Shown here: positions 1 through 64,000 of the stretch, in pieces
How the letters are laid out: every line of letters begins with the position of its first letter
Position numbering within the stretch: position 1 is the stretch's first letter
From: Panagrolaimus kolymaensis
Taxonomy: Eukaryota; Nematoda; Chromadorea; Rhabditida; Panagrolaimidae
Direction of reading: 5' to 3'
Assembly: GCA_028622995.1 (NCBI GenBank)
Contig: JAJQJQ010000024.1
Span: forward strand, 1,054,001-1,118,000
Length of the DNA stretch: 64,000 bases
Program-made: the position numbers and the translations under genes
The notes under the pieces: model-generated
The model's database searches: none
Told to the model about the DNA's origin: nothing
What the model saw: the letters and a program-made list of their open reading frames with translations, nothing else

Positions 1-3000
1 GACGCAATTGTCTTTCTTTTCTTCTTTTTTTGTTGTTGTTCATTTATCTATCTCGCTTGCTTCTACTTTACTTGCTTAAGGGCTTTTTTTGAAGACGAAG
101 ACGACCACCAACCGAAAAAAATAATAAAAAAATTGAGATGAAGCAAGCTCAGTTCTTCGGTTGCCTTTTGTCTTTTCGATATTTTTTTTCTCCCACAAAA
201 AAAATTTCAAGTCTAAAGTCTAAGTAAAGGAAGGAGGCCCTTCCTAAAAAAAATATTGATGCTAGTCCCTGCTTGCATCCCTCCATCAATATTTTATTTT
301 ATTTTTTTAAAGCAAAAAAATAAAGCAAGCGTTAACTTGCTTTTTTGCTCTCTTTTTTTTGTCGTTGTTATCATTGTCGTCCTTGTTTTTGCGTGTCCTC
401 AAATAAAAAAAATTTTTATTACTTGAAGGCAAAAGAAAAAAATGCAAAGAAAGAAAACTTTTTTGTGCAAAAAAAAACCAACCAAAAACAAAATTTTTTG
501 TTTCCTTTTTTTTCTTCACGCTCGAGCGATGGATGGTTTCTTTATGTTTGTATCTATCAAAAAAAAATAATTGTGGCGGTAGCTAAACAAAATACAAAAT
601 GTTTATTTTTATTTTATTTTTTTCGTTCGTACACGTTTTTATTTTGTGTTGTTGATTTTTTGGCTTACTTATTCCTTCATTCGATTGGCTTTCTAAATAT
701 TTTTTTTTTCTGAAATGGCCAATGTTCTCTTCTTCTTTTTTTTAGATGGTGTGTTGTAAAAAATGATTCTATTTTTTTTCTTATCTGATGGTCGATCGAG
801 TTTTTATTTGATAATTCTTTTGACCAAAGATATTTTATTTTATCAAAAAAAAATTACTAGAGATTTATGAGGAATTTTTTAATTTTGTCCAAATTTATTT
901 CCTGGTTTATCAATTTAAGAAAGGGAAAATTTCTTTGATAATAACTTTTTTCGTTTGAGATAATAACTTGTAAAAAACCATAGTTTGATATTAAACTTTT
1001 TTTCTTTTTTTAATTCGTCCAAAAAAATCTTTCATCTGATATTTTTTCTATTTTTTAAATTTTTTTTATAATCCTATTAAATATCGAACCAAGTGACTTT
1101 CACCCATTTTCACAATTTGTTACTTTTTTTTCTTTTCTCACATTTTAAACTTTTCATGAAAAATTGCTATAAAAAAAAAGCGGAATAAAAAAAGTTGAAT
1201 GACTTTATTTTGTCGACAGTTGTTTTTGTAATTATATCCTCATCCTTTCTTTTTCATCCATTTATTTTCGCGTTTATCTCACTTTTTTTCTTTGGTGTTT
1301 CAAAAAAAGATATCAAATGTCAAAAGTCCCTATAACAAAAGGAAACAACAACAATCTTTTTCACAGCTTTTTTACTTTTTATTGTTGTTAAATTGTATTA
1401 CATTTTTTTTGCTTTATTTTTTTATTGTTACTTTGTTGAATAGCTTCCAAAAATACCTTTGAAATAAATGATTTATAACTTTAAAAGAAAAATTTTAATG
1501 AATATTTTCTTAAAAAGCGAGACGCGTTTTGAATCGAAAGTTTTCTAAATTTAAGAAATGTTTATGCTTTTTTCTTTCTTCGAGATAAGCTTCACTTCAC
1601 TTTTCTCCATCTGAATCCAAAACGCTAATTTTTTAACGGAAATGATTAAGAATTAAATTTGAAATTTGTCTTATACAACTTTTTTGGGTTTCATGTTTCA
1701 TAAATTGAGTTAAACCTGCTTCGATACCCTTTCAGCTTTTTGAAGCTGAAATATTCCGCCACAATAATCCTCCAACTTTATTCCCTCAAATTTTTTGTAT
1801 CTTTTTTATTTTATTTTTATTATTTACGCTTGCAAGAACAATAACAACAAGAAGAAAACTTTTTAAGGAAATGCTTTTTCTATGCATAAATAAATTCAAA
1901 CTTCTTCTTCCCCATTTTATTTTATATTTTACTGACAACAACAAAGGCATAAAAAGACGAGAAAGTCAAAAAGTGAAGAAGAAAAAAAAATCTCGTTGAC
2001 ATTGCTTTTTTCTTTATTTTTGGGTTATTTTTTTGTTGTTAAAGCTTTTTCTTTCTTCTTTCCACTTTTTTGTTGCCTTTTTTGTAGCAAAATAAGCATG
2101 GATGCTGCCAAAAGAAAAACGTTTATATATTTTTAAACAACATCCAAAAAAAACATGCAACAACAATCCCTTGTATTCATGTCCTTCATGGCAATTTTCT
2201 AGCTTGCTTCCTCTTGTTGTGACTTCCTTAAACGCAAAAAAAAACACAAATATCTTTAAAAAAAAGCAGACAAAACCAATAAGGAAAAAAAAGATTATCT
2301 TAAGCTCAAATACAAAACAAAAAAAAATCCTCCCTCAAAAAAGCTATGAAAATAATCGCATTTTTTTTTTCTTCAGTTCCGAACATGCGTGTTTTTTCTT
2401 TTTGGTTGCCAAAAAAAAGTTTACATTTTGTTTTTTTGAAAAGCAAAAAAACATTCATTTTTTTGATAGGTTAAAGTTTTTTTTATCCCTTGTGGTTTAA
2501 AAACGCTTTTTCTTGTTGATGATAAACTTTCGGCGGTGGAACACACACAAACAAACAAAATGTCTGGCATCCATCTTTTTCCATATACATACTTACATAT
2601 ATTTTTTTGTTTCCTTTTTTTCGGCACTGGCATGTTCCATTTTTTGAAAACCCTTATCTTCTTCTTCCTTTCCCTCCTGCTTTTTTGAGAAAAAAAAAGG
2701 TTGAAACTTACAGATTTTGAGAATTGTTGAGAAAAATTAAGCAAGCAAATCACAGTGAAAGCTGAGATTTGTTGTATGTTATAAAAAAGATAAAAGAGAT
2801 AATTGTAGAAAAAATATTTTTCTAATGCTTTTCAAGGTTTTTTTATTTGCGTGTTTTTTAATTTCCAATAGTCCATTCATTTTTGTTTTTTCAAACCTCG
2901 CTAGTTTGTATTTTCTCTATAGATTTTTATATTACATTGAGGCTCATCGTGAAAACCTTTACCATTTTTAATTTTTTTTTCATCTTTCGTGACTTTTTTA

Positions 3001-3756
3001 TTTATTAAATATTTATGTATTTTGATTTAATTCATTTAATTAAATACAAAAAAAAGTTAAAGTTAAATAATAATTTCTGCTCTCGCAATTCTGCCAAAAA
3101 TTCGATGAGATTTAAGTGATCTTACAACAAACAGACGCCTTCCTTCCTCATCCTCGTTATTCTCTTTCATCCTTTATTTACTTACTTACTTACACATATA
3201 TAATTTTTTTATCAACTTTTAAATCGATAGAAAAAAAGTAAAGAAAGAAAGTTCAAACAAAACAAAAAATTCAAAAGAAAGAAAGAACGTTCATTTATTT
3301 ATATTGAATTCGAAAATAGAAATAATAATATTAAACGAAAATGATAAATAAAAAATTTTTAATAGGCAAGTTTTTTTTGTTTTTACCCATTTTTTAGTCT
3401 ATGGATTTCGTTGCCATTTTTTCTCTCTAAAAGTTCTGAGAAAAAAAAGAATAAAGAAATTCACATTTTTTTGGTTATCGATTTTTAACTTATTTTTTAT
3501 ATTTCTTTTCTGAATCATTTTTAATTCAATTACGTCGTCCAAGTCATTTTTTACAATTTATATTACAAACAAGAATTTCTGTCACCATACATACATACAT
3601 CTCTTAACTTCTACTCTTTAACCCTCCAACAAATAATAAAAAAATAAATAAAATGATTCGTCAAAAACTTGAAAATGTGAATTTATTTTCCATCCATTCT
3701 TTGCAATTCTTTATTTTTGGTTTATTCATTTTTGTAACAACAATCAATCAGTCAAA
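1..3756. other. Non-coding AT-rich region, no gene recognised
   Basis: I see no exon chain here on either strand. The sequence is dominated by runs of A and T, with short open frames made of Lys, Phe and Asn codons, which is what chance gives in such DNA. It holds two adjacent small hairpins at 228-295 (listed separately) and simple repeats of the ctta and cata type near 3180 and 3590. At 3653 an ATG opens a 37-codon frame that runs across the start codon of the following Ig gene; it could be a short upstream ORF, but nothing shows that it is translated. Confidence 0.6.
250..295. repeat. Inverted repeat (12-bp perfect stem)
   Basis: AAAATATTGATG at 250-261 is matched by its reverse complement at 284-295, around a 22-nt C-rich loop. 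A second, 7-bp hairpin (AGGAAGG/CCTTCCT) lies just before it at about 228-245. The function is unknown. A transcript-end or small-RNA hairpin is possible, but the stem is AU-rich and short. Confidence 0.5.
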
Positions 3757-6274
3757 ATGTTTTTAGTTGTGTATATTTTATTGACATTTTTACCCATTGC
3801 AATATCAAAGCAACCTTTTGCACAAGGAAATTGTAAGTTTATTGGATCTTTGGGGCTTGTCGAGCCTGCAAACCCAAAAATTTTATTAACCTTTAAAAAA
3901 ATTTTAGTGGCCGTAATTTTAAATGTTTCTAATGGAGTCGTGGCCCAACATCATAAATTAAAAGGTGACTTCAGTCAATCAAGCTTATGGTGTCAAGCCA
4001 CGGAAGATGGTCAAACCGCTTTAGAATTACATAATGCATCATTTCAACGAACATATTTTCCACATAAACATCAAGCTGAAATAGAAAATGGTAATCGAGC
4101 ATATTTTAAATTTGGCCAACCTACAACTCGAGATATTGGAAAATATAAATGTGATATGGTTACATCAGATGGACAAAGAGCATGGGGAAATTTATTTGTT
4201 TATAGTAAGCTAGCTTTAATAACTTGCAAATATCCATTTCTTTACTCTTTAATCGAAAAGTTTTTTAGTGAGACCCGTATTTTTTACTAATGGCACAGTT
4301 AGATTTGATATCAATGATGATGATGATCCATTCCATGTTACTGCATCATCAGCAAAATACAGTGAAGGTGATACGGTTGTCCTTAATTGTCCGGCCATTG
4401 CATATCCACAACCTGATATTGAATGGTTTAAAAATGATAAACCAGTTGGTAAGTCCATTAATCAATCACACAAGCATAGTTGCAACTTGCAATTCACAAA
4501 GTCTTTATTTTACCATAATACAAAAAACAAAACATCAAGATAAAATCAAATTAATTATTCTTTTTTTGCTTCTGATTCAACAGGTTTTGCATTAGGATCA
4601 AGATTAGCATATCCTCCAGTATCATCATCACCAGTTGGCTTATTGGTCTGAAAATACACACAAATATTTATATAGGAGATAGAAACAATTAAAGAAACAT
4701 ACAGAAACTTGACTTTCTTGTTTAGTGTGTTGAGTTTGAGTCACAGCGGCGCCTCCTTGAGTTGTCATATGTGATGTTCCATTCCCGGTTGGTCCATTAT
4801 TTTTAGTTGCAGAATTTTGTGCATTTGATTTAGGTTCTTTTGGAACATTTGAAGTTTTAGCAGGTTCAGGTGCCCTAAAAATGAAACATAAGTAAATTAG
4901 CCAGATAAAGAAAGGTAAAGAGGCTATGTACGAAGTAAGTATATCGCATATCATGTTAAAAAGTTAGCAGAAAAGTTTTATTAACAACTTTGCAAGTTAC
5001 CTCAACTTCCCAAATCGTCAACAAGTGACATGCTTCTCTCATAAAAAAGTGGCAAGAAAAACATTAATTGTGCAAACCATCCATTATCAGAATAAGCTTA
5101 GAAGTAGTCTAATTACAACATTAAAACCTTTTAAAAAAGCACTACAACAATGAGTAAAAGCTATAAAAGCAGCTGCACAATCTGTAGGCCTCAGAAAATA
5201 AGAACGTTTAGTAACAAGCTAGTGTAAGTATTAATATGAAAACAGAGGTGTTGATGTATGATTGCTATGCTCAGTTCAACTCAAAAAGTCAAAAGCGTAA
5301 AGTGTTGAGAGAAGCATTACATTAATAAGAAAAAAGTTTAAAAACCCATTCATTAAAACTTAAAGAAACAAAAATAATACCAACTTACGGTGCTTGACTT
5401 TGTTTTGGAGCTGCAGCAGATACAGCAGATTTAGGAGGTTTCATTTCACTTTTCTTATTATTATCTTTTGGTGGTGACTTCTTTGCACATTGAAAAATTA
5501 GAATCCATACAAAAGTTATTCCATGAAGTAATATTATTGGTAAAATTGATGATGTTGACGATGTTTCAAACAAAGTAAATAATAATTTAACAGCAGCAGA
5601 AGCAGCAACCATCATCACTTCTTTTCTTTCTTTCGTCTTCTTATTCTTTTCTTTAGAGACAAACTTGCGACGTCTTCTTTTCTTGATTTCAAAAATAATT
5701 CACGTTGATGATTGAAAATAAAAAAGATCATCATTCTTCTTTCTTTTACCTGAAAAACGAAAAATTTACATAAACATGGAAAAAATGATTTAAATAATGC
5801 AAATTATTGTTGTCTTTTTTAGATTCCGATGATGGACGTATAAGTAAACGAAATCCAAATCTTTATATTGATCAAGTATCACGAGCGGATGAAGGAACAT
5901 ATCGTTGTCGAGCAACTAATCGCTTTCCCGTACATGGCGAAGATGAAGAAGTTTTTTCTGCTGTTCTTGAACAACAACTTAGAATTAATGGTAAGAAAGA
6001 AAAAAATCTATCGCTTCCAAATCCTCCCAAAAATTCCTTTCATTATATTAATCCCCAATATTTTGTTCTAGGTATTCATGGATGGATATTACCCTTAATC
6101 ATTATTATTGTAACACTTATATTACTTTTTATTACAATTTATGCATGTTCAGCTTTTAAAAAGCGTAAACAAAATCAATATAATGTTGCAAAGCGAGAAA
6201 AAACTCTTCGAACTACTACTGAAGAAGAACGATTAAATGAAGTTGTTGTGGTTGATCGAGATGAAGAAGAATAA
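3757..6274 (+). CDS. Two-Ig-domain type I membrane protein (basigin/neuroplastin-like)
   Basis: Five exons: 3757-3832, 3908-4204, 4269-4448, 5823-5990 and 6072-6274, giving 307 aa with every junction in phase. The protein begins with a signal peptide (MFLVVYILLTFLPIAIS). The first Ig domain has Cys in LWCQ and the typical DIGKYKC. The second Ig domain (I-set) has VVLNCPA, the core Trp in IEWFKND and DEGTYRCRATN. A single membrane segment (WILPLIIIIVTLILLFITIY) follows, then a short charged tail ending in acidic residues. This layout fits cell-surface adhesion or chaperone proteins such as basigin or neuroplastin; the exact ortholog is uncertain. Intron 1 (75 nt) is a multiple of three and has no stop, so its retention would insert 25 residues in frame. 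Intron 3 (1374 nt) contains a complete gene on the opposite strand. Confidence 0.85.
4555..5615 (-). CDS. Small nested membrane protein, unrecognised family
   Basis: The gene lies wholly inside intron 3 of the Ig gene, on the opposite strand. Exons run 5615-5389, 4874-4703 and 4647-4555, with consistent phases (2, 0) and GTAAGT/GTATGT donors, giving 163 aa. One hydrophobic segment near residues 22-42 (ILPIILLHGITFVWILIFQ) is followed by a Lys/Pro/Ala-rich and then Asn/Gln/Thr-rich hydrophilic region. The C-terminus carries a distinctive DDDTGGYANLDPNAKP block before a charged end. I do not recognise the family and assign no function. Two or three in-frame Met codons start the protein; I use the outermost ATG. 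The coding bias, phases and splice sites make it a better reading than the + strand open frames in the same place. Confidence 0.7.
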
Positions 6275-8046
<1,772 letters not shown>

Positions 8047-8572
8047 TTTAATTTGTTCGTGTTTTTGTGTAATTTTTTCTCTGTATGAATCTTCCTTTTT
8101 AATTTGGAGTGTCGTTTCTGTTTGTATGTCTGTATGTATGTCGTTTCTGCTTTTGTTTTGTTTTGTCCCGATAGCCTAGATCAGTTTTTTACGCTGATTC
8201 CGAATATGTTGGTCTCACGTTTCGGAGAGTCAAATATGTCCATGTTTTGACCAGTTTAAATTTGCATTTTATAAAATTTTTCTTGACACGAAAGTTTCCC
8301 TTTGTTTGTTTTGAAATGGAAATGCTTGCAATTTTTGTAAGCATTTTTTTGGAAGTCAAAAATTTGTTTTTCTCTGACTGTCTGCATCGAAATTACACAT
8401 TATTGTTTGATTTCGTTTTATTTTTTGGTTAGGCTTGCTTGAACATTTTTTTTACATGTGATTTATTTATTCAAGCTATTTTTCTGAATTATTCTTCAAC
8501 TTTTTTCCTGATTGGTATTGGTATTGTTTATTTTTTTATTTTTTCTGCATTTTCTGTTGTTGTACCTCAGAA
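8047..8572. other. ARF 3' region and left flank of Helitron
   Basis: No gene is seen. The sequence is T-rich 3'UTR-like DNA. The left end of the Helitron must lie in this stretch or just before 8573, but Helitrons have no terminal inverted repeat and I could not fix the 5' TC end by eye. Confidence 0.4.
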
Positions 8573-11500
8573 ATGCAGGCGAACGTAAACGCAAGCGATG
8601 AGAATGTAAACGGCCTTCGGGCAAACTCCGGCCTTCGGGCAAACAATCACGGCCTTCGGGCAAACTTGCGTAACGATGAGTTAGAGAATGTTGAGCGAAG
8701 TGATGAAGTTAACGAGATTGAGTTAATGGAAGTTGAGGATAACGTTAGTGAACCTATTCTTATGGGTGCTATGATCGATGCGAATGTTATCGAAGGCGAA
8801 GAGTTGATCCCCAACGAAGAAGTACAGTTAGCAGCAGCGATATCCGAAGATTTTGCTACGTATTGCCGTAGAAAAAAGATTAGGAGCAGCGCCGCGAACC
8901 GAAGAAAGTGGACACGTCATCGTCAATCTGATGAAGAAAGGTTAAGTGAGCTTGAACGCTTACGACAACAACGTAGAGAAGCACGACAGCGTGAATCTGC
9001 AGGCCAACGTGCACTAAGGCTTGCTGATTTGCGTGAACGAAATAGATTGAGCCGTGATGACGAAGATAATGGGCAACGAGAAGCAAGGCTTGCTGATTTG
9101 CGTGAACGTAATAGATTAAGCCGTGATACCCAAGATGATGAGCAACGAGAAGCACGATTAGTCGCAGATCGAGAGCAACACGCTTTGTCAAGAGATAACG
9201 AAAGTGATGAGCAACGAGAAGCAAGGCTTGCTGCTTTGCGTGAACGTAATAGATTGAGCCGTGATAACGAAGATGTTGAGCAGCAAGAAGCACGATTACA
9301 CGCCCAACGTATTTTGCAAGCTTCTCAACGAGAAAATGAAAGCGTTGAAGAACAAGAAGCCCGATTAGAAGATGATCGCGTACAGCATGCACTTGCTCGC
9401 GAAAATGAGACACAAGCTGGACGAGTACAACGTAATGAAAGTCGGCGCACCGATTATGAAAGACAGCGAGAGAATCCCGCAAATGCGTTTCGTGCAGCCA
9501 ATAGCGATAATGTTGAGCAATTTACATTGGGCGAACGCGATACTCCATGCACGTTTTGTAGCGGATTGCATTACACATGTGAGAATCGTACAGCTCAAGG
9601 TACTTACGATAATTGTTGCAATTGCGGTCGCGTTAAAGTTGATTTCGAACCGGATTTTCCCGAACAATTGAAAGCGATGCTTAAGCGTGAAGAAGGTACC
9701 GATTGGCGTCCATTTCATGATAAAATTAATAAGTATAATACGAGCGTTAGCTTTGCGTATATGAAGGGTGAAATGCGTCAGTTACCTGGCATTTTTCACT
9801 ATCGAGTTCACGGTGAAGTTATGCATGTTTTACCGAGATATACTGATCCGCTTCCTGGACAACGGCCTGCTTTTGGGCAATTGTGGATTGTGGAAACCAA
9901 CGATGCTATTGAATATCGATGTCAAGCTCCATTTGCGTCTGATTGTGAGCGACGAATTTTTGAATTTTTGCATACTTTGTTGGCTAACATCAACGAATAT
10001 GCAAATATTTATCGTATGCTTCACGATATCGAGGATGAAGAGCGTGAAGTAGCGGAAAGAGAAGGACGCACGCCAAAAGTGTGCAAAATTCTCTTCAAAA
10101 AGACAACGAATAACACCAGCGATACGTATGCGTTACCGACAGTGTCTAACGAAGTAGCGGGTATTTTTATTTGCGATGAGAATGGTGACATTCCTTGGAA
10201 TGATATCCAAGTTCAACGAAAGTGTAACGACGGAGAGCCACCTATGGCTCAACGTATTTCTAAGTATTCGAAGCATTGTGAACCGCTTACGTTTGTGTTG
10301 TTTAACCCTTACGGTAGAGGAGACTTTTGGCATTATGATAGACCAAAGAATCCTTCTAATCCACAAGGCGGAAAACTTACTGCGCTCCAGTATTTTTTGT
10401 ATAAGTTAGCTTTGCGTACCGAAAATGAAGATGAGCCTTTTAATCCCATCCTTCATGGAGGTAAATTATTGAGCAAATATTTAGTTTGGTCCTTTACGAT
10501 TGTCGATAATGAGCGTTTAAAGTTTTTGCGATTGAATCAAAAGAAGTTACGAGTTGATACGTATACGGGTCTTACAGACTATTTGCGAAATGTTGGAGAA
10601 GCTAACGATTCGTTACCAGGAAAGAAGTTTGTTTTGCCCTCATCGTATACGATGGGACCGCGAAGCCAATCAGAGTTTTTGAATGATGCGAATGCGATGT
10701 GTCAGAAGCATGGAAAGCCGAGTTTATTTATTACGAAAACGTGCAATCCCGATGATCCAGATATTACGAGACATTTATTCGAGAACCAGCGAGCTTACGA
10801 CAGACCCGACGTTGTTGATATTGTTTTTAATTACCACGTTAAGCAATTCGTCAAGGAAATGAAGAGTGGTATTTTTGGAAAAGTTAAAGCTTTTCTTTAC
10901 GTTGTTGAGTTTCAGAAACGTGGCTTACCGCATATTCACAGTTTGTGGTGGTTTGAAGAAGAATGGAACGATATCGCGAAAATTAACGATTTCATTTCTG
11001 CTGAGCTACCCGATCGAGAAAGCGACCCCGTACTTTACGATTTGGTGGTGAAGCATATGCTTCATCGACCTTGCGGAGAATACGATCCGAATGCGATGTG
11101 TATGCAGGATGGTACATGTAAACGTCATTTTCCGAAAGCGTTTAGCGAAGAGACAACGTTTGATGAAAATTCGTATCCGACTTACCGAAGAAGAAACGAC
11201 GGCAAGCAAGCTACGGTTAACTTTAAAGGGCGACCTTTTATTCTTGATAACCGTTCAGTTGTTCCGTATAATGCGTATTTATTGAAGCGTTTCGGTTGCC
11301 ACATCAATATTGAAGTGGTATGCAGTTTGCGTACAGTTAATTATCTGTTCAAGTATTTGTTTAAAGGTCCGGACAGAATTAATATTGAGATCAGTAGCGG
11401 ACAAGTTAATTACGACGAGATTCAGTGCTTCCTTGATGCGAGATACTTATCCGCTCATGAAGCTTGCTGGAGACTTTACAAGTTCGATATGCATTTTTCG

Positions 11501-13864
11501 AGTGAAAGTATTGAGAGGCTTCAGGTTCACTTACCTGAGCAACAAACGATTGCGATGGCCGAAGATGCTACGGTTTCCGATATGATTCGAGATGCGATGA
11601 AAAAGTCAAAGTTATTAGCGTTCTTTGATTTAAATAGAAATGCGCCAAACGGAGTTAATCGAAATCTTACGTATGTAGAGCTTTGCCACCATTTTACATG
11701 GGACGCAAAAAAACGCGAATGGCATACACGTTTGAGAACTACGAAACCGAAATGTCCACGAATGTACGCTGTTAACCCGAAAAACACCGAATTGTTTTAC
11801 CTTCGAAAGTTATTAACGATTGTTAAAGGTCCAAGAGATTACGAAGATTTACGTAGAGATCCTTACGATCCTAATGCAATTCATGCAACGTTCCGCGAAG
11901 CGTGTGTAGCACGAGGATTGGTTGAATCCGATCAAATTTATTACGATGCGTTACACGAAGGAACGTTTTTCAATTTACCGAGAGAATTACGACGCTTATT
12001 CGCACGAATCGTTGCTCATTGTGATGTTGAAGCTCCGTTATGGTTATGGAATCAGTTTCGTCATCAGTTAATCTCTGATTTACTTCGAAGTCATCGCGGT
12101 GATCAAGATCTTGCGGAAACTTTAGCATGGCGTCAAGTTTTACGAATGATTATTAACAATGAGCGATCGCTTGAAGATTATCCAATTCTTCAAATGGTTG
12201 CTGAAATTGTTGGTATTGATGACGAAAGCGTTGATATTACGGCACACCGTCTCCGAGGCGATCAAATGCGAGGAACTTTGAATCCCGAACAAGCGAATGC
12301 GTACGAAGCGATTATGCAAAGAGTCGTCAATCCAGATAATTCTGCGGCCTGCTTTTACATTGATGGCCCAGGAGGTTCAGGAAAAACGTATCTTTTTAAT
12401 TGTTTATTTTCGAATTTGGTTGCGTCCGATACCGATGTTGTTATTATGGCATGGAGCGGTATTGCAGCAAGTTTATATGAAACGGGGCGAACAGCTCATA
12501 ACGTATTTAAGCTTGATTTTCCGTTCGGCGAAGAAAGTCAATCCGGTGTAGTTTCTTCGGATTCACTTGGACAAGCGTTACGTAAAGTTAAAGTTGTTGT
12601 CTGGGATGAAACACCGATGGCACCACGAAGAGCACTTGAAGTTGTTGATGAAAAGTTACGCGAAATTATGAATAACGACACTCCGTTCGGTGGAAAGGTT
12701 ATCGTTTGCGGTGGAGATTTTCGTCAGTTAGGACCCGTTGTGAAAAACGGTACGCGTAACGATGTTATCCGAAATAGCGTTAAGATGAGTCCGCTTTGGC
12801 CTCTTTTCTCGGCGAATAAATACGATTTGATTAGTAACGAAAGAGCCGATAATAACGGAGATGATTTTGCGGAAACGATATTGAGGATTGGAAACGGAAG
12901 CGCAAACGATGTTCACGGCAAAGTATCGTTACCCGAAGAGTGTATTAGTGAGAGTGATTTAGTTGAGGTTATTTTCGGTGATGTTATAAGGAATAACGAT
13001 TTAAATGCGTTTGCGTCTAGAGCTATTCTTTCCACGGTTAATGCTGAAGTTGATACGTATAACGAAGCGATTATCGATTTACTTGATAGCGAAACCGAAA
13101 GGATTTATCAAGCTGTCGATCGAGTTGAAGATAACGTATTTGAGTATAGCCCCGAACACTTTGAGACTTTTAAGCCAAACGGTTTCCCTGCGTACAAGCT
13201 ACGACTTCGAGTAAATGCGGTGATTATGCTTATGCGTAACTTGAGCATCCGAGAAGGTTTATGTAACGGAACGCGACTAATTGTAAAGAGACTTGAACGT
13301 AACATTATTGTTGCTGAAAAGTTGACAAATCGAAGCGATAATAACGAAGATAACATGGTAATGATTCCACGAATTACGCTCCTCGACGATTCAAGCGTTT
13401 TGAAAGTTTACCGCACACAATTTCCGGTTCGAGTTGCGTTCGCTTTAACGATTAATAAAGGACAAGGACAAACGTTTGACTGTGTAGGAGTTGATTTCAG
13501 TAAAGGAATTTTTACGCACGGCCATTGTTATGTTGCTCTTTCTCGCACTCGTGCATGGGATAAGCTTCATATTAAATTGCCCGCCGACGATGTGAACAGT
13601 ACGCGAAATATCGTTTACAACGAACTTTTGAACGACGATCCGCGTTCAGTAATGTCTCCGGATGCTCCAGATTATGCAGCGTTAAATCCGGATTGGAACG
13701 ATGAGAATGACGTAAATATGGAAGTTGAAGAAGAGCCTATCGATGAAGATAACGAAGTTATACAAAATGTTTCCGGTAACGATTTAGTTGATTTAGAGTA
13801 TGAGATTAGCGATGAGTGGGACGATAACATTGAAATGAATGATATAGTTAGCGATTCTGATTAG
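8573..13864 (+). CDS. Helitron Rep/helicase transposase (1763 aa)
   Basis: An uninterrupted ORF with all parts of a Helitron transposase. Residues 1-120 are acidic and include three GLRAN repeats. Residues about 140-300 are heptad-like coiled-coil repeats of the QREARLADLRERNRLSRD type. A Cys cluster near 326-355 (CTFCSG...CCNCG) looks like a zinc finger. The Rep domain has the HUH motif GLPHIH (about 784) and the two catalytic-type tyrosines in VNYLFKYLFKG (about 923). The Pif1/RecD-like helicase has Walker A GPGGSGKT (about 1265), Walker B VVWDETP (about 1341), GDFRQLGPV, and the C-terminal motifs INKGQGQTFD and CYVALSRTR. The Rep domain nicks and joins single-stranded DNA and the helicase unwinds it. 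There are no stops or frameshifts and no motif is missing, so it could be active or recently active. It lacks an extra endonuclease or RPA domain. Confidence 0.95.
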   Translation: MQANVNASDENVNGLRANSGLRANNHGLRANLRNDELENVERSDEVNEIELMEVEDNVSEPILMGAMIDANVIEGEELIPNEEVQLAAAISEDFATYCRRKKIRSSAANRRKWTRHRQSDEERLSELERLRQQRREARQRESAGQRALRLADLRERNRLSRDDEDNGQREARLADLRERNRLSRDTQDDEQREARLVADREQHALSRDNESDEQREARLAALRERNRLSRDNEDVEQQEARLHAQRILQASQRENESVEEQEARLEDDRVQHALARENETQAGRVQRNESRRTDYERQRENPANAFRAANSDNVEQFTLGERDTPCTFCSGLHYTCENRTAQGTYDNCCNCGRVKVDFEPDFPEQLKAMLKREEGTDWRPFHDKINKYNTSVSFAYMKGEMRQLPGIFHYRVHGEVMHVLPRYTDPLPGQRPAFGQLWIVETNDAIEYRCQAPFASDCERRIFEFLHTLLANINEYANIYRMLHDIEDEEREVAEREGRTPKVCKILFKKTTNNTSDTYALPTVSNEVAGIFICDENGDIPWNDIQVQRKCNDGEPPMAQRISKYSKHCEPLTFVLFNPYGRGDFWHYDRPKNPSNPQGGKLTALQYFLYKLALRTENEDEPFNPILHGGKLLSKYLVWSFTIVDNERLKFLRLNQKKLRVDTYTGLTDYLRNVGEANDSLPGKKFVLPSSYTMGPRSQSEFLNDANAMCQKHGKPSLFITKTCNPDDPDITRHLFENQRAYDRPDVVDIVFNYHVKQFVKEMKSGIFGKVKAFLYVVEFQKRGLPHIHSLWWFEEEWNDIAKINDFISAELPDRESDPVLYDLVVKHMLHRPCGEYDPNAMCMQDGTCKRHFPKAFSEETTFDENSYPTYRRRNDGKQATVNFKGRPFILDNRSVVPYNAYLLKRFGCHINIEVVCSLRTVNYLFKYLFKGPDRINIEISSGQVNYDEIQCFLDARYLSAHEACWRLYKFDMHFSSESIERLQVHLPEQQTIAMAEDATVSDMIRDAMKKSKLLAFFDLNRNAPNGVNRNLTYVELCHHFTWDAKKREWHTRLRTTKPKCPRMYAVNPKNTELFYLRKLLTIVKGPRDYEDLRRDPYDPNAIHATFREACVARGLVESDQIYYDALHEGTFFNLPRELRRLFARIVAHCDVEAPLWLWNQFRHQLISDLLRSHRGDQDLAETLAWRQVLRMIINNERSLEDYPILQMVAEIVGIDDESVDITAHRLRGDQMRGTLNPEQANAYEAIMQRVVNPDNSAACFYIDGPGGSGKTYLFNCLFSNLVASDTDVVIMAWSGIAASLYETGRTAHNVFKLDFPFGEESQSGVVSSDSLGQALRKVKVVVWDETPMAPRRALEVVDEKLREIMNNDTPFGGKVIVCGGDFRQLGPVVKNGTRNDVIRNSVKMSPLWPLFSANKYDLISNERADNNGDDFAETILRIGNGSANDVHGKVSLPEECISESDLVEVIFGDVIRNNDLNAFASRAILSTVNAEVDTYNEAIIDLLDSETERIYQAVDRVEDNVFEYSPEHFETFKPNGFPAYKLRLRVNAVIMLMRNLSIREGLCNGTRLIVKRLERNIIVAEKLTNRSDNNEDNMVMIPRITLLDDSSVLKVYRTQFPVRVAFALTINKGQGQTFDCVGVDFSKGIFTHGHCYVALSRTRAWDKLHIKLPADDVNSTRNIVYNELLNDDPRSVMSPDAPDYAALNPDWNDENDVNMEVEEEPIDEDNEVIQNVSGNDLVDLEYEISDEWDDNIEMNDIVSDSD
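8612..8668 (+). repeat. Short tandem repeat GGCCTTCGGGCAAAC in Helitron ORF
   Basis: Three near-identical copies of a 15-bp GC-rich unit (GGCCTTCGGGCAAAC), two nearly adjacent and one slightly further on, encode three GLRAN copies at the N-terminus of the transposase. The unit length is a multiple of three, so the frame is kept. Confidence 0.85.
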
Positions 13865-13866
13865 AT

Positions 13867-14490
13867 CGATGTTGCGTTTGTTATAGCGATGAGTTGCGTT
13901 TTGAGCATATTTACAATGTTATATCAGTTGTAAGTATTAAATGTCCTGCCAATTTATTGGATAAATGCGTGCCTTCTCGGAGGCAAGTATGAGGTGCATT
14001 ATGCTTAAATCACCTCAGGTGATCCACATGCTTAACATAGCGCATTGTTGACAGTTTAATGCCTGGTATGGTCATATGTAATAATTGCACCTGCGTTACG
14101 TATGAGATGGGATTTTTTGACCCTTTTTAAGGGTTTTAATTTCCTTATGAACGATAAAAGTTGCGTCATGAAGTTTTACGGAAATTTTCAACGATAGTAC
14201 TTCAAGTAAGAAAAGTTATACGATGTTTATGTTAGCGATGAGAAAAGGCTTGACCATATATACAAGGCCATATGCAGTAGCAAGTAAGAAATGTCATGCC
14301 TATTTATGGGATAAATGCGCGCTTCCTCGGAAGCGAGTATGTGGTGCTTGCTCAAATCACCTCAGGTGAGCCACATGCTTAACATAGCGCATTGTTGACA
14401 TTTTAGTACCTGGTATGATTATATATGTTGATTGCACCTCCGTACGTATAAGATGCGGTTTCTTTGCCCTTTTAAAGGGTGTTGTTGACC
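13867..14490 (+). repeat. Two diverged ~280-bp direct repeats 3' of Helitron ORF
   Basis: A first copy (about 13867-14145) and a second (about 14220-14490) align over their whole length. Shared blocks include GATAAATGCG, TCACCTCAGGTGA and CACATGCTTAACATAGCG, and each copy ends in a short perfect hairpin (ACCCTTTTTAAGGGT; CCCTTTTAAAGGG). TCACCTCAGGTGA is itself palindromic. They sit where Helitrons carry their 3' termination hairpin, so the simplest reading is a duplicated 3' end or subterminal repeat. Confidence 0.75.
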
Positions 14491-14760
14491 CAGAACTAAC
14501 AACTATCCTCCAATATGCTGAGAACCTTGACGAGGTTTGGAGGCTTACTATTGAAGTTATTACTGTTTACAGTAATGCACTTTAATAAACCAATACTCAG
14601 CCATTTTTGTTTTAGTTTATGTTGTGTTACAGTTTTTTTATTGTCGTTGTAAACATGTAACAGTTCCGTAGATACATTTGAATAATTGTATGTTTAGTTT
14701 GAGGGACTTACCGAAGGTAAGGCCCCAATGTTCTTGTATTTCAATAAAGTACTAATATTT

Positions 14761-16925
14761 AAACTTTTGTTGTTGTATCTAATATAAACTTTTTTGATTG
14801 ACTTATTGCTTTGATTATATTCATTTTTTCTGTTTATGTGGTTATCTTACGTTTTGAAACATTGCTTTTAGCTTATGAGATGATATGCGATCAAGATTGT
14901 TATTCTTCTTGGCTTCCATTGCTTGTATTCTTCTCAATTTGCTGAATTTATGCCTGTTTTAACACATCATTGAAACTAAAACAACAAAAGTAAAATTATG
15001 AATGAAGCTTTATAAAGCTATTGTATCTTGTGATTACAAGCTTTGATATTTCACGGTTAAACAAGAAAGGTTTATTACAAATAACAGATTCTCATCGGTA
15101 AATTTCTCGTTACCATCAATAATGATTTCCATTATAAAGATTTCAAACAAATGTGGATAATCTCAAAAACAAACAATCGTAAAGCTATAAACGAACAAAC
15201 AAAGTTTTTGAACTTTGATTTTTCAACCTCAATCATTTTCAAATTCTCTTATTTTACTTTTGAAGTGATTTACTTTTACATCCCTATTTTTTCTCTAATT
15301 TGATCCATCTTTTTTTGCTTCCTTTTTTATCTTTTCCCTCGTTTTTTTTTTGGCTACCAACTATGTTGACGATGGCGGCGGTGGAGGCTATGCTTTCTTT
15401 GTTGTTTGTTACTCTTAAATTGTACAAGTTCGAATGTACAGACATGAGGAGGACACTTCAGTACAAATGAGTATCTTATCGAAAACGGATTTATTTTTCC
15501 ATTTCACTTTCTCATATTCTATTCTCTTTTTTTATCGATTCTAAATACGGAAGCACAAACATCATTTTCCATCTTTAAAAAGAAAAAATGCTTATCAGAA
15601 AATTTGTACTTAGAAAAGAAAAGCTTCTTTTTTTATTTCTTCAATTTTCTTTTCTTTTGTTTGATTGAAAGAAAAAAGCTATCTACCGAAACTTTTTAAA
15701 GGTTATGCAGAATAATAGAAAAAGAAATATGATCAAGGTACATTGAGAAGTTTATGTAGTATTTTTCTTCTCTTTTTAGCAACGGTCTTTAAAAAAGATA
15801 ACAACAAAAGAAGAATAAAAACCATAAATCATGACGATTAGTAGCAAACGAACGATGATTGACCGTATATGTTCAATTTAAAAAATAAAGTTTTTGCAGA
15901 TTTACAAAAAGTTTTAAGTAAATAAATTTAAATCAAAATTTCGCAATTTAAAGCAAAAAAGGAAGAAAAAAAATTTACAAAATTATAATAATCGAAAGTT
16001 CTTGGATGATTTATAATCGCTGATGAAACGGTAGATTTTTTTTTTGTTATTTATTTCCCTCTAATTTAGTATCACTATTAGCTGCTTTCTCCCGAGAACA
16101 TGAATGCCGATTTAAAAATTGTATATATAAAATTAATAATTGTATCTCTGTTGCTACCCTATTTCGATAACAAACATGTCCATATTTTTTATTTTTTTGA
16201 TCACAAAGTTTTTCCTCGCAATTCTTTATCCCAAACAAAACAAAAAATGATCATAAAAAACAAAGAGAAAATCCATCCCATTTTTTTATTTTGTCAATGT
16301 TATTTTGATTTTTTTCTTTGAAAATCATTTTATAGTTTCTCTCTATTTCTCTATCACATTTGTTTCGAAGTTCGAACACAACAACAATAATAAATAATAT
16401 TTTGTGTGTGTCATTATTTATGACTCATCTATCTCTTCATCCTCTTTCAACAAAAAAGGAGATACCTCGCATTTATTTTTGTTCGTCGTTTGTGCATTTG
16501 CGCAATTGTCGGTTCCTTGTTTTACATGTTTTTATTTTCGAGTATCACCTGAGGGCGGAGAGAAAAAAGAGAGACAGACACCATCCATCTCTCTCTTTTT
16601 TTTTTTAATGACGTAAAAGGTTTGAGTTTGATATTTTTGAATTTTAAAAGAAAAAAATGTTTTGTTTTTTATGTATAAAAAAGGAAAACGGATTTGGTTT
16701 TCCTTTTTATGTTTTGTCAGAAAAATTAAATCACTTTTTTTTTTAACTCTAAAAATAGTGATTTTAAAATTTTTGAGTTGAGCGAATCGGAAAATTGACT
16801 GTCTAACACGGAATCGTAATTTTCACGTGGAGAGATCTTAATGCTTTTATCACAGATTTTTTGTTGTTGTTTTTTTACTTAAAATTTTCCATACTTTTAA
16901 AACCATCATTTTTCAGAACTAAAAA
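14761..16925. other. Intergenic, no gene recognised
   Basis: AT-rich DNA without coding exons that I can support. It carries a 12-bp hairpin at 16680-16710 (listed separately) and the leader of the first PiT gene, with a TTTTTCAG acceptor at 16916, nine bases before its ATG. Confidence 0.5.
16680..16710. repeat. Inverted repeat AAAAAGGAAAAC / GTTTTCCTTTTT
   Basis: A perfect 12-bp stem around an 8-nt loop, about 215 bp before the first PiT gene. The function is unknown; A/T-run content makes chance formation easier than usual. Confidence 0.4.
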
Positions 16926-18762
16926 ATGGACATAATTACTTCAACCATTTCCATTTTATCTTCCACACTTCCAATCGATCTCGATGCCTTTCAAACCACT
17001 TTTTTCTGGGCCATCATCGTCGGCTTTATTTTATCTTTTTTTCTTGGTTTTGGAATGGGAGCCAATGATGTATCAAATGCATTTGGAACTTCAGTGGGTT
17101 CAAAAGTTTTAACCATTTTTCAAGCTTACGTCCTTGCAACCATTGTTGAATCAGCTGGAGCTATTTTATTGGGTGCAAATGTGGCGGATACAATTCGAAA
17201 AGGTGTCGTGGATGTAAAACTTTATCAAAATGAACCACAAATATTATTACTTGGTCAAGTAGCAATATTGGGTGGTGGAGCAACATGGTTATTTATTGCG
17301 ACTATTTTACGTTTACCTGTTTCCACAACTCATAGCATTGTCGGTGCAACTTGTGGGTTTACATTGTTAATGAAAGGGACTGAGGGAATTCAATGGATGA
17401 AAATTGCAGAAATTGGTAAACTTTTTTGATTAATTAAAAAAGACGCGAAAAATTATAACAGATTTTAAGAAGAAAATAATGTTAAAAACTAATTAGCCAA
17501 TCTACTTTAAATAAAGTCTTCTCTATTTTTTCAGTTGCATCATGGATAATTTCGCCTTTATTTTCTGCCATCATTTCATGCCTAATTTATTTATTTGTTG
17601 ATTTTGCTGTTTTACGTCGAAAAAATCCTTTGGAATGTGGGTATCGAATTCTTCCGCTATTTTTCTTTATTGTTTTTACATTTAATTCCATTGCCGTTCT
17701 TTTTAATGGAAGCAAGGTTCTTGGATTTAATGGACTCAGCATTTTAAATACAGCGATTGTTTCATTTTCTATTGGACTCATTGCTGCTGGACTTTCTCAA
17801 TTTATTCTTATTCCATGGCTTCGAAAATGGGTGGAACGTAAAGAAGGCACCAACGATGAAAAGGTTGTTAAAGTTGGAGGAAGTGGAGAAAATTTATCCA
17901 TTGTAATTATGGATGATAATAAAAAAAATTTACCATCTCTTTATGGTTCAGTGAATAGTAGCGTCGTGGATTTAGTTGCTGCTTCGGCTTCAACAACTTC
18001 ATCTCAAAATCCAATAATCATTCAGCACCATCATTCTCGACATCAACCATTTAAATTTTCACCTAAAGGAATTTGGCGATGGTTAATTCCATCTAAAAAT
18101 CGAATAGAAGATGCTAAAACAATTCGAATGTTTTCTTCATTACAAATTTTTACTGCTTGCTTTGCTGGATTTGCACATGGAACAAATGATGTTAGGTAAG
18201 AAGGAAGGATTGCTAAAATTTTATTGTTGTGGGACTCAAAATATTTAATTTCGAGATATTTTAACCTAAAATAATATTTTCCCCTTCAAATCCTAAATAA
18301 ATAATTGAAAGCTCTTACATATATATTTTTTGTTTCAGTAATGCCATAGCTCCATTAACCGCATTAATTTCAATTTATTCTGAAGCTAATGTCCTTCAAA
18401 CAAAACCCACTCCACTTTGGATTCTTTTATTTGGAACTGCTTCAGTTTGCATAGGTCTTTGGATACTTGGACATCGAGTAATTAAAACTATTGGAGATCG
18501 AGTGACTGAAGTAAATCCAGCTAGTGGATTTGTAATTGAAATGGGTGCAGCAACCACGGCGATGATAGCTTCAAAACTTGGCCTTCCTATTTCCACCACC
18601 CATGCTTTGGTTGGTTCTGTGGTTGGAGTGGGAATAGTTAAATCTGGTGAAGGAGTGGATTGGAAAGTTTTTAGAAATATTGCTCTTTCATGGTTTATTA
18701 CTTTACCCGCGAGTGGATTAATTAGTGCAGGAATTATGTATTTGCTTACACTTTTTTTGTAA
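16926..18762 (+). CDS. PiT-family sodium-phosphate symporter, paralog 1
   Basis: Three exons (16926-17415, 17535-18195, 18339-18762) give 524 aa. The protein is a multi-pass membrane transporter with the two inverted PiT signatures: [18 protein letters not shown] near residue 43 and FAHGTNDVSNAIAPL near 380. Each half also has the paired [13 protein letters not shown] / LPISTTHALVGS motif. A hydrophilic central loop between the halves is rich in Ser, His and Asn, as in PiT1/PiT2. It takes up inorganic phosphate with sodium at the plasma membrane. In the second signature it has GTNDV where its paralog has the usual GANDV. The start is 9 bp after a TTTTTCAG acceptor, which suggests trans-splicing. 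It is paired in tandem with the gene at 24.6 kb; nematodes commonly have several PiT (pitr) genes. Confidence 0.93.
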
Positions 18763-21700
18763 AACTAAAACTAAGCTCAAATAAAAATATTTTTATTAGG
18801 ATAAGAAATTCTTTTTAAAGCTTTCTTTAAAATTTATTAGATTGAATTTTCCTATAATATTTTTTTTATTGATGGTTTTTTTTAATGCTTGCTTTATGTT
18901 GACCATAATATTTTTGATTTTTTTTTCTTCATATTTATTTGTATGCTTGTAAATTTTGTTATAGTTGTTTGTTGATACGGGTGTATTTTGTGGTTAGAAT
19001 TTTACAACACAAAAAATGTTTATCGTTGTTTGAATAAACCTTAATTTTTTGGAACATAAAAATCATGTAAATCAAATTTCTTTATTTTCCATTCAAAAAA
19101 AGTAAAAACTATATTTCTGCAACAAGCTTCAAAATAATTTCCACATTAGTAAAAACTTTTAAAAATGTTCTGTTGGCCACACGTTTGACTTTTCTGTAAA
19201 GTTGAATATTATCTGTTGGACTTTATTTTTTCTTTTTTTCTTGAAAAATCATACTGTAAAAACCACCCATCCATCCTTAGATTCCTAAATAATGGCATTT
19301 GACCTTTGGAATTACTGCAATAAAAAGTGAGAGTTTCAAAGCACAATCAATTTCTTTGATTTTGGTTTTGTGTATACTTTCTTTCACTCATCATAATTTT
19401 TTTCTCATAAAACATGAACTTAGACTTTACAACATTGAAATAAAGAAGTTGGCCGAAATCAAAGTGTCGTAAAAAAAGAGAAAAAGAAATCAAAGCATTC
19501 TCAATTTTATGATAAATATTTGGCGAGCAGCGGCGGCGACAGTGTTCGATATTATTGTTACCTCCATCCAACAAGCAAAAAAACAAAAATGAGGCTTCTA
19601 CAAAAAAATTGTGATATTGAAATTATTTCACTGTTTTTTTATGTTTTTCAAAACTTCAAAAAACGTTCATCGTCGTCTCCTCTTTGTTTTCCGAAACATT
19701 CGCGGAGACATGAAGCTTGGTGTCAACGAAAAATGAACCCTTTTTTTAGAAGATTTTTTTTAAACATTTTTATGTTTTGAAAGTTCAACAATAATAAAAT
19801 ATTAAAATAAGAAATTATTGCAATTTTTTTGCAATAAAAAAATATTGGTTTTTGCTTTTGTAAAAAAAGGAATAAAAAACTATTCTTTGAACATTCCAGA
19901 TTTTTGACTTCTCTTTCTGTAGTCGAAGGTGCTTGCTTCTAAAAATAGTTTTTTGTCCTCAAAAAAAGGATGCATTAGAAGGCGAGTTTCCAAGTAGAAA
20001 TGAATGATAAGGAAATATCTATCTCTGTACCTTCTTTGATCAAAAAAAGTAAAAGAGTGCTGAAAACATAAAAAGAAGCAAAAAAATAAAAGTTGTTGTA
20101 GCGGCTTTGTAGGGACCGAGATAGCTTTTGTAAAAAATATTAATGGCTTTCATAAGTAAAAAATGAAAGTGAGAAACTTTTTAAAAATTTTATAACAAAA
20201 AATTGTTATGATTTTTGTATTTAAAAAAAAGCTTAATAGCATGGAGTCTAGCAGAATATCATATGTACTGTATCTCGATGAAGCAAATAAACAAAAAAAG
20301 TTTGTAATATTTATATTTTTTATTTTTTATTTTTCATTAATGTTCATTAATTTCCGAAATTACAAATTTGTTTATTGTCGCATCTGTTTTGACATCAGGA
20401 GCTGAGTTGTAAGCGTAGAAGTTTAACACCACTTTGATTTTTCCATTTGTTTTTTTGTACCCATTGATTGTTGTTGGTCATATTTTTAAGGTCACATACA
20501 TTAGTGTCCCAATTGTCCAACTATTCAAGAACAACTAAAAAAAGAAAAGAATAATCGGCTTATAAGTTTATCAAAAAAAAAAAAGAAGAAGAGAATAGTA
20601 TCTATTTTCTTAATTCTTTACATACATTTATTTTTCTTTTTCTTTTGCGATAATAATGAAAACTTGGTCTTTTGAAAAGTAGGGTAATAATGAGTTTAAA
20701 GTTTTTTATGTATATATTATTCAGAGATCAAAAATAATGCAAAAATTGAAAAATGAAGGGAAAATGATAAACTTTTTTTAAATTTTTGCGGACGTCAAAA
20801 AAAATACGTATGTGTGTTTAGTAAAAATTTTTTGTAAGCCATCCATCATCTTTTCTGAATCATCAACGTTGTTTTGTATTTATTGGTGTATTTTGTAAAA
20901 TTTTTAAATTTGGACCATTGTCAAAAGATCAAATGTCCAAGCGAATAAAAGAAGAAAACGTTAGTGAGAAAGAGGAGCGCCAGAAATTCCATCACCATCA
21001 CTTTTGCATATGATTATAAAAAAAATATGCATTCAAAACTTGAAGAAAAAAACAAACTTAACTCGATGAAAAATTAAATAAATATGCAAATTAATAGTAA
21101 TAATATCTCGTATGTATCTAAAAGCTATACGGTATTTGGCTAGTTTCAAAGGAAATTAATTTAATAGAATTTAAAAGTTTCCATTCACAAACATGTTTTG
21201 ACAGTATCACATATTTGGTTTTCAAAGATTATTCACTTTTTGCATTTTTTTCTATGCATTTTAAAAAATCACACGAAAATCCATTTAAATCGGATCATAA
21301 TTTTTTTGATAAAAGTATTTTTCTTTGAAAATCAAAAATATTGTAAAAAATATTTTACAATGTATCAAAAAAATTCGAGGAAAAAAAATTAAGCTTTTAT
21401 ACTGCTACTGTTTTGATATTTTCCTCTCTGCACTTTTTTTTCTATAAAATATTTAGTACTTTTCTTTACCACAAAGAAAAATAAAATTAAAAATAATATC
21501 AATTCAATCCTATGATGGATGTATGTTTTTATTTTTGGAAAAGGTAAAAGAACATCGTCGACGACGATCACGACGACTTCGTCTATTTGCAGCTGCTGCT
21601 TCTTGTTTCTATGTTTGTGTATGTATGTTTTTCAAAAAAGATAAAAAAGTTGTTATTACTTTTCACTCACCACTTTCATAAGGTAATGGAAGGCAGCAGT

Positions 21701-24596
21701 TAAAATCAAAAAATAAATAGAATCATTAGAGAAGATTCGATTCGTATAGTATAGTTGTTATTTATTTTGAGATGGAAAAAACAAACATTCTTGTCAGTAA
21801 TTTTTTTTATTTTTCCTTCCGGTGTTTGGCTATTTGATTGGAAAAAAATTAAAAAAACTTTTTCATCGTTTGCTTTTTTATATATATTTAATTTTTATAA
21901 CATTCCTTGAGCTAATATTTATTATTCGTAATAGTTTGTTTATTCTAAATTTCTTAAAAAAATATTTTATTTTTTACTAAAACTTTTCATTCAGATTCCA
22001 TTCTTTAAAAACTTTATTTTGAGGCCCAACAATCACGCGAAAACTCCATTTATTGTAATACCGTAACCCCAAACAATTTAGACTTTTTAAAGCCATATTT
22101 TCTTTTTTTATTTGAAATTATTTGTATCTCATGGAACTCGCGGGACTATGCTAAAAAATGCGTCAATAAATTTCTAAAAAACTCATTTTTTTAATGTCTG
22201 TGAAATGATAAAATCTTAATTTTTCAAACAAAAACAACTAAAATATTTCTATTTTTGATCATCATTTCTAGTTTCATTTTTTTTAATAATTTTAATGCCT
22301 TCAATCGAAACAAACAAATCAAAACTGTCTCTTATTAATCATCAAAGTTTAAACATTTGTACTCAAATACTCAAAAATTCTTCCATTTACTAATGAATAT
22401 ATGTATTTTTAAATGTATCAACAGCGACAACTAAAAAAGATTATAATCAGTTTCCTCTTCTTTTGATTTTTTTGCTATCCTCAAAAAAATAAAGGATGAA
22501 AATGAAAAACGACGTAAATATTTTTGTGATACACTTTTATTTTATTTGAACTTTGAAAAAACATACCTCAAAATAAAAACATTGGCGCGTGTGCAAAAAA
22601 AAAATAGAGAGGAGCAAAACTTCTTTTTTTTGGGCGTGCATCCGAGAAAAAAATGGTAGTATCATTTCTGATTACAAAACAAAAAACTAACAAAAAAAAA
22701 TTTACGCTAATTCTTGTTTGTGTAACAAATAAGATTAATTTAAATTTAAAACAAACTTTTATTTTGTTTGGTATGTTTGATTTATTCATTAGCGTAAGTT
22801 TGTTAGCTAATAAGAAAGAGCTTCATTTTCTTGGTTTGGGTGGAAATAGGTGATTATGAAATCAAGTAAAGAACAAAAAAGTTGTGAGAAAGAAAAAAAT
22901 CAAAATGAGACAATGACAAGTACGTTTGTCATTGTCATTAGAGATGGAAGCAATGAGAGAAGCTATTTAAACTTTCAGGATTCCATAGAAAATTGGACAA
23001 AAAAATTTACTTTCTCCCTTCAAACTTTGGTTGTTAGAAGTAAGCGAAAAAAATTTTTTATGAGCTTTCTAGGTTCTCCTAGGACATCAGTTACGATATC
23101 GTATATTTTATTGATCTTAATAAAATGTAAATAAAGCCTTTTTGATTCTAACTTGGATTAGACATTTTACCCATTTTTTAAATTTTGTTAGATATAAACC
23201 ATTTTCTTTGATTAAGACGCATGTTTTTGCAACAAAATTCAAAGAATTCTCTAAATTTCGGGCCTATATTTTTAAAAATAACTTTGCATCTTACTCCTAC
23301 AATCTATTTAGAAAAAATGTCGTCGACGAATAAAAGTTTCTTGTCGATGAATACAATTAAAGTTATCATTGAAAAAAAAATTTAATGCTAACACTTTTTT
23401 TTACAATCATTCTTTCTGCTCCTTGCTTGCTTTCCTTTTGCTGACTTCGACTTTGTCGTTGTTCGTTCTTTCGTTTGACCTCTTTGCTCTTTTTTCTCAT
23501 TTTTTGAAGGCGGGGCTTCTTCGATCAAGAAGTCAAAAGACAGCCATCAGTAATTATAAAAGGAAACAAAAAAAGAAGCTAACGAAAAAGAAAAGAAAAA
23601 AATAATTATACGAGAAAAAAAATTTTGAGGAAAAATCTTTTTTTCTTTTTTTGTAAGTTGTCTGTCTAGCATAAGTTTTGATTTTTTGATTTTTTGTTTA
23701 TTTTTATTTTTCGCTTACCTTCATCATCAAAATAAAACGAATACATAATGAGCGATAATATCTTCATGTTTATATTTTTCATTGACTATCACTTTTTGAG
23801 GTAACGAACACTAGTTTTTTATTTTTATTTTTCGTGTTTTGTTATTGTTTTTTTGGAAATTGACTCCATTTGTTTCTCCTCGCTGCTCTGTGTGAAATAA
23901 TGACGTAAAGTTTTTTTATTTTTCATCGCTCGCTCGCTGGTGGAGGAGGAATGGAGAGAAAAGAATCATTAAAAATAATAATAATAATAGCACAAACTTT
24001 TTATTTTTTTATGAATCAACTATAAATAAAAAACCGACCAGATTGAAATCAAAAAAAAGAAAGAAGAGGGATATAAAAAGAGAGATGATTTTTAAGGGAT
24101 GAATCAGTAATGGATTTTTTTTAGTGCTATCAAAATTTAGGGGATTTAGATTTATATTTTATTGAGTTCATTGAAAGTTCAACCAAATCGTTATTAATGA
24201 GACAAGACCATTGAACGTGCGTCTATGGCCTAATTTCGATGTGAAACTTTTTGTATAAAAAGTCGTTAAAAAAATCGTTGATAATAAAATGTTTGAAACT
24301 TCAAAGTTACAAACTAAAATGTTTTCTTGGGTCAAAATTATTTTAGAATCTTTTCCTTGCTTTAAAAATTTTAGTTAAGCAAGAAGTTTATTATTTTATA
24401 GTATAAGTAAAGTTGCTTCACATATTTTTTTCCCTTAGAAAATTTCCATGAGCGCCAAACTTTTTTCTTTGATTGCCTTCGTTCGACTCGCGCTCTCTTT
24501 GTTCTTTTTTTTTTCGCGATTCTGACTCTTTTTTTGCTTTTCTAAACTTTTCATTTTTTTAAACTTTCTCTAATTTTTAGGACTAATCAATTAACA
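18763..24596. other. Intergenic between the two PiT genes, no gene recognised
   Basis: 5.8 kb with no supported exon. The open frames here are short, Lys/Phe/Asn-rich and lack splice continuity. Local features: a 9-bp stem TTATTGCAA/TTGCAATAA at 19815-19837, and a stem GACAATGACAA/TTGTCATTGTC at 22909-22936. The right end carries the acceptor TTTTTAG at 24580, 16 bp before the second PiT start. Confidence 0.5.
22909..22936. repeat. Inverted repeat, 11-bp perfect stem with 6-nt loop
   Basis: GACAATGACAA at 22909-22919 and TTGTCATTGTC at 22926-22936 enclose GTACGT. The stem has a mixed base composition, unlike the surrounding A/T runs, and the loop is itself palindromic. No function can be assigned. 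Confidence 0.5.
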
Positions 24597-26471
24597 ATGT
24601 CATCGATAGCTACAGCAACAACCGATATAATAACGACTACATTATCTGCATTAGCTAAATCAGATTTTCAATCATCTGTATTATGGGCATTAATCCTTGG
24701 TGCAATTTTGGCTTTTTGCCTTGGTTTTGGTATGGGTGCTAATGATGTATCAAATGCTTTTGGAACTTCTGTTGGGTCTAAAGCTGTTGGATTGAAAACT
24801 GCATATTGTATGGCAACTGTATTTGAAACATTAGGGTAAATTATTAACTTTAGATTACCTCATTTTTTGTATGAAAAACTCAATCTTGAATTTGCAATGT
24901 TAAAGCTTCTCCTAAAACACTCATTTTTTAGTGCTGTGCTGGTGGGATATAACGTATCAGATACAATGAGAAAGCTGGTGGTCGATGTGGATCTATATGC
25001 GGATCAACCGAAGACTCTTTTACTTGGACAAGTTGCTGTATTAGGTGGTGGTTCAGCATGGTTATTCATTGCGACATTTGCAAAGCTTCCGGTTTCAACA
25101 ACTCATAGTATCGTCGGTGCAACACTTGGATTCTCTATTGTTATGAAAGGCTTCAAAGGAATTATGTGGGAAAAAGTTGGAGAAATTGGTTAGTTTTTAT
25201 TGAAAAGATAAAAGCTTATTAAAATGGTCCTTTTTCAGCTGCATCATGGATTATCTCACCTCTTTTAAGTGGAACAATTTCATCAATTTTATACGTCATC
25301 GTCGATCATTTAGTTTTACGTAAACAAAATCCAATGAAAGCTGGTTTCCGTGTTTTACCATTCTTTTATTTCGCATGTTTAGCTTTCAATACTTTTGCTG
25401 TTACATATCAAGGTTCCAAAGGTAAACCTTATTCTGAAATTTTGTGATCTCTTTCAACTATAATTCATTGTTTCAGTTCTCCATCTTGCTTCTGTTCCAC
25501 TTTGGTTAGCTTTTACTCTGGCATTTGGCATTGGTCTCGCTTCAGCTCTAATCTTTCATTTTATTGGTCGTCCTATTCTTATGAAATGGATCAACAAAGA
25601 TGATAATTCAACTCCACAAGCTTATGTCAATGATGCTTGCTCAGAAATTTCTGGTTCATCTTCCGATGTTTCAATCGAAATGGGAAAAGAAAAGCAAATG
25701 AAAAGCTTTGATAGCATTGATTATACGCCAAACACAATTTCAACGATACCATCAAAGAATGTTCCTGAAATTATTTCCGAAGAGGAACGACAAACTCAAG
25801 AATTCAAACTTCATCCACGTGGTTTCTTTGCATGGTTATTCCCATTAAGGAATCGAGTTGAAGATCCTAAAACCTTAAAACTTTTTGGTTCCATTCAAGT
25901 TTTTACTGCATGCTTCGCTGGTTTTGCTCATGGTGCTAATGATGTTAGGTAAGAACCGTTTCGTTTAACTCTTTTTGTGTTGCTAATATTGCTCCATCCT
26001 TTATGTTGTGTATTTTCGTTAACATCACTTACTTTCTCATTTTTTAGTAATGCTATCGCTCCATTAGCTGCAATATATTCAATTTACAATGATGTGAATG
26101 TGTACCAAAGGGGTGAAACTCCTATTTTTGTTCTTCTCTTCGGTGTTCTTGCAATTTGTGTTGGTCTATGGCTTCTTGGTCATCGTGTTATTAAAACAGT
26201 GGGACAAGATATGTCAGAAATTCATCCTGCATCTGGTTTTTGTATAGAATTTGGTGCTGCTGTAACTGCACTTACTGCTTCAAAATTTGGTCTTCCTATT
26301 TCAACTACTCATTGTCTTGTTGGTTCCGTTGTTGCTGTTGGTACTGTGAAATCTGGTCAAGGTATCGATTGGAAACTATTTCGTAATGTTGCATTATCAT
26401 GGATTGTAACATTACCCATTTCTGGAATTATTTCTGCTTTGATTATGTTATTGCTCAAATTAACCATTTAA
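24597..26471 (+). CDS. PiT-family sodium-phosphate symporter, paralog 2
   Basis: Five exons (24597-24835, 24932-25188, 25239-25421, 25477-25948, 26048-26471) give 524 aa, the same length as paralog 1. Signatures are [18 protein letters not shown] in the N-terminal half and [15 protein letters not shown] in the C-terminal half, with [13 protein letters not shown] and [12 protein letters not shown]. The central hydrophilic loop differs in sequence from paralog 1 (Ser/Asp/Glu-rich). Two introns, in EI^ASWIISP and NDV^SNA, match those of paralog 1 in position and phase; the other two (24836-24931 and 25422-25476) are present only here. The final exon is 424 nt in both genes. It is a sodium-phosphate cotransporter of the plasma membrane. 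A TTTTTAG acceptor 16 bp upstream of the ATG suggests trans-splicing. Confidence 0.93.
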
Positions 26472-27230
26472 TAACAAAACATTGTAATTTCCTTTAAAAA
26501 GCTTTTATTTTATTTACCAATACGGGTCATTTTTATATTGTTATTTTGTATACATCGATTCTGTTTTATATTGTATTGATTTTTGTTTGTAATAAACTTT
26601 TAACACTATGAAAAGGAGATTTGTTCGATATCATTGTTGGAGGGATTTTGATAAAAAATATGGGAAGCATGAAGAAACTATTGGTTTCATCGTTTAGCGG
26701 TTTTAGGAGGAACTTTGTTTTTTTAGTCATGACATACTTGTATTTCATAATAAGGTTAACAAGCGTTTTGAAACTGAAGCTTTTCACAAACATCAGCTGC
26801 GAACTTTACTGTTCATGTAAACATAAATCGCATCATCATTCAAAAAATCATTCATACTCGCAGCATTATTCAGTGTAAGAGAGAGAGAGAGTAATATTAA
26901 AACGATTAAAATAATTTTTTCAGTATTTGCTTTACTTGTAACTGTTGTTGTTGATGTTAATATTGTGTAGCTATTGGTAACTAAGTTTTTTCAAAATAAA
27001 CATAAAATTATCAGAAGTTCCATTCTAACGCTCTAATTCTACAGCTCCTAATCAAAGTAATAAAACAATACAAAGAAGAAAAAAGCAAAACAATGATAAT
27101 CACATAATAAAAAGGTTCATAAATAAATTGTTTATTATCACATGAAGTTACGATTGAAAAATACAAAAAATTACAAGATAAAAAAGCTTAAAATTACAAA
27201 GTTAATTCATCACTAGGTACTTCTTTTTTC
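26472..27230. other. Intergenic with CUB-gene relic
   Basis: This contains the 3'UTR of PiT paralog 2 (AATAAA at about 26591) and a (GA)n run near 26878-26891. It also holds a minus-strand relic of the CUB gene C-terminus (listed separately). I see no intact gene. Confidence 0.5.
26900..26962 (-). pseudogene. Relic of CUB-gene 3' end
   Basis: Read on the minus strand this matches the last coding stretch of the CUB gene at about 29655-29725: Thr repeats, then TVTSKANTEKI against TVTSEANIEKI in the intact gene, followed by a hydrophobic end. No exon chain leads to it. With the second fragment at 28096-28238, in the same order and strand, it points to a decayed copy of the CUB gene. Confidence 0.6.
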
Positions 27231-27753
27231 TCAGCATAAACAACGACTAGAGTTACAAGGAAGACCAAAGCATTCTTCACGATCATGAGAACATTGTTTG
27301 ACGTTGCAAAGATTAGACAAAGCATCGGATAATTGAGGAAAACCATTTGACTTGAAACCTAAAAAATGAATGAGTATACTTCGAAATGAAAAGGAAAAAA
27401 GTTAAAACAATTGTAAAGGATGAACACATACCATGAAGACAGTCACATTGAGATCCTTGGCAAGAACCTTTGAGGCCACCACAAGCCGAATCATCACTAC
27501 ACGAGATCAAGTTGAAGCAAGCATTGCAATTGCATTTTCCAACAAATGCACCAAAGCATTGTCCTTTACCACCACATTCTTCATTTGAGTAACAAAGAGC
27601 ATTGGCATTACATGTAGGAATAACAGGAATAACTTCAACAGCAGCAGCAGCAGGTTCAGATGAATTTGATGTTTCAGCAACACAGAGAACTCGACCAGCA
27701 AAAGCGCATCCAATGATAAAGATCAAGAGAGAAGAACGTTGGTATTGTTGCAT
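27231..27753 (-). CDS. Small secreted cysteine-rich protein
   Basis: Two exons (27753-27432 and 27358-27231) give 149 aa. An N-terminal signal peptide (SLLIFIIGCAFAGRVLCVA) is followed by an Ala/Glu/Pro-rich linker. After it come about 18 Cys in three similar blocks, each roughly C-x-x-x-x-C-x-x-x-x-x-C-x-G-x-C. Examples are LCYSNEECGGKGQCFG, SCSDDSACGGLKGSC and QCSHDREECFGLPC. The protein ends CNSSRCLC. I do not recognise the family; the spacing recalls small secreted nematode Cys-repeat proteins. It lies between two fragments of a decayed CUB-gene copy, so it probably arrived in, or remains from, a rearranged cluster of secreted-protein genes. Confidence 0.8.
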
Positions 27754-28431
27754 GATGATGATGAGAAGGATCAGTTAGAATTTGACGATGTTCAAAATTG
27801 AGATAAAATGGTTGAAAAAAGAAGCAGTGGAAGTTGAACACAACTTTGATAATTGAAGAATGAAAAAAGTTCAAAAGCTTGATTGAACAAAAAAAGCGAG
27901 AGAGCCACGAATAGCGAAGAGGAACATTTTGCTCGCTTCTTTTTTAACGTGTAAGCCGCGTTCATAAAGCTTTTCTTCGTTCAATGGAAAATTTTTTTAG
28001 TATTCGAAGCTTGCAGATTTTTTAGGGATATTTTTTCCATCATTTTTTTTACGTATGATTAGTTGCTTGTTGATATTTTTGGAAGAACTATTATAAGCAA
28101 ACGATGAATTAGATGAAGTTAAAATATTATTAATTGATATTTCAGGCATAAATAATTTTGGAACTAAAATTATCATTTCACATTCACCTGAATTTGCTGC
28201 ATTTAAAGATAATGAAGAAGTATCAGAGATGTCTTAAAAAAATGGTGTATGCACAACTCCTTTAATCAATATGGAAAATTTTGGCGCGAAACGAGATAGT
28301 GTGACATTGCTCACTTTTAATAAAAGTCGTAAGCAGAGGTCAATCTTAATTCATGTGTTATTTTTGACCAAAAAAAAACATTTAGAAAGTTTTTTTAATA
28401 AATCTTTTATAGGTTTTTATGTTTTTTAGAA
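27754..28431. other. Intergenic with CUB-gene relic
   Basis: This is a promoter-side region for two divergent genes. It contains the relic at 28096-28238. The right end carries the acceptor TTTTTTAG (28429), two bases before the ATG of the HAT-like gene. Confidence 0.5.
28096..28238 (-). pseudogene. Relic of a CUB-gene internal exon
   Basis: About 140 bp almost identical to the CUB gene exon at 30550-30690 (exon 11), same strand. The match includes the stretch encoding EISINNILTSSNS and TAANSGECEMIILVPK. It stops abruptly at both sides, and flanking exons are not recognisable. It is a truncated duplicate. Confidence 0.85.
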
Positions 28432-29547
28432 ATGGAGTTGTTAATAATCCCTGACAACCTTCCTAAACAATATTCCACTGCTTGCTTGAAGCTCTTTCAT
28501 GATATCGAACAAACAAATGACATCCAAATAAAACGAAAACTTTTTTCTGATTTTGCTAAAGTTTTTACTGCCCTTCCTTGTGTTTGGAACCGATGGATGC
28601 AGTAAGTTAATTAAAGGTGTTTTTTTGTGCTTATAAAATTTTTGCATTTATAGTGAAAAATGTAATTATTTTAACCAAGATCCTTTAATGCCAGCTCCTG
28701 AAATTATTGAAGAGTTTATCACATATTTTTCAAATTTACAACAAACAGCTCTTTCACATTTTTACGATGATAATTTCTTAAAATCTCCTATTGAAATTGA
28801 TACCAGAGTTTGTATTCGTATTCTTCCACCAAACGTTAGTGTTTTTACATACATTTTTTTGTTGTTGTTGCTTTTTATTAGGCTTATATGTTTCCTAAAT
28901 TACAGAACCGAATATTCGATCGATTATTGACATATCCATATTTCAAAGATGACTGGTGTTCTATTTCAAATGGTGATTATATCTTTTTTTTAAATGATGC
29001 TATTTTTGCGTTATCATTCCCTCATCAATTCCTTGATTTTGTATTTGAAAGTTACGAAGAACATTCAGGTTCGGTTTCTTTAAATAAAAAAACGTTATCA
29101 CTCGATTCGAATTTGCTTCATTCAATGCTACCTATAATTTTTAGAAATCCCCATTCCTCGAAAGCATTATAATATATATTGCAAAAATAAACAAATATTT
29201 GAAAAACTTTCTGCTGCTCATTCAAACGATGAAGAATGGTTTAATTTGATTTTACAAACTAAAGATGACGAATATATAATTCAAAATATTGAAGAACGTC
29301 TTTCAAAAAACCCTTGCAACAAAAATATATGGTTGCTTTATATTGAATTCTTTAAAGAAAAAGATCCAGAAGTATGAGATTTTTTCTTTCCGAGTTAAAA
29401 CATAAATTTTTTTCAATAACATTTCGGTTTTAGGTCTCTCTAAGTATTTATTCCCGATATTGTCGCTTAATGGTTGATGACATTGAAATGAGAAAAAAAT
29501 ATTTTCAAGAATTATTACAAGCAAAAAGCTTATTAGAGGTTTGTTAG
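28432..29547 (+). CDS. HAT/TPR-like repeat protein, possibly truncated
   Basis: Five exons (28432-28601, 28654-28834, 28882-29068, 29145-29371, 29434-29547), all in phase, give about 292 aa. The protein is helical and aromatic, with Trp/Tyr/Phe patterns typical of half-a-TPR units. Examples are ALPCVWNRWM near residue 50 and NIWLLYIEFFKEKDPE followed by SIYSRYCRLMVDD near the end. Such repeats build scaffolds in pre-mRNA splicing factors (Prp39, SART3 types), usually 600 aa or more. Here the last repeat is followed at once by VC and a stop, formed where a GAG|GTTTGT donor could lie. No downstream exon is found before the oppositely oriented CUB gene, so the gene may be shortened. The start lies 2 bp after a TTTTTTAG acceptor. 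The family call is tentative. Confidence 0.55.
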
Positions 29548-29624
29548 ATTTATTTTTATCTTGTAAATTTAAATATTTATAAAAAGGGATGTTTTGATGT
29601 TACAAAAACGATCCAATGAAACCT

Positions 29625-32600
29625 TTACGTTTGGAGTATGAAAGAGATTAAGATTAAACCGATTGCATTGATTTTTTCAATATTTGCTTCACTTGTAACT
29701 GTTGTTGTTGTTGGTATTTTTGTTGTTGCTGTAGTTGGCATTTGGGTGCTTGAGATGTACATCGAGGTTGTGGTATTAGGCAAAAACTCTGCCGTGCTCA
29801 TGGAGCCATAAGTTGATGATTCATTTGGTAATTCTGTGGTGGAGCTTTTTGTTGTAGTAGCTGTTGTAGTTGTTGGTGTTGGTGTTGTTGTTGGTAAAAC
29901 TGGAGCTGCATCAAAGTTGTATTCAATTCGAAAGCCATCGTCATTTGTAAGATTACAATAAATATTAAAGATTGTTCCATTTGTTGAATAAAAATCATTT
30001 TCAACAAAACTAAAAAAAGAAGAAGCAAAGGATGCGTAATTATCTTGACGTTATCGAAGACTTTTTTTTAATGGGCAAGCAACTTACGTATGATTAATGC
30101 TTGTATCCATATTTTGGAGGACAACATTAGCATTTAGATATAAATTTTTAACAATAAAATTGACGTTTTTAAAGTCTTTTACAGATATTTGATATATTAA
30201 ATGTGTTGAAAACCCGGTTGAATTCATTCCGCTATAAATTTGTGAAACTAACAATCCTTTTTTGTTTTCGTTTGTATCAAGAATTAATCCTAAAAAACAA
30301 TAATATTTTATTTACGAAGTAAAAAAACCTTTAACTTTCCTGAATCTGAAGCAAGGGAAACTTGAATTGAAATTCCTGCGGATGGTGGAATCATAATACT
30401 CAAAGCTGGAGTATATAAAATATTGTTGTTCCATAAACTTGCTTCATCCGAACTAAAATTTACTCACAATTTTTTAAACTTTGCAGTTAATTTAAAGGTT
30501 AAGAATTACTTCAATTGAAAATATGGTTTACGATTTAATGCACTTTTAAAAGCAAACAATGAATTTGATGAAGTTAAAATGTTATTAATTGATATTTCAG
30601 GCATAAATAATTTTGGAACTAAAATTATCATTTCACATTCACCTGAATTTGCTGCAGTTAAAGATAATGAAGAAGTATCAGAGATTGCAAAAATATTTTC
30701 TACGCCATTGCAATTTTGGGTATGGACTAAAAAAGTTAGTCAAATTTTGTAAATCCATTTTAGTTAGTGAAAATGTGTTTAAAATACATACTTCGTTGGA
30801 TTCTGAAAAATGCTACAGCAAGTGCAAAAGCTCCCGGTTGAGTTCGATAAATGGTGAAACACCCAGACGAAGAGAAAACATGTCGAAGGTTGGTGTTGTT
30901 GCTGATGTTAGAAAATGGTGGAAAGGTTCGGGAATCCAAACTAAAAATCAAACATAAATTTTATCACAGAAATCGAACAAAATTAATTAATCCTTTTACC
31001 TTCCAGTAAAATTTCCAAATCCTTCTGAATCATAAAGATTAAATAATTCTAAATCATATCCATCTGTGAATACAAGTTCCAAAGCTTCTTGTTCGACTGA
31101 ACATACAGTAATTGCTTCATTTGCGTTCATATTATCCAACCAAATGGGATGAATAGGATTTGTGGAATTTAAAATAACTTTATTTATATCTATCGAAGGT
31201 AAAGCCACAGTTTGAATAATCCACATTGGATTTCCAGCGGTTAAAAGATCCTCGGAATTTCCTGAATAAAATTCAATTGAAACATTATTATTTCGAGAAT
31301 ATATTTGTAAATCATTGTTATTAATGCTTGAAAAAGTGAAACTAAAAATATTTTCTTAGCGTCATTAAAATAAAAAAAATAATTACTAACTTTTGGACAA
31401 GTTCACCATCCACAAATAAAGTCAACGAATCAAGATTTTGTCGAAGAATGAAAAACGGTTGTAAACCAAAATAATCGGTTGAGCAACTTTCATTTAATGA
31501 AACCTAAAAATCAAGCAAAAGTGTTAAAACATAAGAAAAAAATGGGGAGATATGTTAATGGTTACAGTATAGCTGCAATGTTGATTATCACAATATGAGC
31601 CGACATTATTTGGAAGAGGAGTAATTTGAGAAAAGCCATCACAAGGTATAATTATTTCAGAATTAGCACATTCACATTCTGAAATAGGTTTTAAGTTAAA
31701 AAATGAAAAAAATTAAATCAAGCAAATATTTTTTTGTTTGGGGTTTGAAAACGGAATCTTTAAAAAAAAAGAAGCAGCGTTCTTTTAACTTTGAGTCATA
31801 AAATGAAAATTTAGGAAAGTTAGAAAAATGCAAGAAAAAAAAAAGAAAGATTGTGTTTAGTTTAGTGAACCATTTTCTGATGAAGAAACAAACAACTTAC
31901 TTATGACATTATAATAAACAGAAAATCCAGCTTGATGAGTATTTCCATCAGCCGTAAATTGAAAGACAAACCCATTAGCTTGTTGTTTTAAATTATATGA
32001 TCCAACGAGAAGCGGAAAAGTTAAACCTTCGACCCCAATAACTTCTAATTTATCTACGCCTGCTTCAACCCAAAATTGTCCCACATCCAAAAGCGCTTCA
32101 TGACCTTCAGGAATGGCGATATTGTAGTCACAATACTGAAATAAACAAAAAAATTATCCATTTTTTGTGAAAACTAAATTAATAACTTACTGTATAAGGC
32201 TGATATCCATTTAAAAAATCAATATTAGTAATGGTAGTAATTTGTTGTTCATTGATGCTAATTTGGCAAGATGGTGTGTTACCCGAATCAAATGGAACTA
32301 AAGAAACTATAGCAAAAAATCCATTGGATGTTACGATTTCTTGAAGGCTCATTAAATCAATATGAAATTCATCGGCAGTGAAATAATGTGCTATGGGATT
32401 AGAAATATCAATTGTAGTCAAACTAAAACAAACAAATGAATTTTTTAATTAGCTTGAAAAAAAAAGAAACTCACGTGTATGTATTGCTGGCATGTCCAAT
32501 GGTGACGCTATAATCAGGTGTCGCTTGTTTTATATAAATTTTAAATCGATAATTCGTCGGATCATCGTTCTTGAAAATCCATGAACAATTTCTTGCAAAA

Positions 32601-33358
32601 ATATAGCTGTTTTCAAAAATACCAAAATCTGATGAAACTGGAATAAACGTTTCATTGGTTAAAGTAATTAATTTGATTAGAAAATGGACAAGTCGTATTT
32701 AACGATGGACCTAAAAATAATTATTCGAAGATAAAATTTATAAATAAAAAAAGTAATATGCAAGTTTACTGAAAGGTAAAACAATGGAATCGAAAGCAGT
32801 CCACTGTAATTCGGTATTATAATCATTAAGAAATTCAAAATCAATCAATCCTGAGGTTGATGTGAAAGTGGTAACTTGGCAATTAGAATCAAAGCCACTA
32901 AAAAAATAAATTTTCATATTTTGAAAATCTCAAGAAATTTAATTGGAATTCTTTAGCTTTTTTTAAACTTACACCCATCTCGAGTTTGTTTCCATGCCAT
33001 CAGAAATTGATAATTCATAAGCTGCACCATTTAAAAATGTAAACCATAAATAATCTCCAGTGTTTGCCTGAAAATCACGGAAAGTAAACGTTGCAAGTTG
33101 CAACTTCCGCTTTTCACTCAATCGTATGTTCAATATCTAACATACCGGCATAAATTGAGCATTACAAAGCAATGTAGTTGAAGAAAAATTATCCATAGTT
33201 TGAGGATATCCAGGTGTTTGAAATCGTACATAATCGGTTAATGTAAAATTATTAAAGCTATCGGTGGTTGAACATTCCACTACTTCGGAGTTTACAAAAT
33301 GAAACGAAGAGCACACCGCCAAGATTGCTCCAAAATAAAACCACATGTTTTGAAACAT
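29625..33358 (-). CDS. Secreted multi-CUB-like protein with mucin linker and GPI-type tail (one apparent frameshift)
   Basis: Fourteen exons: 33358-33146, 33067-32973, 32897-32770, 32710-32475, 32422-32191, 32135-31901, 31678-31566, 31503-31391, 31341-31000, 30940-30792, 30726-30510, 30452-30316, 30289-30088 and 30009-29625; about 931 aa. A signal peptide is followed by several CUB-like beta-sandwich units with paired Cys and motifs such as FSSSGCFTIYRTQPG and PSAGISIQVSLAS. Next comes a Thr/Pro-rich mucin-like stretch, then a C-terminal hydrophobic end (INAIGLILISFILQT), as in GPI-anchored proteins. All phases agree except in exon 4. There the frame coming in (NTTCPFSNQIN) and the frame going out (TLTNETFIPV) differ by one base, so the exon has one surplus nucleotide between about 32655 and 32710. 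The intron between exons 12 and 13 would be only 26 nt. Nematode CUB-like proteins are often intestinal and pathogen-responsive; that role is inference. Confidence 0.75.
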
Positions 33359-33876
33359 TTTTTTGTTGTTTTAGAAATCCAAAAATACCTAAAATTAAAA
33401 ATTTGAACTGCAAAATGATGCTATATTTATAAGATTTTTCTCCCCATTGTTTATGCTCTTTAATCTCGACACTTCCTTAAAATTGCTGATAACCAATTAA
33501 AATTTTGATTACGCTTTTCATATAGTTTATATTATTGAGAAGACAAAGGTGATCAAAGTGTGTGTACAAATTTTTTAGGTGATAATTCTATTAGTGATGA
33601 TAGAGTAATGAATGGCTGCACCTATTTTTGTGCCACTCCCTTCCTTTTAAAAAAGGCGTGAATGATGTCACCGCTTTTCCGATCTAACCTTCAGCCACTT
33701 CCCTCCATTATTAGCTTCAAAAGAAAAGTAAAAACAACCAAAATGCCAAAAGTCAAAATTACAGTAAAATTTATTTTACAACATACATAATACAACGAAT
33801 AAAGAAAAATGATAACAAGGTACATAAAAATAAACAAAGAGATCAAACAAAACAATACACAAAAAGAAAATTCAAA
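33359..33876. other. Intergenic between CUB gene and BUB3
   Basis: CUB gene promoter side and BUB3 3' end, both on the minus strand. No gene is seen. Confidence 0.5.
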
Positions 33877-35153
33877 TTATTTTGGTTTAACTTCAAAATC
33901 AGTAATTTTTCGAACCATAACTTCTGATTCTGGAACAGGCACTGGTGGAATATCAGATTCATACATGTATGTTGTAGCTAAAGCCACATATTGACCATCA
34001 TAACTAAAATCAAGTGAAGCAACAGATGTATTGAATTTTCGTAATTGACATAGACGCTTTCGATTTGCTGGATCCCAAACATTCACAAGACCATCAGAGC
34101 CACCCGTAGCAAAGGAGTTGTAAAGCGGATGAAATGCTATAGCGTTGACAGGATAAATGAATTCACTTTCATCCACTTTTTGACGATGACATTTGAATGC
34201 ATATTTATTTCGTTGAACATCGGAATTGAGATCAAAATATTCTACAGCTACTCGACCTTCAATAGAAGACATAACAAATCCTTGACCATTTGGAAAACAT
34301 TTGATTGCGCGAGTTTGATACTGAAAACGACGAAAGTTAACAGCGAATGTGCAAGAAAAAGTTAAACCTTTAATGGAGATTCTCGATTTTGAAGTGGACC
34401 ACGAAGATTTCTTAGATCATAAATCACAACTCGACGATCACTTGTTCCAACAACTGCACGATAATCTATTGTTGAAAGTGCATACACTTTATCTTCCATT
34501 TCTGTAGCATGAACCGGCATGTTTGTTCTAATATCCCATAGCTAAAAATTGAAGCTTATCATTGACATTAAAAAGCAAAATAATGTTATAACATACTTTC
34601 ATCAGTTTATCCCAGCTACCAGAAACGGCCCATCTCATAATTGGACTATATTCAAGACATCGAACACCTTTCTCATGCTTTCCCATGGAGTTGTCTAAAA
34701 CCAAAAATAATCAGTCAAATAAAGCAACACGTGACGAAGAAATACCTCGACCAGTTTCAACATTGTATACTTTGACATTACCATCAGCATCACCGCTAAC
34801 AATGGATTCAGGACCGCCCTAAAAAGAACAAGAAGTTAGTTTCATATATTCTTTAACCAAAATTAGTAAATATACCATAAAAGTAAATGACAGCACAGGT
34901 TTGTTATGATATTGATTTCTTTTATCGATAGGGTTATTGGGATTTGTAACATCCAGAATTTTCACGTAACCATCCCATGTAGCAACACCAAGGATTCGAG
35001 TGGATAAATCGTTTGCAAACTGAAAAGTAATTTTTTAGATTGGATGTGAAAAGAAGGAAAGCAACTTACTTGAACTTTAGTTATACCATGTGTACATTTA
35101 ACATCCACAGGAAATTCATTAGCTGATGCAACATAATGAGCCAATTGTGCCAT
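33877..35153 (-). CDS. bub-3: BUB3 spindle-checkpoint WD40 protein
   Basis: Six exons (35153-35070, 35019-34876, 34818-34746, 34694-34597, 34541-34368, 34320-33877), all in phase, give 338 aa, against about 328 in human BUB3. A seven-bladed WD40 propeller is expected. Diagnostic stretches are VRCLEYSP, VSGSWDKLMKLWD, VVGTSDRRVVIYDLRN, SPLKYQTRAIKCFPN, MSSIEGRVAVEYFD, KYAFKCHR, FATGGSDGLVNVWDP and the end ITDFEVKPK. These match BUB3 rather than its relative RAE1. BUB3 binds BUB1 and BUBR1 at kinetochores that lack proper attachment and delays anaphase. It is transcribed away from the gene at 35732, with 578 bp between the two starts. Confidence 0.95.
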
Positions 35154-35731
35154 TCTTTTTGCTGCTGTTGATTTTTTTGAAGCTTTCAAATTTGAAACAA
35201 AAAAATTCCGTTGAAAAAAAGTTGAGAGCACTAAAAAAATTGTTTGAAGATAAAAAACGCGGTTGATTTTTTTCGTCGGAAGACTTTTTTTCAATGGACT
35301 CGGAGTTTGAAAAGCAAAAAGTTTTGTGTTTGACAAACCTTTTTTTAGCTTTGCAATTTTTTGTTAATGGAATCTTCAAGCTTTTCTTTTTATTTAATGG
35401 ATTCAATAATCTACGATATTCTATAATCATGGTATGTCCTTTTTAATAAATTAATCGTTTATTCTCAATTTCAATAAGTACTTTGTTTTCATTTTTTATT
35501 ACACAAAAAAACGTAACCTTTTGTGTGTTGTCGTTCTTTTTTGTTCTTCATGAATCGAGAAAATTCTTCTCTGGTTCTTTCTTTTTTCTAGAACTGCTAA
35601 AATAAATTTTATTTGTTTTGCGTCAAAATCTTTCTTGCGTTAATTTTTTTCTTCAGCAACACAAAGATTTTAATTTTATTATTATATTTCTAATTTATCC
35701 TTATTATTATTTTTAAAGGTATTCTTCATCA
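35154..35731. promoter_or_regulatory. Shared intergenic region of divergent BUB3 and 156-aa gene
   Basis: The region separates two divergent start codons, so it should contain both promoters and leaders. Open frames on the minus strand just upstream of BUB3 are low-complexity and lack conserved features. I see no specific factor site. Confidence 0.45.
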
Positions 35732-36313
35732 ATGAGTGTTTTGATTGAAACTCCTTCAACTATGGATTTCGTCGCAACAATAATGAACAATGGATTTGTT
35801 TCAACTTCAACAGCATGCTCTATTCGACCATTGGATTCTCGTAAACGTAAATGCTCTGAAATTGTTGATGATATTTCTGATGGATATAATGATTTAACTT
35901 TTGAAGGTGCTCCTAAGAAATTATTACGTCGTGAAATAAGCACTGAAGATGTCAGAAATTGTGATGTTTGTTGGTCATTTCCGATGGATTCTAATGCTCA
36001 ATATAATCTTGAAGTAAGTTTGAGAAGATGTTTCTTATTTTAAGCATGTTGTGGCATTTTTGAGACTTTTCTTATTAGAGTTATGTTTCATATACAAAGA
36101 TCCTAACTTCTTTTCTTTTTTTAGTGTTCATTCTCTGACAATTGCCTTCATATATCATCACGTCGTGCAGATAATCGTTTACAACGCCGATGCTTATCTC
36201 TTCCTGATTATGTTGATCAAAATTCAATATGTCTTTGCTTTGATTCAAACAATTTCTTGCTCATTGGTTTCAACTTTCTTCATGGATTCCGTATTATTCC
36301 CAGTGTCTTGTAA
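35732..36313 (+). CDS. Unrecognised 156-aa protein
   Basis: Two exons (35732-36013 and 36125-36313) join in phase 0 with a GTAAGT donor and TTTTTTTAG acceptor. The N-terminal half is Ser/Thr-rich with a basic patch (SRKRKC) that could be a nuclear signal, followed by an acidic stretch. The C-terminal half has six Cys and basic pairs (CLHISSRRADNRLQRRC, then ICLCFDSNN). The proposed start ATG gives MSVLIETPS. I do not know the family. A continuous open frame over the intron exists only in another frame and is not expected to be coding. Confidence 0.6.
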
Positions 36314-39300
36314 ATATCGATCTCAACATGAAAATATTCTTTCCTATTAAGAACGGGTGATGGATGCTGCTATATGGAGATTTTTGTTTTATAATTTTGC
36401 ACATTCCTAAATGTGATATTTTTGATGCATATTTGTTTTTTGTTCGTTTTTTTTTTAAAGTACAATAAATTTGTTGTTTTTATTGTTGCTAATGTACCTT
36501 TTATTAATGTCTAATGAAAATACTCAAGTTTGATGTGTTTAGTTTTGAATTTACATATTGGCAAGCTATAGTCAAAGAATATTTCAATTGTAAAGGTCTC
36601 ACTTTCTGGGATCCACCTTCACTAGCAACTTTTTGTATCAAAACAGAACTTTTGGAACTTAAACTTCAAAACATTTTTTAAATTTTCTATAAAACTTCTA
36701 AGTTAGTTTAGAAAATCTTTTGTTGCTATTATGACTTATTACGGAGGAAGTAAAATTTTCAAAAGGTTTTTTACATCCTTAGAAAAGGCCGTTTTTTGCT
36801 GGCTGTAGTAGTCAAGTTAAAATAAGGATGTTCTTCGCTACTTTTAAATTTTTTCACTTTTGTGACTAATCATGGAAATGTTGTTGTTACTTAAGTTGGA
36901 GAAAAATATTCAAGACGAACAAATTCAAACACTTTTGAAGCAATAAGCCACAGTCGTGCTCGTTCTGCATTTTAATAGTTTTTTTTTCTCGACCCATTTG
37001 ACTTTCTTCAGAAAAAAAACTGACGTATGTTTTTATTTTGATGTTAAAAAATCAAACCTTATAAATTTTTTGGTCTATAAATTTTAGCGGAAACATACAT
37101 AATTTTCTTTCGAGCAAAAACAGCAAAAAAATTTCACGCATTTTCTTTTTCCAAGAATGTCAATGAAATTATTTGAAAAAACAAGCAGCTTTTTTGACTT
37201 CCCCTCCTCCATAAAAAAAAATAACTTTGTTTGTTGTTGGAAAACATGGAAATGAAAAACAAACAATAAATAAATAAACCATTGATGTCCAAAAAAAATT
37301 ATGTTCATGCAAAGTTTCCTAAAACAATAAAAATGTGAAAAAAAGAGTTCAAAGCTTTGGTTGGTGGTGCCCTGCAATTAACTTTCCTTCACCATCAACA
37401 AATGGGAGAAAGTTTGAAAGATTTTAGAAAAACAAATTTTTTTGCAGTTTATTTATGCGTATTTTTTTGGAGCATTATTAGAAAAATGTAGGTAAAAAGT
37501 AACAAAGTTGTGGACGATTATAAAAAGGAGCTTTTAGACGTTTTACAAATGGGATGGACAAGATCATCAAATTTATGTTTGTAGGTACATATATTTTTTT
37601 TATCAGGAGAAAAATAAAAACAATTTTTTGCTTCTTTTTTTCTTGTTCAGGCGGTCGGTCATCCATCAAACTTACTTGCTTTGTCAATAAAAGCTTTCCT
37701 CGAAGTCAAAATGAAAAAAAATACAATATAAATTTTTAGGCTCTAAAATTTTTTGTTCCTTTCAATACGTATTACTTTTTTTTACTGTACTCTTGTGCCG
37801 TGCTGCCGCTTTTTTTTACGATCAGAAGAAGATTTTATTATCTTGCAAACTTTTTAGAGAATTGGTTATAAAATTATTTTATTAAATTATTAAATAAGCA
37901 AACTCTTTTTAACTTTTGCGCTTTCATTGAATCATAATTTTATCATTACAATACAATATTTTTTTCTTTTCAAATTCCCGATAACAAAATTTTTATTACG
38001 GCGTTTTTTTAATATTTTAAAAGGTTTGTGTTAACAAAAAATGAAATGCATTTTTTTATTTTCATTCTCTCAATTCTCTTTATGTATTATGTGTATTATC
38101 AAAAAGCACTTAAAACCTCGGGAGCAAGCAAAAAACTGAAAGCAACGAGAAAATAAACGTATTTTAACATTTTCTTTGAAAAATTCAAACGAGAGCTTTA
38201 TATTCTTTGAAAAACGTGAAAGTGATTTTATTTCGTAAAAGCATATGTATACTCTCTCAACCAAAAAAAGAGCTGTCGAATACACGAGCAACATCGAAGC
38301 AGCATTTTTGCTTTGGCATCTCCCTTCCTCACTCACTTCCATTATAATTTTTTTTATTTTCCGTGTATATGTTTCTTTCATTTTTTTTTTCTTCTTCAAA
38401 AATGAGAAAAGCAGAAAGAAGAAAATGAAACGTATGTAAATTGCTGCTGGTGCTTTGCAATATAATAATAATACATAAATATAAAAAATAGACGCGCATT
38501 CCAGAGAAATGAATAAATTCCTGAAACATTTTTTTCTTAGCTGCCACGTTTTTTTTATAAATTGACGTATCCTTTTTTTATTTATTTATTCTATCGTCTG
38601 CTTTTTTTTTCTACAATTGCTACTGCCAAGCTTTTTTTCTAATTGATAGGCGGCTTTAAACGAAAAACTTAAAACTTTTAAAAGACAGTAATTTTAAAAT
38701 TTAATGTTATTTTTTCTTTTAAACTCCATAGTTAGGATTTTCTTCTTCTTTGCATTTTTTTAAAGGAAAAATATAGGAAAATCCTTGGAAGCGGTTATTT
38801 TCCTTTTTTTTTGTAGGTTAAATGAATTATCTCTCTTTTTTTCAAATGCATCTTTTTTGCGCTGCTGCAAAATAAGCAACAAAAAATAAAAGTATTTAGA
38901 AGCCAAAGAGCCACCACCATTATTTTTTTTCATTCTTGGACATCGGGTTTCTGTGAACGATGAGTGTTATTTTTAGAATTTTCTAGTTTTTTTAGGAAGA
39001 CAATATTTTTTTTGTTTATACATAATAACCTTTTTACTTTGTTTTTTTTTTCTGCTTAACTCAATTTGACAGACAACAGAGAGGAGGAAATGAGAGAGAG
39101 CAAAGTTGAAGGCGGCGGCAGACACATACATAAAATTTTTTTTGGGCAAAAAAAGTTTTTTGGAAGAAAGTTTTTTGGGTTTTTTCTTGACATCTATATT
39201 TTTTTGTTTGTTGAGTACTCTTTGACCAATTTTCTGTGAATATTGGTTTCAAAGAAATGGATTTTAACTATTTTTACTTTCTAATTTTTCCCCCCGAAAT

Positions 39301-42300
39301 TTTTGAATTTCTAACGCTATTAGGTCGAACTCAATTTTTTTATAATTTTTATGTGTCATGTATCATTTTTTCGCTTTTTGGCCTCATTATTTTTTAGTTA
39401 CTTTAACATTAGTCGGAGAGCAAAGGATGGGATATAATTGAGAAGGGAAATTTTGTTGACCTTTTAATCGCGACGATGAAATTATGGCTCTCATTATTAA
39501 AAGTTTTTTGTTATCTCCAAATGAAATATCTTTTTTATTAATTTCTATTATTATCATTTGCAAAAAATTAGAAAAGCTCAAACATTAAAAGGCTTAAAAA
39601 ATATAAATCGTGTAAAATTTAAGGATTTTTTAAAACATCAAATGGCTACAAAAATGTTAAAACAAAAATAAAATAAAACTAAATTCGAAAATTAAACATT
39701 TATTCAAAGAGTTAATAAAATTTTTTATTTTTGAATTTTTTCTTCTAAAAGTATTGATGAACTACTTTTTAATATTTCATTGTTTTTTAAAAGTTAGTTG
39801 ATCTCAAAATATGTATATTTATCTCTCTTTGCGATTTCTAAAACTTTTTTTTGTGATCTTTATCTATCATCTTAGTTGCCTACAAAAAATTTATTCATTT
39901 GATGATGATCAAAGAAAATATTACTAATACATAATTGTAGTATTAAATTTCTTCTTTCATATATTTTCTACGAATTTTTCTTTCCTCCAATTTTATTTCT
40001 TGCAAAATAAAACTTTTGAGAAATATTTCAAAGGTCATAATTTAAAATATTTTTTCGTAAAAAAAATAAAATAAAACTTCGATGCATATTTTTTTCTTTT
40101 AGACAAATATTTAATTTTTGCTTTGACATTTTTGTTATATCTATGTATTTTTTTTTCACCTGTTATTAATTTACCACGAAAATCAAAGCTCTTATATGTG
40201 CGTTATTTTCCTTCGCCGCCGACACCCAAAAAAATTTCTTTCTGTAAATTTTTTGTTTGAAAAATATTTCATTTTCGAGTCTTACGTTTTTAGTCTTTTC
40301 ACATTTTTAATAAATTTATATTTTTTTAGTAATCTTTTTGATTCTTCTTTTTTGTTTTAAAAAAAAAGAGGGAGATTAAAATAAAAGGATTTTTTTAAAG
40401 GACTTGAGTACTTTTAATATATTTTTTAAAAGATCTTTGAAATTTGAAGTTTATTTAAGGAATTTATTTAATCCTTAAATCATGTGTGTCTGTGTCAAAT
40501 ATATATTATTGGATGCTTTTAACCTATTTTCTTTTTTTGTTGGGATGATGATGGCAAGGTTGAGTGACATGTTGTAGCTCTTTAGTTTTAACTTTTATCT
40601 TTCATTTTTTTCGTTCTAAATAAAATAAAATTTGGGTGACAGTTTGAGGAGGTTGCATTTATTTTATAATTTTTTTTGCAAAGAAAAAAATGTGTCAAAT
40701 AGTAAATACATACATAGTTTTGTGTTTTGTTTATGTAATTTATAGCTGACAATTTTTTTTTGAAAGTTCGCGTGTTTTTTTAAGTCAAACATCAAAACCT
40801 AAGTTTCCCTTAATTTATTGACGAAAACCTTTGTTTTAGGTTCGGTCATTCATAATGATGCTTTTGTTTTTAGCATTTTTTCTTTCAAAAATTGACACTA
40901 AGATCCCAAAAGTACTTTCAAACAAAAAACAAACAAAAAATAACCAAAGTTCGAAGTTGCTTGAAAAATTTTAAAATTTTTTTTATTGCTTCTAGATTTA
41001 TTTCAACGAAAGCCTGGCTACATTCCGCCAGTTAGCTTTACTTTTCCCACTGATTTTTTCTTTCTTCCTAAACATTCATTTTTTTTCAACCTTCGCATTT
41101 TTTTATTTACACTCATTTTAGCGCTTTAAAAAACTAGGACAAATTTTTTAAATGTCATTGTAGTGCTTTCTTTTTTTGTGGAATTTGCTTTTCCAGTAAA
41201 AATTATTAAAATTTTTAACTTTTTGAAGCGTGAAATAAAAAAGGGGGAAGAAAGCTGTATTTCTTTCTTGTCAGTTTTTTTTCTCGAGTTTATTATGAAT
41301 GATTCAGGAACTTTATTTTATAAATAAATAAAGCATGTTTTGATATTTTTCGAAAGAAAAAAATTCTTGGAAAACTCCCAAATTTAAAACACTTTTTTCT
41401 ATGCTACAATAATATTAATTTTGTTTTTATCCTCCCATTTCCTTTTTACAAAAATTAGTACAGTTTATTTTTTGTTTTGTTAATAATTTTAAACAAATCG
41501 AGCAAAAAAAGTAATAACAAGTTCCAAATTTCCCTGATTATTATTAAATTAAATTTAAAACAAAGAAATTCATTTTTTTTTGTTTGCGTGTTTTTAATAA
41601 TCTCTGATTTTGTTTGCTTTTTATTTTTTAATTTCCGTCATCAATGAAAAAAACAAAACAAAAAATGAGAGTCAAAAGTCTAACTTTTTTTAACCTTCGC
41701 ATTTTTGCTTACCAAATTTTCCACCAACAACTCCTCCTCAGTTTTTTTTTTCTCTTTCATTCTATCTTTTCATAACCGCCATCGTCGTCGTCGCTAAACC
41801 ATCTGCTGCTTCTTGGTTCTTTAATTCATTTTTTGTTTTATTTTTTTTTTTGAATAAAAAAGGGTTCTCATCTATTTTTTTATTTATTTAAAAAAATATT
41901 AGTTTAAAAAGAACAAAAAAAAGAAAATATTATTTCTTTTATTTTTTTTTCTCACATCCATCGAAAAAAATTGATAGAAAATAAAAGAATAAATTAGATG
42001 AGGACGGACGTCAAAAAGCCAAAAAGTCAGCAAATGCAAAAAAAAAAAAAGAAGAAGAGTCTGAAAGAATCAAAAAAAAAATTCGAACAATCAAAAATGA
42101 AATAAAAATTTCCATTCAAAACTAATTTTTTTCTTTGATATATTTTTTTAACCTCCTAAAAAAAGTCACGTAATTTTCATATTTTTTCGTTCACAATCTT
42201 TTTTCTTTTTTCCTGGGAACCTCTTGAAACTTTTTGTTTTGATTTTATTAATAAATAAAAAGTTAATAAAAAATAGAAGACTTTCTTTTGTTTGAAAGAA

Positions 42301-42480
42301 GATAATTCAAAAGATTTTTTTATTTAATAATAACTAATTTTGGATATTTAATATTATATTTTTTAAGCTATGATCGTTAACTTTTTCTTTTTATTTTATT
42401 TTATTTTTGTTGTTCGGAACTTCAAAGTTCAAGAATAAAAATAATTATATAAATATATAAATAAATGGGTTTGGTTTTAC
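36314..42480. other. Non-coding 6-kb region, homopolymer-rich
   Basis: No exon on either strand could be supported, although the missing 5' exons of the GPCR gene might lie here. The DNA is full of runs of T and A, with scattered isolated CAGTTT motifs (37444, 40643, 41271, 41461, 41740). It then passes into the dense motif array at 42.5 kb. Confidence 0.5.
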
Positions 42481-45400
42481 TATCAACTTTTAGTTAGCTT
42501 TACTCAGTTTTAATCGTATCTTGATTTGTTCCAAAAACTCTTGGATAAAAAAAAATTCTTTTATCGTTCCAGTTTTAATTTTTTGTAAAAACCATACACA
42601 TATAAAGTTTGTTAACAAACAGAATATATCCATTTCAGTTTGATTTTATTTGATAGTTTTTCTCATTGACTCCCAAACCCATCGTGTAACAGTTTTATTG
42701 AATAATAATTGAAAATATTCTCCTTCGACAATGAAGTCTAACAGTTTTTTAAAATTTTATTGGTTTTATTTTATGAACGCTGAAATAAGTCCTCTTATTT
42801 TTAGTTTGTCCATAACTGTTTCATTATTTATGATGAAACTTTGTAAATACAATATCAGTTTTTTTTAAGATTCCTTTTTTGATTTATCTTTATGTTTCAC
42901 AACTTCACTGTTGCTCTCCAGTTTTTAATTTTTTTGAATATCGTCTCACAATTTTTTGAAAATTTATGTAAAACTTTTTGTTTAATTCTTCTTTTTTTTG
43001 CCGCGTCAAAGACGGCTCCAACGATACAGTAACTCATTTTTTCTTAAGAAAAACATTGGCCTTTTTTGATGCATGCCCTTTTGCTTCCTTCATTTTTAAA
43101 ACAATTTTTTACTTTTTTTCTTCAAAGTTGTAAAGAGTAAAGATAAATTTAGATTACCAAATATTTTTTTTGTTCCTAAAAAAGTCTATTTAACCCCAGC
43201 TGTTTTGTTTTTGAAATTTAATTAGTATTTTTCTTTTTGTGGTAAATTTTTTGTTTTTATAAAAATAAAAGCAAGAAAACATCAACACAGTTTTTTTTGC
43301 ATGAAAGGAAATTCTACGACGCAATATTAAACCTTTTTTTATCTCAAATATGCAGTTTTTTTTATTATTGTGTAAAGCATAAAATCTGAATAAATGTCAG
43401 TTTTTAATTTTTTATTGGCTCTGCCAAACCTTCTCGGCAGTTTTATAAATAAAGCTTTTTCCGCGGTACAACACCGTCGTTCAGTTTAATAATAGCTTTT
43501 TTTACTTATTTTTTTATTTATTTATTATTAAGCTTTTAACTTTTATTGAGAAAAAAACATGCAATAAATCCATGGCGATAATTTTTTTCTTCACAGTTAT
43601 AATTTTGGGTCATGAAAATAAAGTTTAAATAATAATAATGGCACATCAGCAGCCTCAGTTTTTTACCTTCTTTACCTCGCAAAATTTCCCCTTTCCAGTT
43701 ATTTCAAGATATAAATGCCATGTTTTAGAGGATATCATTATTGTTGACTTTTTAAAATACCAAGAAATCGACGTAATTTTCCAATTTTTTAGAGTTTTAT
43801 GCTTCAACAGTTTTAAGTTTTCTTTTTTATTTCTTTGCATTTCCTCTTTTTTTCCCGATACATTGCTTTTAAGAAAGTGAGCTAGAGATAGAAGAGAAAG
43901 ATTACGGTAGATTTCAAGGTGGGGTAAAAATGGAAAAATTGACTTTATTCGTGCTCGAAAAAATAAAATTGAGAAAATTATTGAAGTTTTAAAAATATCT
44001 ATTATCCCGATTGAAATGATCTTCAACAGTTTATTTATTTTAGAAAAAATCGTGAGTCGTTGGAGATTTATATCCCATTATTTACAAAAATATCAACAAA
44101 AAAATGCTATGAGTTTTTTCTAAATAATTTTTTTTAGTGTGAACGGGTTTTAAGAGTTTAATCTGTATCTCATAAAATCCACTGAAGCAAACCAAAACGC
44201 AGTTTTAATTTTTTTTTTTTTTTCATTCACTTTTTTTTCCAAATTTTGCCCTTCAATTCAGTTTTTATTTTTTGTATTAGATTAATTTTTTATGTTTTTT
44301 TTTGTTGCAGCAAATACATATGTTTTTTGTATGTATGTTTACAACATCTTTGTTTTTTGTTTTTATGAGAGGGCTTTTCTTTTTTTTTATCTTTTCCAAA
44401 AGGAAAATATAAAAAATATGAGAAATTTATATTCCATTAATCATTGAATATCCATCCATCCTGATTCACTTTTATAAAAATATATGAAAGTCATGTTTTC
44501 ATACTTCAATAAACACTTTTTGATATGTTTATTATATTTTTTTTCAATGAAAAAAGTAAAAAATAAATTAAAAGCTTCTTTAAAAGGTTTTGTTTGTTTT
44601 TTATAAAAATATTTTTTGATTGATAGTCGTCGTCGCTGCTTCCGAACCAACTTGCTGCTGAAAAAGAAGCGAGGATGATGAGGAAAGAAAAAAGCAATTA
44701 TAAATTTTTATATTGGGTTTTTTTCTTTACTTGCTTTTATGAATTCAGTTTTTTTATGAACTTTCAACTTTGTTTATATACGAAGAAAAAATTATTTTTT
44801 TCAAAAAATTAAAATTGAGACTATAAAAGAAGAAGCATTTCTGAGGAGATTTATTCGACAGAAAAAAAAAATATAAAAGTGGATTTGCAGTTTTTTCTGT
44901 GAGTGAGTTTAAAGCTAGAGCAATTATAAGCCTCGCAAGTGACAGTTTTTTAAATGTAAAGAGAATCCGTGATCAAATCAGTGTTATTTTAAATTCTATG
45001 CTTAAACAGTTTATTAAAAAAGAAGGCATCTTGAAACAATGCCAAAAAAAGTATTTGACATGAAATTTGTACCCAATTCATGGACAACAGTTTCTATTAA
45101 TTCAAAATTCTTGTGGAGAAAATCATGATTTCCGCCGCCTTCATTCGCTTCAGTTTATTTAAAAATGTTGAAAGGCGGAATAATACCTTTATGTTCAGTT
45201 AAAGTTTTTATATATTAAAAGAAACAAAAATCACCAGCCCTTCCGTTATATACAGTTTTAGTATCCTCTTTTAACTAAAGTTGAAGAAATGTTTGTGGGT
45301 GGCAGTTTTTATTTCTATGCAAAAAACTTGGTGAAATTTTATGATCCGAAAATTTCATAACACAGTTTAAATTTTTATAAATTAACCTTGTTGAACCAAA

Positions 45401-45955
45401 CGCAGGCTATATTGTGTCATTTCATTTTAAAGTTTCAAAACCAAACCTATCTCAATCATACTGCTCTGCTAACTTTATGATACATATTATCAGTTTAATT
45501 TTAAAAATAATTTGTCTTTGTTAGAAAGGTGACTATTTAGTTCCCTGTTTTAAGTTTTATTATTCCAAATCCGATATGTTTACTCAGTTTTTAAATATTT
45601 AAAATTTTTACATGGAAAACCAAATTTTGCCCCTCATTATGCTGTTGCAGTTTATTTAAATGAAATAAAGGCAAATATAAAAGAGCTTTTAAGAAAAAAT
45701 TTATCTTTAAGTAGCAAAATTTTTACATTCTTTCAAAAATAAAGTTTTAAAGTTTTTGAGTTTAAATATTAATGAAATATTAGCCATTACAGTTTTTTAC
45801 ATTATGGGCAACCCAAATTGCTCCCCATCAGTTTTAAATTTTCCTAATTAAGCTTTACTGAAGCGAGCAACGTTTTAAAATAATCTATTTCAGTTTAAAA
45901 TTACCAAAACCAAATCTTTCTTTCTAAATCAGAGCTGTTTAATTAGACTTACTCC

Positions 45956-46062
45956 AGTTAAAATTTATAAAATAATTACCATCTTTGGCCATTCTTATAC
46001 TGATACTTCCAGTTTTAACTTTTTTATTACCTTAAATTGAGTGGGCACCTTTTTCTTATTAA
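45956..46062 (+). repeat. 107-bp exact direct duplication, copy 1
   Basis: Identical over 107 bp to 46561-46667. It includes a complete CAGTTTT unit (46010) and its unique stretch. The left edge lies inside the motif: copy 1 is preceded by C (CAGTTA), while copy 2 has GAGTTA. Confidence 0.95.
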
Positions 46063-46560
46063 TACATTTCTAATAATAACTACACTTTTTCTTTTCATTA
46101 TTTTAAATCTTTTTTTAGTTTTCCACGCAAAAATGATTAATCTTTTTTTTTGATGTTTTATATTTACTTCTTTCTTCCTTTTTGTCGTCGACGACTTTAT
46201 GAATGACTGTTTATTACCTATTTTTTAATATGAGTTTTTTTAAATACCAAGTAAGTGTTTACTTAATTAAATAACAAAACATTTTAAAACTACATTCTAT
46301 TTTTTTTTTTTCATTTATTAATAAGTTCAAATGCAAAAAAAGCAAAAAGCTACAAAAAAAGTAACAGGAAAAAGGAAAAAGCAATTGACTTTTACTTTTT
46401 ACAAAACACAAAATTTATTTTTTTGTTTTTTCTTAAAACAAATTGCTTTTATTATTAATGGTAATTCATTTTTTAATTTCATTTAATTTTTTGTAGTAAA
46501 TTCGCAGAAATATTTTTCTCAAACAACTTTAAGAGGTGTGCAAATAACCTTTTTTTAAGG

Positions 46561-46667
46561 AGTTAAAATTTATAAAATAATTACCATCTTTGGCCATTCT
46601 TATACTGATACTTCCAGTTTTAACTTTTTTATTACCTTAAATTGAGTGGGCACCTTTTTCTTATTAA
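46561..46667 (+). repeat. 107-bp exact direct duplication, copy 2
   Basis: Identical to 45956-46062, 605 bp downstream. It falls in a gap of the motif array, so it brought a motif unit (46615) into a stretch otherwise without one. Confidence 0.95.
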
Positions 46668-48791
46668 CACAAGCTAATATGACAAAGTTTAAAAAATAAA
46701 TAAAATTGTTGGATCTCGCAATGAAAAAGCATCACAGTTTTGTTTTCAAGAAAAGTGCGCGAATAAAATATTTTTGTTTAGATTAATTTAAATTCAAAAA
46801 AGTATACTTTAAAAAATCGTTAACCATTATTCAGTTTAAAAATAAATTTATGTGGTCTCACCACAAAAACTTCAAACAGTTTGTTTTTCGTAACAAAAAT
46901 TGCGCATTTTTCATTCATATTTTTTTGTGTGGAGCATATTCCTTCCAGCTTCAAAAATTTCTGTTTAAAAATATCCTTAAATAAAGTTAGTTATCAGTTA
47001 AAAATCTGTCCATATCTTTGTTTCATAAGTGTAATCAAAACCAAATGGTAACCTTAAGTCTCAGTTTTTTCAAAAAGGCTAGTAAACAACAACTACATAA
47101 CCATTTTCTATGTTATTCATTCGAAAATGTTTCAAAAGAAAAAGTTAAAGTAAAAAAACAAAAGCAAAAACATGAATGATGTATTTACTTTTCCACGTTT
47201 TTTCTTTTAAATGTTTTTGATAATTATAAGAAAAGCCAGCATTTCAAAAAAAAACTTCAATGACAGTTAAAAAAACTTTGGAAGTTATAAAATATTTATA
47301 ACATTTTTTATTTATTTCAAAAGTATGTATTAAATGTTGCATAAACAACATTTTTGAAATAAACTTTTTAATTGATAGTTAAATACCCGGGGGCGCTCTT
47401 TTTTTCTTTATGGTAGTAAAACAAATTGAGAGAGGGATAGGGCTTGGCTTCTTTTACTATTTACGTGCAATGAATTTACAGAAAATTTTCTAATTTCTTA
47501 AATTAGTCATAAGAAAAGGGAAGAAAAAAAATTTAAGAAAGATTTTTTAAATTGGAAATTAAAAAATGTAAAGTTTTTTGTAGGTTAGTTTGTTGAGTTA
47601 ATCCACCTGGGGAATTTGAAAAAGGATGTGAAAAATTTTTGGCATTCTTTTTTTTTAAATGTTAGTCAAATGGTCTTCCGTATCTCTGTCAAGGGAGGTC
47701 ATATTTAATTATTATTTTTATAAATGGCAAAAAGCTTCAATTTGAAAATGAACTTGGCAGTTTTAATTTAAAAAAATAAATAATAATTTAATTTTGTTAT
47801 TCATCCCCTTATCAAAATCTTAGTCAGTTAAAAAAATACTCAAACACAAAGAATCAGTTCAATTAAAGAAGAAAAAAAGAAGAAAAATTGTTATAAATCC
47901 TTCAAAAATTGTTGACAGTTTAAATATAAATTTTAAAATTAAAAAATGCGCTGGAGAAAGAGAAACATGGTTGGACAGTTTTTATATTTAATAATTTAAC
48001 TTTTTATATCACAAAATAATTTTTCTCCGACCATTTTAATCCAGTTTTTATATTTAATTAGAAATTCTTGAAGTATTACCCAGTTTAATTTTTTTTTCTT
48101 TGTAAAACATTATTACAAATTTAAACTTAAAAATTCAAAAAATAAAAAAAAGGTGCAGTTTATAACCTTTGAAATAAAAAAGATGGAAGAAAAAACAACC
48201 AAAAAGTCAAACAGTTTTTAAATTTAATAATTAAAAATTTTATTACAAAAAGAATTAATTTACCATAAAAACACAATTTTACACAGTTTTATACAATATA
48301 TAATTTAGAATTTTTTGCAAAGCTCAGTTTAATTTTTTTTTTCTTTGAAAATTCTTACAGAGAAAATATAACAAAAAATCATCTGATTAGACATATTTAT
48401 TTAAGTTTGCGCAATGATCATTTATCTAATTTGCATATTCTCGTTTTTGTTGTTGACATTTTTGACATATAAAAACGCACATGTTACTCAACAAAAATCC
48501 AACACAGTTTTTTTTTAAAAAGTCGCCATTTTTAATCATCTGTTTATACCCTTCTATTTTTAACCCGAGTTTACGTAAGACGACAGTTTTCTATTTTAAA
48601 GAATTTTAGTCAACCTCAGTTTTATTTTAATAAAAAAAAATTAGCTAAAAATATACACATATATGTTTATTTGACCCAATTCTAAGATAGACACTGGTCC
48701 ATTAAAAATTCTGAGCAGCTCCATTTTTTTTTTTAGCTCTTACGTAAAAAACGTCAAAACTTAAACTCAGTTTTTATTATATATTTTTCAG

Positions 48792-51322
48792 ATTCGTCGA
48801 ATCAGCAGTAAAACAGCTGTAAAAAGTGTATTAGCTTCAGCATTAATATTTTCAATAATATTTAATTTGCCTCGATGGTTTGAAATAAAAGCGATGGATT
48901 GTTTGAGTGAAACATTTTACACTAAATCATCCATGGTTGTTCCAACTAATTTATTTATGAATCAAAGTTATACCATTTTATATCGAAATGCATGCTTTAC
49001 AATTGTTATGTTTTTCTTTCCATTTATTACTTTAACATGGGTTAATTGTAAAATAGTTAGCACCCTTAAAACTTCGAATCGGTCAGTTTTTTCTTTATTT
49101 TTTTAAAATTAGAGTTAAAAATTAAAATGAATGTGCAGTTTTTTATTTAAAAAAATGTATAATTAATTTTTATGACAGTTTTTTAAAGCAAACCTTTTGT
49201 TCCAAGGCTAGAAGAAACAATTTTTAGTCCAGATTTTTTCATTGAAGAAGTCAGTTACTATTTTTAAGATAAATTAAAAAATAATATTTTCCTAATAAAA
49301 AAAATCACCCTTACCAAAAAATCTTGACAGTTTCTTAAATTATATACTTTTGTTCCGTGATGCAATTTAAAAAATTCATGAATTGTGAAAATCCAAAAGG
49401 CTATATTGAAATTCAGTTTTTTAAATAATGTCTAAAAAATTAAAGACAATTTTTTAACCTTTCGAAAAGTTCCATTTCATCTCCAAATGCAGTTAAACTG
49501 TAATTTGATTTGTATCGTTTAAAGACTTGTGGTAACAAATTTTTAGTCTTATAAAACCCGTAACCCTTATCCCTCCGCAGTTTTTTTTAAATTTTAGCTT
49601 AAAAACTAAAAAACAAATTTTAAATTTCTCTAAAAAAAGTTTATATCATTTTATTTATATTAACCCCTTTTTTATGAGACATTCTCCCTCCCTATTTTCA
49701 TACATTTTACCATGAAGTGCTTTCTTTTACCCACACTTATCCAATAAAGCTTTGAAAGAACATTCAGTTTTTAAAAGCCATAAACTTATAAACATTTTAA
49801 TATTAAAATATAAAGCTCAGACCTTCTTCATACTTTTTAATTTATTTTTATTTTTAAATTTATAGAATTCGGCGTCGAATGACAAATCAACAAGGAAGTT
49901 TATCAACCACAACAACAACCAATATTCAACAACAAGAAGCAGCCCCAATATTTTTATCTAAAGATGCATCAATTTCGATGTCACGTGGAAGTGTGGGAAA
50001 TGCAAGCCTAACTAAAATGTCATTAATTACTCGAAAACTAAGTAAACAAGATTTAAATGGTAAGTTTTCAATTTCTTTGATAAAAGTTTCAAATAACAAA
50101 AAACTTTTTCCTTTCATCGTCTGCTTTTTTTATAAGTTGGAGGGACAAAAAAAACATGAGTTTCTTTATAAAAAAAAATAATTTTTATATCCAAATACAG
50201 GGGTGCTGTAAAAAAAAAAAAGAAACAAAGACCTCAAATTTCGAGTGCTTTTTGAAATTATAAAAATATGTGTGTTTCATAAATTTTTTAAAGGGATCAA
50301 TTAAATTTAATAATTAATTGGCACGTTTTAGAATCATATTTTTTTCAAAAATTTCACACGCTGCTTTTTTTGTTTTATTGTTTTTGTAGTTTGGCGCCTT
50401 TCTTTATAATAATTATTTAATTTTTCATAAAAAAAGAGTTTGTAGCTCTTTGCTCATTTTTAAGATACATAAAGAAAGAAATTTTCAAATAATGCCATGT
50501 AAAACTATTAGCTATAAAATTAATTAGCGCGTTTGGAGTAAAAAAAAAGCGCAGATTAATACGCAACAAAAAAAAATATGGAAAATAAAATCTCCATGAT
50601 TCACTGAGATATACATAGCTTTAGCTTACGGGGGTTGGCTGATTTATTACAGTTTTAATGGAGCCTTTATCGGCAATAATAGATAATCCATAAAAATAAA
50701 TAACTGAACAAGGAACTAAAAAAATGTGATATTTGAGTTTTCTCGTTTGAACCAATATTTTTCGTGAGACGAAACTCGCCTCAACAAAATTTGCATTTTT
50801 CTTTTGATTTGACTCGAACAACAAAATTATAAATAAAAAAATATATCAAAACAAAATTTTAAAAACTGAAATATTTTTAATTTAATTTCAGAACGAAAAG
50901 AACATGGAATCACAATAATGCTTGTGGCAATGGTGACTGGCTTCCTCCTTTTCAATTTACTCGCATTTTTCAATAACATCCTTGAACTCTCTGGAGAAGA
51001 TTCAGATTCATTCACAATTTTAATTGAATTATCTACCCTTCTCGTAAATTTAAATGGTGCAACAACAATAATAATTTATTTAACTTTTGGTACCAAATAT
51101 CGTACAGTATTTTTAAAGGTGTGTTCAAATTGTTTTTGTCGTCGATGTTTTAAATCTAAAAATTCATTATCCCTTAAACCATATGATTTACATTCAAGTT
51201 TTAATCCTGTTATTACAAGAGAAAGGTCTTCAAGTCAACCCACTGCATCTTGTTATTTATCTGCTTTGCCATATGCAACTAAACAAGTTACAGCATTGGC
51301 TATGAGGCCTTCGTTCTTGTAG
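48792..51322 (+). CDS. FMRFamide-receptor-like GPCR, TM4-TM7 and tail (5' exons not found)
   Basis: Exons 48792-49081, 49866-50059 and 50892-51322 join in phase (2, then 1). The first encodes IRRISSK, TM4 (VLASALIFSIIFNLPRWFEI), an extracellular loop with Cys and an NQS site, and TM5. The second encodes a Thr/Gln/Ser-rich third cytoplasmic loop. The third encodes TM6 (ITIMLVAMVTGFLLFNLLAF), TM7 ending in NGATTIIIYLTFGTKYR (a divergent NPxxY), and a Cys/Ser-rich tail ending at 51322. NLPRWFE and the TM6 sequence are typical of the nematode frpr / insect FMRFamide receptor group of neuropeptide receptors. TM1-TM3 must lie upstream. I could not find them in the 12 kb before 48792, so either they are far away across a very large intron or the gene is incomplete. 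An alternative last exon exists at 51689-51871. Confidence 0.8.
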
Positions 51323-51688
51323 CAACAAAAAGGATGCTAGAGGGACAGAATTAAAGGTTTAAAGGTGCAGTCTAAAAAAAAGTTGGAAATTTGAGATTTT
51401 TTGTTTCGAAAAGAAATTTAATAAAGAAAAAAAGTTTTCGCTAAGATTTCTAGAAAAAATTAAATTTTTTTGTTCCAAAAAACAGGTCTAATAACTTTTT
51501 GCCGTGCGAAACAAATTACTCTAGCTTCTTTATTTTTTTTTTGATTGTACCTTTAAACTTTTCTATTCTAAAATCCTTGTTGCCTCCAAAATCCCTGTTT
51601 TTTACATATTATTTTTCCCATTCCTTCCCAGCACAAATTTTTTTGTATTTATTTTTTTAATAAAAATTAAAGCACGTTTTATGTTTAG

Positions 51689-51871
51689 TTTGCTTCCACC
51701 ATTCTTCAATGTTTGGGTTGCTCAAAAATATTACGTCAAAATTCTATGGAAAAGTTAAATCCTAATGAAACTACATATTTAATTTTATCCAGTCAAACTG
51801 CGGCGGAAGTTATAGAACGTCGACGACAAACATTGAAAATGATTTCACAACAAAGTTTTGGTTCAGCTTAA
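51689..51871 (+). CDS. Alternative C-terminal exon of the GPCR
   Basis: If the GTGTGT donor after AAG at 51117 is used, the TM7 exon joins in phase 0 to this 61-codon exon (acceptor ATGTTTAG at 51688). It replaces the Cys/Ser-rich tail with FASTILQCLGCSKILRQN...QSFGSA. The new tail starts with a hydrophobic stretch and CLGC, like a helix 8 with palmitoylation-type cysteines, and ends with a basic ERRRQT block. The frame is open exactly from acceptor to stop and flanked by T-rich DNA, so chance is unlikely. It could be the main tail, with the longer read-through form as the alternative. Confidence 0.75.
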   Translation, partial: FASTILQCLGCSKILRQNSMEKLNPNETTYLILSSQTAAEVIERRRQTLKMISQQSFGSA

Positions 51872-52142
51872 AAATTTTTTTTTGTTTTTTACGATTTTGT
51901 TGTTAATATTTTTACGGGTGTTTATTTTTTTTAGTGTTTTTTAAATTTTTTGCTTGCAAATGTTTTTGTTTGTTTGTTTTTGGCACAAAAAATCCCAATG
52001 CAAAAAAATAAAATAAAAAGAAACTGATAGATATTTATTGTGTTTAAATTGAATTAATTTTTTTTGTAATTATATGCAAAATTTTATTTATAAATTTAAT
52101 TGTTTGTTAAATATCGTATTTAAATAAATAAAAGAAAATAGA
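51872..52142. other. Short gap between convergent GPCR and collagen genes
   Basis: Convergent 3' ends; AATAAA-type signals occur for both strands (about 52008 on +, 52120s region). No gene is seen. Confidence 0.45.
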
Positions 52143-53517
52143 TTAATGCTTTCGTGGATATAAAGTTTCACGATTTTGATATGTTCGAGCGGGACAGGGA
52201 CAATACTAAAAAAAATAAACTTATTCAGTGAAGAAGAAAAAAAAGCACACGATTATAAATTATAAACTTACCAAAGCATCTTGACCTGGAGCTCCATTGG
52301 AACCTGGTTCCCCTTGTGGGCCATCAATGCCTCGAAAGCCAATTAATCCTTTAGAACCTTGAAAACCAATGGGACCAATTTCACCGGGAACTCCAATGGA
52401 TCCTTTATCTCCTTGAGATCCGATTTCTCCTATAGGGCCTGGAAGACCTTTAGGACCACGAATTCCTAAAATAAAAATTTTTTGTTTTAAAGCGGCTAAA
52501 AAATCAAAAAAGGAGATTCTACCTTGAAGTTTTTTAGCATTTCGTCCTGCTTTTCCTGGTTGTCCTTCAGATCCAAGATTACCTTAAAATTAAATTTGAA
52601 TTTTTTCTTATTTCGATAATCCACAAATTTACAAACCTTGAGGTCCGGATGAACCCATATCTCCATTAGATCCAGGATATCCATCACGTCCAGGCATGCC
52701 AGGATAACCCTTTTGACCTCGAGCTCCTCGAGTTCCAGTTCTTCCTCGAGGTCCTTGAAGGCCGGGTTCACCAGCGGGACAACTAAGACATCCATTAAAT
52801 TCTTGAAGAATGATTTCCACATCATCAGATCGTTCTCCTTTAGATCCAGGGAATCCATCCTCGCCTCGATGTCCAGCCAACCCTTTGATGCCTTTAGGCC
52901 CGGGTGGACCAGCGGGGCATTTATTTTCAGATGGAATTTGGCAATTACATGGTGGAGGCATAATTGATGGAGGTTTAGCTTCTTCAACTCCAAGCGAAGG
53001 AAAATATGAAGTAAATTGTTGATAATAAGAATTTTCTCGCTTGCTTCGAAGCTTTTGTTTTTGTTGTTTCAATGGAGCACTAAGGTGGTTGATTTTCTCA
53101 GTGATTTCGATGCTCATAACCTAAAAAAGGGGACGAATAATTTTTAAAATTTTTGTTTTTAGATTCAAAAAATTTCAGAAAATTTCAAATTTTCGCCACG
53201 AGGCTCACTCAAAAAATCAAACAAAAATTAATATTTTTGCGACGAGATCCAAAATTTTCTTTTTATAAGAAAGCAAAGGTTTGTTATTTTTCAATTTTTA
53301 AACAAATTAAAAGAAGAGATAAGCCCGCCTAGTTTGGATAAAATTATCCTCGTTCAGAAATTTTCAGTTTAAAAAAACTTACTTTAAATCCATCCATTTC
53401 TTGATCAAATTCATTTCCAATATTTTGAATTTCCACAAGAATATTCAACATTGCCAAAAAATAAATTACTAATGTTCCAGTTCCAACTAAACTTGCAAAC
53501 AAAAAATGTCCTTTCAT
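52143..53517 (-). CDS. Nematode cuticle collagen
   Basis: Five exons (53517-53383, 53120-52637, 52582-52523, 52465-52272, 52205-52143) give 311 aa with all phases correct. The N-terminus is the cuticle-collagen block: a signal-anchor segment ([21 protein letters not shown]) and a short luminal helix. The furin-type site RSKR follows. The Gly-X-Y part is split into short blocks by CPAGPPG and [10 protein letters not shown], and several Gly-X-Y repeats are interrupted by splice-site Gly codons. It ends [19 protein letters not shown], with the usual terminal Cys pair. After removal of the N-terminus at the RSKR site, such chains form short trimers that are secreted and crosslinked into the cuticle. 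It is the clearest sign that the host is a nematode. Confidence 0.95.
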
Positions 53518-54033
53518 GATTTATTTTTTTGGTTCAATCAAAGGCACAAAAAAACTCAAGACCAACAAAAAGAAATGAATTTAATTTTGTAAAACAAATT
53601 TCTTGACTTTTATATATTTTTTTTGCTGCATTTTTTTTTATTTGTCGCTGCGCGGCTTCCCGCTGTTTTTGCCTAAAAACATGACGTTATCATTTTTTTC
53701 TCTTTGAGGATATTCATTTATTTGAATTTGCATTTTCTTGGATTGGATTTTTATTGTATTATTTATTTCTCTTTTAAATCCAATTTTTTAACGGATGAGG
53801 AGGATTGACATGGTACTTATGTATGTATCTTTTTATTTTTATTGCTTTTTTCTTCTTATCCTGTATTTTTAAATAGGTAAAACGAGGAAAGAGGAAAAAA
53901 AGACAGCGGGTGAGAGAAGAATAAAATTAGAGTTTTTTTTAAATTCCAGAAGAATATATTTTTCATTAAATTTGCATTTTTTTAAAAGATGTTTGAAAGG
54001 GTCATTTAGTAGGATTTTCATCATTTTGAAAGT

Positions 54034-54142
54034 TGTCGTCTTCCAAATCTTCGAAGAAGACAACAAAGAAAATTCCAGTGAAAGAAATAGAAAAATATAT
54101 AAAGAAGCCAAAGTTTTATATGAAAAACAAATGGAACTTTTG
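54034..54142 (+). pseudogene. Relic of the first exon of the 54.9-kb secreted gene
   Basis: The stretch aligns with exon 1 of the following gene. Shared are GTCTTCCAA...TTTCGA/TTCGAAGAAGACAACA and the part encoding YKEAKVLYEKQ. The signal peptide part is lost or altered and no downstream exons follow, so it is a broken tandem duplicate about 850 bp upstream of the intact copy. Confidence 0.75.
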
Positions 54143-54363
54143 ACTTCGTTTTTAAAGAAGTTTTTTTTTTGCTGAAAAGTTAATGGCCTTGAAAATAAAA
54201 TACCTATGTTAGTGAGAGTATGAATCTTCGTGGATTCATATCTCGTTATTCGAGGCAGCGAGTTAAAAACGACATACATTTTCATGGTTAAAAAATAAAA
54301 TAAAAATTATTTGGAAAATAAAAAAAATAGCCGCAATTCAAAAATTTTGATTTCTTGACATAC

Positions 54364-54558
54364 TGAACACATGTATCAAGCTTTGATGCTAGACATCAGT
54401 GAATCTCGTTTTGAATTACGGCCTGAATTGGAGATATCAATTTTTTGTTTTAAATATTCATTATTAAATATATTAAAATTATTCCCAACGGGATTTTGAA
54501 TCGCATGCACAGGAAGTACCTCAATCGATGAACTTTTATTTTTGAACACATGTATCAA
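54364..54558 (-). other. 163-bp coding-like fragment between 16-bp direct repeats
   Basis: TGAACACATGTATCAA occurs at 54364-54379 and again at 54543-54558. Between and across them the minus strand has an open frame of up to 60 codons (IHVFKNKSSSIEVLPV ... RNSKRDSLMSSIKA) with a coding-like composition and a stop. It could be a lone C-terminal exon of a lost gene, or an inserted piece with target-site-like duplication. I do not recognise the protein. Confidence 0.4.
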
Positions 54559-54859
54559 TTCAGCAAATCTTTTTTTCTTGTTTTTCTTTATTTTTTTTTG
54601 AAGCGTGAAAATTTGGACTAATTTGCAATTTGATTCTTAAAGTTTCAAACAGGAAAAAAGAATTATAAAAAATATTTATTATTCTTCTTTTTTTTGTGTG
54701 TCTGCTGGAGTTCATAAAATCAGTGTTTTATTTTTGCTAATAAAAATTCAAAGAAACATTTTCCCATGAAATTTATCAGGCAAGGAAGAAACTTTATAAG
54801 CAGAAAATTTTTTTCACAAAAATAATTACAATATTTACAGTAGCAGAAAAATAACAACC

Positions 54860-56101
54860 ATGAAAGTCTATTTTGCTTTTTTCTTTTTCCTGTTCTCTGG
54901 TTTCCTCCATTTTGCAAATTGTCTTCCAACAATTTCGACGAAGACAACAACAAAGAATATTCCATTTGAAGAAACAGAAAAATATAAAGAAGCTAAAGTT
55001 TTATATGAAAAACAGGTGGAACTTTTCAATCGAACAAATCGTAAGTTTTTTTAATTCAAAATTAAAAAATTTAAAAAAATTTGGAAATTTATTTTTAGCT
55101 TGCAAATTCAACTTCGAATGTGGCCCTCGAGAAAGTTGTGTAAATTTTCCTAAATGTGAAAAGACTAATGATAAACCTTGCCCTCGAACAGCTTGCGTTC
55201 CACGTCCAAGTAAGCGAGCTTTTTTTCTCAAATTTTTCTTTCAGGCAAAAAAACTATTAAAAATCATAAAACAATGCTTTCGAAACTAATGCTATTTATT
55301 TGTTTTAGCATGCGAATCAACCAAAATGTTATGCCCACGAACTGCCATGTGCGCTGAATTTAAAGATACTCGATTGGATTTAAATGAATATCCATATGAA
55401 TTTTCGCCTCGAATCAATATTGATGGTGATTCAAGAAAATTCAATATTGGATGTCTTTCACAAAAAGTTCCAAGTGATGGGAATATTTGTGAAGAAAATG
55501 AAGAATTAATTTTGGATTACCAAAGTGAGTTAAAAATTTAAAATTAATTATTGAAATTCAAATTTTAGTGTTCGGTTCCGAACCAAGTTGCGATATTCCA
55601 AAAGTAAATTTTGCTCTTCAAAAACCAGATTTTAAAGCTCCACCAAAATGTATTTGCAAAAAAGGTTTTGTTCGAAGTTTTGAAGGTGATTGCATTCTTC
55701 CAAATAAATGTTCGGATTACAAATTTGCGTCAAAAATACCAAGATACGATTCATCGGGTGCTGCTACTAAAAAAGCTCCTGAAATGTTCACTAAAAAAGA
55801 CAAACTCCTTTCTCGACGCACAAAATTTCCAAAAATTACAATTGCTACCAAAGAAACAACAACGAAAAGTATGGAAATAAAAGATTTTGATTCCACAACC
55901 TTGGTTCCAAAAAAGTTATTATCTTTCAAACCAAAAATTCACAGTCGACCAAGCAAAGCATCCATGAACCTCAAAAAAGGCAATGCTGAAAAATTTGAAG
56001 ATTCTCGAATCACAAAAATTGCCAAAGAAAACAGCTCAACAACTTTGCCACCATCAAATTTAAAATCGAAGTTACTTCAACAACAACAAACCAATAATTG
56101 A
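54860..56101 (+). CDS. Secreted Cys-rich protein with TIL-like domain
   Basis: Four exons (54860-55040, 55099-55209, 55309-55524, 55569-56101), all joined in phase 1, give 346 aa. A signal peptide (MKVYFAFFFFLFSGFLHFANC) is followed by a Thr/Lys-rich spacer. Three Cys-rich segments come next: CKFNFECGPRESCV, then PCPRTACVPRP and MLCPRTAMCAEF, then a trypsin-inhibitor-like end with PKCICKKGFVRSFEGDCI and NKC. The last 200 residues are Lys/Ser/Thr-rich, low-complexity and without Cys. TIL-type domains inhibit serine proteases, but here the full ten-Cys pattern is not obvious, so the inhibitor function is only a guess. The repeated CPRTA blocks suggest internal duplication. A decayed copy of exon 1 lies upstream at 54034-54142. 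Confidence 0.8.
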
Positions 56102-57934
56102 ATTGAAAATTCTTCCATTTTTACGGACAATAATATTAACTCCAAAAACTAATTTATTTTGGCTTTTTTGAAAATGTTATATCTTAGTAATTTGACTCTT
56201 GTCTTTTTCTTAATGGATGCAAAAATTATCGTAATAAATTCTACAGCAGCATTTCTGGAAATTATTAATAAATTAGGATTTTAGAAAAATGAGAAAAAAA
56301 GAAACACAAAAAGATCCAAATAAAATCAAATATCCTGAGGCAGACTCTCGAAGAAAAAAAAGAAAATTTTATTTTTCAAAGGTCCAAATAAACAAATGCA
56401 CAAATTCCCAATAATCTTTTTTATTTTATTCAACAAAAAAATTCAAAATTATTTTTAAAAAACAATTATCGAGAATCTAATCACTATTTTTTGTTTTGTT
56501 TGATTCTATTAACTTTGCTAAATTATTTTTTTTGTGTATGGATGGATCTTTTTGTCCTTGGGGTTTGTCTACCAGAGTCCAGCGAGACCAAATTTTTTTC
56601 AACCAAGACCAAGATTCTTGGTCTCGCCGGACTCTATTATCTACCCTTAAGTAATTAGATGGAATTTTAAGTTTTCTTTTTCAAGTAACTTTGGAAAGCT
56701 TTTTTTTTAAATTAATTTATTTGTTCTTTTCTACAAATAAAAATCCTAGATTCTTATCAATCAATAAAAAAGTAACCTCTTTTGAAGATGCTTGCTTTTC
56801 TTCAGAAGAAAGAAAAAAAATAAAAATGATGAGAAATGAGGTTGTGGAGGAGAGTCGTCTCGTGCCACTTGCCACTCACCCTCGAATAAATATTTTTATT
56901 TCGATGAATTTATTGATGGAAGAGGTGTCAAAATAATAAAAAACGTGTTTTTATTTTTATTTTTAAATTTTTTAGGATTGAAAAAATAGGAAAAAAGAAA
57001 ACTTTGAATTTGATAATTGCGAATATTTAAAAAAAAGCTTTTTTTTTTATTTTTTGAACCATTCTTTTTTTTCTAGACAAAGATAAAAATTTTTTAATTT
57101 TAAAAGGTGGTTTTTGCTATGGCTGGCGTCTACCAACCTTTTTTTTCAAACCTTCGCCGCCTAATTTTTTTATTTAAAAAAACCGATTATTGTCGCCAAA
57201 CTTTTTTTTTTATCGCTGTATAAATGATAAAAGACTAATTTTTTTTATCCCAGATCATTAATTTTAAACTTAAATTAAAAAAGACTCGGACGTGACATCA
57301 TTTTAAATTTTCGTTGTAAACAAGAGTTTGTGTTTTATGTCCAAATCTCTTTTTCGATGCTTGAAAACTATTTAAAAACCTGAGTTTATTGTTTGGAGGC
57401 AAAAAAAAAAATTAATAAATAAAATTTGATCTAATATAATAAACAGAAACCAATAATGTTGACAAGACAATGTGATTAGTAAAAAAATGTTTTAAAGGCA
57501 AAAATGGATGTGGTGGGTTCATATTAATATCAAAAATAAAGAAAAACAAAATTTACTTTTTGAATAATAAAAAAATGGCAATCAGAAATCACAGTTTTTT
57601 AAAAAAAATTTATCATAAAAATGAATACCAAAAAAAGGCTGGCTATAAAAAAGTTTTTTGATGTAATTTTTAAAAACATAAATAAAATAATAATAATATG
57701 TAAATTCTTTTCTTTTCTTGGAAGCATATTTTTTGTTTGTTAATAAATAATAAAAATGGCACCAGTATTAATATCGGGGGTATGTTTGTTTGTTGTTTTT
57801 TTGAAAAACAAAAAAACATTTAAATAATAAAAAAATGATGGATAAAAAAAAGACAGATATGGAATAAATTTTTCTTTTCGCTGTAAGACAATTTTATTTC
57901 TTAATTATTATTTTGGAAAAAATATGTATTGTTA
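56102..57934. other. Intergenic, contains one strong GC-rich hairpin
   Basis: No exons are seen. The notable structure is the inverted repeat at 56574-56635 (listed separately). The remainder is A/T-run DNA between convergent genes. Confidence 0.5.
56574..56635. repeat. 18-bp inverted repeat (one mismatch), GC-rich, 26-nt loop
   Basis: AGAGTCCAGCGAGACCAA at 56574-56591 pairs with TTGGTCTCGCCGGACTCT at 56618-56635, with a single mismatch (it becomes a G-U pair in RNA on one strand). Inside, GACCAAGATTCTTGGTC offers an alternative shorter stem. The GC content contrasts sharply with the flanks. The size and shape fit a microRNA precursor, but a small foldback element is equally possible. Confidence 0.6.
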
Positions 57935-60900
57935 TTATTGAGTGAATTCGGATGGAGGTTCTTTTTTAATGGATGAAAGTCCAAATTGTTGTTGTCCAAC
58001 AATATTAGCTGAATTAGTTGAGTTTGCATCAACAACAGCAGCTTCAAGTTGTCGAGCAGCATGATATTGAGAACAACAAAAATTTACGCGTTTTAATACA
58101 ACTATATCTTGACCTTTACCAATTTCTTGTAAAGCTTCTTCCACAACATTTAAACAATATGGGCATAAATGCTTTCGATGATCTTGAATTTCTTTATCCA
58201 ATTGTTTACGCTTTTCAATTAAATCTCGATGTTTATCTTGTAATTCTTGAAGTTTAACCTTTTTTTCCATTACTTTTTCTGTATGCTTTTCACGAGATTT
58301 TTTAGATGAATTATTTTTACGCAACCTTCGTTCTTCGTCGGTGTAAACTCTTTTTCGACCTCGAATATTCACTGGAAAAGGTTTATCTCCGCCGCAATTT
58401 GTTAAAGTTGAAGTTGAAGAATTATTTGAAAATGCACTCGTTGATGGAGATGGATGTTGTTGTTGTGGTAGTTGGAATTGGAATTGTTGTTGTTGTGGAG
58501 TATGAGATGATGATGAAGGAGTTGGGGATGGTGAAGTTATAGATGTTGTTCGATTTGGAAGGGGTACTAAAAAAATAAATTAAAAGAATTATTAAGAAAT
58601 TTCTCAAATCTAAAAAGGATACGCCTAGTGAGGTAGTTTTTCCCCTTAAAAAAATTAGCACATGATAATAAAAATGCAAATAGAAATAAAGGCAATATGG
58701 AATTGCATTAAAATAAAAAGATAAAAAAAGAGGCCAAAAGACAGTGGAAAAGGAAATGGAAAAATGGAAGAATATTTTTTAACTTGAAATTTTAAAGTCA
58801 AACAAACACGTGTGTTTGTGTATAGTGTTTTTTGCTTGATTTTACGACTGTGGTGGAAATGACCGTCAATCAAGTTCATCAAAAAAGCTTCCAATTAAAT
58901 AGAAAACTAAAATTTAAAGAGCAACATTTGCATGCGATCGGTCAAGTGAAGAAGATACAAGAGGGAAATGGATACCTTTTTGCTTTGTAATAACTTAACA
59001 TAATTTTTTGAAAATAATCATAGCAAATGAAAAGAAGATAGCTACTCCCGTTTTTTAGTTGCTTCATCTTTTACGTGGTTCTTTTAAAACAACAACAAAC
59101 TTTTCTGTTTTAATTAAATTAATACTTTTTTTGATACTAGTTAAAAAAGGGAGCTGCTAATAACGGAAACAAAAAAATTACGTAATAATGATGCCTTTCC
59201 TTTTTTTTTATCAGTTTTTTTTGTATTTTCAATTTCTTAACTCCGGCCAGCATGAATTTTTTTCATTTTATCTAGCTTTCTCAATGTTAAAAAAATTTAA
59301 TCATATGATTCAAAAAAAAATTTATGAAAAAATCATAGACTAAGAAAAGAAAAATAGGTGCACCACCTGATCTCTCAATTAAAGGCTTAGTTAGTTAAAG
59401 ATGGGCGCATTTGAGCTTTTTTTCGCTTAAATTTTGGGATCCACAAAAAAAATACCCATCCATTAACGGATTTTCCGAGCCGCGACCATTTTTTTTTAAT
59501 TTTAAACCTTGCATGTCAAAAAAATAAATGGATGGCGCGAAATGACTAAGAAGTCTTACTGTATAAATATATAGCCTAGTTTGCTTCATCAATGTACATA
59601 TAGAGAGAGAGAAAGATGATTAAAATAATGGACCAACAACAAGCGAAAAATTCAAACATCAAAAAAGATATCAAAAAAAATTTAAGCGAGCAAGAAAGGT
59701 ACTAAATTAAAGAAAGATGATAGAAAGCAGTCAACCAACCAACCTACTAAGGCTGATATCAAAAAGTAAGAATAAAAAAATCATGAAGAAAAAAAATTTA
59801 GGTAGCCTCAAGCTGCTGATGGGTTTCTTGATTAAAATCAAAATAAAAAAAGATGGATGTCATCAAGATAGGCTTTACGTACAGACAATAATAATAATAA
59901 GCTAGCTGTCCTTCCATCTATCTCTCTGCCTCTAATGGCATAGAAGTTGCGTAACTTAAATATTATGCTAACTAAAAATAAAAATAAAAGCCTTAGATTT
60001 TTTTATTAAGATAAATATTAGAAAAATTTAGGCCACCATTGTACACGTGCTAATAAGAAATAGAGATAAAAAAATAAATAAGGCTAATATAATTTTAATT
60101 TAGTTCGCCTACTTTTTAAAATTGACCTCGCAATGATCTACTATTAAAATTAAAATTAATTTCATTTTTCTCATTCATTAGAAAACTTAAAACTTTAAAG
60201 GAATGCAACCAAAAAAATAAATAAATATAGTCTCCGCCTTTTTTTCTATCGCCATTATTTTTTTATTCGAATGTCTGGGGTATATTTTCTTATTTGTTTG
60301 CATTTTTATTTTGGGGTATATTTTGACTCGCAATAAAATATAAATATAAAATATACTATTTTCTGCCATACACTTCTTTTTAAGAGACCCTACCAAATAA
60401 AGAAAGCACGCAAAGACGTAAAAATAAAGAAGAGAGAAGGGTAAAAGATTAAATTACACTTTTTTTCATTCATCATCAAAAAAAATAATGATGAAGTGAG
60501 CAACTTTCTTTCGAAAAATATAAAAAAAAAGTTTTTTCTATATCACGTGTAATAATATAATTTCAACATGAAATAAAAATAAGACATCAAAAAATAATTA
60601 AAATATATTGGGTGTGTTGTTGTTTAATGGTTGCTTTTCTTTTGGGAAAAAAATCAAAATGACGCATTTTTTTCTTAATTTTCGAAAATTGACGAAAGCT
60701 ACGTTTGTGCCTTGAAACTATTGTTAATTTTGAAATTTGATATAAAAAATGCATGGAAAAAAGTCTCCAAAATTTTTTTCTGTGACTTACCATTTAAAAT
60801 ATTTGATGATGATAATATTGACGACGAATTTGATGAAGACAGGGGTGAAGGAGATGGAGGCCTTAAATAATTTAATGGAGAAGTAACATGTAATTTTTGT

Positions 60901-61175
60901 TGAGTTTCTATTGAAAGTTGTTGAGAAGAATGTAGGGTAGTTTGAATTTGAATTAGATTTTGTTGGTTTTGAAGTTGTTGAAAGTGTTGTTGAATTTGCT
61001 GCTGTTGTTGTTGTTGTTGTTGTTGCTGCTGCTGACGACGTTTAGCTGCTTCATTTTCTGCTGCCCTTTCTAATGTTTGTATTACTTGTTTAGCTAATAT
61101 TTCTGAACCCAATTGTGCTGTAAGCACTGGTAGCAAAGCTTCCGATGATAATGAAGTTGGAATAATGGTTGACAT
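57935..61175 (-). CDS. bZIP transcription factor (C/EBP-PAR-like basic region)
   Basis: Two exons (61175-60791 and 58566-57935), separated by a 2.2-kb intron and joined in phase 1, give 338 aa. The N-terminal exon starts MSTIIPTSLSSEALLPVL, contains a run of about 13 Gln within a longer Gln-rich region, and ends in Ser/Pro-rich sequence. The second exon has another Gln/Ser/Pro-rich part, then the basic region RRLRKNNSSKKSREK (N-x-x-S-x-K-S-R) and a leucine-zipper-like coil with K, L, L, H, L, K, L at heptad positions. A Cys-containing tail follows (CPYCLNVVEEAL, FCCSQY). The basic region is closest in pattern to C/EBP and PAR/CES-2 bZIP proteins; the exact family is unsure. It acts in the nucleus as a dimer on DNA. 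Confidence 0.85.
58567..60790. other. Large intron of the bZIP gene
   Basis: 2.2 kb of A/T-rich intron with no exon or RNA gene that I recognise. It is much longer than most introns in this window and may carry regulatory elements. Confidence 0.55.
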
Positions 61176-64000
61176 TTTTTAGATGGAAAATGGATTATTT
61201 TGTGGTTTTGATCTTTTGAACCCTAAAAAAATATATGGGTGCTGATCATTATTTTTTTCATTCACCGACGATAAAAAAGTATGTATTTGACACGAAATAA
61301 ATTTGATTAGAAAACCAAAAAAATGGTACACGATTTTCGCTAATCAAATTAACAAACTTTTTTTTAAGTTGAAACTTTAAAGGGCACACACCGGGGTTAA
61401 ATTAGTAGATGATCAAGTACAAAAAAATCATCGAAAAAAGAGACTATTATTTCATTGAATTAATTGGATAAACCTTGAGAAAAACGTTTTGAGCCCAAAT
61501 TTTATAAATAACTAACTAATCACAAGTTTTGTACAAAAAAAACGTCAAAACAATAATCAGAGAGGTTAGGCAAATGGGGAAAAGGGAAGCAATCAAAATA
61601 AATATGAGGACGACGACGACAAACTCTAATCAGAAAAAAGCAAAAGCAAAGAAAGACATAAAATACATGAAAAAATAAAAAAAGTGAAATAAAAGGACGA
61701 CAAACTTTCATGCAATTTCATGAAGGAAAAAAATGGTGGAAATCAATAAAACCCATTTTTTTCTAGAAAAAATTTAATTTCTTCAAATCGAAATATATCA
61801 AATTCATTGATCTCCCGCGGGAATTTAAAAAAAAAGAAGGATGGAAAGTGATGGACGGCGCAGAGGCGTGCGAGCTTGCCTGCAAGAGATAGAAGATGCG
61901 GGAGGAAAAACGAATGAAAGGAGAGAAGGTTAATTAGCGATTAGTTTAAGTAATCAATAACCAAATAAAATTTTTAAAAAAATCCAACAAATATTTGGGT
62001 TTTTACACGTAAAAATTTATTTTTTATTTATTTGGAAAAAAAGCTTTTTAGAGGAAAGAAAAAAAAATGGAAGGGAAAAAAGTATTACATGATCAAAATC
62101 GAAGTGTAGCAGCATTTTCCATTCACTTTCACCATTTTTTTTTCTTTAAAACACACACACTGCAAATATTTATTTGAGTGTCTATGAATGAGAAAGAGAA
62201 AACACACACAAATATAAGACACGCAAGAAAATGATAGAAAAAAAAGTGAATGAGAAAGAGAGTTTGGAAAATGTGAGAGATTCAAAATTTATTTTGTTAG
62301 TCAACAAAAAAAAGGTAAAAAAAAATTGGGTGACAAAAAAATAAATATATTGAATAGTGAATATGGAGGAAAAGAAAAACGACGGAATAAACGGGAGTGA
62401 TCAAATGCATCTCTTCCATCCTGCGTTTTGTTGCTATTTTTTTTATTAGGTTTGTGCATCCTTCGCGTGTATGCATGCGTGTGGTGGTGCGTCTGTGGGT
62501 GCAGGTGTACGTACATACGTACGTCGTCGACCGGTTAGGTAGTAGCTATTGCTGTGACAAAAAAAACCCCAACAAAATAACGACGATAAAAAGTAAGTAC
62601 AAAAATAATATTAAAAAAATTTTTCTCTTGAATAAATAAAGCTGCTTCCTAACTCCCAATAACCTGGCAAAAAAAAAAAAATATGCAAAAAAAATGAAGG
62701 TGAAAAGCAACAGCAAAAAAAATTATACCCCAGAATAGCAAAATAAAGGCGAGAAGGACTCTCGACGAACGCACACGTTTTTCTTTTATTCACCCACCTT
62801 TCTTTTCTTTTCTTTTTTTTTCTTCTAGAAAACCAAAAGAAAAATAAAGCAAAGAAACAAGAACTCCATTTTTTTTTCTTCTCTCATTCATTAAATCTTC
62901 TCTCGTTTTTCTGCCATGTGTCTTTCTTTTTCTTCTTCTAGCCTTTCTAAGATTATGATTATTATTATTAATAATAATATCATTTTACGCGCTGCCGCCG
63001 CCGCTCCACTTTCACCCAATTTTTAAAAGCCATTTGAAAAAAAACTAAAAAAATCAATGCCACAAAAAATGGTAAAAAATTAAATTAAAAAAAAATAATA
63101 GTTAAAATTTTCTATAAAAATACTTTCCAAATAAATAATAAAATAATTATTTTGTTTTGATTTTTGTTTGGCGACAAAAAAATAAAATAAAATTGGAAGC
63201 AAAAACGCACGCTCTCGCGCTTGGGTTTGCAAGCAAGAAAGCAAGTAGCTCTCTCTCACTTTTTCACTCATTCAATCGCTGCCTATTTTTTTTTTCGCTT
63301 CTTTATTGTTTCCGTAATATATTTTGACGTGGCAATAAAAAAAATATATATATGAGAGGAATATCTGAAATGCAATCTTCTTCATTCATATTTTTTATTA
63401 TATTTTTTTTACCTCTCTCTTTATTTTTCTTTCTCGTCACCCACTCTTTCTTTCATTCATTCAGAAAATCTTTCTTTTTTTTTCTTCGGCGGAACTTCAC
63501 TAAAATTTTTAAAATCTTTTTTTAAATTCTTAAAAAAAAATATTATCGCGGAAATCAAGAAAGATCTTTGGATTTCTAATTTTCTTTTAAAAAAAGGTTT
63601 TTAAATTGCTAAGAAAAAATTTTAATATTTCCAAATTATGAGATTAGCCTCTATTATTATTATTTTTAAGAACCACACGAAGGATTTTGAAAAATATAAA
63701 ATTTTACTTTAGGTAAAAAAAAACAAAACCAAAGATAACAAAAAAGTTACTATTTTTTGCCATTTTCTGAATCATAAATAATAGTGTTGTTTTTTTAGAG
63801 TTCTCCTCCACTCTAAAAGAAAATGACCATATTTCATTTCCAAAAAAGGTGGTCGTTAAATATTTTGATATTAAAGAAAAAAAAGGTTCAAAAAACAAAG
63901 TTAAAATATTTAAAAAAAATCTAGAACTTTCATGAAAGTTTTTTTATTCTCTCCAATTTTTTTTATTAACTCGACGACGCCCACATTTTTTTGAAATTAA
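61176..64000. other. Upstream region of the bZIP gene, no gene recognised
   Basis: No supported exon. The DNA is A/T-run-rich, with a GT-rich and GTACGTAC-rich island near 62460-62545, (CA)n-like runs near 62150, and pyrimidine-rich stretches near 62800-62950 and 63400-63500. Confidence 0.5.

Follow-up and report, generated by a model that had tools for sequence, protein, structure and literature searches.

The closest described counterparts of the locus reported here are the piRNA and piRNA-like loci of nematodes. The type I piRNA superclusters of Caenorhabditis elegans lie on chromosome IV, one region spanning 2.5 Mb and the other 3.7 Mb, and the intronic piRNAs of the Pristionchus type are dispersed over the autosomes, have an upstream motif, and occur with Piwi (PMC6436959). 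Piwi is reported absent outside Clade V and plectids, and both Piwi and piRNAs are reported to be missing from Clade IV nematodes (PMC4323106, PMC6436959). Within Clade IV, the 21-22U RNAs of Strongyloides ratti come from tracts of 1 and 2.7 Mb with an A/T-rich flank; their loci overlap on the same strand, are found on both strands, are linked to transposable elements, and have no motif (PMC9203780).

We analyzed a stretch of 64,000 nucleotides from Panagrolaimus kolymaensis (contig JAJQJQ010000024.1, positions 1,054,001 to 1,118,000; hereafter the window), in which an earlier note had proposed a piRNA-type minigene array. We find an array of short units, each with a strict CAGTTW core and a hypervariable block on its upstream side, and we put at roughly 0.5 the probability that each unit is a tiny gene for one piRNA-like small RNA of ~20 nt, with CAGTTW at its 3' side. 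Among the papers listed by our literature searches, none describes CAGTTW arrays in a nematode in its title or the opening of its abstract.

Results

The array in the window and the parts of one example unit are laid out as follows.

41739..49787, + strand: array block of same-strand CAGTTW units
42505, 42570, 42636, 42690, 42742, 42856, 42919, 43288, 43353, 43398, 43438, 43482, 43594, 43656, 43696, 43808, 44027, 44200, 44259, 44746, 44888, 44943, 45007, 45088, 45151, 45196, 45253, 45303, 45363, 45491, 45585, 45648, 45790, 45829, 45891, 45955, 46010, 46615, 46735, 46832, 46877, 46995, 47062, 47264, 47758, 47825, 47916, 47976, 48042, 48081, 48156, 48212, 48284, 48325, 48505, 48584, 48617, 48768, 49084, 49136, 49176, 49252, 49328, 49414, 49490, 49578, 49765, + strand: core starts within 42504-49770
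42671..42689, + strand: hypervariable block (-19 to -1) of the unit at 42690, placed alike in other units
42690..42695, + strand: strict core CAGTTW of the same unit, conserved
42696..42712, + strand: A/T tract (+6 to +22) of the same unit
48792..49081, + strand: host-gene exon, GPCR-like by eye, ends set by eye
49866..50059, + strand: following exon of the same host gene, by eye

Between 42504 and 49780, CAGTTT occurs 58 times on the + strand and once on the - strand, in line with the near-exclusive + strand placement described earlier; the hand count of 67 copies of CAGTT[TA] proved exact (67 on +, 2 on -), and CTGTTTCA is indeed present once (1 on +, 0 on -). The array assigned to 42504..49770 is real but starts earlier, at 41739, and the seven CTGTTT copies counted into it do not belong there: this hexamer is found 7 times on + and 5 times on - here, and across eight array blocks in 304 kb it occurs 36 times on the block strand and 89 times on the opposite strand. 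These strand counts, with CAGTTW in use and CTGTTT under-represented on the array strand, also rule out the suggestion that the core had drifted from CTGTTTCA. Neither host-gene exon has a Pfam match, and the exon at 48792..49081 is almost unchanged between haplotypes, with one substitution among 288 sites and none at its 35 fourfold sites.

The array in the window forms a single block within a system of genome scale. The eight blocks in 304 kb are almost strand-pure and 1.4-37 kb long, with 905 copies of CAGTTW on the block strand and 21 on the opposite one, far from the equal density on both strands that had been named as a ground for abandoning the proposal. CAGTTT itself has 856 copies in the 304 kb (both strands), against a median of 134 for all orders of the same letters and 433 for the next highest. 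Genome-wide, a rare triple-motif pattern has 96 matches and none when reversed; of the 807 contigs only 14 carry these 96, most of which fall within tracts of Mb length, and, with the arrays also lying in introns, the system has the Mb-scale clustering or intronic placement of nematode Ruby-motif piRNA loci. Scaled up, a rough estimate gives ~70,000 CAGTTT units, or ~23,000 per haplotype. Arrays run through the introns of long genes. The sense orientation to the host gene that had been supposed does not hold throughout: others run opposite to a Calx-beta (Na/Ca exchanger-like) gene and to two genes of the K+ channel type, of which the second scores under its Pfam cut-off. A sense-only intronic feature is thereby ruled out. 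Ion-transport genes, which are among the array hosts, are generally poorly expressed in the germline.

Within a unit, the variable sequence lies on the upstream side of the motif. The earlier note had taken CAGTTT for a promoter followed by an A/T tract and then a unique payload; the A/T tract holds (GC 0.15 at +6 to +22) and the unique stretch exists, but it adjoins the motif upstream, from -20 to -1. Its onset at -20 is sharp (C 30% vs. 13%, G 6%), with TCC at -21 observed 43 times against 6.6 expected and CC at -20/-19 observed 86 times against 16 expected. The described difference between units is borne out, with 727 of 729 upstream 22-mers distinct. The block is still present in 189 units without a motif-like site within 100 bp upstream, whereas 191 units without such a site within 100 bp downstream have no comparable locked block after the motif, and nothing downstream is locked beyond about +22; CAGTTT is thereby ruled out as the upstream promoter of a downstream payload. 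The 903 spacings (median 73 bp) have no preferred value, which also rules out a fixed 60-bp period, and 14 of them are 25 bp or less, giving an exclusion distance of ~26 bp between units. Other core bases were admitted by a relaxed matrix fit (C 0.85, G 0.85, 1158 expected sites), but these variants were not borne out by direct strand counts, and the 13 other one-change cores show no clear strand excess.

The upstream block changes fast. Measured against a diverged haplotype at two array blocks, with the array background as baseline, positions -19 to -1 carry 189/777 substitutions vs. 273/3142 in the first block (ratio 2.80; bootstrap 2.35-3.27; 43 units) and 211/916 vs. 344/4161 in the second, which has the opposite polarity (ratio 2.79; bootstrap 2.32-3.28; 50 units). 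The pooled masked profile is flat near 0.10 outside -19 to -1, and the excess is present at A/T and at G/C sites, each taken separately. The core, with 8/246 and 7/296 substitutions in the two blocks, is about three times slower than background (about 0.03 vs. ~0.09 substitutions per site). Differences per 20-nt block range from 0 to 14 among 44 units, five of which have 0 or 1, and transitions make up 0.47 of block changes vs. 0.42-0.47 elsewhere in the same comparison, ruling out deaminase-type mutation.

T-runs of 4 are found in 0.209 of 905 blocks vs. 0.318 of 3267 unoccupied array windows, and A-runs of 4 in 0.358 vs. 0.384 (Fisher p 8e-11 and 0.16, on counts rebuilt from the fractions); for runs of 5 the ratio of blocks to unoccupied windows is 0.54 for T and 0.78 for A. 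On the motif strand, T-runs are avoided more strongly than A-runs, the bias that would be required if a U-tract served there as an end signal. The center of the A/T tract lies 31-34 nt after -20, where we infer the start. Nematode piRNA loci are reported to have a low-melting region centered 33 nt after the start site (PMC7917550), and the published piRNA signature is high from the start to +19 and low from +20 to +40 (PMC6436959); counted from -20, the A/T tract would lie near the termination signal of nematode piRNAs. A second exact copy of a payload 14-mer in the 304 kb is found for 118 of 729 units vs. 258 of 729 controls. No stable hairpin is formed (mean z -0.16 to 0.18 in 250 of the 729 units), which rules out miRNAs and other hairpin RNAs, and an Rfam search of 144 of the 304 kb gave 0 matches.

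The genome has 143 Piwi-domain matches, a minority of which were read. Among 15 segments fetched from these, none of the 13 readable ones has the DGVGDGQ-type loop motif, and the APCQYAHK motif had 0 matches; we take both to be Piwi-type motifs. All four Argonaute segments compared fit AGO-type chains best, one being nearly tied. A Piwi-clade Argonaute (PRG-1) was not found in these limited tests of a subset of the 143 matches.

Discussion

The proposal of a piRNA-type minigene array survives in part: near-strand-pure one-unit elements with a shared signal and a unique stretch of ~20 nt, placed in introns and Mb-long tracts, are what we observe, and the downstream payload, the drift from CTGTTTCA, the tie to the host sense strand, and the fixed 5' T are given up. 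If each unit is a tiny gene, the hypervariable block would be the small RNA. On the motif strand, transcription would start near -20, and the polymerase is predicted to pause over CAGTTW and the A/T tract, where transcription would end; an RNA of ~20-28 nt would be released, to be taken up by a non-Piwi Argonaute. The rapid change of the block would most likely stem from mutation in an open 20-bp transcription bubble where the polymerase habitually pauses, given that the majority of units and almost all block positions are affected and the spectrum is unchanged. The worm would then have a large repertoire of guides, under constant renewal, doing the job of piRNAs.

Several observations count against such genes. 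There is no fixed 5' T on the motif strand, where T makes up 22-36% at -21 to -16. Across 729 units nothing is locked at -80 to -22 beyond mild A/T richness, neither a promoter-like motif nor a Ruby motif (GTTTC/CTGTTTCA) at a fixed upstream distance, and the CC at -20/-19 is not a usual initiator. The G+C content of the block is only slightly higher than that of unoccupied array windows (0.297 vs. 0.276), the two closest haplotypes show a smaller excess, about 1.6-fold (52/681 vs. 115/2451), and the number of block differences varies from unit to unit. Finally, substitution dips at -20 and -11/-10 (25/180 vs. 376/1549, p 1.4e-3) resemble contacts made along a single face of the DNA helix.

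The latter would fit the alternative we take most seriously, though we hold it unlikely: that each unit is bound by a sequence-specific DNA protein covering ~26 bp and marking a chromosome region for silencing, pairing, or architecture, with no RNA from the unit, and that the fast positions between contacts mutate as bound protein blocks repair. The exclusion distance, the spacing of about 10 bp between the slow positions (-20, -11/-10, and 0 to +8), the lack of both a 5' U and a promoter motif on the motif strand, and the concentration of arrays in few tracts agree with such sites. The stronger avoidance of T-runs on one strand and a tract geometry near the published piRNA termination signal speak against them, and a 2.8-fold excess is, in our judgment, large for blocked repair.

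An RNA from the opposite strand is improbable. It would be 21 nt long, 5'-U-G-N19, with UG complementary to the CA of CAG, N19 formed by the block, and the A/T tract plus AAAC preceding it. The boundary at -19 yields exactly 21 nt with a 5' U, but the motif strand, not its complement, avoids T-runs more than A-runs, and nematode 21U-RNAs do not usually begin with a fixed UG. The A/T-rich upstream sequence without a motif is shared with the 21-22U RNAs of S. ratti (PMC9203780).

That the units are degenerate promoter sites of the snRNA (SNAPc) type, or snRNA 3' boxes, scattered over introns is very unlikely. The GTTTT of the core is similar to a portion of the element upstream of U2: 8 of the 10 U2 copies read carry C[CT]GTTTT 47 nt before the gene, and the array matrix fits one U2 segment better than shuffled versions of that segment (P 0.0014). 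The rest of the element differs, however, and the matrix without its core ranks the U2 register 2-3 of 62 in four copies but 9-15 in six. U5 upstream regions mostly share a different element (CAGTTT in 2 of 8), and hypervariability would not be expected inside a promoter. A 3' box, tested on U2, is ruled out and the arrays differ from it, as CAGTTT is absent from the 60 nt downstream of U2 in all 10 copies. A decayed tandem satellite or transposon array, despite the head-to-tail, same-strand order and one 111-bp local duplication, is scarcely credible given the absence of a period and of any reported tandem array at the locus, the distinct 22-mers (not the alignable units that such decay had been expected to leave), the lack of a clear strand excess for one-change cores, and a core conserved while the block is accelerated.

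Should the units be small-RNA genes, a guide-like system of genome scale in Clade IV would show how piRNA loss was compensated, or that the loss was incomplete. It is doubtful, though conceivable, that the system is categorically new, with a piRNA-less worm keeping Mb-scale libraries of ~20-base guide genes, each next to a strict CAGTTW signal, in which the guide is a targeted mutation zone, so that new guides keep arising and the expression signal stays fixed. A 19-base zone changing 2.8 times faster than its surroundings beside a conserved 6-mer, in both compared blocks, lends itself in any event to a direct test of site-locked hypermutation or diversification, and the triploid genome of P. 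kolymaensis offers more array copies for measuring substitution.

Among known systems, the arrays resemble Pristionchus piRNAs in being intronic, in either orientation to the host gene, and in having an A/T drop at what would be the 3' end of the RNA, but they are concentrated in tracts rather than dispersed. With the 21-22U RNAs of S. ratti they share Clade IV, tract clustering, and an A/T-rich flank, and they differ in having a strict motif and units rarely closer than 26 bp. Like the 21U-RNA loci and superclusters of C. elegans, they combine A/T-rich surroundings, a short shared signal, and a unique sequence of ~20 nt with Mb-scale concentration of one-unit loci, tens of thousands by our estimate. 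Unlike in C. elegans, Piwi was not found in our limited tests and there is no 5' U on the motif strand; here the CAGTTW signal is strict and lies 3' of the variable block, not before it, the blocks are nearly strand-pure, and the variable block changes faster than its background.

One-Strand Motif Arrays

Counts by strand bear out the one-strand motif array described earlier at 42504..49770 of the window, where CAGTT[TA] occurs 67 times against 2 and CAGTTT 58 times against 1. With 240 kb fetched around the window, 304 kb were studied as one piece; it holds 856 CAGTTT copies on both strands, against a median of 134 for permutations of the same letters (next highest 433). Requiring within 1 kb four or more neighbours on the same strand and no more than two on the other gives 729 units in eight array blocks of 1.4 to 37 kb. 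This rule is biased towards strand purity and was checked by counting every copy inside the array blocks: the block strand carries 731 CAGTTT against 12 on the other (113 lie outside the blocks), and 174 CAGTTA against 9. Because 13 other core variants tried there show no clear block-strand excess (largest 67 vs. 50 and 13 vs. 7) and CTGTTT, counted by the earlier note as an array motif, is depleted (36 on the block strand vs. 89 opposite), the array signal is CAGTTW, strictly. One unit, at 49084 (window 49064-49089), extends over the 3' end of a coding exon, with its core starting 2 bp past GTCAGT at 49082, the likely splice donor; this unit may match only by chance.

When the 729 units are aligned on their cores, a sharp onset stands out at -20 (C 30% vs. 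13%, G 6%), followed by weak base preferences through -1, the core, and an A/T tract to ~+22; mild A/T richness at about -41..-22 aside, no other position is locked from -80 to +120. Units without neighbours place the hypervariable block 5' of its motif, so the supposed payload following the motif is not borne out. Its "mixed composition" proves mostly a contrast with the A/T tract, since block G+C is 0.297 vs. 0.276 in unoccupied array windows, not much richer. T-runs of four occur in 0.209 of 905 blocks vs. 0.318 of 3267 unoccupied windows of the same arrays, and A-runs hardly differ (0.358 vs. 0.384; Fisher p 8e-11 for T and 0.16 for A, counts rebuilt from fractions); runs of five give ratios of 0.54 (T) and 0.78 (A). 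Only 14 of 903 unit spacings are 25 bp or less, the larger ones being widely spread, and folding is absent in the 250 units, of the 729, that were assessed for it.

The array's sense orientation in host introns holds for the window's gene and does not extend to the other hosts. That gene is GPCR-like by eye, and its proposed identity as a neuropeptide receptor is unconfirmed because three of its exons gave no Pfam match.

Other host genes and array orientation
Calx-beta gene, + strand; array on - strand (antisense)
Two Ion_trans/BTB_2 (K+ channel-type) genes, - strand; array on + strand (antisense); the second scores below the Pfam cut-off
Short-chain dehydrogenase gene; array strand mixed around the gene
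TSP_1 gene, below the Pfam cut-off; array strand mixed around the gene

Substitution Rates between Haplotypes

The genome searched comprises 265.84 Mb in 807 contigs, and the window occupies C23:1054001-1118000; the P. kolymaensis assembly is described as 266 Mb in 856 contigs, 49 of them identified as mitochondrial, and triploid (PMC10374039). We infer that the source species is P. kolymaensis, a Clade IV nematode. Two further contigs carry matches to parts of the window's array, and the array is present in two other haplotypes (contigs C20 and C5), whose copies were aligned by BLASTN. A second array block, which has the reverse polarity and runs antisense to the gene hosting it, was also compared.

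Changes/sites by unit part
Window vs. C5: block (-20..-1) 189/809; core 7/252; tract 68/707; near 128/1387; far 148/1792
C20 vs. C5: block 135/653; near 129/1221; far 101/1282
Window vs. C20: block 52/681; near plus far 115/2451
Second array block: block 218/994; core 8/316; tract 89/822; near 212/2131; far 135/2074

Pooled over three comparisons, two sharing the C5 copy, and with other units masked, the rate is ~0.10 from -110 to +110 except at -19..-1 (~0.24, with dips at -11 and -10), the core (0.031), and +6..+8 (0.063). The ratio of -19..-1 to array background is 2.80 (2.35-3.27; Fisher p 6e-29; 43 units alignable of 68) in the window and 2.79 (2.32-3.28; Fisher p 1e-32; 50 units) in the second array block. 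The excess is seen at A/T and at G/C sites, with an unchanged mutation spectrum. The slow background is not obviously constrained, since the only host exon aligned, a small sample, shows a single change over 288 sites and none at its 35 fourfold sites.

In its distal portion the fetched C20 copy is unalignable to window 46600-50000, though both hold arrays, which marks a major structural divergence of two close haplotypes. One array unit lies within a 111-bp stretch that occurs twice, ~600 bp apart (window 45956-46066 and 46561-46671, 99% identity), and a long stop-free frame at window 8573-13861 (+; 1763 aa scanned; Helitron_like_N, PIF1, Pif1_2B) is a Helitron-type transposon frame.

Genome-Wide Distribution

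CAGTTT triples with gaps of 30-60 number 2305 + 2267 genome-wide vs. 80 + 95 for the reversed pattern. Among the matches listed, one lies on contig C1 and five on C2, which we take for chance at the control's level; they are dense from C3:7.06 Mb onward. The matches to a rarer triple pattern (47 + 49 vs. 0 + 0 reversed) were listed in full and fall on 14 of the 807 contigs.

Tracts of the rarer triple pattern
C3 7.06-9.86 Mb: 18 matches
C5 0.26-2.71 Mb: 12 matches
C18 0.29-3.27 Mb: 14 matches
C20 0.61-2.55 Mb: 14 matches
C23 (the window's contig) 0.17-2.87 Mb: 18 matches
C42 0.27-1.85 Mb: 10 matches
Eight other contigs: 10 matches

The tracts sum to ~14.5 Mb, or ~4.8 Mb for each haplotype. The 304 kb hold 46 triples and 729 units, and scaling by this proportion we estimate ~70,000 CAGTTT units genome-wide, ~23,000 per haplotype, with varying local density.

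Class Membership and Mechanism

We do not file the array as a 21U-RNA locus because the Ruby motif and 5' U tests failed on the motif strand of the units, although it may function in the same way. Genome-wide, the Ruby core of C. elegans, CTGTTTCA, occurs 8367 + 7367 times vs. 4857 + 4641 for its reversed control, ~1.7-fold. Upstream of U2 genes, most of 10 copies share a conserved TTCATGGTGTGTC[CT]GTTTTG ~59-40 nt before the gene, and TTTCTTTA is common to six of eight U5 upstreams, farther up (both by eye).

Piwi-domain matches lie at 143 places, many Argonaute matches forming triplets by haplotype. The 13 readable of 15 fetched segments carry the loop motifs RDGVSEGQ (8), RNGCSEGQ (2), RSGVSEGQ, RFGASDGE, and RDGVGEGQ (1 each), and DGVGDGQ, the Piwi loop motif, is absent from them. 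Genome-wide, DGVG[DE]GQ has three matches, all with E (the one read is WAGO-like by eye), and a Piwi-type C-terminal pattern has none. Against solved structures, AGO-type chains give the top score for each of the four segments compared, though for one of them Siwi comes close to a tie. The survey agrees with the reported loss of Piwi, short of proof.

Binding sites of a sequence-specific DNA protein would account for the array differently; the main support comes from the dips at -20 and -11/-10, as expected of a protein lying along a single face of the DNA. Most likely, we predict, each unit is transcribed into a short RNA that starts near -20 and extends to CAGTTW, given the T-run asymmetry, the position of the A/T tract, and the supercluster-like scale. 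No upstream motif that might drive its initiation is locked. The fast block would arise by mutation at a paused polymerase or by diversifying selection; mutation is favoured because most units share the fast change (at least two positions differ in 39 of 44 blocks), although the ~1.6-fold excess between the close haplotypes (window vs. C20) is unlike what a constant mutation excess predicts.

The centre of the A/T tract falls 31-34 nt past -20, the predicted start, according to where the tract is judged to set in; for nematode piRNA loci, the signal described is an A/T-rich region with its centre 33 nt past the start site (PMC7917550). The arrays are also similar in scale to piRNA superclusters: C. 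elegans is described as having two piRNA clusters, of 2.5 and 3.7 Mb (PMC6436959), and more than 15,000 loci (PMC7917550).
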